This document shows, piece by piece, positions 1 to 64,000 of a stretch of DNA of 64,000 nucleotides (positions within the stretch are counted from its first letter, which is position 1; every line of letters begins with the position of its first letter). A program made the translations under genes and the position numbers. Location of the stretch: positions 62,001 to 126,000 of the forward strand of contig NZ_PVTF01000007.1 of NCBI RefSeq assembly GCF_003002815.1. Reading direction: 5' to 3'. The notes below the pieces were generated by a model, which was not told the origin of the DNA, did no database searches, and saw nothing but the letters and a program-made list of their open reading frames with translations. Origin of the DNA: Umezawaea tangerina (GTDB taxonomy: Bacteria > Actinomycetota > Actinomycetes > Mycobacteriales > Pseudonocardiaceae).

Positions 1-208
1 GCACCAACCGGCCGCTCCGGGCGCGCGGTACTCCGACGAGGGCATGAGGCGTTCGGACGAGGTGCTGCCCCTGCTGCGGTACTACACCGCGCACGGGCGC
101 AAGCCGTTCTGCGACGGCGCGGGCGCGTCCGCCGACGACAAGGCGTGGGCGGAGCTCTACGTCCGGCTCGGAGCGGATCGCGCCAACGTCTCCTCCATCG
201 TGGACTGA
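1..208 (+). CDS. C-terminal fragment of an unidentified protein
   Basis: The open frame enters from the left edge (codons from base 2) and stops at TGA 206-208, leaving the last 68 codons. The fragment has a SDEGMRRSDEVLPLLRYY segment, a KPFCDGAG segment and a short acidic end, SSIVD. No family was recognised. The stop lies about 90 bases before the marR gene on the same strand, so the two may or may not be co-transcribed. Codon use is typical of the window. Confidence 0.5.
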   Translation, partial: HQPAAPGARYSDEGMRRSDEVLPLLRYYTAHGRKPFCDGAGASADDKAWAELYVRLGADRANVSSIVD

Positions 209-260
209 ACGGGTACCGCACCCGACCTGCGGGGCGATCGGCGCCACGTAGGATGTGACC

Positions 261-273
261 GTCCCGCGGGGAC
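261..273. promoter_or_regulatory. Palindrome upstream of the first marR gene
   Basis: GTCCC-GCG-GGGAC is a perfect 5-bp inverted repeat 28 bases before the ATG of the marR gene at 301. Its place just upstream of the Shine-Dalgarno sequence suits an autoregulatory operator, but GC-rich palindromes arise easily here. It does not match the TAGGA-N-TCCTA element near the catalase. Confidence 0.25.
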
Positions 274-300
274 ACCTTGTTCGCACGGCGGAGGAGCCGC

Positions 301-906
301 ATGTCGGAGGTGCCAGGGGTGCCACCGGCACAGCAGCTCCTGGTCGGGCTGGCGCGGTTGGGGCAGGCGATCCGGATGGACGCGTGGCGCAACAGCGGGC
401 CGTACACCCTGTCGCCGTTGCAGGCCGACATCATCGCGTTCCTCGACGAGCAGGCCGGGCCGAGGCGGCAGGGGGACGTCGTGGCGGCGCTGGCGTCCAC
501 GCCGCCGACGGTCTCCGACGCGGTGAAGGTGTTGCGCGCCAAGAAGCTCGTCGAAGGCGTCCGCGACCCGGCGGACGCCAGGGCGGTCGTCGTGCGGCTG
601 ACCCCCGAAGGCGAGGAGGAGGCCCGCCGGCTCGGCGCCGCGTCGCAGGTGATGAGCGAGGCGTTCGCGGTGCTGTCGGAGGCCGATCTCGCCGCGATGC
701 TGCGCGGGACCGCCGCGGTCATGAAGGGGCTGCAGGACCGCCACGCGATCCCCGTCTCGCGGATGTGCCTGACGTGCCGGTTCTTCGCCCCGGACGCCCA
801 CCCGCGCGACGCGGCGCGCCCGCACCACTGCAACTTCGTGGACGCGCCCTTCGGCGACGCCCAGCTGCGGGTCACCTGCCCGGACCACCAGCCTGCCGAC
901 GGGTGA
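301..906 (+). CDS. MarR-family regulator with C-terminal Cys/His motif (paralogue 1)
   Basis: This is a winged helix-turn-helix repressor of about 201 residues. The ATG at 301 follows the Shine-Dalgarno GGAGGAG; a TTG at 277 is less likely. The MarR core contains the recognition-helix region TPPTVSDAVKVLRAKKLVEG and a wing rich in Arg and Asp. Unusually for MarR proteins, about 45 residues follow the dimerisation helices: MCLTCRFFAPDAHP, then HHCNF, then CPDH, giving C-X2-C-X17-C-X15-C. This suggests metal or redox sensing. The same tail occurs in the MarR at 5743-6354. The 3' end overlaps the convergent MFS gene by 35 bases. Confidence 0.9.
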   Translation: MSEVPGVPPAQQLLVGLARLGQAIRMDAWRNSGPYTLSPLQADIIAFLDEQAGPRRQGDVVAALASTPPTVSDAVKVLRAKKLVEGVRDPADARAVVVRLTPEGEEEARRLGAASQVMSEAFAVLSEADLAAMLRGTAAVMKGLQDRHAIPVSRMCLTCRFFAPDAHPRDAARPHHCNFVDAPFGDAQLRVTCPDHQPADG

Positions 907-2134
907 CCGTGCGGAACCCGCGCGTCGACGGCACGAGCGCGGCGGCGGCGGGTGCGGCGAAGCAGACGACCGCGCACACCGCCAGCACCGGGCGCGGTCC
1001 GAAGTGGTCGATCGCCGGGGCGATCAGCGCCAGGCCGACCGGTGCCAGGCCGTAGGACAGCAGGAAGTCCAACGACGACACCCGCGCCAGCATCCTCGGG
1101 TCGACCTCGCGCTGCGTCCCGGTGAACCACGGCACGTTGAACAGCTCGATCCCCACCCCCGCCACGACGTAGGCGCCCACCACGACCACCGCCGGGACGG
1201 GGAGCAGCAGGCTCAGCGGCGCGAACCCGTACACGCCGAGACCCGCGAGGGCCACCCACCCCTCGGCACGCGGTCGCCAGCGGGCGATGAGGACCGCTCC
1301 GACGAGCGCGCCGAGGGTGTAGGCGGTCAGGGCGCCCGCGAGCACGGTCTCCGTCCCGTACCGGTCCCGGCTGACCAGGGGCAGCGCCACCCCGGTGGCG
1401 GAGTACCCGGTGGCGATCACCGCGGTCAGCGCGCCGAGACCGGCCAGGAACCAGGGGTGCCCGCGGGCCTCCCGGACACCCGCGACGAAGTCGGCCGCGA
1501 AGCGGGAGCCGGTCGCCACGACCGCGGCCGTGCCCTTCGGCGGCAGGAGCGCGGCGCCCAGCCACAGCACCCCGGTGCCGACCAGCAGCGCGGAGGTGTC
1601 GACGACGACCGCGAGCAGCGCGGTGAGTCCGGGCGCCACCAGCGTGGTGACCCGCACCGACAGCGTCATGGCCGCGTTCGCCCGCTGCCGCTGGTCCGCC
1701 GCGACGACCTCGGCCGTCAACGCCTGGAACGCGGGACGGCAGGCGCCCTGCCCCGCTCCCGCCACGGCGGCGGCCACCGCCATCAGCACCGTCGAACGCC
1801 CCAGGCCCAGCGCGATCAGCGGCGAGGCGCCCGCGGCGACCAGGCCCGCCCACAGCACCACACGACGCCGCGGGTACCGGTCGGCCAACACCCCCGCCAC
1901 CGGCGCCGCGGCGAGGAAGCCCACCGTGCGCGCCGCCAGGACCACACCCAGCTCCACCGCGCCGATCGACCGGTCGAGCACCGCCAGGCCGAGGATGAAC
2001 GGCAGCGCCCAGGTCGCCAGACCGGACGCGGTCGTCCCCGTCCAGAGCCGGAGGAAGGGCGCACTCCGGAAGACCGACGTCGACTCGACCTCTTGCACCG
2101 CCGCACTCCTCACTTCGGACCAGACGGTCATCAT
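872..2134 (-). CDS. MFS transporter, last gene of the stress operon
   Basis: Major facilitator superfamily permease of about 420 residues with roughly 12 hydrophobic helices. The loop between helices 2 and 3 reads AGVLADRYPRRRV, the classic MFS signature GxxaDrxGrr. It belongs to the drug-exporter-like group with a short central loop. The start chosen is one of two adjacent ATG codons (2134 or 2131), 7 bases after the stop of the thioredoxin-fold gene; the longer upstream frame runs through that gene. It is the distal member of a four-gene minus-strand operon. The substrate is not apparent; export of a small toxic metabolite would fit the context. Confidence 0.85.
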   Translation of the reverse strand: MMTVWSEVRSAAVQEVESTSVFRSAPFLRLWTGTTASGLATWALPFILGLAVLDRSIGAVELGVVLAARTVGFLAAAPVAGVLADRYPRRRVVLWAGLVAAGASPLIALGLGRSTVLMAVAAAVAGAGQGACRPAFQALTAEVVAADQRQRANAAMTLSVRVTTLVAPGLTALLAVVVDTSALLVGTGVLWLGAALLPPKGTAAVVATGSRFAADFVAGVREARGHPWFLAGLGALTAVIATGYSATGVALPLVSRDRYGTETVLAGALTAYTLGALVGAVLIARWRPRAEGWVALAGLGVYGFAPLSLLLPVPAVVVVGAYVVAGVGIELFNVPWFTGTQREVDPRMLARVSSLDFLLSYGLAPVGLALIAPAIDHFGPRPVLAVCAVVCFAAPAAAALVPSTRGFRTVTRRQAGGPGR

Positions 2135-2141
2135 GCAGGTG

Positions 2142-2675
2142 CTAGGAACAGGTCCTGTCGACGGCGCACACGCCCGTCGCGTCCCCGCCGAGGTCGGCCA
2201 CGGGGCCGGTCGCGACCAGGCGGGCGACGGCCGCGGCGATCGCCATGTCGTCGACCGATCCGAACTGGTGGCTCCGGACGACACCGTCCTGGTCGATCAG
2301 CACCGTGGACGGGGTGCCGCGCATCCGGTAGCGGGAGAAGGTGACGGGCGTGGGGTCGTCGTCCCGGTAGGCGTCCACCCCCACCGGGAACCCGATCCGG
2401 TACTCGTGCAGGAACGCCTCCAGGCTGGTCGGCGTCATGGCCTCGTGGTGCTCGAACACGCTGTGCAGCCCGACCACGGCCAGCTCGTCGCCGAACGTGC
2501 GGGCGAGCCGGGTGGCCTGCGGCAGGGCGTGCCCGACGCAGCCGGGGCAGAGCATCTGGAACGCCTCCAAGACGACAACCCGACCGCGCAGGTCGGCCAG
2601 TTCCAGGGGGTCGCTGTTGAACCAGCGGCTGGTCGCCCACGGGGGCGCCTGCGTCGCGGTGGCGGGAACGGTCAT
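2142..2675 (-). CDS. Thioredoxin-fold (TlpA/peroxiredoxin-like) protein
   Basis: A 177-residue cytoplasmic protein with a thioredoxin fold. The redox motif CPGC lies in AFQMLCPGCVGHALPQ, and the cis-proline loop reads RMRGTPSTVLIDQDG, as in AhpC/TSA and TlpA/ResA relatives. No signal peptide is visible, so it probably acts on cytosolic thiols or peroxides. A C-terminal tail contains two more cysteines. Its ATG sits one base after the TGA of the MOSC gene, so the two are probably translationally coupled. Placement opposite a catalase supports a peroxide or electrophile defence role. Confidence 0.85.
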   Translation of the reverse strand: MTVPATATQAPPWATSRWFNSDPLELADLRGRVVVLEAFQMLCPGCVGHALPQATRLARTFGDELAVVGLHSVFEHHEAMTPTSLEAFLHEYRIGFPVGVDAYRDDDPTPVTFSRYRMRGTPSTVLIDQDGVVRSHQFGSVDDMAIAAAVARLVATGPVADLGGDATGVCAVDRTCS

Positions 2676-2676
2676 C

Positions 2677-3378
2677 TCAAGCTCCTTCTGGTGGTCGGCC
2701 GTGCAGCCGGGCGGCCTGGTCGTCGACGTGGCCCGCCAGGCGCTTGTCGAGCAGGCCGACCCACGAGGACGGCAGCAGGTCGGGGTGGTCGAGGAGGCGG
2801 CGGGCTGCGGCCAGGTCGTCGCGGTCGACGTTGACGACCCGGTGCACCTCGGCCGCGGTGACGCCGTGGTCCGGCCGGTGCAGCAGCTCGATGGCCTGGC
2901 CCGCCTCGAGCGTGCCCGGCCACAGCACCCGGCAGTAGAACCCGGTCCTGCCGGTGCGCTGGGTCCGCACCGCCAGGTCGGCGACCCCGTTGTGCGCGGC
3001 GAGCTTGTAGCAGGGGCGGCGGGGCTGCGTCACCTGCAGCACGGCGGTGCCGACGGCGTACACCGAGCCGATCACCGCGTCGGTCTCCAGGAGTCCGCTG
3101 GTGGTCAGGTTCTCGCCGAACGCCGGTGGCACCAGGTCGCCGACCCGTCCGGCCCAGGCCCGGTAGTGCTCGCCGGGGTGGACCAGGACCGCCTTGTCCG
3201 GCCCGCCGTGGTGCTCCAGGTCGGCCTGCTCGTCACCCGCCAGACCGGCCGCGCCGACGTCGACGGGGGCGTGGACCGGCGTCTTCCCGATGCCCGAGGC
3301 CACGGTGCGCCCGTGCCAGGGCACCGACCGCACGGCACCCGTCGACACGACCAGCACACGGGCCGCGCGGTGGCTCAT
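2677..3378 (-). CDS. MOSC domain protein, YiiM-type
   Basis: A 233-residue MOSC protein with the layout of YiiM: beta-barrel MOSC domain followed by a short alpha-helical '3-alpha' domain. Recognisable parts are the HHGGPDKAVLVHPGEHY loop, FGENLTTSG, and the conserved cysteine in RRPCYKLAAHNG. YiiM proteins are molybdenum-cofactor enzymes that reduce N-hydroxylated bases such as 6-hydroxylaminopurine; that function is transferred from the family. The ATG overlaps the TGA of the amidotransferase gene (ATGA). An electron partner is not adjacent, though the thioredoxin-fold protein might serve. Confidence 0.88.
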   Translation of the reverse strand: MSHRAARVLVVSTGAVRSVPWHGRTVASGIGKTPVHAPVDVGAAGLAGDEQADLEHHGGPDKAVLVHPGEHYRAWAGRVGDLVPPAFGENLTTSGLLETDAVIGSVYAVGTAVLQVTQPRRPCYKLAAHNGVADLAVRTQRTGRTGFYCRVLWPGTLEAGQAIELLHRPDHGVTAAEVHRVVNVDRDDLAAARRLLDHPDLLPSSWVGLLDKRLAGHVDDQAARLHGRPPEGA

Positions 3379-4052
3379 CGGTCGCCCGTCACGGTGGCGA
3401 CGTGCGCGGCCCAGCGCTTGAGCACCTGCTCGCCCCGCACCGCCACCGAGCGGATCCCGTCCGGGGTGATGGTGGTGCCGGGCGGCAGGTGGGGCGCGAC
3501 GTGGCCGAGCGCGTCGAGGTCGAGCTCGACGTGGAACTGCAGGCCGTAGGAGTCGCCGACCCGGAACGCCTGGTGCGCGTACCGGTCGGAGGACGCCAGC
3601 GCGGCGCTGTGCTCGGGCAGGTCGAAGGTGTCCTGGTGCCAGTGCACCACCGGCAGCCGCGGGCCGGACGGGCCCAGGACCGGGTCGGCGAACCCGGCGG
3701 GGGTGAGCTCGACGTGGCCGGTGCCGACCTCGGGTTCGGGGCCGCGCCACACCCGTGCGCCCAGGGCCGCGGCGAGGAGCTGGGCGCCGAGGCAGACGCC
3801 CAGGACCGGCAGGCCCCGGCGGACGCACTCCGCGACGAGCTCCCGCTCACGGGCCAGGTGCGGGTGGGTGTGGTCGTCGAGCGCTCCCATGGGGCCGCCG
3901 AGGACGACGAGCACGTCGAGCCGCGCCGCGTCCGGCAGGGATTCCCCCTGGTCGACCCGGACCACCCGCACGTCGGCGCCGACGGCCGCCAACGCCGGGG
4001 CGATCAGGCCGGGACCTTCGAACGGGACGTGCTGGACCACTGCCGCTCGCAC
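3375..4052 (-). CDS. Class I glutamine amidotransferase-like protein
   Basis: A 225-residue GATase-1 domain protein. The nucleophile elbow is LGVCLGAQLL (GxCxGxQ) and the second active-site segment is GLQFHVELD, supplying His and Glu, so the triad is intact. It resembles the free-standing GMP-synthase-like amidotransferases often found beside stress genes. The GTG start at 4052 follows a near-perfect Shine-Dalgarno (AAGGAGGT), which rules out the longer in-frame start. It is the first gene of the minus-strand operon and is divergent from catalase. A matching synthetase is not present, so the amine acceptor is unknown. Confidence 0.88.
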   Translation of the reverse strand: MRAAVVQHVPFEGPGLIAPALAAVGADVRVVRVDQGESLPDAARLDVLVVLGGPMGALDDHTHPHLARERELVAECVRRGLPVLGVCLGAQLLAAALGARVWRGPEPEVGTGHVELTPAGFADPVLGPSGPRLPVVHWHQDTFDLPEHSAALASSDRYAHQAFRVGDSYGLQFHVELDLDALGHVAPHLPPGTTITPDGIRSVAVRGEQVLKRWAAHVATVTGDR

Positions 4053-4100
4053 GTGACCTCCTTCCGCCGCGGGGCGTCGTCTCCCGCAGCATGGCACAAT

Positions 4101-4121
4101 CTAGCTAGGACTCCTACCTAG
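4101..4121. promoter_or_regulatory. Operator palindrome, operon side
   Basis: A 21-bp inverted repeat of the form CTAG-N-TAGGA-N-TCCTA-N-CTAG, perfect in every paired position. It lies 49 bases upstream of the amidotransferase start. Its core TAGGACTCCTA (4106-4116) recurs at 4187-4197 before catalase and, with one change, at 6370-6380 in the marR leader, so it is the probable operator of the MarR regulator encoded at 5743-6354. Confidence 0.75.
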
Positions 4122-4181
4122 TTTAGGTCTTTTCTGGAATCAATCAAGACTTGTTGCGTCGGATCTCTCCGGCGTGCCAGA

Positions 4182-4202
4182 CTCGCTAGGAGTCCTAACT
4201 AG
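4182..4202. promoter_or_regulatory. Operator palindrome, catalase side
   Basis: Second copy of the TAGGA-N-TCCTA dyad (core 4187-4197), with CTCG on the left and CTAG on the right. It lies 43 bases upstream of the catalase ATG, mirroring the copy 49 bases from the divergent operon. Each copy thus sits at about the position of one of the two divergent promoters. Confidence 0.75.
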
Positions 4203-4245
4203 TTGGCCTCGCGATCCGCGACGGCCCGACAGCGAGAGAGCCGCG

Positions 4246-5712
4246 ATGACCTCCGACGACAACATCGACCCGTTGACCACGGCCGCGGGTGCCCCGGTCG
4301 CCGACAACCAGAACAGCGTGACCGCGGGACCCCGTGGTCCGGTCCTGCTCCAGGACCTGTGGCTGCTGGAGAAGCTGGCCCACTTCGACCGGGAGGTCGT
4401 GCCCGAGCGGCGGATGCACGCGAAGGGGTCCGGTGCCTTCGGCCGGTTCACCGTGACCGGCGACATCACCCGCTACACCAAGGCCGCGCTGTTCGGCGAG
4501 GTCGGCAACGAGTGCGAGACCTTCGTGCGCTTCTCCACGGTGGCGGGGGAGCGGGGCGCGGCCGACGCCGAGCGGGACATCCGCGGGTTCGCGGTGCGCT
4601 TCTACACCCAGCAGGGCAACTGGGACGTGGTCGGCAACAACACCCCGGTCTTCTTCTTCCGCGACCCGCTGAAGTTCCCCGACCTCGCCCGCGCGGTGAA
4701 GCGCGACCCGAGGACGAACCTGCGCAGCCCCGAGAACACCTGGGGCTTCTGGACGAGGCTGCCCGAGGCGCTGCACCAGGTGACGATCGTGATGAGCGAC
4801 CGCGGCATCCCGCGGTCCTACCGCCACATGCACGGTTTCGGCTCGCACGCCTTCAGCCTGATCAACGCCGACGGCGAGCGGCACTGGGTGAAGTTCCACT
4901 TCCGCACCCGGCAGGGGATCGGGAACCTGACCGACGAGGAGGCGGGCGCCCTCATCGGCCGGGACCGCGAGTCGCACCAGCGCGACCTCCACGACGCCAT
5001 CGAACGCGGCGAGTTCCCGAAGTGGACGCTGCACGTCCAGGTCATGCCCGAGGCCGACGCGCAGGGGTACCGGTTCCACCCGTTCGACCTGACGAAGGTG
5101 TGGAGCAAGCGCGACTACCCGCTCATCGAGGTGGGCGAGCTCGAACTGCTCCGCAACCCGGAGAACTACTTCGCCGACGTCGAGCAGGCCGCGTTCACCC
5201 CGGCCAACGTGGTTCCGGGGATCTCCCTGAGTCCCGACAGGATGTTGCAGGGCAGGCTGTTCTCCTACGGCGACGCCGCCCGCTACCGGCTCGGCGTCAA
5301 CCACCACCAGATCCCCGTCAACCACCCGCGGGCGGCGCGGCTGGTCAACTCCTACCACCGCGACGGGGCCATGCGCGTGGACGGCAACCAGGGCGGGGTC
5401 CCCGGTGTCGAGCCGAACAGCTTCGGCCGCTGGGGCGAGCAGCCCGCTTTCGCCGAACCGGCCATGGCGGTCGGCGGCACCGCGGACCGGTTCGACTTCC
5501 GCGAGGACGACGACAACTACTTCGAGCAGCCCGGCGACCTCTTCCGGCTGATGACGCAGGAGCAGCGCCAAGCCCTGTTCGACAACACCGCGCGGTCCAT
5601 CAAGGGCGCGTTGGCGGAGACCGTCGAACGGCACATCGCCCACTGCGCCAAGGCGGATCCCGCCTACGGGGCCGGTGTGCGCAAGGCCTGCGAGGTGATC
5701 GGGGCGCTCTGA
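4246..5712 (+). CDS. katA: Monofunctional heme catalase
   Basis: A 488-residue clade-3-sized catalase that dismutates hydrogen peroxide in the cytoplasm. Family landmarks are in order: [20 protein letters not shown] with the distal His, [25 protein letters not shown] with the distal Asn, and [14 protein letters not shown] with the proximal Tyr ligand, followed by [10 protein letters not shown]. Length and motifs indicate an intact enzyme. The ATG at 4246 is preceded by GAGAGAG. It is divergent from the amidotransferase/MOSC operon across a 193-base region with two MarR-type palindromes, and convergent with a marR gene. Confidence 0.97.
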
Positions 5713-5742
5713 ACGCGCCGCGTCCGCCCGCCGTCCGCGCGG

Positions 5743-6354
5743 CTACGCGGTGGCGGGCTCGTGCTCGGGGCAGTCGGTCCGCAGCTCGGCCAGCGGCAGC
5801 GGAGTCCGCAGCAGGTTGCAGTGGTGCGGCGCTGCCGGGTCCGGGTGCACGTCGGGGCTGAAGAAGCGGCACGTGGTGCACATCCGCGCCACGCTCACCA
5901 CCCCGCGGCGGTGCAGGTCGCCGATGAGGTGGAGCAGGGTGTCCAATGTGGTCGCCCGGTCTTCCACCGGCAGCTTCGCCAGTGCCGTCAGCAACGGCTC
6001 GTCCCACGTGGCCAGCTCGCGGGCGACGACCTCGCCCTGCGCGGTCAGGGTGAGCAGGCGCCTGCGCCCGTCGGAGCTGGGCGACCGGGCCAGCAACAGC
6101 TTGCGCTCCAAGGCTCCCACCGCGTCGGACATGGTCGGCGTGGTGACGTCGAACTCCGCGGCGAGCGCGTTGACCTCGCGGCGCGCCGCGGGCTGCCCGG
6201 CGAGCGCGAGAACCACCTGCTGCTGCAACGGGGACAGCCCCTGCGCGCGGGCGCTGCGCTGGGCCAGCGAACGCAGGCCGTGGCCCAACCGTTCGACGGC
6301 GTCGGCCAGCCGCCGGTCCAGGTCGGCCGCGCCGCCGGTGGTCTCGCCCGTCAT
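5743..6354 (-). CDS. MarR-family regulator with C-terminal Cys/His motif (paralogue 2)
   Basis: A 203-residue MarR regulator. The winged-helix region includes TTPTMSDAVGALERKLLLARSPSSD. Like the protein at 301-906 it ends in an extra tail, MCTTCRFFSPDVHP, HHCNLL and CPEH, spacing C-X2-C-X16-C-X15-C. The gene converges on catalase. Its leader (6365-6385) carries a near-copy of the palindromes at 4101-4121 and 4182-4202, so it probably represses itself, the catalase and the divergent operon. The effector is unknown; the cysteines make peroxide, electrophile or metal sensing plausible. Confidence 0.9.
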   Translation of the reverse strand: MTGETTGGAADLDRRLADAVERLGHGLRSLAQRSARAQGLSPLQQQVVLALAGQPAARREVNALAAEFDVTTPTMSDAVGALERKLLLARSPSSDGRRRLLTLTAQGEVVARELATWDEPLLTALAKLPVEDRATTLDTLLHLIGDLHRRGVVSVARMCTTCRFFSPDVHPDPAAPHHCNLLRTPLPLAELRTDCPEHEPATA

Positions 6355-6364
6355 CGAACCGCCT

Positions 6365-6385
6365 CGAGGTAGGACTCCTTCTCAA
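6365..6385. promoter_or_regulatory. MarR operator in the marR leader
   Basis: Core TAGGACTCCTT at 6370-6380, one mismatch from the TAGGACTCCTA core at 4106-4116, lying 11-31 bases upstream of the marR ATG on the minus strand. Flanking CTAG half-sites are weaker here. Fits autoregulation. Confidence 0.6.
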
Positions 6386-6540
6386 TTTCATAGTACGCAC
6401 CGCGGTCCCGCGTTTCGGGCGCCGGCAACGGGATCACCCGTTCGCGAAGCCCGTTCTCGTTGCGCGCCAAGGAAATTCCCCCGCGACGATCTTTGTGACG
6501 TGTCGCACGACCTCTTGCGCGCCTCGCTCCGACCGATACA

Positions 6541-6555
6541 TTTGGCACTGCCAAA
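6541..6555. promoter_or_regulatory. TTTGGCA-N-TGCCAAA palindrome
   Basis: A perfect 7-bp inverted repeat around one central base, 27 bases before the ATG of the AhpD-like gene. It is AT-rich against the local GC background and overlaps the likely promoter, so it is a good operator candidate. It does not resemble the TAGGA-N-TCCTA element, so a different regulator is expected. Confidence 0.6.
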
Positions 6556-6582
6556 CAAACTGGAACTCCGGAAGGACATGCC

Positions 6583-7128
6583 ATGCCCCGCCTCACCGTC
6601 GTCGACCCCGCCACCGCCGAGCCCCAGGCCCGCGCACTGCTGGGCAAGGTCGAACGCGCACTCGGCGTGACCCCGAACATGATGAAGTCGATGGCGACCT
6701 CGCCCGCCGTGCTCGACGCCTACCTGTCCTTCAGCGGCGCGCTGGCCAAGGGACGGCTGTCGGCCGCGGTCCGGGAGCAGATCGCCCTCGTCACCGCCGT
6801 GGCCAACGAGTGCGGGTACTGCCTGGCGGCCCACACCGTCCTGGGTGCCAAGGCCGGGGTCAGCGACGAGGACCTCGTCTCGGGCCGCCACGCCCGCGCC
6901 GCCGACCCGAAGGTCGAGGCCGCCCTGCGGTTCACCCTCGCCGTCATCACCACCAAGGGGTTCGTCAGCGACGACGCCCTCGCCGACGTCCGCGCCGCGG
7001 GCTACGACGACGGCGAGATCGGCGAGATCGTCGCCGCCGTCGCGCTCAACACCTTCACGAACTACTTCAACTCCGTCGGCGAGACCACGCTCGACTTCCC
7101 GGCGGTCGACACGACCATCGCCCACTAG
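6583..7128 (+). CDS. Carboxymuconolactone decarboxylase / AhpD-like protein
   Basis: A 181-residue all-helical protein of the CMD/AhpD family. The redox signature E-X2-C-X2-C-X3-H is present as NECGYCLAAH near residue 70, which marks the peroxidase-like (AhpD/YciW-type) branch. The active-site cysteines normally work with peroxiredoxins or as a stand-alone hydroperoxidase; the physiological substrate is uncertain. The ATG at 6583 follows GGAAGGA. It is followed by a strong hairpin, so it is probably monocistronic and separate from the fkbH unit downstream. Confidence 0.9.
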   Translation: MPRLTVVDPATAEPQARALLGKVERALGVTPNMMKSMATSPAVLDAYLSFSGALAKGRLSAAVREQIALVTAVANECGYCLAAHTVLGAKAGVSDEDLVSGRHARAADPKVEAALRFTLAVITTKGFVSDDALADVRAAGYDDGEIGEIVAAVALNTFTNYFNSVGETTLDFPAVDTTIAH

Positions 7129-7147
7129 TCCCCGGTGGCCCCGACCC

Positions 7148-7194
7148 GCGGGCGGCGCGGCGCCGGTCTGTTCGACCGGCCCCGCGCCGCCCGC
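7148..7194 (+). terminator. Rho-independent-like hairpin after the AhpD-like gene
   Basis: The 13-bp arms GCGGGCGGCGCGG (7148-7160) and CCGCGCCGCCCGC (7182-7194) enclose a second stem, CCGGTC/GACCGG (7163-7168 / 7174-7179). There is no T-tract, as is usual in actinobacteria. It separates the AhpD-like gene from the fkbH unit. Confidence 0.7.
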
Positions 7195-7268
7195 GCGGCG
7201 GCACAAGAGGCCTTCACCCGCCGCGAAGGCGCCACCGCGGACGACCCACCACGAGAAAGGAAGGCGTT

Positions 7269-8885
7269 GTGATCGGGACTTCGGCACAGGAAGCCCCGGA
7301 CGGACTCGACATCGTGGTCGCCTCCACCTTCACGAGCACGCCCGTGGTCCCGCTACTGGAGCACCTGAACAAGAAGCGCGGCTTCGACGCGACGGTCACG
7401 TCCGCGCCCTACGGCCAGGTGGTCGAACAGCTGCTCAACCCCGCGAGCGCGTTCGCCCGCAACACGACCGGCCTGGACGTCTGCCTGACCCGTCCCGGCG
7501 ACTGGGCTCCTGAGGGATCCCCACCCGACGACTTCCGGGAGTCCTTGCGGTACATGGCCTCCGCCGTCGCCGACTTCGCCGGGCGCCACCGCGGACACCT
7601 GGTGGTCTGCGTGCTCCCGGACCCGCCGGGGCGCCGGACCGCGGGTCTCGGCACCGAGCTCGTCGACCTGCTCACGGGAGTGGAGGGGGTCGCGGTCGTC
7701 AGGGCCGAGGACTGGTTCCTCGCCTACGGGATCGACGACCCCGCGGACTCCCACGCCGCGGCGCTCGCCGACGTGCCGTTCACCGACGAGGCGTTCGCGG
7801 CCGTCGCGATAGGACTGACGCGGGTCGTGGCCTCCTTGCGGGGCAGGCCGCGCAAGGTGATCGCCGTCGACTGCGACTACACGCTGTGGGGTGGCGCCTG
7901 CGGTGACCTCGACCCGGCCGAGCTGACGATCGACGACCGGTACCGGGGTGTGCAGCGGTTCCTGCGCGAACGGCACGACGCCGGGTTCATGCTGGTGGTC
8001 TGCAGCCGCAACGACCCGGCGAGCGTCGACCGCGTGTTCGCCGAACGGGCCGACGACCTCCTGCTCACCCCGGAGCACTTCGTCGGCAGGCGGGTCGACT
8101 GGGAACCGAAGTGGCGCAACCTCAACTCCTTGGCCGCCGAGCTCGGCGTCGGCGTGGACAGCTTCGTGCTCGTCGACGACGACCCGCTGACCTGCGCGCA
8201 GACGGCCGAGGCGCTGCCGTCGATCGGAGTGGTGCGGCTGCCGGTGGACGCCGACCCGCTCGTGCGCCTGAAGCGCAGCCCGCACTTCGACCGGTTCTTC
8301 GTCACGCGGGAGGACCGGCTGCGCAACCAGAGCTACCGCGGGGAGGTGCTGCGGGCGCGGGAGGTCGGCACCATCAGCAGTCCCGAGGAGCTCAACGCCC
8401 GGCTGGGCACCGACATCGAGGTGGTCCCGGTGCGCCGGGAGCACTGGCGGCGCGTCGAGCAGCTGGCCGCCCGGACCAACCAGTTCACCTGCGCCACCAT
8501 GACACCCGCGCGGGTGGCGGCGGCGCTGCGCGAGGGCGCGGCGGGCTGGGTCGTCTCGCTGCGGGACCGGTTCGGCGACTACGGGGTCGTGGGTGCGGCG
8601 GTGGCCGCCGAGAGCGGCGGCCACTGGCACGTCGACGCGCTGATGATGAGCTGCCGGGCGCTGAACCGGGGAGTCGCGGAGGCGTTGCTGGCCACCGTGG
8701 TCCGGGCGGGGGAGAGCGCGGGGCTCCTGGGGACGCGCGTCTCGGTCCACCCCACCGGGCGCAACGCGCTCGCCGTCGACTTCCTCACCCAGCGGTCCAC
8801 CGACGTCAGCGTCCAGGCGGACGGTGGACTCCTCATGACCATCGCCCGGACGGACCCGGCGCGAGCGGAAGGACCACGCGGATGA
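7269..8885 (+). CDS. FkbH-like HAD phosphatase / glyceryl transferase
   Basis: A 538-residue FkbH-family protein. Residues about 1-180 form the N-terminal region of long FkbH proteins. Around residue 200 is the HAD motif VDCDYTLWGG (DxDxT), and near 303 is VDDDP. Residues about 390-530 look like an acyltransferase (GNAT-like) domain. Characterised FkbH enzymes take D-1,3-bisphosphoglycerate, dephosphorylate it and load glycerate onto an acyl carrier protein. The GTG at 7269 follows AAAGGAAGG. The stop overlaps the next ATG (ATGA), and the next protein carries a carrier domain, a natural acceptor. No PKS lies nearby. Confidence 0.88.
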   Translation: MIGTSAQEAPDGLDIVVASTFTSTPVVPLLEHLNKKRGFDATVTSAPYGQVVEQLLNPASAFARNTTGLDVCLTRPGDWAPEGSPPDDFRESLRYMASAVADFAGRHRGHLVVCVLPDPPGRRTAGLGTELVDLLTGVEGVAVVRAEDWFLAYGIDDPADSHAAALADVPFTDEAFAAVAIGLTRVVASLRGRPRKVIAVDCDYTLWGGACGDLDPAELTIDDRYRGVQRFLRERHDAGFMLVVCSRNDPASVDRVFAERADDLLLTPEHFVGRRVDWEPKWRNLNSLAAELGVGVDSFVLVDDDPLTCAQTAEALPSIGVVRLPVDADPLVRLKRSPHFDRFFVTREDRLRNQSYRGEVLRAREVGTISSPEELNARLGTDIEVVPVRREHWRRVEQLAARTNQFTCATMTPARVAAALREGAAGWVVSLRDRFGDYGVVGAAVAAESGGHWHVDALMMSCRALNRGVAEALLATVVRAGESAGLLGTRVSVHPTGRNALAVDFLTQRSTDVSVQADGGLLMTIARTDPARAEGPRG

Positions 8886-10237
8886 CCGAGTGGAACGAGA
8901 CGAGCCCCGCCGCGCTGGTCGCCGCCGTGCGGCGGCAGCACCTGGCGTCCGCCGACCGGGCGGCGCGGGTGCGCCGGTTCCTCGCGCTCAACAACGGCGT
9001 GGAGCACGTCGACGTGCGGGTCGAGTCCTCCGGCCGGTTGCGCGCGGTGGTGTGGGTGGCCCCCACACCGAGCGGGTTGGCGAAGCGCGAGCTGCCCGAC
9101 GGCACCGTCCTCACCGAGCTGAACCGGTACGAGACCACCTACCTGCACCAGGAGGTGCTGGTGGACCAGGCCTACCGCCTCGACGTCCTGGACCTGCCGC
9201 CGGACGCCGTGGTGCTCGACGTCGGCGCGAACATCGGGATGTTCTCCCTGGCCGTGGCCCGCACGCTGCCGCGGTGCCGGGTGGTGGCCTTCGAACCGGC
9301 GCCGGACGCGTACGCCGCGCTGGTCGCCAACGTCGAGGACCTCGCGCTCCCGGTGGTGTGCCTGCCGTGGGCGCTCGGCGCCGAGTCGGGGCGCACCACC
9401 ATGACCGTCTACCCGACCGCCTCGGTGTTCTCCGGTCTGCACGCGGACCCGGACGCGGACCGGTCGGCGATCCGGGCCGCGGTCGGCGGCGCGGTGGACG
9501 ACGACAGCAGCGCGGAGATCGTCGACCGGGTCGCCGCGGACCGGGTCGGGAGCGCGGTCGACGTGCCGGTCGAGGTGCGCCGACTGCCCGACGTGCTCGA
9601 CCAGCTGGACATCGGTCGGGTCGACCTGCTCAAGCTGGACGCGGAGGGCGCCGAACCGGACATCCTGCGCGGCCTGCGCCCGCAGGACTGGGCGCGGATC
9701 GGCAACGTCGTCATGGAGGCGCACACCCCCGAGGACCGGCGGGTTCTCCTGTCACTGCTGGAGGACGCCGGGTTCACCTGCGAGGTGACCGAGGTGGCGG
9801 CGCTGGAGGGCACCGGCTTCACCACCCTGCACGCCACCCGGCCGGACGCGTCCCGGCGGACGACCGTCCGGACGGGACCGCTGTCGCCGGAACCGATCCC
9901 GCCCCTGACCGCGCGGCAACGACTGCGCCTGGCCCTGCACGGCTTGCCGGGCGCCGACGACGTCGACCTGGAGGTGCGTCCGGGACCACCACCGGAGAGC
10001 GCCGCCGGTCTGGTCGCGCCCGAGTCGGTGCCGGGCGTCGTGGAGGCGTGGCAGCGCACCGTCGGAACCCCGCCCGCGGGCGCCGCGGACTTCTTCGAGG
10101 CCGGCGGCACCTCGCTGCTGGCCGTGCGCATGCTGTCGCGGCTGCGCCGGGAGTACGGCTACGAGCTCTGGCTGGACGAGTTCCTCCGGTCGCCGACCGC
10201 CGCGACGCTGGCCGCGCTCTGCACCAGGAACACCTGA
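8882..10237 (+). CDS. FkbM-type methyltransferase fused to an acyl/peptidyl carrier domain
   Basis: A 451-residue two-part protein. Residues about 30-330 form an FkbM-family SAM methyltransferase: SAM motif I is VVLDVGANIGMFSLAVA near residue 112, with VDLLKLDAEGAE later, typical of FkbM. Residues about 375-450 form a phosphopantetheine carrier domain, DFFEAGGTSLLAVRML, with Ser411 as the predicted attachment site. Known FkbM enzymes O-methylate hydroxyls of natural products. The fusion suggests methylation of a substrate tethered to the same chain, probably the glyceryl unit loaded by FkbH. Translation is coupled to fkbH. A PPTase is not present in the window. Confidence 0.87.
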   Translation: MTEWNETSPAALVAAVRRQHLASADRAARVRRFLALNNGVEHVDVRVESSGRLRAVVWVAPTPSGLAKRELPDGTVLTELNRYETTYLHQEVLVDQAYRLDVLDLPPDAVVLDVGANIGMFSLAVARTLPRCRVVAFEPAPDAYAALVANVEDLALPVVCLPWALGAESGRTTMTVYPTASVFSGLHADPDADRSAIRAAVGGAVDDDSSAEIVDRVAADRVGSAVDVPVEVRRLPDVLDQLDIGRVDLLKLDAEGAEPDILRGLRPQDWARIGNVVMEAHTPEDRRVLLSLLEDAGFTCEVTEVAALEGTGFTTLHATRPDASRRTTVRTGPLSPEPIPPLTARQRLRLALHGLPGADDVDLEVRPGPPPESAAGLVAPESVPGVVEAWQRTVGTPPAGAADFFEAGGTSLLAVRMLSRLRREYGYELWLDEFLRSPTAATLAALCTRNT

Positions 10238-10263
10238 CCCACACCGAAACAGGAGGTACCACC

Positions 10264-10650
10264 ATGAAGTTCATCAGCTCCACCGAGATGCGGGACATCC
10301 CGCCGCTGCCCGAGCAGTACCACGCGCACTTCACCGGCGAAACGGCGCTGGAGGAGCTGCACGCCGGCGCCACGCCCGACGACGCGAGCGTGCTGCTCGT
10401 CCGCTTCGAACCGGGAGCCCGCAACAACTGGCACTCGCACACCGGCGGCCAGCTGCTGTTCGTGACCGACGGGGAGGGCTACGTCCAGGCGCGCGGCGAG
10501 GCACCGGTCCTCGTCCGCGCGGGTGACGCGGTGGCGTGCCCGCCCGACGAGGAGCACTGGCACGGCGCGACCCCGGAAGGTCCGGGGATGACCCACCTCG
10601 CGGTCACCTACGGGAAGATCGTCTGGTTGGACGGGCACGAGCCGCACTAG
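10264..10650 (+). CDS. Small cupin protein
   Basis: A 128-residue single-domain cupin. Metal-binding motif 1 is WHSHTGGQLLFVTDGEG and motif 2 is PPDEEHWHGATPE, so the usual His/Glu ligands are present. It resembles the (R)-mandelonitrile-lyase-like / YlbA-like small cupins often annotated as carboxymuconolactone decarboxylase partners; the real reaction is unknown. The ATG follows AGGAGG. It is 26 bases downstream of the FkbM-carrier gene and 35 bases upstream of the dehydrogenase, all on one strand, so it is probably a dedicated step on the carrier-bound or released C3 product. Confidence 0.85.
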   Translation: MKFISSTEMRDIPPLPEQYHAHFTGETALEELHAGATPDDASVLLVRFEPGARNNWHSHTGGQLLFVTDGEGYVQARGEAPVLVRAGDAVACPPDEEHWHGATPEGPGMTHLAVTYGKIVWLDGHEPH

Positions 10651-10685
10651 CACACCCGACCACCACCTCAGGAGGAACGACCACA

Positions 10686-11609
10686 ATGGACACCACTGGT
10701 GCGGGAGGCGGACCACGGGTCGCCTTCATCGGCCTGGGCACCATGGGGCGGCCGATGGCCCGACGGCTGCTGGCGGGAGGCTGCGACCTCGCAGTGTTCG
10801 ACACCGCGCCCGCCGCGATGCGGCCGCTGCTGGACGCCGGGGCCCGAGCGGCGGCCTCCCCGGCCGACGCGGCCCGGCGCGCCGACTTCGTGATCACCAT
10901 GCTGCCCGACGGCCGCCGCGTCCTGGAGGCCACCACCGGTCCGACGGGCGCCTTGTCCGGCGCACCACCCGGAAGCGTCCTCATCGACATGAGCACGGTC
11001 GACCCGGCCACGAGCCGGGCCGTCGCCTTCGAGGCGGAGCGCGAGGGGGTGAGGATGCTGGACGCACCGGTCAGCGGCTCCAGCGCCGGAGCCGTCGACG
11101 GCTCGCTCACCATCATGGTCGGTGGCAGCGCCGAGGTGCTGGACCGCAGCAGGCGGCTGCTGTCCCTGCTCGGCGGCAAGATCGTCCACTGCGGGGCGAC
11201 CGGCATGGGCACCACCGTCAAGCTGGCGAACCAGGTCATGGCGGGGATCTCGATGGTCGCCGTGGCGGAGGGCTTCCGCCTCTCCCAGGCCCTCGGCGTC
11301 GACCTGCGGCTGCTCCACGAGGTGACCACGTCCAGCTCCGGCGACAGCTGGCCCCTGCGGACCCGCCCGCCGGTGCCGGGGGTGCTGGCCGCCGGTCCCG
11401 CCGACCACGACTTCGAGCCGGGCTTCCGGAGCGACCTCATGCGCAAGGACCTCGAGCTGGCCCTGAGCGCCGCCGTGGACGCGGGCCTCGACCTGCCCCT
11501 GACCTCCGCCGCCCGCCACCTCTACGCCCGCCTCGGCCCGGCGGGCCTGGGGCACAAGGACTTCTCCGCGGTCATCTCGGTCCTGCCCCGCCGGATCGAC
11601 GGCACCTGA
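10686..11609 (+). CDS. NAD(P)-dependent beta-hydroxyacid dehydrogenase (HIBADH/tartronate-semialdehyde reductase type)
   Basis: A 307-residue member of the 3-hydroxyisobutyrate dehydrogenase family. The Rossmann motif GLGTMGRPMARRL is at residues about 16-28, the substrate segment is DAPVSGSSAGA, and the catalytic lysine lies in TVKLANQVMAG. Family members interconvert beta-hydroxyacids and semialdehydes, including glycerate and tartronate semialdehyde. That chemistry matches an oxidation of glyceryl units, normally done by FkbK in methoxymalonyl-ACP pathways. The ATG at 10686 has AGGAGG about ten bases upstream. It ends the fkbH unit. Confidence 0.88.
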   Translation: MDTTGAGGGPRVAFIGLGTMGRPMARRLLAGGCDLAVFDTAPAAMRPLLDAGARAAASPADAARRADFVITMLPDGRRVLEATTGPTGALSGAPPGSVLIDMSTVDPATSRAVAFEAEREGVRMLDAPVSGSSAGAVDGSLTIMVGGSAEVLDRSRRLLSLLGGKIVHCGATGMGTTVKLANQVMAGISMVAVAEGFRLSQALGVDLRLLHEVTTSSSGDSWPLRTRPPVPGVLAAGPADHDFEPGFRSDLMRKDLELALSAAVDAGLDLPLTSAARHLYARLGPAGLGHKDFSAVISVLPRRIDGT

Positions 11610-11729
11610 CCGCGGCTCGTCGGGTGGGGGTGCTCCCGGTTCGTCGCCGAGAGGCGGTCAAGTGCGCTCACGGCGGACGTCCTCGCCGAGGGCTCCCCGA
11701 CCCGCGAGTGTGATCCACTTCGCACCGGC

Positions 11730-11760
11730 TTGACCCTGACATTGATGTCAGGTCCTAGCT
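11730..11760 (+). promoter_or_regulatory. MerR-type promoter with long spacer
   Basis: A -35 box TTGACC (11730-11735) is followed by the dyad CTGACAT-TG-ATGTCAG (11736-11751). A -10-like CTAGCT at 11755-11760 gives a 19-bp spacer. A dyad filling an overlong 19-bp spacer is the hallmark of MerR-activated promoters. It lies 46 bases before the old yellow enzyme gene. No merR gene was found in the window. Confidence 0.65.
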
Positions 11761-11805
11761 TGGCGGTGGTCCGCAGAACCACCCCGACAGCTAAGGACGA
11801 CAGTC

Positions 11806-12879
11806 ATGGCCAGCCTTTTCGACCGCCTCCCGCTCGGTGACCTGGTGCTGCCCAACCGGGTCGTGATGGCCCCGATGACGAGGGTCCGCGCGGCCGCGGG
11901 TGGTCTGGCCACCCCGTCCATGGCGGCCTACTACGCCCAGCGCGCCACCGCCGGGCTGATCGTCACGGAAGGGGTGCAGCCCAGCCTGGTCGGGCAGTCC
12001 AACCCCGGTACTCCCGGTCTGCACACCGACGAGCAGACCGAGTCGTGGCGGCAGGTCACCGACGCCGTGCACGTCAACGGCGGACGCCTGTTCGCCCAGA
12101 TCATGCACGGCGGCCGGGTGTCGCACCCGGACACGACCGGGTTCCGGCCGGTCGGGCCCTCGGAGGTCCCCGCGACCGGGTCGGTGTTCACGCCGACCGG
12201 TCTCGCGCCCGCGCCGGTGCCCCGCGCGCTGGCGACCTCCGAGGTCCCCGAGCACGCCCGGTCCTACGGCGACGCCGCGCGCCGGGCCGTCGAGGCGGGC
12301 TTCGACGGGGTCGAGCTGCACGGGGCGAACGGCTACCTGATCACCCAGTTCCTCTCCAGCAGCGCGAACCTGCGCACCGACGTCTACGGCGGGTCGATCG
12401 CGAACCGGATCCGGTTCGCCGTGGAGGCGGTGGAGGCGACCGTGGAGGCCGTGGGCGCGCGGCGCACGGGCATCCGGCTCTCGCCGGGCTCGGGCATCTG
12501 GGGCGCGGAGGAGACCGAGGTCCCCGAGCTCTACGGGGCGCTGCTGACCGCGCTCGCGGAGTTCGACCTGGCCTACGTGCACCTGGAGGCCACCACCGAC
12601 GAGGACGTGCTGCTCGGCCTGCGCAAGGTGTGGCCGGGCACGCTGATCGTCAACCCCGTGCACCCGGCCTCGCCGGACCAGACCGACCACGCCGCCGCCG
12701 ACCACTGGCTCGCGCTGGGCGCGGACCTGATCAGCTTCGGCCGCGCCTACATCGCCAACCCCGACCTGGTCGAACGGCTGCGCCAGGGCCTGCCGATCGC
12801 CCCGCACGACCAGGCCACCTGGTACACCGGCGCCGACCAGGGCTACCTCACCTACCCGACCTACCAGCACGCGGGCTAG
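11806..12879 (+). CDS. Old yellow enzyme (NADH:flavin oxidoreductase, alkene reductase)
   Basis: A 357-residue FMN-dependent ene-reductase of the NemA/OYE class. The N-terminus reads LVLPNRVVMAPMTR, binding FMN. The substrate-binding pair His-Asn is in FDGVELHGANGYLITQFL, followed by the family signature LRTDVYGGS. The C-terminal phosphate-binding region reads ALGADLISFGRAYIANPDLV. It reduces activated C=C bonds of electrophiles, quinones or nitro compounds using NAD(P)H. The upstream MerR-type promoter indicates induction by a thiol- or redox-active signal. It stands alone between the fkbH unit and an araC gene. Confidence 0.95.
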   Translation: MASLFDRLPLGDLVLPNRVVMAPMTRVRAAAGGLATPSMAAYYAQRATAGLIVTEGVQPSLVGQSNPGTPGLHTDEQTESWRQVTDAVHVNGGRLFAQIMHGGRVSHPDTTGFRPVGPSEVPATGSVFTPTGLAPAPVPRALATSEVPEHARSYGDAARRAVEAGFDGVELHGANGYLITQFLSSSANLRTDVYGGSIANRIRFAVEAVEATVEAVGARRTGIRLSPGSGIWGAEETEVPELYGALLTALAEFDLAYVHLEATTDEDVLLGLRKVWPGTLIVNPVHPASPDQTDHAAADHWLALGADLISFGRAYIANPDLVERLRQGLPIAPHDQATWYTGADQGYLTYPTYQHAG

Positions 12880-13042
12880 CCGCGCCCGGCCGGTGCGGCG
12901 CGACCGTCCGACCTGGACGGTGCGGCAGCGGGGACCGTGCCACCAGGACGGACGTCACCGCAGGTGGGGGCCGCGTCCGGGGCGATGGGCGGTCGCGCGA
13001 ACTAGCCTGGTCGGCAGTCGACCGGGGAGGACGTCGCCGCCC

Positions 13043-13921
13043 ATGAGCAGTACCGAACAGACCGTGCCGATCGCCGCGGGCCTGCCGTCGCGGGTGCTGG
13101 TCGACAGCGCCGGGCTCGGGTGGGACGGGGTGCGGGTGCGCGAGCTCGCCGACCCGCCGGTCGCGGACTTCGTGCTGCCCCCGGTGGACTCGCTCACCGT
13201 CCTGCTCGTCACGGCGGGCAGCTACGTCGTGGAGAGCGGTGCCGGGTCCGGCCGCCGCCACGCGCTCGTCTCACCCGGTACCTCCGCGGTCAACGCCCCG
13301 CGGCAGGAGGTGCGGGCGCGGTGGCGGTCCGGCCTCGGGGAGCAGTTCCGCTCGGTGCACCTGGTCCTCCCGGCGGCCTCGCTCGCGGCGACCCGCGACG
13401 CGCTGCCCCGCCACGTGCGCCGAGCCGACCCCGACTACCTGGGACGGGACGACCCGTTCGTGCGCGAGACCGTGCTGGAGCTGGGCCGCGCCGCCCGGCA
13501 GGGGCTGCCCGCCCTGCACGCCGGGACGCTCGCCCAGTCGATCACGAGCTACCTGCTGCTCGCCGACGTCCACGACGACGGCGGCAACGGCGGTGGTCTG
13601 GGCGTGCGGGCGCTGAGCGCGGTCGTCGACGCCATGCACGAGCGGATCGCCGAGCAGATCACCCTCGCCGACCTCGCGGCGGTCGCGCACCTGAGCAGGC
13701 ACCACTTCCTGCGCCAGTTCACCGCGTCGACCCGGACGACACCCATGCGCTACCTCACGTCGCTGCGGATGCGCCGCGCCCGCGAGCTGCTGCGCGACGA
13801 CACCCTCGCGGTGCAGGTCGTCGCCGACCGGTGCGGGTACCGCAACCCCACCCACTTCACCAGCGTGTTCCGCCGCGAGCACGGCGTGACCCCGTCGAGG
13901 TTCCGCGTCCTGGACACCTGA
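13043..13921 (+). CDS. AraC-family transcriptional regulator
   Basis: A 292-residue regulator. The N-terminal ~170 residues form an AraC-binding-like cupin region. The C-terminal ~100 residues hold the two helix-turn-helix units: ITLADLAAVAHLSRHHFLRQF and VQVVADRCGYRNPTHFTSVF, ending HGVTPSRFR, all canonical. The ATG at 13043 is preceded by GGGGAGG at a slightly long distance. It probably controls the SDR pair 119 bases downstream on the same strand. The ligand is unknown. Confidence 0.92.
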   Translation: MSSTEQTVPIAAGLPSRVLVDSAGLGWDGVRVRELADPPVADFVLPPVDSLTVLLVTAGSYVVESGAGSGRRHALVSPGTSAVNAPRQEVRARWRSGLGEQFRSVHLVLPAASLAATRDALPRHVRRADPDYLGRDDPFVRETVLELGRAARQGLPALHAGTLAQSITSYLLLADVHDDGGNGGGLGVRALSAVVDAMHERIAEQITLADLAAVAHLSRHHFLRQFTASTRTTPMRYLTSLRMRRARELLRDDTLAVQVVADRCGYRNPTHFTSVFRREHGVTPSRFRVLDT

Positions 13922-14039
13922 CGCCGCCCGCAGGCCGAGAACGGCCACCACACCGCAGAACGGCGCAACCAGACGACACCCCGTCCGCGTCCGCGAGCCG
14001 AGACTCGATCTCCTGGACCGCAGACCGACGGGAGAACGC

Positions 14040-14948
14040 ATGAACAAGGTTGTCGTCGTCTCCGGAGCCTCCAGCGGCTTCGGAGCCATGACGGCGCGCG
14101 CCCTCGCCGACGCGGGGCACCGCGTCTACGCGGGGATGCGCGCCACCGAGGGCAGGAACGCGCCCGCGGTCGCCGACGCGCGCGAGTACGCCGCGGACCA
14201 CGGCGTCGACCTGCGTCCACTCGAGATGGACGTGGCGGAGCAGTCCTCGGTGGACCGCGCCGTCGCCGCGATCGTCGAGGAGAGCGGGCGCGTCGACGTG
14301 GTCGTGCACAACGCCGGCCACATGGTGCTCGGCCCGGTCGAGGCCTTCACCGTCGAGCAGGTCGCCGCCGTGTACGACGTGAACGTGCTCAGCACGCAGC
14401 GCCTCAACCAGGCCGTGCTGCCGCACCTGCGCGGGCGCGGCGAGGGGTTGGTGGTGTGGGTGGGGTCGTCGAGCGCCCGCGGCGGCACCCCGCCGTACCT
14501 CGGCCCGTACTTCGCCGCCAAGGCCGCCGAGGACGCGCTGGCCGTGAGCTGCGCGGTCGAGCTGGGCCGCTTCGGGATCGACTCGGTGATCGTGGTGCCG
14601 GGCTCGTTCACCACCGGCACCAACCACTTCGCCCACGCGGGCTCGCCCGACCGCGACGACGTCGCGGCCGAGTACGCCGAGCGGTTCGGCGACACGATCG
14701 ACACCGTGCTGAAGCGGCTCGCGGGCCTGTCCCCGGCCGACGCGGACCCGGCCGAGGTCGCCCGCGAGATCACCCGTGTGGTGGACCTGCCCGCAGGGCA
14801 ACGGCCGTTCCGGGTCTACATCGACCCGGCCGACGACGGCGCCGAGCGCGTCTACGAGGTCGGCGAGACCGTGCGGCGCGAGTTCTACGACCGCATCGGC
14901 ATGCCGGAGCTGCTCGTCCCGGTCACGGCGAAGGGGGCGGACGCGTGA
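14040..14948 (+). CDS. Short-chain dehydrogenase/reductase
   Basis: A 302-residue classical SDR. The cofactor motif is SGASSGFGAMTA (TGxxxGxG type), the NAG motif is VVHNAGHMV, and the catalytic Ser/Tyr/Lys are in WVGSSSARGG and PYFAAKAAEDAL. The C-terminal extension of about 50 residues is longer than in the minimal SDR. It probably oxidises or reduces a hydrophobic alcohol or ketone. It overlaps the next SDR by GTGA and follows an araC gene, so the three form a likely unit. Confidence 0.92.
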   Translation: MNKVVVVSGASSGFGAMTARALADAGHRVYAGMRATEGRNAPAVADAREYAADHGVDLRPLEMDVAEQSSVDRAVAAIVEESGRVDVVVHNAGHMVLGPVEAFTVEQVAAVYDVNVLSTQRLNQAVLPHLRGRGEGLVVWVGSSSARGGTPPYLGPYFAAKAAEDALAVSCAVELGRFGIDSVIVVPGSFTTGTNHFAHAGSPDRDDVAAEYAERFGDTIDTVLKRLAGLSPADADPAEVAREITRVVDLPAGQRPFRVYIDPADDGAERVYEVGETVRREFYDRIGMPELLVPVTAKGADA

Positions 14949-15676
14949 GCGCCAGGGTCGCGATCGTCACGGGTGGCTCCGGGGGTATCGGCCGCGCGGT
15001 CGTCGACCGGCTCGCTGCCGACGGCTTCAACGTCGCCGTGCACTACTCCGGCAACCGCGCCAGGGCCGCGGAGGCGGTGGACGCCGCCGTCGAACGCGGG
15101 GTCCAGGCGGTCGCGGTGGGCGGCGACGTCGCCGACGAGGAGGCCATGGGCGGGTTGTTCGACGAGGTCGAGAGCACGTTCGGCGGTGTCGACGTCGTGG
15201 TCAACACCGCGGGTGTCATGGTCCTCGACCCGATCGAGCACTTCGACCTCGCCGCACTGGACCGCATGCACCGGGTCAACATCCGCGGCACCTTCGTGGT
15301 GTCGCAGCTCGCCGCGCGACGGCTGCGCGAAGGCGGGGCGCTGGTCAACTTCTCCACGTCGGTGACCCGCCTGCAGATGCCGACCTACGGTCCGTACGTC
15401 GCGTCGAAGGCGGCCGTCGAGGGGCTGACGCTGATCCTGGCGCGCGAGCTGCGCGGCCGCGGCATCACCGTCAACGCCGTCGCCCCCGGCCCGACCGCGA
15501 CCCCGCTGTTCCTCGACGGCAAGTCCGACGAGGAGGTGGAGCGGCTGTCGAAGGCCGCACCGCTGGAACGCCTCGGCCGCCCCGAGGACGTCGCCGACGT
15601 CGTGTCGTTCCTCGCGGGCCCCTCGGCCCGCTGGGTCAACGGCCAGGTGCTGTTCGCCAACGGCGGCATCGGCTGA
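14945..15676 (+). CDS. Short-chain dehydrogenase/reductase (FabG-like)
   Basis: A 243-residue SDR close to 3-oxoacyl-ACP reductases in layout: TGGSGGIGRAV, VVNTAGVMVL, a catalytic Ser in LVNFSTSVTRLQMP and the YxxxK motif in YGPYVASKAAVEG. The C-terminus NGQVLFANGGIG is typical. Arg of the NADPH-preferring type follows the glycine motif region (HYSGNRARA). It starts with GTG overlapping the stop of the preceding SDR. A perfect hairpin follows the stop, so it ends the transcript. Confidence 0.92.
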   Translation: MSARVAIVTGGSGGIGRAVVDRLAADGFNVAVHYSGNRARAAEAVDAAVERGVQAVAVGGDVADEEAMGGLFDEVESTFGGVDVVVNTAGVMVLDPIEHFDLAALDRMHRVNIRGTFVVSQLAARRLREGGALVNFSTSVTRLQMPTYGPYVASKAAVEGLTLILARELRGRGITVNAVAPGPTATPLFLDGKSDEEVERLSKAAPLERLGRPEDVADVVSFLAGPSARWVNGQVLFANGGIG

Positions 15677-15680
15677 GCAC

Positions 15681-15711
15681 ACCGCGGGGCCCGCGCCACG
15701 GGCCCCGCGGT
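15681..15711 (+). terminator. Hairpin terminator after the SDR pair
   Basis: Perfect 13-bp stem ACCGCGGGGCCCG (15681-15693) and CGGGCCCCGCGGT (15699-15711) with a 5-base loop, starting five bases after the SDR stop. It also faces the convergent HIT gene, so it may serve both strands. Confidence 0.75.
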
Positions 15712-15758
15712 CCGCCCACCGTGTGCACCACGCCGCCGTGCCCGTGCGCGCCGTCAGG

Positions 15759-16274
15759 TCAGGAGGAGTCCTCCACGCCGGTGGGTCGACCCGCCGCCTG
15801 CCGGGCGAACTCCGCACGTGCCTGCTCGGCGAAGGACTCCACGGCGGCCGGGTCCGGCCTGTCGCCGTCGTCGAACATCGCCGACTGGAGTGCGGGCCCC
15901 AACCTGCCGGGGTGGCGCTCCATGTCCGACCGCCGGACCGGCTGGAGGACGAAGTGGACGTGGGCGGCCTCTCCGCCGGTGTGCGACCACTGGCAGGTGT
16001 AGACCTGCACCGGGTCGGTCAACGCCGTGACGACCGCGGCGACGTCCCTGAGCAGACCGCCCAGCTCCGCGGCCTCCTGCCCGGTGAGGGCGGCGACGTG
16101 GACGACGTGCCGCCGCGGCACCACGGCCAGTGCGCCGAGGCCGAACGCGCCGAGCACGTGCACCACCAGCCACCGCGGCGTGCCGTGGATCCGCCCGCCG
16201 GGCAGCGGTACCCGGCCGCGGGTCATGTCGCAGGGCGCGCAGCCCACGAGGTCCGTGCCGTCGTCGTGGTCCAT
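15759..16274 (-). CDS. HIT-family protein with altered triad
   Basis: A 171-residue protein with histidine-triad (HIT) features: an N-terminal CAPCDMTRG segment, PRRHVVHVAALT, and the core AAHVHFVLQP. Normal HIT proteins have H-x-H-x-H; here the third His is Val (HVHFV), while the middle catalytic His is retained. HIT proteins hydrolyse or transfer nucleotides from NMP conjugates. The N-terminal CxxC plus a later His might bind zinc as in some HIT branches. The ATG is at 16274. It lies about 100 bases downstream of the hxlR-type gene on the same strand. Confidence 0.8.
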   Translation of the reverse strand: MDHDDGTDLVGCAPCDMTRGRVPLPGGRIHGTPRWLVVHVLGAFGLGALAVVPRRHVVHVAALTGQEAAELGGLLRDVAAVVTALTDPVQVYTCQWSHTGGEAAHVHFVLQPVRRSDMERHPGRLGPALQSAMFDDGDRPDPAAVESFAEQARAEFARQAAGRPTGVEDSS

Positions 16275-16372
16275 CGCGCCATCGTAGTGAGGCCGGCTCT
16301 CCGGCCCCGCCGGCCCGTTCCGCTCCATTGTGGACGGTGAGTTCGGCGGGACGGCAAGCCGCAGGGTGGTCT

Positions 16373-16711
16373 TCAGCGCCGCGCGTGCACCCACCGGGCC
16401 ACCGGGTCCATCGCGTCGATGAGCGACCGGCCGTGTTCGCTGATGCGGTAGAGCACCTGCACGGGCATGGTCGGCACCACCTCGCGGCGGATCAGCCCGC
16501 GCGACTGGAGTTCCTTGAGCCGCAAGGACAGCATGCGGTCCGAGATGCCCTCCACCATGCGGCGGTACGTGCCGAACCGGACCGCGCCGAACGCCGCGGC
16601 GAGCAGGACGGCCGACGTCCAGCGGGTGTTGAGGAACGTGATGGCGTTGCCCGCGTGCTCGCAGGCGTCGACGTCGATCTTGCGGACCCCGACCTCGGGT
16701 GGATTGGTCAC
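16373..16711 (-). CDS. HxlR-family transcriptional regulator
   Basis: A 112-residue winged-helix protein. HxlR marks are an N-terminal cysteine (DACEHAG), RWTSAVLLAAAFGAVRFGTYRRMVEGISDRMLSLRLKEL split over the recognition helix, and a short C-terminal dimerisation helix. Single-Cys HxlR proteins such as YodB and HypR sense electrophiles and quinones. The GTG start at 16711 directly abuts an inverted repeat. It is divergent from an SDR/FAD-monooxygenase pair, its probable target. Confidence 0.9.
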   Translation of the reverse strand: MTNPPEVGVRKIDVDACEHAGNAITFLNTRWTSAVLLAAAFGAVRFGTYRRMVEGISDRMLSLRLKELQSRGLIRREVVPTMPVQVLYRISEHGRSLIDAMDPVARWVHARR

Positions 16712-16732
16712 TTACAAAAAGTAAGGACCTTA
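16711..16732. promoter_or_regulatory. Nested inverted repeats, probable HxlR operator
   Basis: CTTAC-AAAAA-GTAAG (16711-16725) overlaps TAAGG-A-CCTTA (16722-16732). Both are perfect dyads. They are AT-rich and sit on the start codon side of the hxlR gene within the divergent promoter region, as expected for an autorepressed HxlR operator. Confidence 0.65.
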
Positions 16733-16776
16733 TCGGCGCGTTGGCAAGATCCAGGGGGTGGCGAATTGTTGCGATC

Positions 16777-16890
16777 ATGACCGCAACCGACGCCTTCTCC
16801 CCGTTCGACATCGGCCCGCCGCCCTCCGACCGCTCCGCCGCGGTGGGCGGCACGTCCCCCAACCGCCACCGCCCGGCTCCGGAGGCCTGA
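16777..16890 (+). CDS. Small ORF in the hxlR-SDR intergenic region, possible remnant or leader
   Basis: A 37-codon frame from ATG 16777 ending at TGA 16888-16890, three bases before the SDR start. The product begins MTATDAFSPFDIGPPP, which resembles the N-terminus of old-yellow-enzyme proteins (FxPFxLGPL), then loses that pattern and becomes Pro/Arg-rich. No good Shine-Dalgarno is close. It may be a decayed gene start, a translated leader, or chance. Confidence 0.25.
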   Translation: MTATDAFSPFDIGPPPSDRSAAVGGTSPNRHRPAPEA

Positions 16891-16893
16891 ACC

Positions 16894-17622
16894 ATGGGGC
16901 AGCTGGAGGGCAAGGTCGCGGTCATCACCGGCGGGGCGACCGGGATCGGCCTGGCCACCGCACGCCGGTTCGTCGCCGAGGGAGCGCGGGTGTTCCTCTT
17001 CGGTCGGCGCGCCGAACCGCTGGCCGCGGCGGAGAACGAGCTGGGGCCCGCCGTCGTCGGCGTGCGCGGCGACGTCACCGCGGAGGAGGACCTGGACCGC
17101 CTGCGGCTCGCGGTCCAGGAGTACGGCCGAGGCCTGGACGTGGTGTTCGCCAACGCGGGCGGGGGTCGGTTCGCGCCGCTCGGCGGGGTCACCCGCGAGG
17201 ACTTCGACGAGACGCTGGCGAGCAACATGCGAGGGGTCTACTTCACCGTCCAGACCCTCGCGCCCCTGCTGAACCCGAAGGCCTCGGTCGTCCTGATGTC
17301 GTCCGCGGGCGGCACCGCCGGACTGCCCGGCCTCGGCGTCTACTCGGCGGCCAAGGCGGGGATCCGCTCGTTCGCCCGCACGCTCGCCGCGGAGCTGGGG
17401 GAGCGGGACGTCAGGGTGAACGCCATCAGCCCCGGCTACATCCGGACCAGCGACGACCCCGCCGTCGACGCCTTCCAGGAGGCGGGCGCCGCGGGCATCC
17501 CGCTGCACCGGGTCGGGCGACCCGAGGAGGTGGCCGCGGCCGTGCTGTTCCTCGCCTCCTCCGACAGCAGCTACGTCACCGGCGGCGAGCTGTTCGTCGA
17601 CGGCGGCCGCAACCAGGTGTGA
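16894..17622 (+). CDS. Short-chain dehydrogenase/reductase
   Basis: A 242-residue classical SDR: TGGATGIGLATARRF at residues about 12-26, the NAG motif FANAGGG, a catalytic Ser in VLMSSAGGTAG, YSAAKAGIRSFARTL as the YxxxK helix, and the C-terminal GGELFVDGGRNQV. All catalytic residues are present. It is the first gene downstream of the HxlR-type operator and is followed after 50 bases by a FAD monooxygenase, suggesting a two-step pathway for an aromatic or quinoid compound. Confidence 0.93.
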   Translation: MGQLEGKVAVITGGATGIGLATARRFVAEGARVFLFGRRAEPLAAAENELGPAVVGVRGDVTAEEDLDRLRLAVQEYGRGLDVVFANAGGGRFAPLGGVTREDFDETLASNMRGVYFTVQTLAPLLNPKASVVLMSSAGGTAGLPGLGVYSAAKAGIRSFARTLAAELGERDVRVNAISPGYIRTSDDPAVDAFQEAGAAGIPLHRVGRPEEVAAAVLFLASSDSSYVTGGELFVDGGRNQV

Positions 17623-17672
17623 CGCCCGACCACCTCCGAGTTCCGCACGACCTGAGACGAAGGAGTCCTCCG

Positions 17673-19187
17673 ATGCACGACGTGGTGATCGTCGGCGCGG
17701 GCCCGGTCGGCCTGCTCCTGGCCTGCGAGCTGGGCCTCGCGGGCTGTTCCGTGCTGGTGCTCGAACGGGACCGGGAGCCGGACACCTCGGCGAAGGCGCA
17801 CCCGCTGGGGATGCGGGGCCTGTCGGCCGGGTCGGTCGAGGTGTTCCACCGCCGGGGGATGCTGCCGCGGCTGTCGGCGGCGACGGGGGTCGCCGCCGAG
17901 GACGTCCCCGACGCGGACGAGGCTCCCGCCCCGCGCGGCGCGGGCCACTTCGCCGGGATCACGCCCGACCCGGCCGACGTCGACCTCGCCGCCCTGCCGT
18001 TCCGGCTGCCCGGCCCGGCGCTGGAGTTCCTGGTGACCAGCCTGGAGGCGGTCGAGTCGGTACTGGTGGAGCGGGCTGCCGAGCTGGGTGTGGAGATCGC
18101 GCGAGGGGTCGCGGTCTCCGACGTCACGCAGGACGACGAGGGCGTGGTCGCGCACGCGGGCGGGCACGAGTACGCGGCGCGCTGGCTCGTGGGCTGCGAC
18201 GGCGGGCGCAGCGCGGTGCGCGGCCTGCTCGGCTTCGACTTCGCGGGCACCGAGCCGCAGTTCACCGGTTACGTCCTGGACGCCACCACGACCGACACCG
18301 AGGGGCTGCGCCCCGGTTTCACCCTCACGCCGGAGGGCCTGTACCTGCTGAACCCCGTCAACGGCTACCTCGCCTTCCAGGACTTCGACGGCGGCGCCTA
18401 CGACCGGTCGCGGAAGCCGACCGCCGAGCACCTCCAGGCCATCCTGCGCCGGGTGTCCGGCACCGGCGTGGCGGTGGACGAGGTCAGGGCCGTGTCCACG
18501 TTCACCGACCGGGCGATGCAGGCCACGACCTACCGCAAGGGGCGCGTGCTGCTCGCGGGCGACGCCGCCCACGTCCACGCACCGTTGGGCGGCCAGGGGC
18601 TCAACCTCGGTGTCGGCGACGCGGTGAACCTCGGCTGGAAGCTCGCCGCGACCGTGCGCGGCCACGCCCCCGACGGGCTGCTCGACACCTACACCGCCGA
18701 GCGCCACCCGATCGCCGCGCGGGTGCTGGACTGGGCGCGCGCCCAGGCGGCGGCCATGAAGCCGGGGCCGTACACGGGGGCTCTCCAGGGCGTGCTGCGC
18801 GACCTGCTCGGAACCCGTGACGGGGCCACCTACGTGCACGACCGGCTGTCCGGGCTGTCGATCCGCTACGACCTCGGCGAGGACGACCCGCTGGTCGGCC
18901 GCAACGCCCCGGAGTTCCGGCTCCGGGACGGCACCCGCCTGGGCGACCTGCTCCAGGACGGTCGGGGCGTGGTGCTCGACTTCACCCCCGACCACCGCCT
19001 CCGGGGCCCGGCATCCCGCTGGGGAGGGCGGACGCGGTACGCCGCGGGTCCGGCGCGCGACGACCTCGGCCGCGGCGCCGTGCTCGTCCGCCCCGACGGC
19101 ATCGTCGCCTGGGCGGGCGACCGCGACCCCGACCGCGCCGGGTTCGAGCGGGCCGCGACCCGCTGGTTCGGCACCCCGGACAGCTGA
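17673..19187 (+). CDS. FAD-dependent aromatic monooxygenase (UbiH/PheA-TetX-like)
   Basis: A 504-residue group A flavin monooxygenase. The dinucleotide motif is VVIVGAGPVGLLLACELG at the N-terminus, the DG motif is WLVGCDGGRSAVRG, and the second FAD motif is RVLLAGDAAHVHAPLGGQGLN, followed by DAVNLGWKLA. The C-terminal ~120 residues have the thioredoxin-like fold typical of polyketide- and phenol-type hydroxylases. It hydroxylates an aromatic substrate using NAD(P)H and oxygen. The ATG at 17673 follows AAGGAG. Position behind an HxlR regulator suggests detoxification or catabolism of a phenolic compound. Confidence 0.93.
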   Translation: MHDVVIVGAGPVGLLLACELGLAGCSVLVLERDREPDTSAKAHPLGMRGLSAGSVEVFHRRGMLPRLSAATGVAAEDVPDADEAPAPRGAGHFAGITPDPADVDLAALPFRLPGPALEFLVTSLEAVESVLVERAAELGVEIARGVAVSDVTQDDEGVVAHAGGHEYAARWLVGCDGGRSAVRGLLGFDFAGTEPQFTGYVLDATTTDTEGLRPGFTLTPEGLYLLNPVNGYLAFQDFDGGAYDRSRKPTAEHLQAILRRVSGTGVAVDEVRAVSTFTDRAMQATTYRKGRVLLAGDAAHVHAPLGGQGLNLGVGDAVNLGWKLAATVRGHAPDGLLDTYTAERHPIAARVLDWARAQAAAMKPGPYTGALQGVLRDLLGTRDGATYVHDRLSGLSIRYDLGEDDPLVGRNAPEFRLRDGTRLGDLLQDGRGVVLDFTPDHRLRGPASRWGGRTRYAAGPARDDLGRGAVLVRPDGIVAWAGDRDPDRAGFERAATRWFGTPDS

Positions 19188-19196
19188 CCGGGCCGG

Positions 19197-19625
19197 TCAG
19201 CGCTCGCCGAAGCCGGACGGTTCCACACCTCCTTCGAAGAAGACGCCGTGCAGCACGGACATGACGACGGCGCCGACGAACGCGGAGACCACCAGCACGG
19301 CGAGCAGTCCCAGCAGCCGCCCGCGCGGCGCGAGGGGCGTGCCGCCGCGGCCCAGCAGGGCGGCGATGAACGCGAGGAGGTGGGTGCGCACCCGCAGCAC
19401 GGCGTCGCGCCGACCGGTGACCGGCCTGCGGGCGGGCGGCAGGTCCTCGGTCAGGACGTCGAGCTCGTGCCGGTAGCGGGCGGCGTAGGCCTGGGAGAGG
19501 CGTTCCTCGACCTCGGCCAGGGTCAGCCTGCCCTCGCCCGCGGCCTCGTGCAGCCGTGCGCCCACCTGCTCGCGCTCGGCGTCGGAACAGCGCATGCCCC
19601 TGGTCTCGTCGGTGGACGCGGTCAT
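19197..19625 (-). CDS. DUF1707 domain membrane protein
   Basis: A 142-residue protein. The N-terminal DUF1707 motif reads MRCSDAEREQVGARLHEA, then GRLTLAEVEERLSQAYAARYRHEL, then LTEDLPPA. One hydrophobic helix (LLGLLAVLVVSAFVGAVVMSVL) lies near residues 108-130. DUF1707 is a short helical domain common in actinobacterial membrane and regulatory proteins, function not established. The start overlaps the stop of the PAP2 gene (ATGA). Last gene of the minus-strand envelope set. Confidence 0.88.
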   Translation of the reverse strand: MTASTDETRGMRCSDAEREQVGARLHEAAGEGRLTLAEVEERLSQAYAARYRHELDVLTEDLPPARRPVTGRRDAVLRVRTHLLAFIAALLGRGGTPLAPRGRLLGLLAVLVVSAFVGAVVMSVLHGVFFEGGVEPSGFGER

Positions 19626-20329
19626 GGTTCCTCCTCGAATCGGGATGGGTTCTCCCGGTGCCAGGCCCCGAACGTCGCGGTCATCGCGACGACCCAGGCG
19701 GCACCGAGGGCGTAGCCGGCCAGCACGTCGGAGACGTAGTGGACGGACAGCGCGGTGCGGGACAGGCCGATGCCCAGGACCACCACGGCCGCGACGGCGA
19801 CGGCGACCGGGCGCCACCGGCGGCCCGCGCTGTTCCAGAAGAGCAGGAGCAGCAACGAGTACGACACGACGGCGGACTGGGCGTGGCCGCTGGGGAAGCT
19901 GAGGCCCGAGGCGTGTGCCACGGGATCGGCGACGACCGGGCGGGCGCGGTGCACGACGGTCTTGACGAGCTCGTTGAGCACCGCGCCGCCCGCTTCGGTG
20001 ACGGCGACGAACGCGGCGAGCCCGCGCCGCCGCCGGTGGAGCAGCCAGGCCACGAGCACCGCGAAGACGGCGAAGTAGACCGGTGCCGACCCGATGGTGC
20101 TCAGCGCCTTCATGACGGCGGTGAAGGTGTGGTGCGCCAAGGCGAACCGGTGCAGGCCGTCGCGGCCTCCCTGGTCGACCGCCCGCAGCGGCGGCCAGTT
20201 GTCCTGCACGAAGAACAGCAGCAGGCCGAACGGGACCGCGACCAGCGCCAGGGAGACCAGGGCGAGCACCGACCGGACGCCGAACCGGGCGTCCGGGGGT
20301 GTCGTGCCCGTCGACGGGGAGCTCACCAC
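19622..20329 (-). CDS. PAP2-family membrane phosphatase
   Basis: A 235-residue integral membrane phosphatase with about six helices. All three acid-phosphatase motifs are present: KTVVHRARP (K-x6-RP), LSFPSGHAQS (PSGH) and GLSRTALSVHYVSDVLAG (SR-x5-H-x3-D). Members dephosphorylate undecaprenyl pyrophosphate, phosphatidate or polyprenyl-linked intermediates on the outer face of the membrane. Adjacent GTG codons at 20329 and 20326 could both start it. It lies between a small His-rich membrane protein and a DUF1707 protein, downstream of a glycosyltransferase fusion, so a role in lipid-linked sugar or envelope synthesis is likely. Confidence 0.92.
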   Translation of the reverse strand: MVSSPSTGTTPPDARFGVRSVLALVSLALVAVPFGLLLFFVQDNWPPLRAVDQGGRDGLHRFALAHHTFTAVMKALSTIGSAPVYFAVFAVLVAWLLHRRRRGLAAFVAVTEAGGAVLNELVKTVVHRARPVVADPVAHASGLSFPSGHAQSAVVSYSLLLLLFWNSAGRRWRPVAVAVAAVVVLGIGLSRTALSVHYVSDVLAGYALGAAWVVAMTATFGAWHRENPSRFEEEP

Positions 20330-20359
20330 CGGGTGGCTTCCCGTTCGGCGGTGCGGTGG

Positions 20360-20626
20360 TCAGCGCTCACCCTGGTGCTCCTCGTGGTCCCCGTCGTGCC
20401 GGACGCTGTGCCCGCCTTCGTCGTGTCCCTCCTCGTGCGCGGCCAAGGCGGTCGTGCCCGCGCCGATGGCGAGGCCGAGCACCACGACGGCGACCAGCTG
20501 GGTGGTGCGGTGGCGGACGGCACCGCGGATCCGGCGGCGCCGGGGCGGCGGGGTGTCAGCCCGCGGTGGCGGTGCGCTCCCGGTCGGCTCGGCGGGGTCG
20601 GGCGGGGGCTGTCGTGGTGTGGTCAT
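20360..20626 (-). CDS. Small single-pass membrane protein with His-rich tail
   Basis: An 88-residue protein. A Pro-rich N-terminus is followed by a basic patch (RRRRIRGAVRHR), one hydrophobic helix (LVAVVVLGLAIGAGTTALA), then an outward acidic/His tail with seven His among about 24 residues (HEEGHDEGGHSVRHDGDHEEHQ). The topology puts the tail outside, where it could bind zinc, copper or iron. The start overlaps the end of the glycosyltransferase fusion by 71 bases on the same strand. No family was recognised. Confidence 0.65.
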   Translation of the reverse strand: MTTPRQPPPDPAEPTGSAPPPRADTPPPRRRRIRGAVRHRTTQLVAVVVLGLAIGAGTTALAAHEEGHDEGGHSVRHDGDHEEHQGER

Positions 20627-22559
20627 GACCGGTCGCTTCCTCCTGCACTCGCAGGTAGAGGTCTTCGAAGGCGTCGAGGGTGTCGGCGAGGTCGTGCCGG
20701 GCGACGATCCGCCTGCTCGCGGTGCCCATGGCCACGCGGGAGACCGGGTCGGCGTCGAGCTCCCGCAGCGCGGCGGCGAGCGCGGCCGGGTCGCCGGGCG
20801 GGTAGAGGCGGCCGTTGGTGCCGTGGTGGACCAGGTGCGGCAGGGCCATCGCGTTCGCGGCGACCACCGGCAGACCGGCGGCCATGGCCTCCATCGTGGC
20901 GATGCTCTGCAGCTCGGCGGTGCCGGGCATGCAGAACACGTCGCCCCGCCGCAGCACGGCCACGAGGTCGTCGTCGGGCAGGTAGCCGTGGAACCGGACC
21001 CGGCGGGCTATGCCGAGGTCGAGGGCCAGCGACTCCAGGTCGGTGCGGCACACGCCGTCGCCGACGACCTCGGCGTGCACGGCCGGGGCGAGGACGAGGG
21101 CGCGCAGCAGTTCGTCGACGTTCTTCTCCGGGTCGAGCCTGCCGACGAACACCGCGGTGGTCGTGGTCGACATGTGGGCGCCGGCCGAGCCGAACCGGTC
21201 GAGGTCGATGCCGCAGGAGATCGCACGGGTCGGCAGGTCGCGGTCGCGCAGCAGGTCCGCGGCGCGCGGGGTCGGCGCGGTGACGGCGTGGGCGCGGCGG
21301 TAGACCCGGACGAGGTCGCGCCAGGTCCAGTCCGACACGATCCCGTTGAGCACGCGGGGGAGTGGGCTGTGGTCGAGCAGGTTCTCCGGCATGAAGTGGT
21401 TGGTGGCGACCACCGGCAGGTCGTGGGCGAGGGCGGCGCGCAGCACGGTCCGGCCGACCCCGAAGTGCGCCTGCACGTGGACGACGTCGGGTCGGACGGT
21501 GGCGAGCAGCGAGGGCAGGGCGCGCCCGACCTGCCAGGGGGTGCAGACCCGGAACGCGGCGTGGAACGGGGTGCGGGTCGAGGCGATCCGGTGCACGGCC
21601 ACCCCGCCGACGACCGTCGAGCTGTCCTGGGAGGTCGGTGAGGGGCAGACCACGTGGACCTCGTGGCCGCGGGCGGCGAGGCCTTCGGCCAGCCGGTTCG
21701 CGAAGTTCGCCGCGCCGTTGACGTCGGGTGGGTAGGTGTCCGCGGCGATCAGGATCCGTTGCCCCGCGGCGGGTTCCGGGCGGGTCCACGAGGGACTGTC
21801 CACCGGCGTCGACCTGGTCAGCGCGACCACACCCCCGATGGCCGGCGCGGCGCAGGCCAGTTGCGGGAGGGCGATACCGCCGGTCTCGCCGTAGAGGCCG
21901 ATGCCGACGGCGACCGCGGTGAACGGGTCGAGCACGGTGACGGCGGCGATGACCACGGCGGGCGGACCGCTTGCGTAGGCCTGGTGGACCAGCCAGCCAC
22001 CCGTGAGCATCAGCGCACCCGCTTCGCCGACCAGCAGCGGGGACCCGTTGAGCACGGCGCCCCGGATGAGTGCGGAGCCAAGGCCGAACAGCACCGCGGC
22101 GGCCGAGGCGAGCACCAGGCAGCGGACGCGCCCGCCGGTCCGCAACCCGGCCACCGCGACCACAGCGGCTATCGCCACGACCAGCTGCACCCGCGAGGAG
22201 TCCACAGTGGACGATGCCGGGGCAACCGACGTCGCTGCGAGCACCACGAACCCCGCGGTGCCGACGCACACCGCGAGCGCGGCGCGTCGGGAGTGGCCGC
22301 CGACCAGTGTGGTGAGCACGAGGCTCAGCACACCGATCGGCTGCACCACGGCCAGCGGTGCGGTGGCCAGGGCGAGGACGTGCAGCCCGCCGCCCACGAC
22401 CGCGAGCGAGGTGCCCGCGAGCCACGTCGGGGTGCGCAGCAGCCTGCCCACCCGCACGCGGCCCTCGTCGCGCACCGTGCGGTGCTGCAGGTGGATCGCC
22501 GCGGCGAAGCAGCACGCCGCGAGGGCCGCGAGGAGCACCGCGAAGAGGAGGTCGGTCAT
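20556..22559 (-). CDS. DMT-transporter-like membrane domain fused to a GT4 glycosyltransferase
   Basis: A 667-residue chimera. Residues about 1-255 are about ten hydrophobic helices of the EamA/DMT permease kind. After a linker near 255-268, residues about 270-650 form a GT-B family 4 glycosyltransferase: ILIADTYPPDVNGAANF at its start, the donor-site segment VFVGRLDPEKNVDELL, and the E-x7-E motif in ELQSIATMEAMAAGLPV. It probably transfers a sugar to a lipid at the cytoplasmic face while its membrane half anchors or moves the acceptor. Downstream genes encode a PAP2 phosphatase and a DUF1707 protein. Confidence 0.85.
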   Translation of the reverse strand: MTDLLFAVLLAALAACCFAAAIHLQHRTVRDEGRVRVGRLLRTPTWLAGTSLAVVGGGLHVLALATAPLAVVQPIGVLSLVLTTLVGGHSRRAALAVCVGTAGFVVLAATSVAPASSTVDSSRVQLVVAIAAVVAVAGLRTGGRVRCLVLASAAAVLFGLGSALIRGAVLNGSPLLVGEAGALMLTGGWLVHQAYASGPPAVVIAAVTVLDPFTAVAVGIGLYGETGGIALPQLACAAPAIGGVVALTRSTPVDSPSWTRPEPAAGQRILIAADTYPPDVNGAANFANRLAEGLAARGHEVHVVCPSPTSQDSSTVVGGVAVHRIASTRTPFHAAFRVCTPWQVGRALPSLLATVRPDVVHVQAHFGVGRTVLRAALAHDLPVVATNHFMPENLLDHSPLPRVLNGIVSDWTWRDLVRVYRRAHAVTAPTPRAADLLRDRDLPTRAISCGIDLDRFGSAGAHMSTTTTAVFVGRLDPEKNVDELLRALVLAPAVHAEVVGDGVCRTDLESLALDLGIARRVRFHGYLPDDDLVAVLRRGDVFCMPGTAELQSIATMEAMAAGLPVVAANAMALPHLVHHGTNGRLYPPGDPAALAAALRELDADPVSRVAMGTASRRIVARHDLADTLDAFEDLYLRVQEEATGHDHTTTAPARPRRADRERTATAG

Positions 22560-22630
22560 CCGGTCACCCGTGGGGTCGTGGTGGCCGCGGTCAGCGGCAG
22601 TGCCGTCATGTCCTCGACGATGCCGGGCGA

Positions 22631-22671
22631 TCGTTAGAGCACGATGAAGATCCTCAAGGGTTTGGATGAGA
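22631..22671 (-). promoter_or_regulatory. Candidate promoter with OmpR-type direct repeats
   Basis: On the minus strand TCTCATC (22665-22671) and TCTTCATC (22643-22650) are spaced about two helical turns apart, with TTGAGG between them as a possible -35. This is 70-110 bases before the glycosyltransferase start and overlaps the last codons of the sensor kinase. The adjacent response regulator is a candidate binder; the pattern is weak. Confidence 0.35.
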
Positions 22672-24072
22672 AACCGACGGGAGCCCGATCTCGACCAAGG
22701 CGCCGCCGGTGTCCGCTGAGCCCGCCCGCGCGGTGCCGCCGTGCGCGGCGACGACCTGGGCCACGATCGCCAGGCCCAGCCCGGAACCGGGCAGCGAGCG
22801 CGCGGACTCGGCGCGGTAGAAGCGCTCGAACACGTGCGGCAGGTCGGTCTCCGCGATCCCCGGTCCCCCGTCGGTCACGGTTACCACCGCACGCCCGGCC
22901 TCCGCCCGCACGGCCACCCGCACCGTGGCGTCGGCCGGGCTCCACTTGGCGGCGTTGTCCAGCAGGTTGAGCACCGCGCGCTCCAGCGACACCGGGTCGC
23001 CGACCACGCGCGCGGACGTCAGGTCCGTCTCGATCCCCACGTGCGGAGCCCGCGCACGGGCCCGTTCGACCGCGCCCTCCACGATCTCGGTGAGGTCGAC
23101 CGCCACGAACGGCTCGGGGTTGGTGTCCTCCTTGGCGAGCTCGACGAGCTCGCCGACCAGGGTGCTCAGCTCCACGGCCTGGGTGCCCAGGTCGGCGAGC
23201 AGCCGCGCCCGGTCGGTGGCGGACAGGTCCCGGTGCTGCCGTTCGGCGTGGACGAGCAGCTCGACGTTGTTGCGCAGGCTGGTCAACGGGGTGCGCAGCT
23301 CGTGCCCGGCGTCCTCCACCAGTCGGCGCTGCGCCACGCGGGAGGTGTCGAGCGCGGACAGCATGGCGTTGAACGCCTCCGCGAGCCTGGCGATCTCGCC
23401 GCGGCCCTCGACCGGGATCTTGGCGGTGAGGTCCTGGGTGCGCGCGACGCGTTCGGCGCCCGCGGTGAGCGTGTCGACGGGGCGCAGCGCGGCGCGCGCG
23501 GCCGACCGGGCGAGCACCGCGGCGCCGAGCACCCCGATGAGGCCGATCACCGCGTGCAGCAGGCCGAGCTCGGCGAGGGTCTTCTCGATGTCCTCGGCGT
23601 CGCGGGCGATCTGCACCAGCCCGCCGTCCGGCCGGGCGACGGTCCACACCCGGTACTGGTCGTGGCCGATCCGCAGCACCTCGACCCGCCCGGTGCGCCC
23701 GGCGCCGGTCGACCGGGCCTGGTCGGTGACGGGGATCCGGTCCGCACCGTCGGCACCCGCGGTGCTCACCGCCCCCGAGGAGTCGACGAACTGCACGACG
23801 AGCTCGGCGGAGCGGTGGTCCTCGTCGGTGCTCGGCCGGTCGGCGGGCCGCACCGTGGCCAGCGCGTCGGCCGCGGTCGAGGACTTGGCGGCCAGCTCCG
23901 CGTAGGACCGGAGCTGGTCGTCGAACTGCTGGTTGAGCTTGACCTGCACGACCGACCACGACGCGACCGCGACCCCGATCACGGCCACCGCCGCGGCGCC
24001 CGCGGCGAGCAGGGTGAACCGCGACCGCAGCGACGTCCGCCGCCACCGCCCGGCCGCGGACCGGAGCCTCAC
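22654..24072 (-). CDS. Sensor histidine kinase (MprB-like)
   Basis: A 472-residue two-component kinase. Helix 1 is near residues 14-36 and helix 2 near 168-188, enclosing an extracytoplasmic sensor loop of about 130 residues. HAMP follows, then the H-box [16 protein letters not shown], the N-box [12 protein letters not shown], and G-boxes DGGPGIAE and GSGLGLAIV. The GTG start overlaps the response-regulator stop (GTGA). The H-box wording and order of genes resemble mycobacterial MprB, an envelope-stress kinase; orthology is inferred. It is followed by the glycosyltransferase/PAP2 set, a plausible target. Confidence 0.93.
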
Positions 24073-24764
24073 AGCGGGTCTTCGCGCAGCACGTAGCCCA
24101 CGCCCCGCACGGTGTGCAGCAGCCGGGGCTCGCCGTCGGCCTCCAGCTTGCGGCGCAGGTAGCTGACGTACACGTCGAGCCCGTTGGACGTGCCGCCGAA
24201 GTCGACGCCCCACACGTCGAGGAACATCGCCCCGCGCGTCATCACCTGCCGGGGGTTGCGCAGGAAGGTCTCCAGGATCGAGAACTCGGTCCGGGTCAGC
24301 CCCAGCTGCCGGTCCCCGCGCCTGACCTCGCGGGTGCCGGTGTTCAGCGCCAGGTCCGCGAAGCGCAGCTCGCCCTCGTCGGTCGTGGGCCTCGCGCCCG
24401 CGTAGCCGCCGCGGCGGACGAGCGCGCGGACCCTGGCCAGGAGCTCCTGCAACGCGAACGGCTTCGCGAGGTAGTCGTCGGCGCCCGCGTCCAGGCCCGC
24501 CACCCGGTCGGTGACGTCGTCGCGCGCGGTCAGCATCAGCACCGGGGTCGCGTCGCCGTCGGCGCGCAGCACGCGGCAGGTGTCCAAGCCGCCGAGCACC
24601 GGCATGGTGACGTCGAGGATCACCCCGTCCGGGCGTCGGGAGCGGATCAGCTCCAGCGCCTGCGCCCCGTCGGGCGCGGTGGACACCTGGTAGCCCTCGA
24701 AGCGCAGCGTCCTGGACAGGGACTCGCGGACGGCGGCCTCGTCGTCGACGATCACGATGTGCAC
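24069..24764 (-). CDS. OmpR-family response regulator (MprA-like)
   Basis: A 231-residue regulator. The receiver domain has the acidic pair (VDDEAA), the phosphorylation Asp in [12 protein letters not shown], and the Lys in [12 protein letters not shown]. The C-terminal winged helix contains [22 protein letters not shown] and the wing [23 protein letters not shown] split over the end. It is translationally coupled to the kinase. Only 21 bases separate it from the M56 gene upstream, so blaI, the M56 gene and the two-component genes may form one transcript. Confidence 0.95.
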
Positions 24765-24785
24765 GGGGGGCTCCCGGATCGGTGG

Positions 24786-25658
24786 TCAGCGGGCGGTCAG
24801 GCCGGTGGCCTCGAACAGCTCGTGCAGGTCGTCGGCGGCGTCCAGCGAGGAGAACGCGGTCAGGGCCAGCAGCGCCACCGCGGCCAGCGCCACCGCCCGG
24901 AACCGGGTGCCCCTCCCGGTGGGCGGTTCGGCCAGCAGCGCGGCCACCCGGCGGGGGACAGGACCCGCGGCCGCGTGCAGTGCCGCCGGGTGGCCCGCGG
25001 CCGTGCGGCGGGTGGCCAGCGCGGCCTTGCCCACGGCTCGCGCGGTGGACCGGCGGTCGGCCACCCGTTCGGCGGCGGTCTCGTCGGCCCACCGCTCCAC
25101 GGTGTAGGCCACGGCGGCGCGCAGCGGGCGGAGCAGCGGGTTCGCCGCGGCGGCCAGTGCGGCGGCCGCGAGGAACAGGTGGTGGCGGTTCGCGAGGTGG
25201 GCGCGTTCGTGGGCGAGCAGCACCCGCTGTTCGACGGCGTCCAGCGCGGCCAGCATCCCCGTGGACACGACCACCCGGCCGGGGGCGCCGGGCAGGGCGT
25301 AGGCGATCGGGGCCTCGTCGGAGGTGACCACCAGGTCGGAGTCGGGGTGCAGGCGGGCCTCGGCGTAGGCCTCGCGCAGCGTGCGGACGTGGCGCGCGCC
25401 CACGCGGACGAAGGCGACCGCCGCCGCGGTGAGCGCGACGCCCGCGACGACACCGACCGGGACCGCGGACGCCGTCACGCGGGTGAGGCCCGCGACCGCG
25501 AGCAGACCCAGCGAGAGCGTGCTCGCCGCGGCCACGACGACCGCGGTGACCACCAGTGCCCAGGTGGCCGCGCGCGGGTGGCAGCGGTCGGCCAGCCACC
25601 GCGTCACGGGCACCGCCAGCAGCGGCAGCAGCAGCGGGAGGTACACGGTGGCGTCCAT
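24786..25658 (-). CDS. M56-family membrane metallopeptidase (BlaR1-like, no sensor domain)
   Basis: A 290-residue membrane zinc protease. The catalytic motif is LLAHERAHLANRHH (HExxH), preceded by PGRVVVSTGMLAALDAVEQR, the standard M56 lead-in. Four or so hydrophobic helices flank the catalytic part. It lacks the penicillin-binding sensor domain of BlaR1/MecR1. M56 partners usually inactivate a BlaI repressor by cleavage; here the blaI gene overlaps by one base (TGATG), which argues for the same pairing. Confidence 0.92.
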   Translation of the reverse strand: MDATVYLPLLLPLLAVPVTRWLADRCHPRAATWALVVTAVVVAAASTLSLGLLAVAGLTRVTASAVPVGVVAGVALTAAAVAFVRVGARHVRTLREAYAEARLHPDSDLVVTSDEAPIAYALPGAPGRVVVSTGMLAALDAVEQRVLLAHERAHLANRHHLFLAAAALAAAANPLLRPLRAAVAYTVERWADETAAERVADRRSTARAVGKAALATRRTAAGHPAALHAAAGPVPRRVAALLAEPPTGRGTRFRAVALAAVALLALTAFSSLDAADDLHELFEATGLTAR

Positions 25659-26020
25659 CAGCCCTCCTCCAGCAGTCCGCGCAGCAGCAGCTCGTCGGCG
25701 GGGGAGAGGTCGGAGACGAACCGGGCCAGCACGGTGTCGCGGTCCGCGCGGGCGTCCAGCACCTGGTGCATCCGCCGGGCCGCCACGCCCGGTTCGTCGG
25801 CCACCGGCGCGTACACGTAGGACCGACCGCGTTTGACCCTGCCCACGACCCCCTTGGTGTGCAGGCGGGACAGGATCGTGGCCACGGTGCTGTAGGCGAG
25901 CGCGTCGCCCAGGTCCTGCTGCACCTCGGCCGGTGTGCGCGGCCCGGTGGCGGCCCAGAGCGCGGTGAGCACCGCCGCCTCGAGCTCGCCCGGCGCGCGC
26001 CGGTCGGTCTGCTCCCTCAC
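25658..26020 (-). CDS. blaI: BlaI/MecI/CopY-family repressor
   Basis: A 120-residue winged-helix repressor. The BlaI signature runs from GELEAAVLTALWAATGPRTP through YSTVATILSRLHTKGVVGR to RSYVYAPV, followed by the C-terminal dimerisation helices where M56 cleavage occurs. The GTG at 26020 follows GGAGG; a GTG at 26032 is less likely. No beta-lactamase is nearby. Two TCTACA-N4-TGTAGA-type dyads lie in the divergent promoter region toward dedA, and a third perfect copy is before efeU, so its regulon may include envelope and iron genes. Confidence 0.93.
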   Translation of the reverse strand: MREQTDRRAPGELEAAVLTALWAATGPRTPAEVQQDLGDALAYSTVATILSRLHTKGVVGRVKRGRSYVYAPVADEPGVAARRMHQVLDARADRDTVLARFVSDLSPADELLLRGLLEEG

Positions 26021-26041
26021 GTCGTCCTCCACGCCGTTCAA

Positions 26042-26076
26042 TCTACAGTGGTGTAGAACATCGACAACGTTGTAGA
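26042..26076. promoter_or_regulatory. Tandem BlaI-type operators
   Basis: TCTACA-GTGG-TGTAGA (26042-26057) is a perfect dyad. TCGACA-ACGT-TGTAGA (26061-26076) is a second copy with one mismatch, 19 bases further on. They lie between the divergent blaI and dedA genes. BlaI-family repressors are known to bind TACA-N-TGTA-type dyads. Confidence 0.8.
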
Positions 26077-26092
26077 TATGACAGGAGGACGG

Positions 26093-26704
26093 ATGACCGC
26101 CGCGCTCAACCCGTTCGACCCGACGTCGCTGCTGTCGGCCTTCGGCACGCTGGGGGTGTTCCTGGTGCTGTTCGCCGAGACCGGGCTGCTGGTCGGCTTC
26201 TTCCTGCCCGGCGACTCGCTGCTGTTCACCGCGGGTCTGCTGTGCGCGACCGGACCGCACCTGTCGCTGCCGTGGGTGCTCGTCGCCGCCGCGGCGGGCG
26301 CGCTGATCGGTGCCCAGGTCGGCTACCACATCGGGGCCAGGGGCGGCCGGGCCCTGCTCGACCGCACCCGCAAGCCGAAGCTGCACGAGGCCGTCGAACG
26401 GGCCCAGCAGCTGTTCGAGCGCTACGGCCACGGCAAGGCGATCGTGCTGGCCCGGTTCCTCCCGATCGTCCGCACCGTCCTCAACCCCGTCGCGGGCGCG
26501 GTGTCGGTCCCGCCGCGGGTGTTCCTGCGCTGGCAGGTGCTCGGCGGTCTGCTGTGGACGGTCGGCCTGACCGTCGCCGGGTACGTCCTGGGCACGTCGG
26601 TCCCCGACGTCGACCGCTACCTGCTGCCCGTGATCGTGCTCATCGTTCTGGTATCCCTGGTCCCGGTCGGCATCGAGGTCGTGCGCGCGCGGAGGGCCCG
26701 GTGA
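26093..26704 (+). CDS. DedA-family membrane protein
   Basis: A 203-residue DedA/VTT-domain membrane protein. Typical features are FAETGLLVGFFLPGDSLLFTAG, the re-entrant glycine-rich segment GALIGAQVGYHIGARGG and the arginine signature VLARFLPIVRTVLNPVAGA. DedA proteins are thought to return undecaprenyl phosphate or other lipids across the membrane. The ATG at 26093 follows AGGAGGA; the earlier ATG at 26078 is less likely. It overlaps a PAP2 gene by GTGA and is divergent from blaI, under the tandem dyads. Confidence 0.93.
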   Translation: MTAALNPFDPTSLLSAFGTLGVFLVLFAETGLLVGFFLPGDSLLFTAGLLCATGPHLSLPWVLVAAAAGALIGAQVGYHIGARGGRALLDRTRKPKLHEAVERAQQLFERYGHGKAIVLARFLPIVRTVLNPVAGAVSVPPRVFLRWQVLGGLLWTVGLTVAGYVLGTSVPDVDRYLLPVIVLIVLVSLVPVGIEVVRARRAR

Positions 26705-27288
26705 CGGCCCTGTTCGACAGCGGCTGGTACGAGGCCGCCACCCGCTTCGCGGCGGCCACCGGCCGGCTGCACGGGCCGGTCGTGCTGTTCACCACCTGGG
26801 GCCTGGTGCTGTCCGCTGCACTCCTGGTGGCCGCGTGGTGGGGCGCGCGGTCGCGTGACGACGCGACGATGGCCGTCGTGCTCACCGCGCCGGTGGCCAC
26901 CCTGGCCGCGTTCGGCGTCGACGACGCGGTCAAGCTCGTCTTCGCCGAGCCCCGCCCGTGCCAGGTCCTCGGCGGCGTCGCCACCGTCCTGCCGTGCGAC
27001 CCGCCCGGTGACTACTCCTTCCCCAGCAACCACTCCGCCCTCGCGGCGGCGATGGCCGTGGGGGTGCTGCTGGTCCACCGGCTCCTCGGCGCGCTCGCCG
27101 TGGCACTCGCCCTCGCGATGGCCGCGTCCCGCGTGTACGTCGGCGCGCACTACCCGCACGACGTCGTCATGGGGCTGCTGGTCGGCGGGATCGTCGCGGC
27201 CGCCGTCGGCTTGGCCGCGCGGGCGTTCCTGCCACCGCTCGTCGCCGACCTGCGCCGAGGCGGGCTGCGGCCGCTGCTGCGCGCCTGA
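26701..27288 (+). CDS. PAP2-family membrane phosphatase
   Basis: A 195-residue PAP2 phosphatase. Motifs are KLVFAEPRP (K-x5-RP, one residue shorter than usual), YSFPSNHSALAA (PSNH in place of PSGH) and ASRVYVGAHYPHDV. The Gly to Asn change in motif 2 is found in a minority of the family. It is coupled to dedA by GTGA. A DedA plus a PAP2 enzyme is the expected pair for polyprenyl-pyrophosphate dephosphorylation and lipid-carrier recycling, here probably under BlaI control. Confidence 0.92.
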   Translation: MTALFDSGWYEAATRFAAATGRLHGPVVLFTTWGLVLSAALLVAAWWGARSRDDATMAVVLTAPVATLAAFGVDDAVKLVFAEPRPCQVLGGVATVLPCDPPGDYSFPSNHSALAAAMAVGVLLVHRLLGALAVALALAMAASRVYVGAHYPHDVVMGLLVGGIVAAAVGLAARAFLPPLVADLRRGGLRPLLRA

Positions 27289-27292
27289 CGCC

Positions 27293-28036
27293 GTGGGGAC
27301 CGACGGGATCATCGCGCCAGGGCCGGTGCTGGCGGTCGTGCTGCTGGTGCTCGTGGCGGCCGCGGCACTGGTGACGGGGCTGGGGCGGATCGGGCGGTGG
27401 CCCGCGGCCGTCACGGCTTCCGCGCGCGCGGTCGTCCAGCTCGGGGTCGTGTCGTCGGTGGTGGCCGCGGTGCTGGGGTCGGTGCCGTTGACCGCGCTGT
27501 TCATCGCGGTGATGTTCGGCGTGGCGTCCGCGACCTCGGCGCGGCGGGTCGGTGGACTGCGCGTCGTCGGGTGGACGGCGGTGGCGCTCGGGACCGGTGT
27601 CGCCCCGGTGCTGGGGCTGCTCGTGGGATCGGGGCTGGTCCCGCCGGTGCCGATCGCGCTCGTGCCGGTGGCGGGCATCCTCGTCGGCGGGGCGATGACC
27701 GCCACGTCGCTGGCGGGGCGGCGGGCGTTGGAGGAGCTGCGGACGCGGCACGGCGAGTACGAGGCCGCGCTCGCACTGGGGTTCGGCCGCCGGGACGCGG
27801 TGCTGCTGATCTGCCGCCGTGGCGCGGGCGACGCACTGGTGCCCGCCCTGGACCAGACCCGGACGGTGGGCCTGGTGACGTTGCCGGGGGCGTTCGTGGG
27901 GGTGCTGCTGGGCGGCGCCACGCCCTTGCAGGCGGGCGCCACCCAGGTGCTCGTGCTGATCTCCCTGCTGGCGGTCGAGTCCGTCGCGGCTCTCGTGGTC
28001 GTGGAGCTCGTCGCCGCGGGCAGGCTCACGCCCTAG
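27293..28036 (+). CDS. FetB/YbbM-type ABC permease
   Basis: A 247-residue membrane protein of the UPF0014/FetB group with about six or seven helices. Family marks are the internal GAMTATSLAGRRALEEL segment, EYEAALALGFGRRDA and the conserved TVGLVTLPGAFVGVLLGGATPLQAG. FetB with the ATPase FetA exports iron in E. coli and raises peroxide tolerance. No FetA partner is adjacent. The GTG at 27293 follows the PAP2 stop by four bases. The 3' end meets the minus-strand efe genes. Confidence 0.88.
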   Translation: MGTDGIIAPGPVLAVVLLVLVAAAALVTGLGRIGRWPAAVTASARAVVQLGVVSSVVAAVLGSVPLTALFIAVMFGVASATSARRVGGLRVVGWTAVALGTGVAPVLGLLVGSGLVPPVPIALVPVAGILVGGAMTATSLAGRRALEELRTRHGEYEAALALGFGRRDAVLLICRRGAGDALVPALDQTRTVGLVTLPGAFVGVLLGGATPLQAGATQVLVLISLLAVESVAALVVVELVAAGRLTP

Positions 28037-28092
28037 CCGAACAGGTCGCGCGGCCCCGCGGTCTTGGTGCTGAGCAGCCTGCGGGCGCTCAC
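28033..28092 (-). CDS. 19-codon micro-ORF coupled to efeO, possible remnant
   Basis: GTG at 28092 overlaps the efeO stop (GTGA), exactly where efeB starts in many efeUOB operons. The frame codes MSARRLLSTKTAGPRDLFG and stops at 28033-28035, overlapping the stop of the convergent permease gene. It may be the cut-down start of a lost efeB or simply chance. Confidence 0.25.
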   Translation of the reverse strand: MSARRLLSTKTAGPRDLFG

Positions 28093-29222
28093 TTCGCGAC
28101 CGCTTCGGCGACCTTGCTCACCGGCTCGCCCAGTGCGTCCAGCGCGGCGGCCAGGTCCTTGACCTCGCCCTCGGTCAGCTCGGTGTAGAGCTTGAAGCCG
28201 TCGCCCTTGCGGTGCTTCTCCAGCAGGTCGTCCAAGGCCTTGAAGCCGGTGTCCACAGTGGTCAGCAGGGCGGGCTGGGCGTCCTGCACCACCGGTCGCA
28301 GCGCGGCGATCGCGGCCTGCGAGCCGTCGACGTTGGCGCGGAAGTCGAACAGGTCGGTGTGGGAGTAGCGGTCCTCCTCACCGGTGATCTTGCCGGTGGC
28401 GACCTCGTCGAGCAGGCCCTTGGCGCCGTTGGCCAGCTCCAGCGGCGTGAGCTCGACGGCCTTCGACCGGTCGACGATCTCCTTCACGTCGGACAGCAGC
28501 CGGTCGGCGATCGACGGGGAGTCGGCCAGCAGCCCCGTCTCCCACAGGTCCTTCTCCAACCGGTGGAACCCGGTGAACTCGGTGCCCTCCGCGATGACGT
28601 CCTCGCGGCCGTCCACCCTGGGGTCGAGGTCGCCGAAGCTGCCCGCCACCGGTTCGACGCGCTCCCAGTAGGTGCGGGCGATCGGGAACAGCGCCTTCGC
28701 CTCCTCGACCTTGCCCGCCTTGACCGCGTCGACGAACTCCGTCGTCTTCGCGAGGAAGCTGTCGGCCTGGGAGTTGACGTACCGCTGGTAGCTCTTGGTG
28801 GCGTCGGCGAGCTTCTGGTCGGTGTCGACGGACTTGCGGCCCTCGCCGGTGACGGTGAAGTCGGCGCGGATGCCGTCGCCGACCATGCCGGGCTTGCACG
28901 CGGTCTGGAGCTTGCCCGCGTCCGTCGCCTCGACGATCAGCCGTCGGGTCAGGCCGGGGCCGATGTTCTCCACCTCGCCCAGGATCCGGTCGCCCTCGGC
29001 GTAGAGGTAGAACTCGGTGACCTTGGTGCCCTTGTTGGTGATCTCGAACGTCACGTTGCCGGTGCCCGCGTTGTCGCGCGCCACCTTGCACGCGCTGTCG
29101 CTCGCCTCGACGGCGATCGGGCCGTCGGCACCCGCGGGGGTCGACGACGTGCCGCAGGCGGCGAGGACGGACAGGGATGCGGCGGCGACCAGCGCCACCT
29201 TGCTCCGGGATGCGGTGGACAA
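28089..29222 (-). CDS. efeO: EfeO iron-binding lipoprotein
   Basis: A 377-residue EfeO. The N-terminal signal ends in a lipobox (SVLAACG), so the mature protein is anchored outside the membrane. Residues about 35-135 form the cupredoxin-like domain and residues about 140-375 the imelysin/M75 domain, with the GFHRLEKDLW motif near residue 240. EfeO delivers iron to the EfeU permease. A TTG start at 29222 preceded by AGGAG is the best choice. It lies 14 bases downstream of efeU. efeB, the heme peroxidase partner, is missing. Confidence 0.93.
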   Translation of the reverse strand: MSTASRSKVALVAAASLSVLAACGTSSTPAGADGPIAVEASDSACKVARDNAGTGNVTFEITNKGTKVTEFYLYAEGDRILGEVENIGPGLTRRLIVEATDAGKLQTACKPGMVGDGIRADFTVTGEGRKSVDTDQKLADATKSYQRYVNSQADSFLAKTTEFVDAVKAGKVEEAKALFPIARTYWERVEPVAGSFGDLDPRVDGREDVIAEGTEFTGFHRLEKDLWETGLLADSPSIADRLLSDVKEIVDRSKAVELTPLELANGAKGLLDEVATGKITGEEDRYSHTDLFDFRANVDGSQAAIAALRPVVQDAQPALLTTVDTGFKALDDLLEKHRKGDGFKLYTELTEGEVKDLAAALDALGEPVSKVAEAVAK

Positions 29223-29236
29223 GGGCTTCTCCTGTC

Positions 29237-30061
29237 TCAGCGCGCGGTGAGCGCGCGCGTGCGGGGGCGGATCAGGAACAGGGGCAGGACGATCGCGACG
29301 TAGGCGACCCAGGCGACGGCCTGGACCACGGTGGTCTGCTGGGAGTAGTTGAAGATCCCCTTGAGCAGCGCCCCGCACCAGGAGGCCTCGGGAACGGTGG
29401 TGGTGAGGTCGAAGGCCAGGGTGTGCAGGCCGGGCAGCACCGCGGCCTCCTGGAGGTCGTGCAGCCCGTAGCCGAGGACCCCGGCGGCGACGAACACCAG
29501 CAGGGCGCCGGTCCAGGTGAAGAACTTGCCCAGGTCGAACCGGATCGCGCCCGCGTAGAGCAGCCACGCCAGCGCGATGGCGACCGCGATCCCGACCAGG
29601 AACCCGATCAGCGGCTCGGTGGTGCCGACTCCCGCGCTCTGCACGCTGGAGTAGAAGAACACGGCGGTCTCCAGGCCTTCGCGGCCGACGGAGACGAACG
29701 AGACGACGACGACCGCGAACGGTCCGATGTCCAGCGCGTTGGCCATCTTCCCGCGCAGCTCCGCGGCGATCGTGCGGGCCGCCCCGCGCATCCAGAAGAT
29801 CATCCCGGTCACGAACACGACCGCGAGGATCGACATCCCGCCGCCGAAGACCTCCTTCTGCCGGAACGTCATCGTCGCCGTGGTGAACGTGATGACCGCG
29901 CCGACCGCCACGGACAGCGCCACCGCGGCCCCGACGCCGACCCAGACGTGGGGGAGCGAGGCGCGGCGGTCGGTGCGGACCAGGAAGGCGATCAGGATGC
30001 TGACGACGAGCGCCGCCTCCAGGCCTTCCCGCAGCCCGATGAGTCCGTTGTTGACGAGCAC
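29237..30061 (-). CDS. efeU: EfeU ferrous/ferric iron permease (FTR1 family)
   Basis: A 274-residue FTR1-type permease with seven helices. The two iron-coordinating REGLE motifs are present: LIGLREGLEAALVV near the N-terminus and VGREGLETAVFFYSS in helix 4. The translation start is GTG 30061. It is the first gene of the iron operon. Its promoter region holds a DtxR/IdeR-type box and, right next to it, a TCTACA-N4-TGTAGA dyad identical in form to those beside blaI. Confidence 0.94.
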   Translation of the reverse strand: MLVNNGLIGLREGLEAALVVSILIAFLVRTDRRASLPHVWVGVGAAVALSVAVGAVITFTTATMTFRQKEVFGGGMSILAVVFVTGMIFWMRGAARTIAAELRGKMANALDIGPFAVVVVSFVSVGREGLETAVFFYSSVQSAGVGTTEPLIGFLVGIAVAIALAWLLYAGAIRFDLGKFFTWTGALLVFVAAGVLGYGLHDLQEAAVLPGLHTLAFDLTTTVPEASWCGALLKGIFNYSQQTTVVQAVAWVAYVAIVLPLFLIRPRTRALTAR

Positions 30062-30084
30062 GCCGATCCCCCCGGTCCACCTGC

Positions 30085-30103
30085 TTAGGCGAGGCTTGCC
30101 TCA
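30085..30103 (-). promoter_or_regulatory. DtxR/IdeR-type iron box
   Basis: TTAGGCGAGGCTTGCCTCA matches 14 of 19 positions of the known consensus TTAGGTTAGGCTAACCTAA and is itself a dyad (GAGGC-TT-GCCTC core). It lies 24-42 bases upstream of the efeU start, as expected for iron repression. Confidence 0.75.
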
Positions 30104-30106
30104 GTT

Positions 30107-30126
30107 CTTCTACAGGACTGTAGAAG
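30107..30126. promoter_or_regulatory. BlaI-type operator at the efe promoter
   Basis: A perfect 9-bp inverted repeat, CTTCTACAG-GA-CTGTAGAAG. It contains TCTACA-N4-TGTAGA (30109-30124), the same dyad found beside blaI at 26042-26057. It starts four bases from the iron box. Confidence 0.75.
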
Positions 30127-30298
30127 TAAGAGGCGGGGTCCTGTCAAGTCGCGGTGTCAGGAGGGTGGGTGGTCGTCGTGCCCGCGGCCGCCGCCATCAT
30201 GGGCGGCTCGTGATCCCGGATCCCCCGGACGCCACCACCCGAAGGGCGACCATGCAGTCATCGCTCGTCCGCGCCGCCGTCGACAGGGCGGTCCGGTC

Positions 30299-30895
30299 GT
30301 GACCCCCGGCGTCGTCGGCCAGGCGGTCGGCCTGTTCGCCGTGACGAACGTCGACGACATCCTCGTGCTGGCCCTGTTCTTCGCCCAGGGAGCCGGGCAC
30401 GCCCGGACCACGCGCAACATCCTCCTCGGCCAGTACCTCGGCTTCGCGGCGATCCTCGTCGTCGCCGTGGCCGCCGCGTTCGGCGCGACCTTCCTGCCCG
30501 AGTGGGCCGTTCCCTACCTCGGCCTGCTGCCGCTGGCACTGGGCATCAGGTCGGCGGTGCGGGCGTGGCGGCACCGCGACGAAACGGAGGAGGAGCGGAC
30601 CGCCGGGCAGACCGCCCCGCAGACGCTGGAGGTCGCGGCGGTCACCTTCGCCAACGGCGGCGACAACATCGGCGTGTACGTGCCGGTCCTCGCCACCGCG
30701 GGCATCGGCGGCATGAGCGTCTACGCGGCCGTGTTCCTCGTCCTGGTCGCGGTCTGGGTCGCGGCCGGCCGCTACTTCGCCACCCGCCCGACCATCGCGA
30801 AGGCGCTGTCGCGCTGGGGCCACGTGCTCCTGCCGGTCGTCCTCATCGGCATCGGCCTGCTCATCCTCGTCGAGGGCGGCGCGTTCGGCCTGTAG
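30299..30895 (+). CDS. CadD-family cadmium/cation transporter
   Basis: A 198-residue membrane protein of the CadD family (LysE superfamily). Diagnostic segments are FAVTNVDDILVLALFFAQ near the N-terminus and VTFANGGDNIGVYVPVLA in the middle, the paired acidic NxDD/GGDN motifs of the transport site. It probably exports cadmium or another divalent metal. The GTG at 30299 overlaps the TGA of a 16-codon ATG frame (30252-30302, MQSSLVRAAVDRAVRS), possibly a coupled leader. It diverges from the efe operon. Confidence 0.9.
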   Translation: MTPGVVGQAVGLFAVTNVDDILVLALFFAQGAGHARTTRNILLGQYLGFAAILVVAVAAAFGATFLPEWAVPYLGLLPLALGIRSAVRAWRHRDETEEERTAGQTAPQTLEVAAVTFANGGDNIGVYVPVLATAGIGGMSVYAAVFLVLVAVWVAAGRYFATRPTIAKALSRWGHVLLPVVLIGIGLLILVEGGAFGL

Positions 30896-31018
30896 CCCGG
30901 CACGTCGGTACGAGCGTGAACTCCGCGCAGCACCTCGCCCCGGTGCCGGCCGACGCCTCGACCTCGTGGCCGAGCAGCCTTCGGCTTGGCCGGCCGCCGC
31001 TCGTCCGGAGCGCGGGCC

Positions 31019-32229
31019 TCACCAGGTGACCGGCAGCGAGTGCAGTCCGTAGATGACGCCCGTGTCCTTGAAGTCCAGCTCCTCCAGCGGTTTGGCAAGC
31101 GCGAGGTCGGGGATCCGGCGGAACAGCGTGTCGATGACGGTCTGCAGCTCGATGCGGGCCAGGTTCTGGCCGAGGCACTGGTGCGGGCCGAAGCCGAACG
31201 CGACGTGGTGCCGCGCCCCGCGTGCGATGTCCAGCTCGTCGGGCTTCTCGAAGGCCTCCGGGTCGCGGTTCGCGGAGTGGAGCAGGCCGAGCACGCCCTC
31301 GCCCGCCCGGATCGTGACGCCACCCAGTTCCACGTCCTGCACGGCCACCCGTGCGATGTGCGAGTCGACGACGGTGAAGTACCGCAGGAGCTCCTCGACG
31401 GCGGGCAGGGTCCTGGTGGGTTCGCCTTGACGTCGGCGAGCTGGTCGGGGTTCTCCAGCAGGGCGACCGTGCTGAGCGAGATCATGTTCGCGGTGGTCTC
31501 GTGCCCGGCGGCCAGCAGCAGGAACGCCATCGCCACCAGCGCCTCGTGCCGGTAGGTGCCCTCCGCGCGGCCGGCGAGGACCTGCCTGCCGAGCAGGTCC
31601 CCGTCATCCGGGTTCTTCTCCTTGCGGGACACCAGGTCGTCGAGGTAGGCGGAGATCGCCAGGACGGCGTTCTGCCGGTCCTCGCCGGACGACCGCGTGT
31701 CCACCATCGTCGAGGTGTGCCCCTGGAAGAGCTCGTGGTCGTCGTAGGGGACGCCCAGCAGCTCGCAGATCACCAGCGACGGCACCGGCAGCGACAGCTC
31801 GCGCACCAGGTCCGCGGGCCTGGGCCCGGCGAGCACGGCGTCGACCCGCTCGTCCACGATCGCCTGCACCCGCGGCCGCAACGCCTCCATCCGGCGCACC
31901 GTGAACTCCCCGAGCACCGCCCGCCGAGCCACCCCGTGCTCGGGCGCGTCCATCGTCGTCAGCGTCTTCCCACCCCCTGGCCGCACCCGCCCACCCGGCA
32001 CCAGCCGCGGGTAGTCCGGGTTGTCCCGGTCGGAGCTGAACCGCGGATCGGCCAACACCGCCCGCACGTCCTCGTGCCGCGTCACCGCCCACGCCCACCT
32101 GTCCTCGACCAGGCGGACCTTGGCGACGGGCTCCTCCTCCCGGATCCTCGTGTACTCCTCGGGCGGGAGGAACGGGCATGTCCTGGTCACGGGGAAGTGC
32201 TCGGGACGGATCCCGGATACGTCGACCAT
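31019..32229 (-). pseudogene. Cytochrome P450 with a frameshift
   Basis: A P450 of about 400 residues broken by a one-base deletion in the CCC run at 31418-31420. The first part, from ATG 32229, carries the I-helix LLAAGHETTANMIS and ends QLADVKANP. The frame then shifts and continues with LPAVEELLRYF (ExxR region) and the heme loop FGFGPHQCLGQNLARIEL. Adding one C restores a single open frame. Without it the heme ligand would be lost. Either the gene is recently inactivated or the base is a sequencing error. It follows a BtuF-like gene on the same strand. Confidence 0.88.
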
Positions 32230-32320
32230 CGTGTGCTCCTCATGTCCGGACAACCGGCGACTCGTGTGGAGGGGAGGGTGTTCGTCGCCCGGAACGGCGA
32301 CAGCGGCGTGACGGGCACCT

Positions 32321-33220
32321 TCAGCGTGGCGACGGCCCGTCGAGTCTGAACGCCTCGGTGGGGTCGACCTCGCCCACGCCGTGCAGCACGTGCGCGAGGA
32401 CCTCCGCGCCGCGCACCACGCGCGGACCGGGGCGGTTGAAGTAGGCGGGGCCGTCGAGCACCCACACCTCGGGCAGGTCGGACCAGCCCGGCAGGGCCGT
32501 GAGCACACCGAGCTCGGCCACGGTCCGCTCGGGTGCCAGGCCGCAGGGGAGCAGCAGCACCACGTCGGGCTCGGCGTCGCGGACCTGCTGCCAGGTCATC
32601 GGACTCGTGTGCTCGCCCGGTGCGGCCAACAGCGGGGTCCCACCCGCCGTGGTGATCTGCTCGGGCACCCAGTGCCCCGCGGGCCACAGCGGGTCGAGCC
32701 ACTCGACGGCCACCACCCGAGGCCGCTTCCGGCCCCGGACGGCCGTTTCCACGGCGTCCAACCTGGCCCGCAACGTCCCGATCCGGTCCGCGGCCACGTC
32801 CGCGCTGCCCAGCGCCTCGCCCACCACGCGCAGGCAGTCCAGCACCTCGGCCAGGGTGCGGGGTTCGAGGCTGAGCACGCGGGTGTCGGCGTCGAGCACC
32901 CGCACGGCGTCGGACACGCGCTGGTAGGACAGCGCGCAGACGTCGCAGAGGTCCTGGGTGAGCACGAGGTCCGGCGCGAGTGCGGCGACGAGGTCGGTGT
33001 CCAGGGTGTAGAGCGAGGAACCGCGGTGGCTGCCGCCGACGGCGTCGGAGATCTCCTTGCTGGACAGCGCGTCCGGGTCGAACGCGCCCGCGGTGACGAC
33101 GGGGACCGTGCCGACCGGGGCGGGCCAGTCGCACTCGTGGGTGCGGCCGACCAGGTCGGGCAGGTGGCCGAGCTCGGCCACGATGTCGGTGGCGGCGGGC
33201 AGCAGCGACAGGATCCGCAT
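32321..33220 (-). CDS. BtuF-like periplasmic-binding-fold protein without signal peptide
   Basis: A 299-residue class III substrate-binding-fold protein of the cobalamin/iron type. It begins [18 protein letters not shown] and contains [27 protein letters not shown] and [13 protein letters not shown]. The N-terminus shows no signal peptide or lipobox, unlike transport-linked BtuF, so it probably works in the cytoplasm, perhaps handling a corrinoid or heme-like ligand. CDVCALS contributes two cysteines. No BtuC/D permease is nearby. The start chosen is ATG 33220; a GTG further upstream is possible. Confidence 0.85.
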
Positions 33221-33763
33221 GGTGCGATCCAATCACCGTCGCCGAACCGACCGCACGGCCCGTCGGGTACGGGAGTACGACCACCGCGCTTTCGGGCACG
33301 AGCGCACCGGTGGGATCGGTTTGCCGCGGGCACCGGGTCTCAATAGGCCGGGGTGCGAGTGATGATCACACCGGGGCCGGTCCGCACGGCGCCATCGGAG
33401 CAGTGCTGGGAATCCTGCCGGGCGTGTCGCGGCTTCCGCGTCCCGGTCACGTTACCGTTGTGGCAGCTGGTGATCGTCGTCGCGGTCCCGGTCGTGATCA
33501 CCGCGGTGGCGGGGCTCGGGTGAGGCCGGTCGCGGTACCGGCCGCCGCCGACTGACGCAACGATCACCTTGGGCCGCAAGGGGCCTGTTGGGGGTAGGCG
33601 TTGCGCCGTTCGCGGCGGGCACCCGGACAGCGCGGAACCGACCGGCGTCGGGGCGTCGCGGGTGATGGCGCCGCTTGTAGGGTTGGGTCCGAACCCCGTT
33701 CCGGCGGTCTCGCCACGGGGTGTCGCACTTGGCTCGGAATGCGGTTCCACCCAGGAGGAACAC
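33221..33763. other. 543-base stretch between divergent genes
   Basis: Divergent region between the BtuF-like gene and the intact P450 gene. It holds one plausible small ORF (33359-33523) and the P450 Shine-Dalgarno (CCAGGAGGAA near 33751-33760). No clear operator was seen. The remainder shows no supported gene. Confidence 0.5.
33359..33523 (+). CDS. Candidate small membrane protein with CxxxCxxC motif
   Basis: A 54-residue frame from GTG 33359 (or ATG 33362) to TGA 33521. The N-terminal half contains CWESCRAC, three cysteines in C-x3-C-x2-C spacing. The C-terminal half is a single hydrophobic helix, LPLWQLVIVVAVPVVITAV, with a short end. The organised layout argues against chance, but no Shine-Dalgarno is clear and no family is known to me. 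Confidence 0.4.
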   Translation: MMITPGPVRTAPSEQCWESCRACRGFRVPVTLPLWQLVIVVAVPVVITAVAGLG

Positions 33764-34966
33764 GTGGACATCACTCGACCCGAACCCCTGTCCTACCCGT
33801 TCAACCGGTCGGACACCCTCGAGCTCGACGAGCGCTACGCCAGACTGCGCGCGGAAGAGCCCATGGCACGGGTGAAGCTCGCCTACGGCGACGAAGCCTG
33901 GCTCGCCACCAGGTACGCGGACGCGCGGTTCGTCTTAGGCGACGCGCGCTTCAGCCGCGTGACACCACCCGGCCGCGACGAGCCGAGGCTGGGTGAGCAG
34001 ACCCTGGCGGCCGGGATGCTGTCGATGGACCCGCCGGAGCAGACCAGGATCCGCCGCCTGGCCACGAAGGCGTTCACCAACCGCAGCGTCGAGTCGCTGC
34101 GCCAGGTCGCCGTCGAGGTCGCCGACGGGCTCGTCACCACCATGGTCGAGAAGGGGCCGCCGGTCGACCTGGTCAGCGCGTTCGCCCTGCCCCTGCCGGT
34201 GACCGTCATCTGCACCCTGCTCGGCGTCCCGGTCGACGACCACCCGCTGTTCGCCGAGTGGTCCGAGGGCTTCCTGTCCGCGACCGGCCTCAGCCCCGCG
34301 AAGATCGCCGAGTACCAGGGCAACCTGTGGCAGTACATGGCCACCCTGCTCGCCGAGCGCACCACCGACCCGAAGGACGACCTGCTCAGCGCGCTGGCCC
34401 AGGTGCGGGAGAACGACGACCGCTTCACCGGGCAGGAGATCCTCCAGCTCTCCGCGGGCCTGCTCGCCGCCGGGCACGAGACGACGATGAGCCAGATCCC
34501 CAACTTCGTCCTCACGCTCATCGAGCACCCCGCGGAGATGGCCAGGATCAGGGAGAACCCGGACATCATCCCGCAGGCGGTCGAGGAGCTGATGCGCTAC
34601 ATCCCGCTCGGCCTCGGCTCCGCGTTCCCGCGCTACGCCAAGGAGGACATCGAGGTCGGCGGCGTGCTGGTCAGGCAGGGCGAGGCCGTCCTGGCCGCGA
34701 TCGGGTCGGCCAACCGCGACGAGTCCGCGTTCCCGCACGCCGATACCCTCGACGTCACCAGGAAGAGCGGCCCGCACATCGGCTTCAGCCACGGCGCGCA
34801 CCACTGCCTCGGCGCCCCGCTCGCCCGCATGGAGCTGCAGGTCGCGCTCTCCACCCTGCTGGGCCGCCTCCCGGACCTCCGCCTCGCCGTGCCCGTCGAC
34901 GGGCTGCGCTGGAAGGAGGGCGGCTTCATGCGCCGGATGACCGAGATGCCGGTCGCCTGGGGGTAG
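33764..34966 (+). CDS. Cytochrome P450
   Basis: A 400-residue bacterial class I P450. The I-helix oxygen-binding motif is LLAAGHETTMSQ, the ExxR motif is in AVEELMRYIPLG, and the heme-binding loop is IGFSHGAHHCLGAPLARMEL with the cysteine ligand. The loop starts FSHG rather than FGxG, a common variant in the CYP107-like group. It needs a ferredoxin and reductase, neither encoded here. The GTG start follows AGGAGG. The gene lies 189 bases upstream of an aromatic hydroxylase and O-methyltransferase, so it may tailor the same compound. Confidence 0.95.
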   Translation: MDITRPEPLSYPFNRSDTLELDERYARLRAEEPMARVKLAYGDEAWLATRYADARFVLGDARFSRVTPPGRDEPRLGEQTLAAGMLSMDPPEQTRIRRLATKAFTNRSVESLRQVAVEVADGLVTTMVEKGPPVDLVSAFALPLPVTVICTLLGVPVDDHPLFAEWSEGFLSATGLSPAKIAEYQGNLWQYMATLLAERTTDPKDDLLSALAQVRENDDRFTGQEILQLSAGLLAAGHETTMSQIPNFVLTLIEHPAEMARIRENPDIIPQAVEELMRYIPLGLGSAFPRYAKEDIEVGGVLVRQGEAVLAAIGSANRDESAFPHADTLDVTRKSGPHIGFSHGAHHCLGAPLARMELQVALSTLLGRLPDLRLAVPVDGLRWKEGGFMRRMTEMPVAWG

Positions 34967-35155
34967 CCCGCCCGAGCCCGACCGCGCCTCCGGCCCCTCC
35001 GCCGTCCTCTTCGGACCGGGTCGTCCAACACGATGGAGTGGTCATCTCCTCCGTGTCGGCGAGCCGCAGGCACCCGCCGCTGCCGGTGAGGTCCAGTGCT
35101 GCCGCACAGGGACCCGCCGCAGTGGCGCGCGGGAGCGGAGAAGGGACCGGAAGGC

Positions 35156-36325
35156 GTGGTCGACGACACACCCGTGCTCATCGTGGGCGCGGGGCCGGCG
35201 GGGTTGGTGCTGGGAAACCTGTTGCTGGCGGCGGGGATCAGGACCGTGGTGGTGGAGCGGTCCGGCCGCGAACAGGTGCAGGCCAGGGCGAGAGCGGGGT
35301 TCCTCGGCCCGCACAGCGCGAGGGTGCTGGCCGGGAACGGGCTCGGCGCCGGGATGCTCCACAAAGGACGATCGCACGGCGTGTGCGCGTTCCGCGCCGG
35401 GAACGGTGAGTTCGAGCTGGACTACTCCCGGCTCGGCCGCGGCGAGGCGCACACCGTCTACCCGCAGCAGGACCTGGTCACCGACCTGGTCGCGGAGTAC
35501 CTGGACAGGGGCGGTGACCTGCGGTTCGGCGTCACGGTCACGGACGTCGACCCGCGCACGGGCGCGGTCGGCTACCGCGACGCCGACGGCACGGGCCGGG
35601 TCACGGGCCGGTTCGTCGCCGGGTGCGACGGCGGCAACGGAGCCACCCGGCGGGCCATGCCGGAGTCGGTGACCCGGCACCGCCAGGACCACGGGGTGGC
35701 CTGGCTGGCGGTGCTCGCCGAGGCACCGCAGAGCATGGCGGCGGTCACCTACGCCATCCACGACGACGGGTTCGCGGGCCACATGGCCCGCGGCCCCGAG
35801 GTGACGCGCTACTACCTCCAGGTCCCGCCGGACGACGATCCGCGGGCCTGGACGGACGACCGGATCTGGGCCGCGCTGGAGACCCGGATGCGGACCGGCG
35901 AGTTCGGCCCGCTGCGCCGGGGCCCGATCACCGAACGCCGGATCGTGCACCTGCGCTCCGAGGTCGTCGACCCCATCCAGCACGAGCGGCTGTTCCTCGT
36001 CGGCGATGCGGCCAGCCTGATCAGCCCGTCGGCGGCCAAGGGCGCCAACCTGGCGATCATGGAGGCCGAGCTGCTGGCCCGCGCGCTGGCCGACGCGCTC
36101 GTGCGCGACGACCACGGCGCGCTCGCCGAGTACTCCCGGACCTGCCTGCCGCGCATCTGGCGGGCGCAGGAGTTCTCCCGCTGGATGATCGAGCTCCTGC
36201 ACGGCCCGGCGGCCGCCTCCGCCGACGCGGACTTCCAGCGCGCACTGCGCCACGCCCGGCTCGACAGCCTGCGCGAGTCCCACGCCCACCAGAACTTCTT
36301 CGCCGAGCACTACGTCGGCATCTGA
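35156..36325 (+). CDS. FAD monooxygenase, 4-hydroxybenzoate 3-hydroxylase-like
   Basis: A 389-residue group A flavoprotein of PobA size. FAD motif 1 is LIVGAGPAGLVLGNLLL, followed by RARAGFLGPHSARVL, which matches the substrate/FAD region of p-hydroxybenzoate hydroxylase. The middle DG motif is RFVAGCDGGNGATRRAM, and FAD motif 2 is RLFLVGDAASLISPSAAKGANLAI. It hydroxylates a small aromatic acid or a related ring. The GTG at 35156 follows a weak Shine-Dalgarno. Fifteen bases separate it from the O-methyltransferase gene, a natural next step for a new phenolic OH. Confidence 0.9.
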   Translation: MVDDTPVLIVGAGPAGLVLGNLLLAAGIRTVVVERSGREQVQARARAGFLGPHSARVLAGNGLGAGMLHKGRSHGVCAFRAGNGEFELDYSRLGRGEAHTVYPQQDLVTDLVAEYLDRGGDLRFGVTVTDVDPRTGAVGYRDADGTGRVTGRFVAGCDGGNGATRRAMPESVTRHRQDHGVAWLAVLAEAPQSMAAVTYAIHDDGFAGHMARGPEVTRYYLQVPPDDDPRAWTDDRIWAALETRMRTGEFGPLRRGPITERRIVHLRSEVVDPIQHERLFLVGDAASLISPSAAKGANLAIMEAELLARALADALVRDDHGALAEYSRTCLPRIWRAQEFSRWMIELLHGPAAASADADFQRALRHARLDSLRESHAHQNFFAEHYVGI

Positions 36326-36340
36326 CCACCGGGAAGAACC

Positions 36341-37993
36341 ATGATCGCGACAACAACACCCGTGCTCGCCACAGCGGACCTCGCCCGCGTCACCGCGGCG
36401 ATCGACCTGCTCGGCGCCAACGACACCGCGTCGGTGCTCGCCGCCGCCCTGCCGTCGTTGGACGAGGACCACCGAGCCGCTGTGGCGGGCCACGTCACCG
36501 TCGACCACGTAGCCCTGCTGATCTTCCCCGAGACCCTCGACGGCCTGGCCGAGGAGCTGGCCGAGCACGGCGTCCGGGTGGGCGGGATGGCGCCCAGCGT
36601 CGTCGTCCGCGAACGGCTGGCCCACCGGTACGGCGTGCCGCCGCACGAGCTGCGAGTCGGCATCCTGCGCGCCTGCGCCACCGACCGCACCGGCCTGCCC
36701 CGCCAGGTCGAGATCTTCGCGATGGTCACACCGCCGGAGCTGGCGCACATCGCCGACGACGAACGCGCGCACGGCAGGGAGAACCACTTCGCGCTGACCG
36801 TCCGCCGGCCGGACCCCGTTCTGCTGCAAGGACTCCGCACCGCCATCCGCACCGCGATGCGCCCGGACGGGGGCGGGTACAACGGGTACGAGAACTCCAC
36901 CGTCCTCTACTTCCGCGACGCGCACGGCACCGACCCGTCGTTCCGCAGGCTGGAGCTGGTCTGCGCGGGCCGGTTCGCCGAGCTGCTGGCCACGCACCGG
37001 CGCGAGTCGTGCGCGGGTACCGGGCTGCTGCGCCTGCTGACCGGCGCGTGGGCGACGCAGGCCCTCGCGACCGCCGCCGAGCTGCGGCTGCTCGACCACC
37101 TCGACACGACCGGCGACCTGCCGGGCCTCGCCGCCGCCACCGGGACCGACGAGCACAGCCTGGGCAGGCTGCTGCGCTACCTGGACGGGCTCGGTGTGGT
37201 GCACACCTCGGGAACCCGGTACTGCCCCACCGAGCTCGGCGAGCTGCTGCGCTCCGATGTGGACGGTTCGATGCGGTCGCTCGCGCAGATGTACGGCGGC
37301 CCGTTCTACCAGTCGTTCGGCGCGCTCACCGAGGCCGTCCGCAGCGGTGACGAGGGCTACGCGAAGGTCTTCGGCGCCCACCACTTCGCGCACCTGGCCG
37401 CCGACCCCGACCTCGCCGACCTGTTCCACCGGTCCATGGCCGCCAGCAACGCCATGTTCGCCGGTGTCACCAGGGTCTTCGACTTCTCCGCCGCGCGCAC
37501 GGTCGTCGACGTGGCGGGTGGCAACGGCGAGCTGCTGTCCCGCGTCCTGCGCGCCAACCCGGCGCTGCACGGCGTGCTGATGGACCGCCCGCACGCGTTG
37601 ACGGCCGCGGAGGCCCACCTGGCCGACCTCGCCGACCGCGTCACCCTGGTCCCCGGCGACTTCACCGAGTCCGTCCCCGACACCGGCGACGTCTACCTGC
37701 TGTCCCGCGTGCTGCACGACTGGGACGACGAACGGTGCCGCGCCATCCTGGCCACGTTCGCACGGGACCTGCCCGCGCACGCGGAGCTGCTGGTGGTCGA
37801 ACGCCTGCTGCCGGAGCCGGGCGGTCCGGAGTCCCTGGCCGTGCCGTGGGACGTCCACATGCTGTGCAACACCGGCGGCCGCGAACGCACCGCCTCCCAC
37901 TACCGGGCACTGCTCGCCGAGGCGGGCTTCGAGGTCGTCGAGACCCATCCGCTCCCGCTGGACGCCCACCTCGTGCACGCCCGCCGCCGCTGA
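36341..37993 (+). CDS. SAM O-methyltransferase with extra N-terminal domain
   Basis: A 550-residue fusion. Residues about 225-550 form a plant-type (AcuN/TcmO-like) O-methyltransferase: dimerisation helices around LLTGAWATQALATAAELRL, the SAM motif VVDVAGGNGELLSRVL, and the catalytic His region LLSRVLHDWDDERCRAIL. Residues about 1-210 are an added domain with VDHVALLIFPETLDGLAEEL and ENHFALTVRRPD, reminiscent of vicinal-oxygen-chelate folds with His at repeat positions. Related O-methyltransferases are usually 330-350 residues. The first domain may bind a metal or present the substrate. It pairs with the hydroxylase upstream. Confidence 0.85.
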   Translation: MIATTTPVLATADLARVTAAIDLLGANDTASVLAAALPSLDEDHRAAVAGHVTVDHVALLIFPETLDGLAEELAEHGVRVGGMAPSVVVRERLAHRYGVPPHELRVGILRACATDRTGLPRQVEIFAMVTPPELAHIADDERAHGRENHFALTVRRPDPVLLQGLRTAIRTAMRPDGGGYNGYENSTVLYFRDAHGTDPSFRRLELVCAGRFAELLATHRRESCAGTGLLRLLTGAWATQALATAAELRLLDHLDTTGDLPGLAAATGTDEHSLGRLLRYLDGLGVVHTSGTRYCPTELGELLRSDVDGSMRSLAQMYGGPFYQSFGALTEAVRSGDEGYAKVFGAHHFAHLAADPDLADLFHRSMAASNAMFAGVTRVFDFSAARTVVDVAGGNGELLSRVLRANPALHGVLMDRPHALTAAEAHLADLADRVTLVPGDFTESVPDTGDVYLLSRVLHDWDDERCRAILATFARDLPAHAELLVVERLLPEPGGPESLAVPWDVHMLCNTGGRERTASHYRALLAEAGFEVVETHPLPLDAHLVHARRR

Positions 37994-38052
37994 GCCCACC
38001 GGGTGGGCGGATCCCCGCCGCGACAAGGGGGAACCGCCCACCCGCTGGGCTC
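37992..38052 (+). terminator. Long near-perfect hairpin after the O-methyltransferase
   Basis: Arms GAGCCCA-C-CGGGTGGGCGG (37992-38010) and CCGCCCACCCG-C-TGGGCTC (38034-38052) pair at 18 of 19 positions. A further TCCCC/GGGGA (38012-38016 / 38028-38032) extends the stem inside. It begins within the stop codon and is the strongest hairpin in the window. Confidence 0.8.
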
Positions 38053-38352
38053 GTCCGCCAGGACAGGGGACTGAGGCCGAAGCCGCCGTCGGCGACGCTC
38101 TCGGAGCCGGCGGCGAAGCGGGCCTGGTGGGAGGGGCGAAGAAGAGTTCCGAGCGCACCTGGCCTCGACTGGCTGACGAGAGCAGAAAGGTGAGTGACCC
38201 ACTTCAGAGTGCGGCCTACCCAAGGTTGTGGACCGTGAAGGTGGTTCCGACCGGCGCGACCGCTTTCGTCGGCTCCGAGGTGTTGCGCCTGCTCGCCTGG
38301 ATCGAACGGCCGGCGCGGACGCTGCCCCGAGCGTCGGATAGGCGCTAGCCGA
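38053..38352. other. Gene-free stretch between terminator and GntR operators
   Basis: About 300 bases with no supported gene. A short plus-strand frame near 38127-38348 has no ribosome-binding site or recognisable product. No operator or repeat was noticed in this part. Confidence 0.5.
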
Positions 38353-38364
38353 AGGTTATAACCT
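38353..38364. promoter_or_regulatory. GntR operator copy 1
   Basis: AGGTTATAACCT is a perfect 12-bp palindrome, strikingly AT-rich for this genome. The same 10-bp core GGTTATAACC occurs again 77 bases downstream, before the gntR gene. Confidence 0.75.
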
Positions 38365-38429
38365 CGTTCACCCACGTTTAACCAGCTAGAGCCATCACAT
38401 TCGATGGTGGAGTCATCCCACCTCGGGGT

Positions 38430-38441
38430 AGGTTATAACCA
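38430..38441. promoter_or_regulatory. GntR operator copy 2
   Basis: AGGTTATAACCA, sharing the palindromic core GGTTATAACC (38431-38440) with the copy at 38354-38363. It sits 22 bases before the gntR ATG, where binding would block transcription or initiation. Confidence 0.75.
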
Positions 38442-38462
38442 AGCCGCGAGGGAGGACCTGTG

Positions 38463-39158
38463 ATGGCGGAGCCCGCCGAGCCGTTCACGACGAAGAGCGA
38501 CTTCGCGTACGCGACCCTGCGCGAGAAGATCCTGTCCGGCGAGTTCGGGCCGGGGGAGGTGCTCAACCAGGCGACGTTGGCGCGCACGATCGGCATCAGC
38601 ACGACTCCCCTGCGCGAGGGGCTGCGGCGGTTGAAGGCCGAGGGGCTGGTGGAGCTCGACGCACACCGCGACGCCCGCGTCGCGGAGCTGACCGCGGAGG
38701 AGGCGCGTGACCTGCTGGAGCTGCGCGGGTCGCTCGACCCGTTGGCCGTCGCGTTGGCGGCGCAGCGCCGCACCAAGGCCGACATCCAGGAGATCCGGGC
38801 GGCGGCGCGCGGGCTGGAGCCCTTGCCGAGCAACCCGGCGGTGGACGACCTGGTGGCGCACCGGCGGTTCCACGCCGCGCTGTACCGGGCGTCGCACAAC
38901 GACCTGCTGATCGCCACCCTCGACGGCCTGTGGGACAAGGCGGACCGCTACCGCAGGCTCGCGCTGGAGGACGTGCGCGGCGAGGAGGAGCGCGAGCGGA
39001 CGGCCACCGAGCACGAGCTTCTGGTGGAGCACGTCGTCGCGGGTGACTCCGACGCGGCCGCGGCCGTGATGCACCGGCACGTCACCGCCAGTCTCGGGGC
39101 GAAGGCCGCGGCACGACTGGGCGTGCGCCCGGTCGCGACACCGCGCGCCCTGTCCTGA
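38463..39158 (+). CDS. GntR-family regulator (FadR/FCD subfamily)
   Basis: A 231-residue regulator. The N-terminal wHTH includes YATLREKILSGEFGPGEVLNQ and GISTTPLREGLRRLKAEGLV. The C-terminal helical FCD domain has LLELRGSLDPLAVALAA, HRRFHAALYRASHN and EHELLVEHVVAGD, with His and Asp residues that usually bind a metal and a carboxylic acid ligand. The ATG at 38463 follows GGAGGACCT; a GTG three bases earlier is possible. Two copies of GGTTATAACC precede it. It is five bases upstream of an MFS gene, its probable target. Confidence 0.93.
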   Translation: MAEPAEPFTTKSDFAYATLREKILSGEFGPGEVLNQATLARTIGISTTPLREGLRRLKAEGLVELDAHRDARVAELTAEEARDLLELRGSLDPLAVALAAQRRTKADIQEIRAAARGLEPLPSNPAVDDLVAHRRFHAALYRASHNDLLIATLDGLWDKADRYRRLALEDVRGEEERERTATEHELLVEHVVAGDSDAAAAVMHRHVTASLGAKAAARLGVRPVATPRALS

Positions 39159-39163
39159 CCGGC

Positions 39164-40375
39164 GTGGACGGCGAGCGCGGGCCCGCGCGCGGGATGCTGG
39201 CACTGCTGCTCGCGCACACCGTGCTCGTCCAGCTCGTGACGTTCGTGCTGCGCCCCACCTCCACCTACCGCGCCTTGGAGCTGGGTGTGCCGTCGGCGTG
39301 GCTGGGTGTGCTCTCGGCGGCGTTCGCGGTGGCTCCGCTGCTGCTGGCCATCCCGTCCGGGCAGGCCGTCGACCGGCTCGGTGAACGCCGGGTGCTGCTC
39401 GCGGGCGCGGTGCTGGTGTGCGCCTCGGCCGGGGTGTTCGAGTTCCTCGGCGACGGTGTGGTCGGACTGCTGGTCGGCAGCGTGCTGCTGGGCACCGGGC
39501 ACCTGTGCTCCGTCGTCGCGCAGCAGGCGCTGGTCGCGAACGTGACCGCGCCGCACCGCTACGACGCCGCGTTCGGCTACTACACGTTCGCCGCCTCGCT
39601 GGGCCAGGCCGTGGGGCCGGGGCTGATCCTGCTGTTCGGCGGTGACCGGACGATCCCGCACACCGACACCATCTTCGGCGTGACGATCGCGATCACCTTC
39701 GTGCTGCTGGGTGTCACGGTCGCGTTGCGTCCGCCCGCCACCGCCCGTCCGGCCGCTGTGGACGGTGAACCGGCCGGTCTGCGCGACCTGCTGCGCCGCC
39801 CCGGACTCCTGCGAGCCCTCACCGTGAGCTGCGTGGTGATCGCGGCCGTGGACATCACCCTGGTGTACCTGCCCGCGCTGGGCGCGGAACGCGGGATCGC
39901 CTCCGGTGTGGTCGGGGTGCTGCTCACCCTGCGTGCGGTGGCGTCGATGGGGTCCAGGCTGTTCCTCGGCAGGCTCGCGGCCTGGCTCGGTCGACGCGTG
40001 CTGCTGGTGGGCAGCATCGCGCTGTCCGCCCTCGGCCTCCTCGCGGCGGCCGTCCCGATGCCGGTCTGGCTGCTCGGCCTGGTCGTCCTCGCCATCGGCC
40101 TCGGCCTCGGCGTGGGCCAGCCGCTGACGATGTCCTGGCTCGCGGAGTCGACCCCGCCGGGCCTGCGCGGCCGCGCGATGTCGTTGCGGCTCACCGGCAA
40201 CCGCGTCGGCCAGGTCGTCGTCCCCAGTGCGGCGGGCCTGCTAGCGGCGGGGACAGGGGCCTCCGGCGTCCTGGTCCTGACCGCCGTGGGACTGACCGCC
40301 GCCGGGATCGCCGCGGCACGACTCCGGCAGAGCGACCGCCCGCCGACCGACGACGGGGACACGCGCGCGTCGTGA
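39164..40375 (+). CDS. MFS transporter under GntR control
   Basis: A 403-residue permease with about 12 helices. The MFS loop motif is QAVDRLGERRVLL after helix 2, and the second half repeats it as GRLAAWLGRRVLLVG. The GTG start at 39164 is five bases after the gntR stop. An ATG at 39194 would remove ten residues. The FCD-type regulator suggests transport of an organic acid or sugar acid, in or out; the sequence does not decide. Confidence 0.88.
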   Translation: MDGERGPARGMLALLLAHTVLVQLVTFVLRPTSTYRALELGVPSAWLGVLSAAFAVAPLLLAIPSGQAVDRLGERRVLLAGAVLVCASAGVFEFLGDGVVGLLVGSVLLGTGHLCSVVAQQALVANVTAPHRYDAAFGYYTFAASLGQAVGPGLILLFGGDRTIPHTDTIFGVTIAITFVLLGVTVALRPPATARPAAVDGEPAGLRDLLRRPGLLRALTVSCVVIAAVDITLVYLPALGAERGIASGVVGVLLTLRAVASMGSRLFLGRLAAWLGRRVLLVGSIALSALGLLAAAVPMPVWLLGLVVLAIGLGLGVGQPLTMSWLAESTPPGLRGRAMSLRLTGNRVGQVVVPSAAGLLAAGTGASGVLVLTAVGLTAAGIAAARLRQSDRPPTDDGDTRAS

Positions 40376-40502
40376 TCGCCTTGGCCGCGCCTCGCCGATG
40401 TGGCGGTCGGAGCTGGTCCACTGCGCGCGGTGGTCCACATGTCGGTTCTTGTCGGACCCCCGCAATAGGGTCTGCGGCACCGACTGGAGTGGGGAGCATG
40501 GC

Positions 40503-43500
40503 GTGCGCAGGTGGCAGCTCGTTGGTGACGGCGTGGCGGAGTTCTGGGAAGTCGCGGTCGACGGGTCGCAGGTGACCGTCCGATGTGGACGGTTGGGCAC
40601 GGCGGGCAGTTCCGGGACCATGTCCTTCGACTCCGCGGCGGCGGCGTCCGCGCACGTCGAGGAGCTGGTCGCCGGGAAGGAGAAGGAGGGCTACACGAGC
40701 GTGCCCGCCTTCACGATGCCCGCCGAGTGGCGACGGCACGTGCACGTGCGGCGCGGCGGCGGGCTGCTCGGTGACGCGGTCGTCGCGGCGGACGCCGTGC
40801 AGGGTGAGCGGGAGGCGCTGGCCGAGCGGCTGCCGACGGTGGAGGCGGTGCTGGCCGACCCGGCGAGCGAGCCGGACCTGGTCGCCGCGGCCCGCGCCCA
40901 CCTGGCCGGTGAGCCGACTCCGCTGGGCGCGGCGGTGCTGGGTGTGCTGCTGGGATCCGAGCCGCGGTCGGCCGACGCGTGGGTGCTGGAGCACGGGCTT
41001 GCGTTCGCCGCGTGCGCGGCCGTCGAGACGCACGGCGTCGAGCTGCACCGCAACGACTACGGGAAGGTGGCGTCCCACCTGCGACGGCTGCCGCTGGAGC
41101 ACCGCTTCGACACCGCGAGCGTGCGGAGGGTGCGGGCGCTGCTGGCGGTGGCGTCCGACGAGGAGCGCGAACCCGCGATGGCGGCCGTGCGGGACGGGCG
41201 CGTCGACCTCCGCGCGACGCTGGCCGCCACGTACCTGTTCCCCGACCGGCAGGACTGGGTCGACGAGGCGTTCGACGAGATCGAGCGGACGAACCTCCCT
41301 TGGTACCGGCGCGGGGCCGCCTACGGGCTGCTGTCGTACTCCTGCGGCACGGCCGACCGGCTGCGCCGGGTGCTGGCGGTCGACGGGGTGAAGGGGTACT
41401 TCGCCACCAGGGACGCCGTGTGCACGGCGGTCGACGGCATCGGTCCCGACGTCGTGCCGGTGCTCGCCGCGCTGCTGGACTTGGACCTCGAAGGCGACTT
41501 CCGGGACCTGCTCCTGGCGACGCTGGCCGAGTTCCCGACCGCCGAGGCGTTCGACGGGCTGCTGGTCCGGCTCAAGACCAAGCGGGCGCTGCCGACCGTG
41601 CTCGACATGGCCCGCCGCCACCCGGTGGTGGCGCTGGAGCGGTTCGTCGCGGCCAAGGCGCCGCAGGTCGCACCGCTGCTGGAACGGCACCTCAGGAGCC
41701 ATCCCGACCTGGCCGACCGCGTCGACCTCCCCGAGGACGTGCGGGCGTTCGTCGACCGGACGCGCGCGGCGAAGGCGGGTGTCGAGGACGCGCCGGTGGA
41801 CGCGCTGCCCGCCGTCCTGGTCGACCCGCCGTGGGTGGTGAAGGACCCGCCCAAGCCCGCGAAACCCGTGGTGCTCAGGGGGATCACGGCGCCCGACCTC
41901 CGGGCGGTCGAGTGGGAGCCCGGTGAGCGGGACGCGTGGACCAGGCAGTTCGCCTTCCCCCGCCCGGACGAGGACTGGTCGGCGCGGATCGACGCGTACC
42001 GCGCGGGCGAGCTCGACGTCCAGCAGCAGATCGGCCTGTTCGTGCACGGTCCGGTGGAGGAGCTGCGCCCGCTGGTGCCGGGGTTCGACTGCTCCCGGTG
42101 GTACCGGTCGGCCTCGCTGGCCAAGGTGGTCGTGGCCCGCTTCGAGGTCGACGCCATCCCGAACGCGCTGGCCCTGGCCCCCGCGCTGAAGGGCGACCAG
42201 GACGGGCTGCTGCTCCCGCTGGTGTCGCTGGAGACGGCGAGGCTGGTGGCGCAGTGGCTGGTGAAGCTGAAGTCCACCCGCGACCTCTGCGTCGCGTGGC
42301 TCACGCGCAACCCCGTGCACGCCGCCCGTTTCCTGGTGCCCGACGCGGTGGGGCCCACGGGTGCGGCGCGCCGGGCCGCGGAGGCCGCGCTGCGGGTCAT
42401 CCCGGACCAGGCCGCGGACGTGGCGCGCGAGTACGGGCCCGAGGCCGCCAAGGTGGTCGCCGACCTGCTCGCGACGGAGGTCGTGGTGCCGGTGAAGGCC
42501 CCCGCGCTCGGCAAGTGGGTCGACCTGGACGTGCTGCCCCCGGTGCTGCTGCGCGGGACGAGGCAGGCGCTGCCCGCCGCGGTGGTGCCCACCCTGTTGA
42601 CCCTGCTGGCGTTGAGCGGGCCGGACGACGGTCACGCCGACGTGCGGGCCGTGCGCGAGGCCTGTGACGAGGAGTCGCTGGCGCGGTTCGCGTGGGAGCT
42701 GTTCGAGGTGTGGCGCACCAACGGGATGCCGCCCAAGGACGGCTGGGTGTTCACCGCGCTCGGCGTGCTGGGCGACGACGAGGTGGCCCGCGGGCTGGTG
42801 CCGCTGATCCGCGCGTGGCCCGGTGAGGCGCAGCACGCCCGCGCGGTGACCGGGCTCGACGTGCTGGCCGCGATCGGCACCGACACCGCGTTGGCGGGGC
42901 TGAACAGCATCGCGCAGCGGGTGAAGTTCGGCGGGATCAAGAACAGGGCGCGGCAGAAGGTCGACGAGGTCGCCGCCGCGATGGGGCTCACCGCCGAGGA
43001 GCTGGGCGACCGGCTCGTCCCGGACCTCGGGCTCGACGACGCGGCGACGCTGGTGGTCGACTACGGGACCCGGCGGTTCACCGTCGGGTTCGACGAGCAG
43101 CTGCGGCCGTTCGTGCTGGACGCGTCCGGCAAGCGGCTCAAGGACCTGCCGAAGCCGGGGGCGAAGGACGGTGAGCGGGCCGCGGCGGAGCACAAGCGGT
43201 TCGCGCAGCTGAAGAAGGACGTGCGGACGATCGCCGGCGACCAGGTCGTCCGGCTGGAACGGGCGATGGTCCTGGTGCGCCGGTGGCCCGCCGAGCGGTT
43301 CCGGACCCTGCTGGTCGGGCACCCGCTGCTGCGGCACCTGGTCCGGCGGCTGGTGTGGGTGACCGAGGACGGGCACTCGTTCCGGGTGGCCGAGGACGGC
43401 ACCTTCGCCGACGTGCGCGACGAGGTGTTCGCGCTGGCGGACGACGCGGTGGTCGGCGTGGCGCACCCGGTTCACCTCGGCGACGACGTGGCCGCGTGGG

Positions 43501-43895
43501 CGGAGCTGTTCGCCGACTACGAGATCCTCCAGCCGTTCGTGCAGCTGGGGCGGCCGGTGTTCCGGTTCACCGAGGCCGAGCTGACCTCCAGGGTGCTCGA
43601 CAGGTTCACGGGCGTGCAGGTGGAGGTGGGCAGGCTGTTCGCGTTGACCAGGGGCGCGTGGCAGCGCGGGGCGCCGATGGACGCCGGCATCGAGAACGAG
43701 ATCATCCGACCGCTGCCCGGCGGCGGCACGGTCGAGGCGGCCCTGGATCCGGGAATCCCGGTCGGCACACCGGACGAGCTCGGCCCCCAGACCCTGCGCG
43801 AGGTCGCGCTCTTCCGCGGCCGGAGGACGTTCGCCGAACTGGACCCGGTCACCGCGTCGGAACTGCTGGCCGAGCTTGCTTCCCTGACCGATTGA
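40503..43895 (+). CDS. Large WGR and DUF4132 domain protein (MolR-like)
   Basis: A 1,130-residue cytoplasmic protein. Residues about 1-70 form a WGR domain: RRWQLVGDGVAEFWEV, VTVRCGRLGTAGSSGT. The middle ~700 residues look like helical repeats with many LLxxL segments. The last ~250 residues match DUF4132: FRFTEAELTSRVLDRFTG, GAWQRGAPMDAG and IIRPLPGG. WGR domains contact nucleic acid in PARP1; DUF4132 proteins include E. coli MolR and YehI, with unclear roles. The GTG start follows GGGGAG. It is a single gene, with nothing coupled on either side. Confidence 0.9.
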   Translation: MRRWQLVGDGVAEFWEVAVDGSQVTVRCGRLGTAGSSGTMSFDSAAAASAHVEELVAGKEKEGYTSVPAFTMPAEWRRHVHVRRGGGLLGDAVVAADAVQGEREALAERLPTVEAVLADPASEPDLVAAARAHLAGEPTPLGAAVLGVLLGSEPRSADAWVLEHGLAFAACAAVETHGVELHRNDYGKVASHLRRLPLEHRFDTASVRRVRALLAVASDEEREPAMAAVRDGRVDLRATLAATYLFPDRQDWVDEAFDEIERTNLPWYRRGAAYGLLSYSCGTADRLRRVLAVDGVKGYFATRDAVCTAVDGIGPDVVPVLAALLDLDLEGDFRDLLLATLAEFPTAEAFDGLLVRLKTKRALPTVLDMARRHPVVALERFVAAKAPQVAPLLERHLRSHPDLADRVDLPEDVRAFVDRTRAAKAGVEDAPVDALPAVLVDPPWVVKDPPKPAKPVVLRGITAPDLRAVEWEPGERDAWTRQFAFPRPDEDWSARIDAYRAGELDVQQQIGLFVHGPVEELRPLVPGFDCSRWYRSASLAKVVVARFEVDAIPNALALAPALKGDQDGLLLPLVSLETARLVAQWLVKLKSTRDLCVAWLTRNPVHAARFLVPDAVGPTGAARRAAEAALRVIPDQAADVAREYGPEAAKVVADLLATEVVVPVKAPALGKWVDLDVLPPVLLRGTRQALPAAVVPTLLTLLALSGPDDGHADVRAVREACDEESLARFAWELFEVWRTNGMPPKDGWVFTALGVLGDDEVARGLVPLIRAWPGEAQHARAVTGLDVLAAIGTDTALAGLNSIAQRVKFGGIKNRARQKVDEVAAAMGLTAEELGDRLVPDLGLDDAATLVVDYGTRRFTVGFDEQLRPFVLDASGKRLKDLPKPGAKDGERAAAEHKRFAQLKKDVRTIAGDQVVRLERAMVLVRRWPAERFRTLLVGHPLLRHLVRRLVWVTEDGHSFRVAEDGTFADVRDEVFALADDAVVGVAHPVHLGDDVAAWAELFADYEILQPFVQLGRPVFRFTEAELTSRVLDRFTGVQVEVGRLFALTRGAWQRGAPMDAGIENEIIRPLPGGGTVEAALDPGIPVGTPDELGPQTLREVALFRGRRTFAELDPVTASELLAELASLTD

Positions 43896-43960
43896 GCCGC
43901 GGCACGGGGGTCCGGTGCTTGCCGGGCCTCCGGCCACGCCGTCGCCGTGGTCCGGGCCCG

Positions 43961-44704
43961 CTAGCGCCCGATCCGGCGCAGCTCCACCGCCACCCGCACG
44001 GTGGTCGGCCTGGTCGCGGGTCTGGTCGGGGACGCGGAGGTGATCGCGACCGTGCCGACCGTGGCCGACGTGCGCACGCAGAAGACGTCACCGGGCACGA
44101 ACGGCAGGAACCCCGTCGTGTAACCGGTGTCCGGGCACGAGCGGGGGTCCGCGGACGTCACCCCGAGGATCTCGACGCCCTTGTTGGCCCCGATGTCGTA
44201 GTGCGCGGCCTGCCCCGGCGTGCACCCGGTCGACCGGTCCTCGACCTCGCGGCAACCCAGGTCGACGTCCCACGCGGCCCCGGTGTCCTCGACCGCGTTC
44301 GCGTTGTCCAGGTCGAGGAACTGGTGCGGGACGCCCCACGTCTTGAAGGGCATCACGTACTCCGCCGCCGAGGCGTTCGCGGTCGTCGTGGTGGATGTCG
44401 TGGCGGGTTGGCCGGTCGAGCTGGACACGTCGGTGACCGGCGCGGGAACCGGGGACGTCGAGGCGGTCGCGGTGGTGGTCGGGGCGGTCGACCGCGTCAA
44501 CGCCAGCGTCACCGCCGCGGCGGCCAGCACGAGCGCCACGACCGCCGCCACCGCCACCCCGCGTGACCCCGACCCGTTCACGAGGACATCACCGGACACG
44601 GTGCCCACCTGCAACGACTGCCCGCTCACCTGGCCCGTCAGCGAGTTGACCGGCGGTTCCCGGTCGGCACCGCCGGACTCTTCTTCCGGTTCCACTTCCG
44701 CCAC
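43961..44704 (-). CDS. Single-pass membrane protein with amyloid-signalling (RHIM/BASS-like) motif
   Basis: A 247-residue protein starting with GTG 44704. Residues 20-44 contain a repeated-glycine motif, NSLTGQVSGQSLQVGTVSG, with the pattern hydrophobic-Q-hydrophobic-G (LQVG) flanked by GxVxG units. Bacterial amyloid signalling sequences related to RHIM look like this. A hydrophobic helix follows (about 48-70), then a Thr/Ser-rich linker and an outside domain of about 130 residues with four cysteines (GCREV, GCTPG, SCPDT, FCVRT). The outer domain is not recognised. It may be a receptor that assembles with an effector carrying the same motif. Confidence 0.7.
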   Translation of the reverse strand: MAEVEPEEESGGADREPPVNSLTGQVSGQSLQVGTVSGDVLVNGSGSRGVAVAAVVALVLAAAAVTLALTRSTAPTTTATASTSPVPAPVTDVSSSTGQPATTSTTTTANASAAEYVMPFKTWGVPHQFLDLDNANAVEDTGAAWDVDLGCREVEDRSTGCTPGQAAHYDIGANKGVEILGVTSADPRSCPDTGYTTGFLPFVPGDVFCVRTSATVGTVAITSASPTRPATRPTTVRVAVELRRIGR

Positions 44705-44835
44705 GTCGCTCCGACCCGCCGCCGATGACCAGGGCGGCCGAACTTACCCGACGCGGGAAAGCGTTCCGCCGCAACGGTCGCAAGTCCACGGCACCAGGAA
44801 TACCCGCTGGGCCAAGGGTTTGCGGGCCCAGGGGG

Positions 44836-45615
44836 TCAGGAGGTCCGGTACCGGGTGGCGAGGGTGGGGCTCTGGGCTGTGAAGGCGGACAGCTCGGCGG
44901 TGAAGACGGTGTCCAGGAGGGTGGTGTCCTCGATGCCGGGGGCGCAGACGACCTCGCCGAGTTCGAGGCCGCGAAGGGACGCGGTGACGACGTCGGTGGC
45001 GCTCATCCGGGGGACGGTGCTCAGGTCGAGGCCCTGGCGGGTGTGGAACTCGGTGGCGACGACGCCGGGGCAGACGACCTGGACCCGGACGCCGGTACCT
45101 TCGAGCTCGGCGCTGAGGGTCTGGGACAGGGTGACGAGGTGGGCGAGCGAGCCCGCGTAGACGGCGCGTCGGGGCATCTGGGTGTGCGGGGCTGGGCCGC
45201 TGAACGCGATCATGCCCGCGACGTTGACGACCGCCCCGGTGCCGCGGGCCAGCATGCCCGGCACGGCGGCGCGGGTCAGCATGGTCGGGGCGACGACCTT
45301 CACGTGGACGAGCTCCCGCGCCTTGTCCGCGGGCAGGTCGGCGAGCGGCATGTAGTGGGCGACACCGGCGTTGTTGACCAGCATCGTCAACGGTCGGGAC
45401 GAGCACACCTCGGCGACCGCCTCGACACCCCGCTCGGTCGCCAGGTCCGCGGCCAGCGGTTCGACGTCCACAAAGGACAGCGAGGCGGCGAGCTCGTCGA
45501 GGCGGTCCTCCCGCCTGCCCACGACGACCAGGTCGTAGCCGTCGGCCGCCAGCCGCTCGGCGAACGCCTTGCCGATGCCGGAGGACGCGCCGGTCACCAG
45601 TGCGAGCTTGTCCAT
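44836..45615 (-). CDS. SDR-fold protein with altered active site
   Basis: A 259-residue SDR. The cofactor motif TGASSGIGKAFAERL, Arg in VVGRREDRL and the NNAG motif LVNNAGVAHY are intact. The catalytic part is not. Where YxxxK is expected the chain reads VYAGSLAHL, so Lys is replaced by Leu, and the usual Ser segment reads VNVAGMIAF with Ala/Gly instead of Ser. Cofactor binding is probably kept but normal dehydrogenase chemistry is doubtful. The ATG is at 45615. It stands alone between a membrane protein and a gene-free region. Confidence 0.85.
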   Translation of the reverse strand: MDKLALVTGASSGIGKAFAERLAADGYDLVVVGRREDRLDELAASLSFVDVEPLAADLATERGVEAVAEVCSSRPLTMLVNNAGVAHYMPLADLPADKARELVHVKVVAPTMLTRAAVPGMLARGTGAVVNVAGMIAFSGPAPHTQMPRRAVYAGSLAHLVTLSQTLSAELEGTGVRVQVVCPGVVATEFHTRQGLDLSTVPRMSATDVVTASLRGLELGEVVCAPGIEDTTLLDTVFTAELSAFTAQSPTLATRYRTS

Positions 45616-45985
45616 CGGGATGACTCCTTGTCCACGCGTCGACCGCGGTGCCCGGCCCGGTCCACGTCGGTCGTGGGGCCGCGGCGGTCGACGACGTCGA
45701 GCTTGCGCCCGGTCGTGCCGCCCGACCAGTGCCCTGGCCGGCCGGGGGAGTGGCAGGACCCCCTCAAGACGACACCTTTAGTCCACTGTGGACAGTCTGC
45801 TGTGACGACGGCGACAGTCGCCTCCACCGCGGGGGTGCTCGCGGCGGTGGTCGGGGTAGGCTTCCCGCGCGGTGGTGCGACGCGTGGTTCCGGCCCGTGT
45901 CGCGTGTTCAGCAGCGAGCGGATGCCGTGACCAGTCCCGGGGCGGGAGTCCGTCCGGGGAACCCGTCTGCTGAACAGGGGACCGC
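45616..45985. other. 370-base gene-free region with inverted repeats
   Basis: Divergent region between the SDR and GAF-ANTAR genes. It contains the palindrome GTCCAC-T-GTGGAC (45781-45793). It also contains a separated inverted repeat, TGTTCAGCAG (45905-45914) and CTGCTGAACA (45967-45976), the second arm touching the ribosome-binding site AGGGGA of the GTG start at 45986. No gene was seen. Confidence 0.6.
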
Positions 45986-46783
45986 GTGTCCGACGAACTC
46001 GAGTGGGAGCAGGACAAGTCCCGTTTCGTCGAGGAGACCGACGAGGTCGCGCGACCCGCGTCGAGCCCGCTGGTGCGGCAGCTCGCCCGGCTCACCAGGT
46101 CCCTGCTGGACGCGCCGTCCGTGGCGCACGTCCTGGACCGCGTCGTGTTCGCGGCTCTCGAGGCGATCCCCGCCGCGAGCGTCGTGAGCGTGACGCTGCG
46201 CGCCCCGGACGGCACGTTCCACACCCCGGTGCAGACCGACCCGCTGGCCGACGAGATCGACCGGATCCAGTACGCCACCGGTGAAGGGCCCTGCGTGGAC
46301 ATGGCGCGCATGCCGGGTCCGGGGATCGCGGAGAGCGACGACCTGGCCCGCGACCCGAAGTGGCCGACGTTCGGCCCCGCCTCCGCCGCGCACGGCATGC
46401 ACTCGCTGTTGTCGACGACGCTGATGCCCGACTCCCGTCCGCCGTTGCTGTCGGGCGCGCTCAACGTGTACTCGGCGAGGACGGCGGCGTTCACCGCGGC
46501 CGACCGCGACACCGCGCTGCTGCTGGCCACCCACGGCTCGCTGGCGCTGGCCGCGACCAGGGCGGTCACCGCCGCCGACCTCAAGCTGGAGCACCTGCGC
46601 AGGGCGGTCGACTCGCGTGACGTCATCGGCCAGGCCAAGGGCATCCTCATGCACCGCAGGGGGATCACCGCCGACGAGGCGTTCGACACCCTGCGCTCGA
46701 CCTCCCAGCGGCTCAACGTCAAGCTCGCCGACCTGGCCACCACGTTCGCCGCCCGCCACGAGGAGATCGACCTGCCCTCCTAG
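45986..46783 (+). CDS. GAF-ANTAR RNA-binding regulator
   Basis: A 265-residue protein. Residues about 30-190 form a GAF sensor domain (IQYATGEGPCVDMARM, LLLATHGSLALAA). Residues about 200-255 form an ANTAR domain: LRRAVDSRDVIGQAKGILMHRR and AFDTLRSTSQRLNVKLADLA, with the conserved aromatic/Ala pattern of RNA-binding antiterminators. It probably binds a small ligand and then controls transcription termination on target RNAs. The GTG start is preceded by AGGGGA that may be masked by a long-range hairpin. This arrangement is common in actinobacteria. Confidence 0.92.
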   Translation: MSDELEWEQDKSRFVEETDEVARPASSPLVRQLARLTRSLLDAPSVAHVLDRVVFAALEAIPAASVVSVTLRAPDGTFHTPVQTDPLADEIDRIQYATGEGPCVDMARMPGPGIAESDDLARDPKWPTFGPASAAHGMHSLLSTTLMPDSRPPLLSGALNVYSARTAAFTAADRDTALLLATHGSLALAATRAVTAADLKLEHLRRAVDSRDVIGQAKGILMHRRGITADEAFDTLRSTSQRLNVKLADLATTFAARHEEIDLPS

Positions 46784-46906
46784 GGGGCAGGGGTGGTGCG
46801 CAGGCGGTCGTGAACACCAGGCGAAGACAGGCCCACCGGCGCGCCGCTCGGTACTGTCGATCGTGACCGGGAGCGGGGTTCGGTGCTCGGGTGGCAGGAG
46901 GGCCTC

Positions 46907-47371
46907 TTGGGTGACGTGTGGGAGTTCAGGCAGGCGACGGCGGAGGACGCCGGGTGGCTGGCCGACCTGAAGGTCGAGGTCATGCGGCCGGATCTCGAAC
47001 GGCTGGGCTACTGGGACCCGCCGTGGGCGCGGGACCGGTTCCTGGCGGCGTTCGTGCCCGCGAACACGCTGGTCGTCGTCCTGGACGATGAGGACGTCGG
47101 GTGCGTCGCCGTCCGGGAGGAGCCGGACGCGCGGTGGCTGGAGCACTTCTACCTGTCGCCGTCGGTGCAGGGGCGCGGCCTGGGCAGCGGGGTGCTGGCG
47201 GCCGTCCTGGAGCGGTGCGCGCCCGACCTTCCGGTGCGGCTGTCCATCAACCGGGGCAGCCGGGTCCGGGCGCTCTACGAACGGCACGGCTTCCGCCACG
47301 TCGAGGACCACGCCAACGGCGTCGACCTGATCTTCGAGCGCGACACCGCGGGGCCGGTCGCGGATACCTGA
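46907..47371 (+). CDS. GNAT-family acetyltransferase
   Basis: A GNAT protein of about 154 residues. The acetyl-CoA loop is PSVQGRGLGSGVLAAVLE (Q/RxxGxG/A), preceded by the beta-4 strand ARWLEHFYLSP and followed by RALYERHGFRHVED. The substrate is unknown. TTG at 46907, five bases after AGGAGG, fits best. GTG at 46883 or 46916 are alternatives and change only the first few residues. It converges on a small DUF6292-like gene. Confidence 0.88.
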   Translation: MGDVWEFRQATAEDAGWLADLKVEVMRPDLERLGYWDPPWARDRFLAAFVPANTLVVVLDDEDVGCVAVREEPDARWLEHFYLSPSVQGRGLGSGVLAAVLERCAPDLPVRLSINRGSRVRALYERHGFRHVEDHANGVDLIFERDTAGPVADT

Positions 47372-47377
47372 GTCGCC

Positions 47378-47722
47378 TCAGGCCGACTTGGGCAGTGCCC
47401 CGAAGTCGTCCACCAGGCCCGCGACCCACTCGGCGACCGCCGCCGGGGACGGGTCGACCTGGCCGCGGAGGTGGGCGATCTCCTGGAGACCCCGCCCGTC
47501 CGGCCGCTCGACCACCGCGGACCACCCGCGGCGCTCCCGCCAGACCAGGGCGAGGTCGTCGTCGGGGAAGGTGGGCACGTGCCCGTCGACGGCCAGGTAC
47601 AGCGCGCCGGGTCGTTCGGACTCCACGCACCAGCTCTCGCCCGTCAGGCCCAGCGCCTCGCTGACCTGCCGGGCGTGCCTGCGCAGCTCCTGCGTTGCCT
47701 CGTAGTCGAAGTCGACATCCAC
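47378..47722 (-). CDS. Small DUF6292-like protein
   Basis: A 114-residue cytoplasmic protein from GTG 47722. It contains HARQVSEALGLTGESWCVESERP, YLAVDGHVPTFPDDDLALVW split over two strands and EWVAGLVDDFG. This resembles the DUF6292 family of Pseudonocardiaceae and relatives, function unknown; the family call is from memory of the motif and is tentative. An in-frame ATG at 47818 would add 32 residues of a different, less typical composition. Confidence 0.65.
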   Translation of the reverse strand: MDVDFDYEATQELRRHARQVSEALGLTGESWCVESERPGALYLAVDGHVPTFPDDDLALVWRERRGWSAVVERPDGRGLQEIAHLRGQVDPSPAAVAEWVAGLVDDFGALPKSA

Positions 47723-47929
47723 AGCACGACCTGCCTCACCACGTGTCCGGAAAACGGAGGCGCCGACTGTTTGACGCGACCACGAGGTACCCAAGTGGAC
47801 AGTCGGCCAATCCTGCACGTGGCGAAACGGGACGGTGACCGGGGAACAGGGGCCCAGTCGGGTTCGAACCGGCGCACGCGGTTATCCCCGAGCCATGGAG
47901 CAGAACGAACTTCCCGCGCGGGTGTCCGG

Positions 47930-49030
47930 GTGACCGGCCGCGGTGGTGTCACGATGGGTGTCGAGGAGGAGTTCCTGCTCGCGGACCGGACCACCCGGCT
48001 GACCGCGCCCCGAGCGCCCGCGGTGCTGGCACGGGTGGGTGCCGGTGGTCCTGGGCTGGTGCACGCCGAGCTGTTGACGTCGCAGGTGGAGGCGACCACC
48101 GGGGTGTGCGGTGACGCGGAGGAGCTGCGCGCGCACCTGGTGGCGGGGCGGGCGCGGCTGGTGGAGGCGGCCCGCGAGGAGGACTGCCTGCTGCTTGCCA
48201 CGGGCATGCCGTGCCTGTCGGGTGCGGACGTCCGGAACACCCCCGGACCTCGGTTCGACGCGATCGCGGACCGGTACCGGGCGGTGGTGGACGACTACGA
48301 GTCGTGCGGTCTGCACGTGCACGTCGGGGTGCCCGACCGCGACACGGCGGTCGCCGTGGTCGACCACCTGCGACCGTGGCTGCCGACCCTGCTGGCGCTG
48401 TCGGTCAACTCCCCGTTCGGCGGCGGGCGCGACACCGGGTACGGCAGCTGGCGGGTGGTGCGCCAGTCGGCGTTCCCCGGTTTCGGCGTGCCGCCGCGGT
48501 TCGGGTCGGCGGCCGGGTACGACGCCGGGGTCGCGCGGCTGGTGGACTGCGGTGTGCTGGTCGACCCGCGGATGAGCTTCTGGCTGGCCCGGCCGTCGTC
48601 GGTGTTCCCCACGGTCGAGGTGCGCGCGGCCGACGCCGCGTTGACGGTCGACGGCGCCGTGCTGCAAGCGGTCCTGACCCGCGCGCTCGTGCGCACCGCG
48701 TTGGCCGACCTGGACCGGGGCGTCGAGGGGCCGGTGGTCGACGAGCAGGTCGCGGCCGCCGCGGTGTGGTCGGCCGCGCGGCACGGCGTCACCGGACCGG
48801 GTGTCGACGTGCTCGCGGGCCGGGCGGTACCGGTGGGTGACCTGGTGGCGGGGATGCTCGGCCACGTCGCGGCGGCGCTGGAGGACACGGGGGACGACGC
48901 CCTGGTGCGGAGGTTGCTCAAGGAGCTCGTGGCCGACGGGACGGGTGCCGAGCGGCAGCGTCGCGCGGCCGTCGGCGGCGGGGCGGCCGTGGTGGACCTC
49001 GTGGCGGAGGCGACGAGGGCCGGCGGCTGA
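47930..49030 (+). CDS. YbdK-type carboxylate-amine ligase (glutamate-cysteine ligase 2 family)
   Basis: A 366-residue ATP-dependent ligase. The N-terminal MGVEEEFLL motif binds metal/ATP, SCGLHVHVGVPD is the active-site strand, and SVNSPFGGGRDTGYGSWR and FPTVEVRAADAAL follow, all typical of the family. YbdK-like enzymes join glutamate to an amine such as cysteine, weakly in E. coli. The GTG at 47930 overlaps the TGA of a 12-codon frame (47895-47933, MEQNELPARVSG). Actinobacteria normally use mycothiol, so the product may be a different gamma-glutamyl compound. Confidence 0.92.
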   Translation: MTGRGGVTMGVEEEFLLADRTTRLTAPRAPAVLARVGAGGPGLVHAELLTSQVEATTGVCGDAEELRAHLVAGRARLVEAAREEDCLLLATGMPCLSGADVRNTPGPRFDAIADRYRAVVDDYESCGLHVHVGVPDRDTAVAVVDHLRPWLPTLLALSVNSPFGGGRDTGYGSWRVVRQSAFPGFGVPPRFGSAAGYDAGVARLVDCGVLVDPRMSFWLARPSSVFPTVEVRAADAALTVDGAVLQAVLTRALVRTALADLDRGVEGPVVDEQVAAAAVWSAARHGVTGPGVDVLAGRAVPVGDLVAGMLGHVAAALEDTGDDALVRRLLKELVADGTGAERQRRAAVGGGAAVVDLVAEATRAGG

Positions 49031-49039
49031 CCGGGGCGG

Positions 49040-51706
49040 TCACGGCGTGACGGGCACCGTGCGCACCGAGAGGTTGCTCCCCGTGGAGATCCCGTCGAGC
49101 CCCGAGAGCTCCAGGATCCGCGCGGGACCGCTGCCACGGGCCGCGGTCACGCCCAACGTGCCGTCCACGCGGGTGGCGGCCGCGGCCAGGTCGAGCAGCA
49201 GGGCGATGCCGGAGCTGCTCAGGTACCGCAACCGGGTCAGGTCGACCTCGACCCGCAGGTGCGCCGCGGCGGCGATCCGCGCCAGCAGCCCGGCCCGCAC
49301 CTCCTGCACCTCCGCGAGGTCCAGGTCGCCGGTGAGCTCCAGCACCAGTCCCGCCCCGTCCGCGTCCGTCCGCGGCTGCTCCGGGGCGGGGTGCGACTCG
49401 GCGGGGAGCTCGGTCTTCTCGGGGGCGAGCCGGAAGCGCACGGTCGTGCCGGTGCCGTCACCGTGGTCGAAGGTCGAGCGTTCGGCCAGCGCCTTGATGA
49501 TCTTCAGGCCGCGGCCCCTCGTCCCGTTGTCCGCGGGGACCGGGCGCCACCGGCCGTGGTCGCGCACCACCACGTCGACGCCGCCGGCGGTCGTGCGGGC
49601 GACCTCGTAGTCGAAGTCGCCGCCACCGTCGGGGTAGGCGTGGTCGACCGCGTTGGCCGCCGCCTCGCCGAGTGCCAGCTGGAGGTCGTCCACCGTGTCC
49701 GGAGCGAGACCGGCCTGCGCGGCCCACCCGTCGACCGCGCGCCGCATCACGCCGAGCTGGGCGGACTCCGCGGGCACGCCGAGCCCGCGCAAGGACGCGG
49801 GCAGGTAGCGCACGACGAGCAGCGCCACGTCGTCGTCGTGCCCGTCGGCCAGCATCGCGTCGGTGACGGCTCCGGTGAGCGCGTCCGGCGCGGACCCGCT
49901 ACCTGCGCGCACCACGTCGAGGAGCCTGCCCAACCCGTCGTCGATGGGGACGTCGCGGCGTTCGACCAGCCCGTCGGTGTAGAGCACGATCGACGCACCC
50001 GGCGCCAGCAGCGCCGTCTCCTCGCGGTAGGTCGTCCGCCCGCGGACCCCCAGCACCGGTCCGGCCCGCCCCTCCAGGAACCGGGCTTCGCCGCCGTCGG
50101 CGAGCACAGGTGGCGGGTGCCCGGCCACGGCCCAGCGCAGCAGGCCGTTGGACCAGTCGAACGTCAGGCACGCGCACGTGCTGCCCGCCGCGCCGTTGAC
50201 CCGCAGCGCGAAGGTGTCCAGGCGTTCCAGCGCCCCGGCGGGGGAGTGCCCGTCCAGCAGGTAGCTCGCGAGCGCGCTGCGCAGCTGCCCCATCACCGCG
50301 GCGGCGGTGGGTCCCTTGCCCACGACGTCGCCCACCGACAGCGCGACGGTGGAGTCCGCGATCTGGAGCACCTCGTACCAGTCGCCACCGGTCCGCCCGT
50401 ACGTCGACGCGGGCAGGTACCGCGCGGACGCCGCCAGTCGCGGCAGGTCGGGCAGCCGCCGGGGGAGCAGGCTGCGCTGCAGGGTCTCGGCGATCTCGTG
50501 CTCGTGCCGCAGCAGCAGCTCCCGCTCGGCGTCGGCGCGCCGACGGGCCGTCACGTCCCGCGCGATGGCCTGCCACCCCGTGGGCGTGCCCTGGACGCCC
50601 AGCTCCAGCGAGAGCACGGTGCCGTCGGCGCGGCGGACGTCCCAGACGTCGGTGACCTCGGCCGACGGCCCGTCCAGCGCGTTCTCCGGGCCGGAGACAA
50701 CGATGTCGGTCACCGACGTGCCCAGCAGCTCCGCGCGCTCGTAGCCGAGCAGCGCGCAGGCCGCCGGGTTGACCTCGACGAACCTCAGTCCGCGGTCGAC
50801 GATCCAGATCCCGTCCGTGGCGCGCTCCACGAGCAGCCGGTAGCGCTGCTCGCTGTCGCGCAGCGCCCGGTCCGCGTGGGTCCGCTCCACCGACTCCCAG
50901 CAGCGGTTGACCACGGCCGCGACCAGGTCGACCTCCGCCGCCGTCCACTTCCGCGCGGTCGCCTGGTGCACCGCCATCGCCGCGGCGAACCGGCCGTTCT
51001 TCAGCAGCGGCAGGCAGATCACCGCGCGGATGCCGGTGACCTCGTAGGCGGCCAGGTCGTCGTCGCGCAGCCTGTCGTCGTCGAGGCTGTCGGCGACCAC
51101 CCACGGCTCGCCCGCGCGCATGGCCCGCAGGCAGCCCTCGCCGAACTGGGACATCGCGAACCTCCCCGCCAGGTGCGGCAGGCCGGTGGCGTGGTCGCCG
51201 CTCATGACGAAGTGGTCCTCGTCGGCCTCGGTCCTGGCGTAGGCGCACCGGTCGGCGCCGAGGTGCCTGCCCAGCCGCCGCGTCGCCAGCGCCATGACGG
51301 CCTCGGCGTCGTCCAGCGCCTGCCATTCGCGTTCGAGGTCGGCGAGGAAGCGCCCGTCGGCGCCGGTGTCCGCCCGGACGCGCGCCACGACGGTGAGACC
51401 ACCGTCGGGTGCCGTCGCGCAGACGAGGAAGACCGCGACGTCGTCGCCGTCGCCCCGCAGCGTCGTGTCGCCCGACCAGACCCGGTCGGCCGAGGCCAAC
51501 GCCGCGGCCAGTGCCCCGTCGACCAGGAACCGGTCGAAGCGGGTCCCGGTGACGTCCGCGTCGGCCCCCAGGCCGAGCAGCGCCCGTCCCACCGGGTTCA
51601 GGTGCGCCAAGCGACCGTCGGGCCCGACGAAGGCGACGATGTCCGAGCCTTCCCCGACGTCCAGGTCTTCCACATCGCTCCCGGGAGATCGGCTCCGCTT
51701 CCCCAT
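49040..51706 (-). CDS. PAS-GAF-PAS-SpoIIE-HATPase-STAS multidomain phosphatase
   Basis: An 888-residue signalling protein from ATG 51706. Order: PAS (~20-110), GAF (~130-290, GEGCLRAMRAGEPWVV), PAS (~295-420), coiled linker, SpoIIE/PP2C phosphatase (~440-640, GGDWYEVLQI, SVGDVVGKGPTAA, VLYTDGLVERRD), anti-sigma-type HATPase (~650-775, LALGEAAANAVDHAYP, GRGLKIIKAL) and a STAS antagonist domain (~785-885, LRYLSSSGIALLLDLA). Thus phosphatase, kinase and antagonist of a partner-switching module are in one chain. The sigma factor partner is elsewhere. The stop lies ten bases from the convergent ligase gene. Confidence 0.93.
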   Translation of the reverse strand: MGKRSRSPGSDVEDLDVGEGSDIVAFVGPDGRLAHLNPVGRALLGLGADADVTGTRFDRFLVDGALAAALASADRVWSGDTTLRGDGDDVAVFLVCATAPDGGLTVVARVRADTGADGRFLADLEREWQALDDAEAVMALATRRLGRHLGADRCAYARTEADEDHFVMSGDHATGLPHLAGRFAMSQFGEGCLRAMRAGEPWVVADSLDDDRLRDDDLAAYEVTGIRAVICLPLLKNGRFAAAMAVHQATARKWTAAEVDLVAAVVNRCWESVERTHADRALRDSEQRYRLLVERATDGIWIVDRGLRFVEVNPAACALLGYERAELLGTSVTDIVVSGPENALDGPSAEVTDVWDVRRADGTVLSLELGVQGTPTGWQAIARDVTARRRADAERELLLRHEHEIAETLQRSLLPRRLPDLPRLAASARYLPASTYGRTGGDWYEVLQIADSTVALSVGDVVGKGPTAAAVMGQLRSALASYLLDGHSPAGALERLDTFALRVNGAAGSTCACLTFDWSNGLLRWAVAGHPPPVLADGGEARFLEGRAGPVLGVRGRTTYREETALLAPGASIVLYTDGLVERRDVPIDDGLGRLLDVVRAGSGSAPDALTGAVTDAMLADGHDDDVALLVVRYLPASLRGLGVPAESAQLGVMRRAVDGWAAQAGLAPDTVDDLQLALGEAAANAVDHAYPDGGGDFDYEVARTTAGGVDVVVRDHGRWRPVPADNGTRGRGLKIIKALAERSTFDHGDGTGTTVRFRLAPEKTELPAESHPAPEQPRTDADGAGLVLELTGDLDLAEVQEVRAGLLARIAAAAHLRVEVDLTRLRYLSSSGIALLLDLAAAATRVDGTLGVTAARGSGPARILELSGLDGISTGSNLSVRTVPVTP

Positions 51707-51770
51707 GGTTTGCCGACATGCTTTCACGTTGCCGAGGCGGCCGCGTTCCGGCCGCTGCCGGGGGCGGGGC

Positions 51771-52091
51771 TCACCCCGTGGCGGGCGCTTCCCCCAGTTC
51801 GGCCAAGCCGTGCTCCCACCGGTGTCGCCGCTGCTCGGACGTCTGCTCCCACCACGGGGTGCCGCGCTCGCCGAGCGCCACCTTCGCGACCTGGACCCGT
51901 GCACGTGCCGAGGCGGGGTCGTCACCGGCGCGCAGCGCCCGTCCGACATCGCGGCGCGCGGCCATCAGCGCCTTGCGCAGCACCGCGGCCGCGGGCTCGG
52001 GCACCTCCGGGTCGGTGGCCCGCCAGCGACGGCCGGAGATGACGACGAAGTGCCCGTCGTCGGTCTTCGGCGGGGGTTCCTTCCCGGCCAT
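51771..52091 (-). CDS. Small conserved actinobacterial protein ('Tol-like' annotation group)
   Basis: A 106-residue soluble protein with the segments VVISGRRWRATDPEVPEP, LRKALMAARRDVGRAL, and VQVAKVALGERGTPWWEQT. Such proteins are widely and probably wrongly labelled 'biopolymer transporter Tol'. There is no transmembrane helix or Tol feature. The ATG at 52091 has a strong Shine-Dalgarno (AGGAGGTG). It is predicted to be mostly helical. Function unknown. Confidence 0.8.
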   Translation of the reverse strand: MAGKEPPPKTDDGHFVVISGRRWRATDPEVPEPAAAVLRKALMAARRDVGRALRAGDDPASARARVQVAKVALGERGTPWWEQTSEQRRHRWEHGLAELGEAPATG

Positions 52092-52208
52092 CGCACCTCC
52101 TGCCCCGGTCCTCCGCGGACCGGTTACCCGGCGGGCCGCGCTCCACACCGACACCGCCCGATCGGGTCGCGGCGGTGTGAACCCGCGAGGCCGGGGTATT
52201 CGCCGGGC

Positions 52209-52829
52209 ATGACCACCACGAAACCGCCGCTGCGCGCACTCGCGCTCGTCTGCACCCTGTCGCCCTCCCCGTCCGAGTCCAGCAGCCAGCTCATCGCCGA
52301 CCAGGTGCTGGGAGCGCTGGCCGAGCACGGGGTGACGGGGGAGAGCGTCCGGCTGGTCGACCACGACGTGAAGCCGGGTGTCCTCACCGACATGGGCGAG
52401 GGCGACGACTGGCCGTCCATCCGGGAGCGGATGCTCGCCGCCGACATCCTGCTGGTGTCGACCCCGACGTGGATGGGCCAGGCCAGCAGCGTGGCGCAGC
52501 GGGCGATGGAGCGGTTGGACGGCGAGCTGTCCGAAAAGGACGACGAGGGCAGGCTGCTGACCTACGGCAAGGTCGGTGTCGTGGCCGTAGTGGGCAACGA
52601 GGACGGCGCGCACAAGATCAGCGCGGACCTCTACCAGTGCCTCAACGACGTCGGCTTCACGATCCCCGCGGGCGGCGTGACGTACTGGAACGGCGAGGCG
52701 ATGCAGGGCAAGGACTACAAGGACCTCGACGAGACCCCGGAGGCCACCGCCGGGACGACGAAGACCCTGGCCGCCAACGCCGCCCACCTGGCCCGGCTGC
52801 TCAAGGCGGAGCAGTACCCGGCGACCTGA
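52209..52829 (+). CDS. Flavodoxin-fold NAD(P)H-dependent FMN oxidoreductase
   Basis: A 206-residue flavodoxin-like reductase. The FMN phosphate loop is LSPSPSESSSQL, the second flavin loop is LLVSTPTWMGQASS, and the third is VGNEDGAHKISADLYQ. This matches the NAD(P)H-dependent oxidoreductase/WrbA-like group that reduces quinones or other acceptors. No membrane segment. The ATG is at 52209. It is followed after 20 bases by the DUF1707-repeat protein, with which it may be transcribed. Confidence 0.92.
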   Translation: MTTTKPPLRALALVCTLSPSPSESSSQLIADQVLGALAEHGVTGESVRLVDHDVKPGVLTDMGEGDDWPSIRERMLAADILLVSTPTWMGQASSVAQRAMERLDGELSEKDDEGRLLTYGKVGVVAVVGNEDGAHKISADLYQCLNDVGFTIPAGGVTYWNGEAMQGKDYKDLDETPEATAGTTKTLAANAAHLARLLKAEQYPAT

Positions 52830-52849
52830 CCGCCCGTGCCGCCACGCGG

Positions 52850-54394
52850 GTGTTGATCCACGACCCCGCCCCCGCCACACTCGTGTCCGGCCGGGTGTTT
52901 CGGGGGGTGCGGGCTTCTGTGGTCGCGTGGTGGAACGCGCAGGCGCGCAAGGGGGCTAGGCGGCTGCACGCGGTGGCGGTGCTGGACTACGGGCTGGCGT
53001 GCGGAGGCCTGGACCAGGACCGCTACGCGCGTCTCCGGCAGGTGGTGCTGACGGCGGACTACCACGACCTGCCCGCCGTGGTCGCCGACGTGCCCGCGCC
53101 GAGGTGGGACACGATGCCCGTCGGCGCGCCCGTGGACGACCACCAGCGCGCGTTCGCGGCCACGTTGCTGGACATCGCCGCGCGGTACGGGTTGGTGGAC
53201 GGCTCGGACCGCAGGTGGCGGACCGCGTTCGCGGCCAAGGCGCGGACGGCGGCCGACCTGCTCGTGCTGTTCCTCGACCTCGAACCGCACCTGCGGCACC
53301 GCCGCGACGACCCGGCGATGGTGGCGGGGCTGGACCGGCTGGCCTTCGTGCGGACGATCCTCAAGGCCAGGGGGCGCGGAAGGCTCAGTCGAGCCGAGTT
53401 CGACGGCCTCCTCGAACGGACGGCCGCGGGTGATGACCTCGACGTGCTGCGTGCGGAGGTGGACAACCCCGGTCAGGCCGACCGTTCGGGCTCCGCGGAC
53501 CTGTCGTCGAACCACGTGACCTGGGAAGGCGCCAAGGCGGAACCCACCGAAGTGGATCCAGCTGGGGTCGAGCCGGTGGCCACGCTGGAGCCGCGCGTCA
53601 AGACCAGGCGGGTGCCCAGGGCCAAGCCGGTCGTCAAGCCGGAGCCGGTTGCCGAGCCGGAGCCGCGGGTCGAGACCAGGCGGGTGCCTGGGGCCAAGCC
53701 GGAGCCGGTGGTTGAGCCGGAGCCGGTTGCCGAGGTCGAGCCGGTGGCCGAGCCCGTGATCAGGCCGGTGCCGCCCGTCGAGATCAAGCTGGTGCCCAAG
53801 GCCAGAGCAGTCGCCAAGCCCGAACCAGTCGCCAAGCCGAAGACGGTCGCGAAGGTCGACCCGGAGATCGAGGCCTGCCCGGTCGTCCGGGCCAAGCCGG
53901 TCGCCGAAGTCGGGCCAGTCGCCAAGTCCGATCCGGTCGCCGAATCCAAGCCTGCCGCCGAACCCGAGCGAGCCGTCGACATCGAGCCGGCTGTGGCCCC
54001 CGTGGCCGCTGAGCCGCCGGCGCTCGACCTGGACCGCGCCCGGATCGCCAAGTACCTGGAGCAGGCGTTGTTCGACGAGCGGCTCGGTCCGGGCGAGTAT
54101 TCCGCCCGGACCGTCGCCGTGTGGTCGGCGACCACCTCCCACGACCTCGCGGAACTCGTGGTCGACCTACCGCTGCCCGCCGACGAGCCGCTGCGCGACC
54201 GCAGACCGGACGCGCACGCCGACGACCTGCTCACCCCGGCCCAGCGCCAGACCGCGCTCGACCGCCTCGACCGCGCGATGGCCGGTGGCGCGCTCACCCT
54301 GTGGGAGTACGAGACCCGCCTGGACGCGGCCGTCAACGCCCGCACCTTCCAGGACCTCGCCCCCGTGACGGACCACCTGCCACCCGGCTGGTAG
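52850..54394 (+). CDS. Protein with several DUF1707-like repeats and a Pro/Glu/Lys-rich linker
   Basis: About 514 residues from GTG 52850 (the start is uncertain). Three N-terminal segments (AVAVLDYGLACGGLDQDRY.., then HQRAFAATLLDIAARYGLVDG.., then LAFVRTILKARGRGRLSRAEF..) and two C-terminal segments (IAKYLEQALFDERLGPGEYSA.., and ALDRLDRAMAGGALTLWEYE..) follow the helix-G-x-L-x-x-x-E/R-Y/F pattern of DUF1707. Between them, about 170 residues are rich in Lys-Pro, Glu-Pro and Ala-Val, with near-duplicates RVKTRRVPRAKP and RVETRRVPGAKP. No membrane helix is visible. It looks like a scaffold with small domains at both ends. Confidence 0.75.
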   Translation: MLIHDPAPATLVSGRVFRGVRASVVAWWNAQARKGARRLHAVAVLDYGLACGGLDQDRYARLRQVVLTADYHDLPAVVADVPAPRWDTMPVGAPVDDHQRAFAATLLDIAARYGLVDGSDRRWRTAFAAKARTAADLLVLFLDLEPHLRHRRDDPAMVAGLDRLAFVRTILKARGRGRLSRAEFDGLLERTAAGDDLDVLRAEVDNPGQADRSGSADLSSNHVTWEGAKAEPTEVDPAGVEPVATLEPRVKTRRVPRAKPVVKPEPVAEPEPRVETRRVPGAKPEPVVEPEPVAEVEPVAEPVIRPVPPVEIKLVPKARAVAKPEPVAKPKTVAKVDPEIEACPVVRAKPVAEVGPVAKSDPVAESKPAAEPERAVDIEPAVAPVAAEPPALDLDRARIAKYLEQALFDERLGPGEYSARTVAVWSATTSHDLAELVVDLPLPADEPLRDRRPDAHADDLLTPAQRQTALDRLDRAMAGGALTLWEYETRLDAAVNARTFQDLAPVTDHLPPGW

Positions 54395-54401
54395 CGGCGG
54401 T

Positions 54402-54617
54402 TCAGCGCGTTCGCACGTCCCCGTGCGAGTCGACCGAGTCGTCTTGGGACGACTCGAACCCCGAAGGAGCGTCGTCCTCGCGGTCGGTCTCGTAGGGGTC
54501 GGGGTTGGTCTTGGCGAGTTCCTCGGCGGAGGCCTTGGCCTCGTCGATGAGGTCCTGGTTGTCGGCGAGCCGTTCTTCCATGGCCTCGATGTCGACGTCC
54601 GGCTTGTCCTCGGCCAT
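54402..54617 (-). CDS. Small acidic hypothetical protein
   Basis: A 71-residue acidic protein, MAEDKPDVDIEAMEERLADN at the start, then a helical DEAKASAEELAKTNPDPYET and a disordered Asp/Ser-rich end. It converges on the DUF1707-repeat gene with seven bases between the stop codons. It may be a short coiled-coil helix. No family was recognised. Confidence 0.7.
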   Translation of the reverse strand: MAEDKPDVDIEAMEERLADNQDLIDEAKASAEELAKTNPDPYETDREDDAPSGFESSQDDSVDSHGDVRTR

Positions 54618-54729
54618 GTGGGCTCCTCGTTCGGGCCGGGCGGGGTGCCCTGGCGGTCGGAGGGTCCCCGGTGGGGGTGGTGCGCAAACCGGTGCGGGAC
54701 CTCGGGTGCAGGGGGAGAACACCCTTTCA

Positions 54730-54741
54730 CTAGTTACCTAG
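54730..54741. promoter_or_regulatory. CTAG-N4-CTAG dyad, candidate GntR/YtrA operator
   Basis: CTAG-TTAC-CTAG sits 24 bases before the ATG of the ABC ATPase gene. The downstream regulator at 56642-57037 is of the YtrA type, whose members repress adjacent ABC operons. No good Shine-Dalgarno precedes the ATG, so the transcript may be nearly leaderless. Confidence 0.5.
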
Positions 54742-54764
54742 GGAACAAGTGCTACGGTGGTCGC

Positions 54765-55640
54765 ATGACGGACGAACAGCTGCCGGTGCGGGCTGACGCG
54801 CTGGGGAAGAAGTACCCGCGGGGGTGGGCGTTGCGGGAGTGCGCGCTGGAGGTCCCGGCGGGGCGGGTCGTGGCGCTCGTCGGGCCGAACGGGGCGGGCA
54901 AGAGCACGTTCATGGGGTTGGTCACCGGGTTGTTGCGGCCGACGACGGGGCGGATCGAGGTGTTCGGCGACACGCCGAACGGGCGGGGCATGCACCCGGC
55001 GGTGTCGTACCTGACGCAGCAGAAGCCGCTGTACCCGCAGATCACCGTGGCCGAGACGCTCAGGTTCGGCAGGAACTCGAACCCCGGCTGGGACCAGGCG
55101 TACGCGGAGGAGCTGGTGGCCCGTGCGAGCGTGCCGCTCACCGCGAAGGTGGGCACGCTGTCCGGCGGGCAGCGCACCAGGGTGGCGCTGGCGGTGGCGC
55201 TGGGCAAGCGGCCGCGGATGCTGATGCTCGACGAGCCGCTGGCCGACCTCGACCCGCTCGCGCGGGAGGTCGTGCTGAGGACGTTGCTGACGGAGTGCCG
55301 CGACCAGGGCATCACGGTGCTGCTGTCCTCGCACGTGCTGGCCGAGCTCGAAGGGGTGTGCGACCACCTCGTGCTGCTGTCCGAGGGACGGATCCAGCTC
55401 GCCGGTGACGTGACCGCGCTGCTCGACGGCCACGTCCTGCTGGTGGGCCCGCTCGGCGTGCCGTGCCCCGCGCCGCCCGCGTCGGTCGTGGACGTGCAGA
55501 CGGTGGACGGCGCGCAGGTCGTACACGCCGTCGCGCACCCGATGCCCCCGCAGCACGGCTGGCGGTCGCTGCGACCGCGGCTGGGTCAGCTCACGCTCGC
55601 CTACATGCGCAGCGGTGGTTCCGCGGAGGTGGCGGCATGA
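54765..55640 (+). CDS. ABC transporter ATP-binding protein
   Basis: A 291-residue ATPase. Walker A is VGPNGAGKSTFMG, the Q-loop region reads YLTQQKPLYP, the signature is LSGGQRTRVALAVAL, Walker B/D-loop is RMLMLDEPLADLDPLA, and the switch is LLSSHVL. It belongs to the YtrB/CcmA-like group that pairs with ABC-2 permeases. About 70 C-terminal residues follow the core. It overlaps the permease gene by ATGA. The set is probably repressed by the GntR regulator and induced by cell-envelope or antibiotic stress, as in other YtrA systems. Confidence 0.95.
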   Translation: MTDEQLPVRADALGKKYPRGWALRECALEVPAGRVVALVGPNGAGKSTFMGLVTGLLRPTTGRIEVFGDTPNGRGMHPAVSYLTQQKPLYPQITVAETLRFGRNSNPGWDQAYAEELVARASVPLTAKVGTLSGGQRTRVALAVALGKRPRMLMLDEPLADLDPLAREVVLRTLLTECRDQGITVLLSSHVLAELEGVCDHLVLLSEGRIQLAGDVTALLDGHVLLVGPLGVPCPAPPASVVDVQTVDGAQVVHAVAHPMPPQHGWRSLRPRLGQLTLAYMRSGGSAEVAA

Positions 55641-56605
55641 CCTGGATCGTCTGGCGCCTGCAACGCCCGTTGTTCATCACCCTCGCCGCGGGCATCGTGC
55701 TTGCCGTCGGGGGCGCGCTGCTGCTGCGGGCCGTGATGACCGCTGATATCGCCGCGGCCGGATTGGCGGACTGCGTCCGGGAAGGCTTGCAGCGGGGCGT
55801 GGGTGGCGCGTGCGGCAGCAGGCAGGTCATGGAGTTCCAGAACGCCTGGGGCAACCGGATGTGGGTCGCGCAGGTGCTGGTCCTCGGGCTGCCCGTGCTG
55901 GTCGGGGTCTTCGTCGGCGCGCCGCTGTTCGCCCGCGAGTACGAGCAGGGCACGCACGCGCTGGCGTTCACGCAGTCGGTGAGCCGCACCCGGTGGATGG
56001 TCACCAAGTTCCTCGTCACGGTCCTGCCCGCGCTGACCGCGGTGGTCGTCATCCAGCTCGCGGTCGCGCACTGGGTCGCGGCGGCGGGGGAGCTGGGGCC
56101 GCAGCAGTCCGGCCCGTTCACCGCCATCAGCTTCGGTGTCGCGGGCGTGTCACCCGCCGCTTATGCCCTGTGCGCCTACACCCTCGGCATGTTCGTCGGG
56201 GCCGTGTCCAAGCGGACGCTCGTGGGCATGAGCCTGGCGCTCGGCGCGTTCGTCGTGATCCGCTTCGTGGTCGACGGGTTCAGGGAGTCGCTCGGCACGA
56301 CCACGCGGGTGACCTTCGACGACCCGTTCGAACGGGTGGACAAGAGCGCGGGGTTGACGGTGGACGGTGGCTGGCTCACCGCGGACGGGAAGGAGGTCAC
56401 CGACACCTCCCGGTATGACTTCAGCGACTGCGCGACCAAGGACTCCACGACGTGCTACCACGAGAAGGGGCTGGTGAAGTCGTTCTACGACATCATCCCG
56501 GCCGACGCGGTGGGGGCGCTGCACCTGGCCGAGGCGTCGATCTTCGTGGCGCTGTCGGCGGTGTTCGTCGCGGGCACGGTGTGGGCGGTGCGCAGGCAGG
56601 TCTGA
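55637..56605 (+). CDS. ABC-2 type permease
   Basis: A 322-residue membrane protein with about six helices, starting MTWIVWRLQRPLFITLAAG. An extracytoplasmic loop lies between helices 1 and 2 with two cysteines (DCVREG, GACGSRQ), and there is a large outside loop between the last two helices with two more (SDCATKD, TTCYHEKG). The cytoplasmic segment LFAREYEQGTHALAFTQSVSR is the usual ABC-2 coupling region. It is coupled to the ATPase at 54765. Substrate unknown. Confidence 0.92.
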   Translation: MTWIVWRLQRPLFITLAAGIVLAVGGALLLRAVMTADIAAAGLADCVREGLQRGVGGACGSRQVMEFQNAWGNRMWVAQVLVLGLPVLVGVFVGAPLFAREYEQGTHALAFTQSVSRTRWMVTKFLVTVLPALTAVVVIQLAVAHWVAAAGELGPQQSGPFTAISFGVAGVSPAAYALCAYTLGMFVGAVSKRTLVGMSLALGAFVVIRFVVDGFRESLGTTTRVTFDDPFERVDKSAGLTVDGGWLTADGKEVTDTSRYDFSDCATKDSTTCYHEKGLVKSFYDIIPADAVGALHLAEASIFVALSAVFVAGTVWAVRRQV

Positions 56606-56641
56606 AGGTGCTGGTGGCGAGCGCGGGACGGGGGGAGACCT

Positions 56642-57037
56642 ATGCTGGACGGCATGATCGAGTTTCGCATCGATCGGCACTCCGGGGTGGCCACCTACCT
56701 CCAGATCGCGGCACAGGTCAAGCAGGCGATGCGGATGGGCCTGCTGGGGCCGGGCGACCAGCTGCCGACGGCACGGGAGGTGGTGGAGAGCACCACGGTG
56801 AACCCCAACACCGTGCTCAAGGCGTACCGCGAGCTCGAGCACGAGGGGCTCGTGGAGGGCCGTCGCGGTGTGGGCACCTTCGTCATGGCCTCGCTGGCGA
56901 CCGACGCGGCGAAGGCCGGTGCCCCGCTGCGGGAGGAGCTGGACCTGTGGATGGGCCGCGCGGTGTCCGACGGCCTCGTGGTCGACGTGGTGGACGCGAT
57001 CTACACCGACGTGCGATCGGCGCACTACGAGGCCTAG
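56642..57037 (+). CDS. GntR-family regulator, YtrA subfamily
   Basis: A 131-residue regulator. The wHTH reads YLQIAAQVKQAMRMGLLGPG then STTVNPNTVLKAYRELEHEG, and a short helical C-terminus replaces the large effector domain, the definition of YtrA proteins. ATG 56642 has GGGGGAG five bases upstream; ATG 56654, the start by family comparison, would drop four residues. It lies between two halves of an ABC system and presumably represses it through the CTAG-N4-CTAG dyad. Confidence 0.93.
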   Translation: MLDGMIEFRIDRHSGVATYLQIAAQVKQAMRMGLLGPGDQLPTAREVVESTTVNPNTVLKAYRELEHEGLVEGRRGVGTFVMASLATDAAKAGAPLREELDLWMGRAVSDGLVVDVVDAIYTDVRSAHYEA

Positions 57038-57104
57038 CGCCGCCCGTGTCCACAGTGGAGGGTCCCTGTGGACGTCATGGTGACTTCGGAGGGGAACACC
57101 GGTC

Positions 57105-58016
57105 ATGAACTCGACGCGTCCGGACGACGGCTTGGTGCGGGTGCGGGGTGTGGCGAAGCACTTCGGGCGCAAGGCCGCGGTGAGCGACTGCACCTTCACC
57201 CTGCCGGAGGGCAGCGTCACGGCGCTGGTGGGCCCGAACGGCGCGGGCAAGAGCACCTTGCTGTCGCTGGTCGCCGGGCTCGTCACCCCCACCCGCGGTG
57301 AGATCACCGTGCACGGCACCCCGGTGCGCGGCCGGATGCACCCGGACGTCTCGTTCCTGATCCAGCGCCGTCCGCTCTACGACCGGATCACGGTGCGCGA
57401 GATGATGCGGGCCGGCGGCGCGCTGAACGACCGCTGGTCGGCCGAGCGCGCGGACGAGGTGCTCGACCTGCTGGCGGGAGTGGACCGGGACGCCAAGGTC
57501 GGCGCGCTGTCCGCGGGCGCGCGCACCCAGGTCTCCATCGCGCTGGCGCTGGGCCGGATGCCCAAGGTGCTGCTGCTCGACGAGCCGCTGTCGGACCTGG
57601 ACCCCTTGGCGCGCGACGAGACGCTGCGGATCGTGATGACCGACGTGGCCGAGCGCGGCACCACCGTGCTGCTGTCCTCGCACCTGCTCACCGACCTCGG
57701 CGACGTGTGCGACCACCTGCTGCTGCTCGACGAGGGCCGGGTGCAGCTCACGGGGGAGGTCGACGGGATCCTCGCCGACCACCGGGTGCTGGTCGGCCCC
57801 GTCGGCACCGCGCTGCCGACCGAGGGCGCGGTGGTCGACGTCTCGCACACGTCGAGGCAGACCACGGTGCTGCTGCGCGGCGGTCCCGAGCCCGAGGGCT
57901 GGCAGGCCGAGCACCCCGACCTGGTGTCGCTGGTGATGCGCTACCTCCGGGCCTCCAGGGCACGCCGCGCGCCGGCACGGGAGAGGTCCCGGACCGGCGC
58001 CCCACACCCGTCCTAG
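57105..58016 (+). CDS. Second ABC transporter ATP-binding protein
   Basis: A 303-residue ATPase. Walker A is VGPNGAGKSTLLS, Walker B is VLLLDEPLSDLDPLA and the switch is LLSSHLL. The signature is degenerate: ALSAGARTQVSIALAL instead of LSGGQ, which may lower activity or make it the weaker half of a heterodimer with the ATPase at 54765. No second permease follows. Its stop codon is formed at the edge of the IS element: TA of the target site plus the first G of the IS. Before insertion the codon would have read TAA, so the protein is unchanged. Confidence 0.94.
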   Translation: MNSTRPDDGLVRVRGVAKHFGRKAAVSDCTFTLPEGSVTALVGPNGAGKSTLLSLVAGLVTPTRGEITVHGTPVRGRMHPDVSFLIQRRPLYDRITVREMMRAGGALNDRWSAERADEVLDLLAGVDRDAKVGALSAGARTQVSIALALGRMPKVLLLDEPLSDLDPLARDETLRIVMTDVAERGTTVLLSSHLLTDLGDVCDHLLLLDEGRVQLTGEVDGILADHRVLVGPVGTALPTEGAVVDVSHTSRQTTVLLRGGPEPEGWQAEHPDLVSLVMRYLRASRARRAPARERSRTGAPHPS

Positions 58017-58879
58017 GAGCTGTTTGGGGTTTGGATCATGTGGTTGGGGTCAGGGTCCTCAACCACATGACCGCAGCTCGTAGACGTAACCCGGCCTCGT
58101 AGCCTTCCGCTGACTTGTCATAGCGAGTGGCCGGCCCACGCCATGTCTTGATCTTCTGAAAGCAGCTTTCGACGGTGTTGCGTTGTGCGTAAAGCACGGG
58201 ATCGGACGAGACCGGCCGTCCTCCAGTGGAGCCCTTCCTCTTCCGGTTGGACGGGTGCGAGGCCGACCGGCCTCGCCGGGGACCCGGATCTTGTTCAGCA
58301 CGGCCTGGAACCGTGGGGAGTCCGCGGCCTGACCGGGCGGGAGCACGAACGCCAGCGGCATCCCGCCCGCGTCGACCACGGCGTGGATCCTGCTGCTCAG
58401 CCCGCCTCGGGACCGGCCGAGCCCGGCCGCCTCCGCCCGCGCCTTGCGACGTCGCCGGAGACCGGCACGATCCTGACCGATGGATGTGCCCGCGCAGTCC
58501 TTGTCCGCCTTGGCCTGCGGCTGATCACCCGCAGCACCCGCTGCCGCGTAGGCAATGGAGCCCCTTTTTCCTCGGTCAGTGCCTGTTCCAGCGCATCGAG
58601 GGTCTCACCGGCGATCGCGAGCCCGGCCGATTCGTGATGGGCCCGCACGATCGTGGAGTCCACGCTGACCAACTCCAATCCGACCTGTCCACGAGACGCG
58701 GCCTCGGCGATCAGCGCGTCCATCAACACCTGGAACACCCCGACCTTGACCCAGGCGTTGAACCGGGGGTAGACGGTGGACCAGGGCATCGGTCAGATCA
58801 AAACGCGCCACATCCGTGTTCTACCAGCCCGACCAGCTCACCACCGGCCCCTACCTGGATCCGAATCCCAGACAGCCCC
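58016..58879 (-). mobile_element. Defective IS5-like insertion sequence
   Basis: An 864-bp element bounded by imperfect inverted repeats, GGAGCTGTTTGGGGTTTGG at the left and, on the other strand at the right, GGGGCTGTCTGGGATTCGG; 18 of the first 22 positions agree. It is flanked by a duplicated TA (58014-58015 and 58880-58881), typical of this group. It contains a decayed transposase on the minus strand. It lies precisely between the two convergent genes, and both keep their stop codons. Confidence 0.85.
58059..58811 (-). pseudogene. Decayed IS5-family transposase
   Basis: Minus-strand remnants in order: MARFDLTDA at 58811, then, after loss of about 50 codons, PWSTVYPRFNAWVKVGVFQVL and VGLELVSVDSTIVRAHHESAG (DDE region), a frameshift, then VVDAGGMPLAFVLPPGQAADSPRFQ and a second shift, after which RNTVESCFQKIKTWRG can be read in another frame. 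Two or more frameshifts and an internal deletion make it inactive. It could only move if another transposase acted on it. Confidence 0.85.
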
Positions 58880-61416
58880 TAACGCCGCGGCGGGCGGTCG
58901 GGGGCGCGCTGGACGACCCACGCGGCGAGGGCGAGGCGGTTGGCCACGCGCAGCTTGGTGTAGATCCGGCTGAGGTGGGTCTCGACGGTGCGCTTGGTGG
59001 CCTTCACCTCCCGCGCGATCTCCTCGTTGCTCAGGCCGCGGGCGATGAGCAGGGCGATGCGCTCCTGGTGGGGCGTGAGGTCCTGCCAGCCGCCCGCGGT
59101 GCCGCGGGCGGCAGGCGGCGCCCCGGCGGACGGAGGGCGCAGCGCGAGGGCGTGGACGTCGTCGGTGGGCAGCCGCCGACCGGTGTCGTAGTGGGTGCTG
59201 AAGCGGCTGCGCCCGATCCGGTCGGTCACCATCCGCTCGGCGACCGCGGTCTGGTCCCGCAGCGGGATCAGGTAGTTGACCTTCGACCCGGCGTCGACCT
59301 GCTGGCGGACCGCGCCCCCGTGCAGGGTCGCGGCCAGCTCGGCCGACGCGGTGCGGGCCAGTGCCCAGTAGATGGCCGTGCCGGACCAGGCGCTGCCCCA
59401 CTTGTCACCGAGGGCGACCTGGGTGCGCAGACCGTCCTGGAACCGCCGCAGGGCGTCCTCCGGGTCGCCGCCGAACCGCAGCGGCACCAGCCCCGTGACC
59501 CACTGCGCCCAGCTCCCGGCCCACCGCGCACCGCCCGCCTCGGCCTCGGCCACGCACGTCCGGGCCGTGGACTCCGCCTCGTGCCGGTCCTGGCCGAGCA
59601 GGCCCGCGCCGAGGCTGAGCACCAGCGTGGCCTGGTGCTTGTCACCGGTGAGCTCGGTCGCGGTCCGCGCCGCGGCGGTGAGCTTCCCGACGGCACGCCT
59701 GAGCAGGTCCAGCGACCGCGGCTCGCCGAGGGCGAGCAGGCCGTAGGCGCCGTCGACGAAGTCCGCGGCCGCGGGCGGACACGCGGTCAGCCCGAGCGCC
59801 GCGACCATGTCGCGACAGCGGTCCCGCATGGCCGCGGCTTCCTCGTGGTCGCCCTGGCACAGCAGGATCCAGCCGCGCATGGCCGCGGCGGAGACGAGCA
59901 GCGGGCTGGGGTCGGGAGGGCACCGCTCCATCAGCCGCCTGAGCCACGTGCCGCCCTCGGGCAGCAGGCCGGAGAACCACCAGAAGCGCAGCCGGGCCAG
60001 GTCCAGCGCGATCTCCAGGCCGAGCTCGGGTTCCCCGTTGTCCCGCAACCAGGTCATGGCGCTGCGGAAGTTGTCCAGCTCGCGCGCGCCCAGGGCCAGC
60101 CACGCGACCTCGTCCATCCCGTCGCGGGCGTTGAGCCACGAGTCGGCGGCCCGGCGCGCCAGCCCGCCGAAGTGCCGGGCGTGCGCATCGCGGACCCGCG
60201 CCTCCCCACCGCTCTCCCTGAGCTTGCCCAGGGCGTAGTCGCGGGTCGGCGGGAGCATCCGGTAGCGGCCCGTGGGGGTGTCGACCTGGAGCATGGTGTG
60301 GTCCACCAGCGCGCCGAGCAGGTCGATGACCTCGTCGCGGTCGATGCCGTCGCCGCTGCACACGTGCTCGACGTCCTCGAGGTCGCATCCTCCGGTGAAC
60401 ACCGCGATGCGGCCGAGCAGGACGCGTTCGGGCTCGGTGCACAGCTGGAACGTGTCGTCCTGGGCCATCCGCAGCGTCTTGTGGTGGGGCTGGGGCCGTC
60501 GCGTGCCACGGCTGGTGAGCAGCGCGCCACCGGCCAGCCGTTGCAGCACCACGGCCGGCGGTAAGCCGGACTTGATCCGCGCGGCGATGAACTCGAGCAC
60601 CAGGGGCAGCCCGCCGGACCACCGGGCCAGGTCCAGCGCGTCGGGCAGCTGCTCGACGGGGATCTTGCGCCCCGCCGCGGTGACGAGGTGCAGCAGCAGG
60701 GTCATCGACTCCGAGGTGTCGTCGACGTCCGCGTGCTCACCGGGGATCGACAGCGGCGCGAGGGGGACCAGGAGCTCCAGCGGCAGCCCCACCTCCATCT
60801 TCGACGTCGCGAGGATCTGCAGGGCGGGCGCCTCCGACAGCAGGATCGAGGCCAGGTCCCCGACGGCGTCGCGCACCTTCTCGCAGTTGTCCAGCACCAG
60901 CAGCGGCCCGGCGAGCTCCTCGGGTGACCGGTCGGCGGTGTCTTGGGCGTCCTCTGCGTCCTCTGGGTCCTGGTGCTGCGCAAGGTGCGTGACGAGGACG
61001 TCGAGCGGGTCCTGGGAGGACACGTTGGTGATGCCCAGCGCCTCCTGGGTCATCCGGGCGATGGTGTCCAGGTCGAGGTCGCCCTGCTGCGGTGCCCGGT
61101 CCTGCCCGCCGTCGAGGTCGGCGAGGTAGACGAAGGCGGTGCGGCGCTGCCGGGCGGCCACGACGGTCATGACCTCCTGGGCCATCCGCGTCTTGCCGAT
61201 GCCGGACGGACCGCCCAGGGTGATCAGCCGCCGGACCGGCCGCCCGGCCGCGTCGACCTCCCGCAGCGCCCCGAGGACCTCCGCCACCGCCTCGTCGCGC
61301 CCGACCAGCCGCGACAGCGCCGCACTGGACCTCGACGGGTCCCTCCTGGTCGTCTCGACCCCACTCGCCACGATCATCGCTTTCGTCCGCACTCCATCGC
61401 CGGGAAACCGGTCCAT
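58879..61416 (-). CDS. LuxR-family regulator with NB-ARC-like ATPase (LAL type)
   Basis: An 845-residue regulator. After a variable N-terminus, LVGRDEAVAEVLGAL and Walker A (TLGGPSGIGKTRMA, about residues 66-79) begin the STAND ATPase; Walker B is PLLVLDNCEKV. A long helical repeat region follows. The last ~65 residues are a LuxR HTH: LTPHQERIALLIARGLSNEE and EVKATKRTVETHLSRIYTKL. LAL proteins activate secondary-metabolite or sugar genes in response to a ligand or ATP state. The stop TAG uses TA of the IS target duplication; its reading is unchanged by the insertion. Confidence 0.93.
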   Translation of the reverse strand: MDRFPGDGVRTKAMIVASGVETTRRDPSRSSAALSRLVGRDEAVAEVLGALREVDAAGRPVRRLITLGGPSGIGKTRMAQEVMTVVAARQRRTAFVYLADLDGGQDRAPQQGDLDLDTIARMTQEALGITNVSSQDPLDVLVTHLAQHQDPEDAEDAQDTADRSPEELAGPLLVLDNCEKVRDAVGDLASILLSEAPALQILATSKMEVGLPLELLVPLAPLSIPGEHADVDDTSESMTLLLHLVTAAGRKIPVEQLPDALDLARWSGGLPLVLEFIAARIKSGLPPAVVLQRLAGGALLTSRGTRRPQPHHKTLRMAQDDTFQLCTEPERVLLGRIAVFTGGCDLEDVEHVCSGDGIDRDEVIDLLGALVDHTMLQVDTPTGRYRMLPPTRDYALGKLRESGGEARVRDAHARHFGGLARRAADSWLNARDGMDEVAWLALGARELDNFRSAMTWLRDNGEPELGLEIALDLARLRFWWFSGLLPEGGTWLRRLMERCPPDPSPLLVSAAAMRGWILLCQGDHEEAAAMRDRCRDMVAALGLTACPPAAADFVDGAYGLLALGEPRSLDLLRRAVGKLTAAARTATELTGDKHQATLVLSLGAGLLGQDRHEAESTARTCVAEAEAGGARWAGSWAQWVTGLVPLRFGGDPEDALRRFQDGLRTQVALGDKWGSAWSGTAIYWALARTASAELAATLHGGAVRQQVDAGSKVNYLIPLRDQTAVAERMVTDRIGRSRFSTHYDTGRRLPTDDVHALALRPPSAGAPPAARGTAGGWQDLTPHQERIALLIARGLSNEEIAREVKATKRTVETHLSRIYTKLRVANRLALAAWVVQRAPDRPPRR

Positions 61417-61472
61417 TCAACCGCGCCCGGCGGCGGCCCGTGCCCGGAGGGGACGACCGCCGGGCCGTCGGC

Positions 61473-62999
61473 TCACGGCGCCGCGGGGCCGCTGGGGTCG
61501 GCGTCGAACACCATGCCGGGACCGGGGGTGAGGATCCGCCGCGGGTCGTAGCGGTGCTTGGCCGCGACCACCTCGGGCCAGGTGCTGCCGTAGTGCCGCC
61601 GCCACGCCCGCGCGGTCCACTCCTTGGCGCCGATGGGGTAGACGAAGGACCCCTCGTCCGGGTCGGCGCCGGTGTCCGGTGCGGACACGACGTCGAACCG
61701 CTGCTCCCACAAGGCGTTGCGCGCCAACGCGCGGGCGCTGAACGTCGCGGGCGAGCCGGTGTCGGCGCTGTTGGTCGTCAGCGCGTCGCAGAGCCACACG
61801 CGCGAAGTCCCCTTGGGCACCCGCAGGCGCGGAGCCGTGAACCCGTCGGCCTCGTGGGGGAAGGCCAGGACGAACCCCGTGCCCGGCGACCAGTCCTCCG
61901 GCGACATCGACCGGATGAGCGCCCCCAGGTGGTCCTCGACGTCCTCGTCGGCCACGAACACGTCGAACCACGGCTTCTTGAGCCGGTCCCACGCGCCGTC
62001 CCGGCGGACCTGCTCGAACATCGTGTCGTGGGTCAGGGCGAAGGACAGGTAGTCCTGCTCGCCCCGCGAGTGCCGGTCGGGCTCGGGCAGGTCGCGCAGC
62101 AGGTGCCGGTCGCCGGTCGTGCCGTCCCCGAACCGGGCCACGTGCACCCGGAACTCCGGGCCGCCGGACCCGGTGGGCGGCCACACCCAGAGGAACAGCT
62201 CGTCGGCCTCGCGCCGATCCATCAGCTCGCGCAGCACCGCGAAGGCGTCGCCCATGCGCTCGGCCCCGAACACCAGCTCGTGGGTGTGCACGGTGTCCGG
62301 CATCGCGACCACCTCCAGGCGGACCCTGGTGATGATCCCGACCTGCCCCAGACCCGCCAGCGCCGCCCGGAACAGGTCGGGCTGCCGCTCCCGCGAGCAC
62401 CACACCACGTCACCGCGACCGGTCACGACCTGCATCTCGCGAACCAGTTCCACCTGCCCTCCGAACCGGTAGGCCGCGGAGATGCCGCCGACGCTGAGGG
62501 TCCCGCCGACGGTGAGGCCCAGGAAGTGGGTCAGCGCGGGGAAGCGCACCCCGCGGCCCGCGGCCTCGACGACCAGGTCGTGCCACAGCAGACCCGCGTC
62601 GACGTCGGCGACGCCCTCGCCGATGGTGTGGACCGCGCGCAGGGAGGTCATGTCGACGACCAGGCCGTCGGGCACGAGGCCCTGGCCGAAGACCGTGTGC
62701 TTGGCACCGCGGGCGGCGACGGAGATCCCGCGCTCGGCGCAGAAGGCGACCATGGCGGCGACGTCCTCGACGCCGCGGGGACGCAGCACCGCGCCGGGGC
62801 GGCCGAACACCATGTTGCCCATGTCCCCGCTGTGCTCGTCGAGCACGGTCCCGGACATCAGCAAGGACCCGGCCAGCTTCGGTGTCGGCACCACCTGGCC
62901 CTCCGCCGCGTCCGCGACGAACACCCACTTGTGGCGCAGCGGGTCGAACGCGACGCCGACGACGCGGTCGACCTCGGCCGCGGTGACAGGACCAGGCAC
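61473..62999 (-). CDS. FAD-linked oxidase (PCMH domain, cytokinin-dehydrogenase/BBE-like)
   Basis: A 508-residue flavoprotein. The FAD-binding PCMH domain spans residues about 60-240: VLRPRGVEDVAAMVAFCAERG, then VAARGAKHTVFGQG, where the His of the GxxH segment is the usual covalent FAD site. THFLGLTVGGTLSVGGIS follows. The C-terminal half forms the substrate cap and ends with KHRYDPRRILTPGPGM, a common ending. Such enzymes oxidise alcohols, amines or sugars with oxygen. The GTG at 62999 follows AAGGAG. No signal peptide. The next gene upstream is divergent. Confidence 0.9.
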   Translation of the reverse strand: MPGPVTAAEVDRVVGVAFDPLRHKWVFVADAAEGQVVPTPKLAGSLLMSGTVLDEHSGDMGNMVFGRPGAVLRPRGVEDVAAMVAFCAERGISVAARGAKHTVFGQGLVPDGLVVDMTSLRAVHTIGEGVADVDAGLLWHDLVVEAAGRGVRFPALTHFLGLTVGGTLSVGGISAAYRFGGQVELVREMQVVTGRGDVVWCSRERQPDLFRAALAGLGQVGIITRVRLEVVAMPDTVHTHELVFGAERMGDAFAVLRELMDRREADELFLWVWPPTGSGGPEFRVHVARFGDGTTGDRHLLRDLPEPDRHSRGEQDYLSFALTHDTMFEQVRRDGAWDRLKKPWFDVFVADEDVEDHLGALIRSMSPEDWSPGTGFVLAFPHEADGFTAPRLRVPKGTSRVWLCDALTTNSADTGSPATFSARALARNALWEQRFDVVSAPDTGADPDEGSFVYPIGAKEWTARAWRRHYGSTWPEVVAAKHRYDPRRILTPGPGMVFDADPSGPAAP

Positions 63000-63333
63000 G
63001 GGAGTTCTCCTTGTGGCAGTGGGGTGATCGGCTCGGGGGAGCCGTTCCACATGATCGTCCTCGGGACTGCCGGAGGTGTACGTGTTCTCCGACCGGGTGG
63101 GTCACGTGGCGTTTTCCGGTCGGCCCAGCGGGAACGGCGGGCACACGTACGTGGGCGGGTCGAGCACGTACGTGTCGGCCGGGGCGCCTGCGTGTCGCCG
63201 GGACCGGGAAACTGCGGGAAGCACGTACCCGCGCGGCCGCGGGGTCCGCAAGGATTGCGCGGTGCTCCCGAGGCGGCGGAAGTCGTTGCCCCGCGGGAGC
63301 TCCCGACGCGTCCCCGTTCCCGAAGGGCATGAC
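63000..63333. other. 334-base divergent intergenic region
   Basis: No gene was seen. Two copies of CACGTACGTG (63144-63153 and 63165-63174) are present, with related pieces GTGTACGTG (63076-63084) and CACGTAC (63222-63228). These suggest a cluster of operators between the oxidase and the kinase genes. Confidence 0.55.
63144..63174. repeat. Two CACGTACGTG palindromes 21 bases apart
   Basis: Each copy is a perfect 10-bp palindrome (63144-63153, 63165-63174). A 21-base period places both on the same face of the helix, as for cooperatively bound dimers. Confidence 0.65.
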
Positions 63334-64000
63334 TTGTTGACCCGCTTCACCACGACCGATCCGTGGGTGTTGGCCGCAGGGCTGCCGCTCGTCGTCGTCC
63401 TCCTGGTGCTGCTGGTCCGCCAAAGACACGTCACGACCGTGCAGCGGCAGCGCACCCTGGCCGCCGAGCTGGGCATCTCGATGCGCGAGGAGGAGCTGGC
63501 GCACCTCGTCGACAGCCGGCTGCCCGCGGAGGTCGACCGCGCGGGCGGCGCCGACGTCGAGGTGCCCGCCGCGCGCCACCCGCAGCTGAGGGGCACCCGG
63601 TTCGGGGACCTGTGCCAGGCGCTGCTCGTGATGGCGGGCACCTACGAGACCGACGCCCACAAGCGCTCCAGCGACGAGGCCAAGGAGACGGTGCGGGGGA
63701 TGGCCGCCGCCGTGCAGAGCCTGGCCGCGGAGCAGCAGGTCGCGGTGTCCGGCATGCAGGACCAGCACAACGACCCCGCCGTGCTGGAGGGGCTGCTGCG
63801 CATCGACCACGCCAACTCCCAGCTCGGCCGTCGCGCCCAGGCGCTGGCCGTGCTGTGCGGCGCGTGGCCGGGGACGCAGCGCTCCGCCGCCGAGCTGTCC
63901 GACGTCGTGCGCGGCGCGGTCTCGCGCATCCGCGACTACCTGCGCATCGAGGTGCGGGTGGAGCTGCCGGTCGCCGTCGTGGACACCCACGTGGAGCCCG
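63334..64000 (+). CDS. Sensor histidine kinase, N-terminal part (CvnA-like), runs off the window
   Basis: An open frame without a stop continues past base 64000 (about 222 codons seen). TTG 63334 or 63337 after GAAGGG is the likely start. One transmembrane helix, VLAAGLPLVVVLLVLLV, is near the N-terminus. Later LLRIDHANSQLGRRAQALAVL and VVRGAVSRIRDYLRIEV match the dimerisation/His-equivalent region of actinobacterial conservon-type (CvnA) kinases. The ATPase domain is not in the window. CvnB-D genes would be expected just beyond. Confidence 0.75.
   Translation, partial: MLTRFTTTDPWVLAAGLPLVVVLLVLLVRQRHVTTVQRQRTLAAELGISMREEELAHLVDSRLPAEVDRAGGADVEVPAARHPQLRGTRFGDLCQALLVMAGTYETDAHKRSSDEAKETVRGMAAAVQSLAAEQQVAVSGMQDQHNDPAVLEGLLRIDHANSQLGRRAQALAVLCGAWPGTQRSAAELSDVVRGAVSRIRDYLRIEVRVELPVAVVDTHVEP

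Follow-up and report, generated by a model that had tools for sequence, protein, structure and literature searches.

A conserved four-gene cassette with FkbH and a methyltransferase-carrier fusion in Umezawaea as a candidate for carrier-bound glycerate chemistry apart from an adjacent assembly line

FkbH proteins are so far mainly known as loaders for polyketide and peptide assembly lines, and the locus studied here raises the question of whether a compact gene set from Umezawaea tangerina could process a glyceryl unit on its own; if so, glycerate chemistry on a carrier would be capable of forming an independent small-molecule pathway. The window, the whole stretch of 64,000 nucleotides that was analysed, holds four genes at positions 7269-11609 (Table 1) which are intact and, as the preliminary description had it, lie on one strand and are joined by an ATGA overlap and by gaps of 26 and 35 bases. 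All four ORFs are free of internal stops, their GC3 values range from 0.94 to 0.96, and a purine-rich stretch resembling a ribosome-binding site precedes each of the four starts.

Table 1 Features of the four-gene cassette and its upstream neighbour, with positions in the window.
Feature	Position	Strand	Remarks
AhpD/CMD-family gene	6583..7128	+	PF02627; 140 bases upstream of FkbH
FkbH	7269..8885	+	GTG start; HAD-IIIC phosphatase joined to a GNAT-like acyltransferase; putative loader of glyceryl
FkbM-family methyltransferase with C-terminal peptidyl-type carrier domain	8882..10237	+	PF05050 residues 113-298, PF00550 residues 386-446
FkbM methyltransferase domain	9218..9775	+	contains VVLDVGANIG
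Carrier domain (phosphopantetheine site)	10037..10219	+	PF00550, 42.4 bits
Ser411 codon, predicted phosphopantetheine attachment serine in GGTSL	10112..10114	+	
Small metal-type cupin, TM1010 / hydroxynitrile-lyase group	10264..10650	+	Cupin_2; NF049940 111.3 bits
Beta-hydroxyacid dehydrogenase, 3-hydroxyisobutyrate-dehydrogenase-type	10686..11609	+	NAD_binding_2/NAD_binding_11; TIGR01692 295.7 bits

The first gene has the full architecture of an FkbH, combining HAD-IIIC and acyltransferase parts with a TIGR01686 score of 216.6 bits against a curated cut-off of 146.65 and with the DxDxT, Lys, DD and Cys positions, which we take to be the catalytic residues. In the alignment, Asp201, Asp203, Lys281, Asp303, Asp304 and Cys462 are retained throughout the 84 other FkbH rows as well as in the three cassette copies described below, and the structure model (pLDDT 87) has its matches among BF1531/MDP-1 phosphatases and GNAT folds.

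The second gene indeed fuses an FkbM methyltransferase (Methyltransf_21) and a PP-binding carrier domain in a single protein according to Pfam, and the same fusion is found in the two orthologues (79% and 49% identical), with Ser411 invariant across the three. VVLDVGANIG is presumably the SAM-binding-type motif, and the structure model, with a mean pLDDT of 61, is readable only as a class I methyltransferase fold. While the fused carrier noted in the preliminary description is thus present, it is not unusual in itself, because 42 plasmid records match the protein, and in 19 the match covers 80% of the query or more; many of the 20 plasmid matches listed are annotated as NRPS, and five regions read around these relatives held no FkbH match. 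FkbM, FkbH and a carrier share one ORF in G097 (L106) and G253 (L044), and FkbM and FkbH share one ORF in G148 (L105); we take these genomes to be other Pseudonocardiaceae, the family name being assumed from the place of U. endophytica. Their FkbM domains are 34-42% identical to that of the cassette, those of G097 and G148 being its two best non-cassette matches and that of G253 the seventh, in a ranking of nine genomes partly chosen for FkbM-FkbH ORFs. Such ORFs provide a precedent for an FkbM working with FkbH on a carrier. Unlike the cassette, they lie inside PKS/NRPS-type ORFs or beside KS/NRPS matches, and neither the cassette cupin nor the cassette dehydrogenase has a match in the three loci.

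The third gene was confirmed as a cupin (Cupin_2, Pfam). On NF049940, the profile for (R)-mandelonitrile lyase cupins, the other two copies reach 105.3 and 117.3 bits, so that all three stay below the cut-off of 140. Profile comparison matched the window cupin to 2f4p, 4bif, 4uxa and 8oz8 with aligned metal-ligand positions, and His57, His59, Gln63 and His98, presumably its metal ligands, are invariant in the three cassette cupins. The TM1010/hydroxynitrile-lyase group is known mainly from hydroxynitrile lyase work, and our search found no natural reaction for it; a role in the pathway proposed below would supply one. In the cupin search the cassette copies scored 254-268 bits and the next best match 102. 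Among the 17 best-scoring non-cassette loci that were fetched, eight show a beta-hydroxyacid dehydrogenase no more than 1.5 kb from the cupin (directly adjacent in seven), all eight from two genera (g5 and g31), four others have a zinc alcohol dehydrogenase adjoining the cupin, and five matched neither type. Cupin and dehydrogenase are therefore a recurrent pairing.

For the fourth gene, the tartronate-semialdehyde type first suggested gave way to a 3-hydroxyisobutyrate type: the protein scores 237.5 bits against a cut-off of 340.75 for the former, and just exceeds the cut-off of 291.6 for the latter (TIGR01692). The copy in G017, introduced below, reaches 318.6 and that of U. endophytica, whose sequence was entered from too late a start, 282.8. 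The orthologues are 78% and 62% identical to the window dehydrogenase, in which we assume Lys179 to be catalytic, and a separate tartronate-semialdehyde reductase of the same genome, with 371.7 bits, is encoded on contig C4.

The co-occurrence search proposed at the outset recovered the four genes together, with their order unchanged, in three genomes that represent two genera: the window, U. endophytica (76-84% identity) and G017, a genome of another genus in the same family (49-62%). Repetition of this order in two further genomes, including one from a different genus, takes the grouping beyond chance. DNA similarity between the window and U. endophytica stops 6 bases past the dehydrogenase stop codon, and the flanks in G017 are unrelated to those in Umezawaea. 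Between the two Umezawaea copies dN/dS is 0.33-0.44 (the dehydrogenase compared over 271 codons), and judged by these ratios all four genes are under purifying selection. The whole set was found in these three genomes only, and none of the 84 other FkbH neighbourhoods yielded a match to its cupin or to its dehydrogenase. Wider FkbH searches (query A1) in overlapping samples of the class (394 genomes), the phylum (296) and the genus of G751 (392) gave no cassette-grade match besides the window itself; samples of the families of G405 (250) and G587 (35) were empty and carry little weight alone. Neighbourhoods were read for 13 of the 20 non-own places of one wider search (the other seven lying in frames of 2458-5056 aa), for G751 among the eight places of another, and for the higher-scoring places of a further search. 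A Phrogs search gave nothing useful. The cassette is conserved and rare.

We consider the chances about even that FkbH, the FkbM-carrier protein, the dehydrogenase and the cupin together process a glyceryl unit as a self-contained carrier pathway. The reactions and their order, which we infer, would begin with FkbH dephosphorylating D-1,3-bisphosphoglycerate and passing the glyceryl unit, probably via Cys462, to the phosphopantetheine on Ser411, where the fused FkbM would O-methylate it, most likely at C2, to 2-O-methylglyceryl-S-carrier. Oxidation of the C3 alcohol by the dehydrogenase would follow, either while the unit is still on the carrier or once it has been released; 2-O-methylglycerate is a plausible substrate because it differs from 3-hydroxyisobutyrate only in having methoxy where the latter has methyl. 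The metal cupin might act on the resulting beta-aldehyde by enolisation or C-C cleavage, or aid in release, a step for which the set offers no explanation because its conserved genes include no thioesterase, hydrolase or acceptor enzyme. Tentatively, and somewhat against our own expectation, we extend this to an assembly-line-free route from 1,3-bisphosphoglycerate to a free C3 metabolite, 2-methoxy-3-oxopropanoate or a cupin product, built on a single methyltransferase-carrier protein. FkbH chemistry would thereby gain a new use, beyond polyketides and peptides, and the product may be new. At about 4.3 kb, the set is small enough for all of it to be expressed in a laboratory host.

A stand-alone pathway agrees with the surroundings of the cassette. 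All three copies are free of ketosynthase and NRPS matches in the stretches examined, namely the window and 20 kb upstream of it, 40 kb of U. endophytica (where the contig ends about 8 kb past the cassette on its downstream side) and 60 kb of G017; the constant PKS neighbour that had been named beforehand as evidence against a separate system is thus not seen within this sequence, and the compact unit is conserved as these four genes. By the thresholds set in this analysis, 66 of the 84 other FkbH neighbourhoods contain a KS, NRPS or KASIII match. An FkbH apart from a PKS is nevertheless not unique to the cassette, as L123 and L126 also lack one nearby; their gene sets comprise FkbH, an ACP, a Lys/Orn N-oxygenase, a MetRS-like protein and a cupin (by Pfam for L123 only). 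In L125, counted among the 66, the match overlaps an FkbM gene.

The common presence of synthases beside FkbH also speaks for supply in trans, with 2-O-methylglyceryl- or an oxidised C3-S-carrier handed to a distant PKS or NRPS as starter or extender, and each of the three genomes is rich in carrier domains, with at least 145 matches. We regard this as rather unlikely, given that no copy has a synthase match nearby, that flanks differ between the genera, leaving no fixed neighbour, and that the next carrier domains on the same contig, among the matches listed, lie about 154 kb away in the window's own genome and about 67 kb away in G017.

A close parallel in domain content is provided by the suomilide, banyaside and dysinosin NRPSs (SuoB, BslA), which likewise combine FkbH, an O-methyltransferase and a carrier with a proposed 2-O-methylglyceryl-S-PCP. 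The cassette resembles such a loading module by domain content only: SuoB and BslA modules are part of an NRPS and carry a sulfotransferase domain, whereas the cassette consists of two small proteins plus cupin and dehydrogenase with no NRPS match nearby. In two reports, the product proposed for the suomilide loading modules (FkbH, OMT, ST, PCP) is 2-O-methylglycerate 3-sulfate (PMC13122637, PMC8609519). The open-licence literature searched held nothing joining FkbH, FkbM and a cupin, no paper on O-methylglycerate pairing two relevant terms, and otherwise nothing decisive beyond PMC8949500.

The methoxymalonyl-ACP set of FK506/FK520, ansamitocin and tetromadurin (FkbG-K) shares FkbH loading, a carrier, O-methylation and C3 oxidation with the cassette, but uses a discrete ACP, FkbK- and FkbI-type oxidases and a PKS in the same cluster. 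FkbK is of the 3-hydroxyacyl-CoA-dehydrogenase type, and FkbI, of the acyl-CoA-dehydrogenase type, is the second oxidase. The one dehydrogenase of the cassette is of neither type (HIBADH-type by Pfam and curated cut-offs), and no PKS adjoins the set in the stretches scanned. Hence the hydroxymalonyl product once suggested is not favoured, the set having no second oxidase of the FkbI kind. A reduced methoxymalonyl- or hydroxymalonyl-ACP route, with the HIBADH-type enzyme and the cupin standing in for FkbK and FkbI to make a methoxymalonyl extender, would draw on the right activities, and the known pathway, too, may methylate before it oxidises (PMC7489565). It is nonetheless improbable, as none of the four genes is of the acyl-CoA- or 3-hydroxyacyl-CoA-dehydrogenase type and no PKS match is near. 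Moreover, we know of no aldehyde-oxidising activity in the cupin's group.

Among 87 FkbH loci, an acyl-CoA-dehydrogenase query matched in eight and never adjoining FkbH. None of these loci could therefore be recognised as a methoxymalonyl-type set, and the FkbH tree accordingly places the cassette against other types only. In this tree the cassette copies form one clade (SH-aLRT 100) outside a clade of 27 rows, 23 of them tetronate-type, that includes the other FkbH of the same genome, where a tetronate-type operon lies on contig C15 (L095; Pfam). Tetronate or glycerate-utilisation operons (FkbH, ACP, FabH-like, acyltransferase, dehydratase) share FkbH, a carrier and glyceryl loading with the cassette, which differs from them in the placement of its FkbH and lacks the FabH-like and acyltransferase genes. 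Identity between the window FkbH and the 12 non-cassette sequences in alignment A6 is only 26-35%, and the cassette FkbH departs from the family in that Glu308 is replaced by Thr or Val and Glu470 by Ala, each site being Glu in 82 of the 84 others. Because of these two replacements the substrate may differ, and FkbH could load another phospho-acyl substrate, for example a glycerate-related acyl phosphate, towards a different small acid. We assign this a low probability, as the protein retains its fold together with the residues for phosphatase action and acyl transfer, and the pairing with FkbM suggests a hydroxy-acyl substrate.

That the genes are chance neighbours, FkbH and FkbM-carrier being left over from an assembly line since lost, with cupin and dehydrogenase an unrelated catabolic pair, is very improbable: in L203-L206, TM1010/hydroxynitrile-lyase-type cupins do stand near HIBADH-superfamily dehydrogenases in a catabolic-looking setting with CMD genes and no carrier seen, but the cassette keeps its order in two genera with tight spacing, retained residues and selection that appears purifying on all four genes, and the third copy, in G017, further disfavours coincidence.

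The AhpD gene upstream was considered as a fifth member and rejected, since G384 has AhpD without the cassette and none was found beside the cassette of G017. In G384 the stretch past AhpD resembles a transposase, judged by eye, and the adjoining catalase is broken, for which reason we do not claim this locus as a clean empty site. Within Umezawaea, AhpD is a conserved neighbour of the cassette.

The compact four-gene unit proposed in the preliminary description was recovered, every member having an intact translation and a family match, and its junctions are as claimed: an ATGA overlap, a 26-base gap and a 35-base gap. Each gene start carries a ribosome-binding-like stretch, GC3 is 0.94-0.96, and the parent genome comprises 10.68 Mb, in which the window corresponds to bases 62001-126000 of contig C7. 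The naming of the dehydrogenase as tartronate-semialdehyde type was dropped, because in the family search the protein scored narrowly above the 3-hydroxyisobutyrate dehydrogenase cut-off and under that of tartronate-semialdehyde reductase.

Genes of the FkbH cassette, in window positions
Gene	Position	Strand	Basis
Cassette FkbH	7269-8885	+	translation intact; TIGR01686 216.6 bits
FkbM methyltransferase + PP-binding, one protein	8882-10237	+	translation intact; family search
Cupin_2 protein	10264-10650	+	translation intact; family search
Beta-hydroxyacid dehydrogenase	10686-11609	+	translation intact; family search

We propose, with confidence evenly divided, that the cassette works by glyceryl loading, O2 methylation and C3 oxidation, with the cupin acting on the beta-aldehyde. 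Glyceryl loading and methylation at O2 have close precedents, the best being the suomilide loading modules (FkbH, OMT, ST, PCP), for which methylation and sulfation of carrier-bound glycerate to 2-O-methylglycerate 3-sulfate have been proposed (PMC13122637, PMC8609519). Oxidation at C3, action of the cupin and release of the product from the carrier are the steps that we infer, and no thioesterase or acceptor is conserved with the cassette. Related arrangements of the second protein occur elsewhere: plasmids carry FkbM-PCP stretches about 26-33% identical to that of the cassette, many annotated as NRPS among the matches listed; G097 has a PKS dehydratase, FkbM, FkbH and carrier in a single ORF; G148 has FkbM immediately ahead of FkbH; and in G253 FkbM lies between an N-terminal FkbH piece and the FkbH HAD part, with a carrier following. 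Across nine genomes, partly selected for FkbM-FkbH linkage, the FkbM domain of the cassette was matched best, cassette copies aside, by those of G097 and G148 (136 bits each), and that of G253 (105 bits) ranked seventh, after FkbMs from other settings. Every domain is known singly; the four-gene synthase-free combination was not found described in the open-licence literature, where no paper on FkbH with FkbM and a cupin was found.

Besides the FkbM-carrier protein itself, a single KS query and a single NRPS query (threshold 1e-5) gave no match in the window plus 20 kb upstream, in 40 kb from U. endophytica (where the contig ends about 8 kb 3' of the cassette) or in 60 kb of G017, a genome of another Pseudonocardiaceae genus. 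Among the matches listed (150 of 183 candidates scored), the next carrier on the window's own contig is C7:226359, about 154 kb distant, and none lies upstream of the cassette; in G017 the nearest listed is C13:114943, about 67 kb distant. Carrier distances were taken from these two genomes. As far as the sequence reaches, therefore, no PKS match lies just outside any of the three copies, in keeping with the stand-alone unit suggested previously. That the cassette supplies a distant synthase in trans is the foremost alternative and rather unlikely.

Cassette-grade FkbHs are rare. An FkbH match at 1e-30 was obtained in 110 of 390 family genomes, yielding three proteins at least 50% identical (the window's own counted), the rest of the matches listed being at most 38%; no further one was obtained from overlapping samples of 394 genomes of the class, 296 of the phylum, 392 of the genus of G751 and two sets of 250 and 35. 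Among 84 other FkbH neighbourhoods, picked from better matches and mostly 20 kb each, none had a match at 1e-5 to either the cupin or the dehydrogenase of the cassette, 66 had a KS, NRPS or KASIII match (one, L125, counted on a match overlapping an FkbM gene) and 23 were tetronate-type. We regard a reduced methoxymalonyl pathway as improbable. PKS-less FkbH also occurs elsewhere: at L123 (7516-14108) and L126, in G078 and G137, FkbH and ACP accompany Lys/Orn N-oxygenase, cupin and class I (Met) tRNA-synthetase-like genes, with no PKS seen (Pfam for L123 only). A further gene there looks KASIII-like by eye, and these loci may represent an N-N bond (hydrazine) pathway coupled to glyceryl loading. 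Plasmid loci L161 (Streptomyces sp. NBC_00209) and L163 (Aquisphaera giovannonii) carry FkbH-type genes within surface-polysaccharide-like clusters containing glycosyltransferases and dTDP-sugar genes, which suggests glycerate decoration of glycans.

The cassette FkbHs, three of the 87 rows in an FkbH tree, group together with a support of 100. They fall outside a clade of 27 rows, 23 of them tetronate-type, to which the own genome's other FkbH (on C15) belongs; because the tree search was quick and long branches were flagged, only the tight cassette clade is trusted. Asp201, Asp203, Thr205, Asn248, Lys281, Asp303, Asp304 and Cys462 are conserved in 87/87 rows. Positions 308 (Thr/Val) and 470 (Ala) in the cassette FkbHs are Glu in 82 of the 84 others, the two exceptions having replacements that are not alike. 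Structures matching the predicted model (pLDDT 87) include two HAD phosphatases, BF1531 and MDP-1, together with many GNAT acyltransferases, which fits a transferase/phosphatase. Use of another substrate by this FkbH, with those two positions altered and the conserved residues kept, appears quite unlikely. Separately, L095 of the own genome (G000:C15:180000-196000) holds a tetronate-type glycerate operon (FabH-like, FkbH, ACP and acyltransferase-like genes) adjoining a PKS-type ORF.

Conserved co-occurrence of the four genes, proposed earlier as a check, was found, with identical order in the window, U. endophytica and G017; that they are chance neighbours is very improbable. U. endophytica DSM 103496, of the window's own genus, has the sole relative of the cassette FkbH in a scan of named genomes (76% identity) and shares the upstream block (AhpD-like, MarR, catalase), with downstream genes not alike; DNA likeness to the window restarts 28 bases within FkbH and stops 6 bases past the dehydrogenase stop. 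In G017 the genes are 49-62% identical, spaced by 14, 1 and 1 bases (from coordinates), amid unrelated ROK, TauD, chorismate-binding enzyme, SDR, luciferase-like and radical SAM genes. G384, a third Umezawaea, gave no FkbH match at 1e-30 and retains the AhpD/MarR block, so AhpD, considered as a member, is read as a neighbour instead. There (L094:9119-11520, on C1) the block is as in the window, the cassette is absent, the catalase is fragmented, and the stretch immediately 3' of AhpD looks transposase-like by eye. Between the two Umezawaea copies, dN/dS is 0.33-0.44 in the four genes versus 0.19-0.25 in three neighbours, indicating genes retained but faster-changing.

The late steps of the proposed glyceryl route would fall to the cupin and the dehydrogenase. 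Similarity to TM1010 and to hydroxynitrile lyases marks the cupin, whose His57, His59, Gln63 and His98 align with the His, His, Gln and His of these proteins, positions which we take to be ligands; in 220 family genomes the cassette copies score 254-268 bits versus 102 for the next best. The 17 highest-scoring cupin loci fetched from outside the cassette were compared: in eight, from two genera, a match to a beta-hydroxyacid dehydrogenase lies no more than 1.5 kb from the cupin (seven adjoining, one with a gene between), four further have an adjoining zinc alcohol dehydrogenase and five have neither. Pairing of the cupin with an alcohol or hydroxyacid dehydrogenase thus recurs, and in the cassette this pair seems to have been joined to the FkbH/FkbM-carrier pair. 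Because 2-O-methylglycerate differs from 3-hydroxyisobutyrate in bearing methoxy where the latter has methyl, a HIBADH-type enzyme would be sensible as the C3 oxidase. At L203-L206 (G280, G029, G022, G275) a TM1010-type cupin sits in what look like catabolic operons, together with CMD-family genes and one or two beta-hydroxyacid dehydrogenases; by Pfam L203 adds a metallo-beta-lactamase and L205 an alpha/beta hydrolase, L204 being similar by eye.
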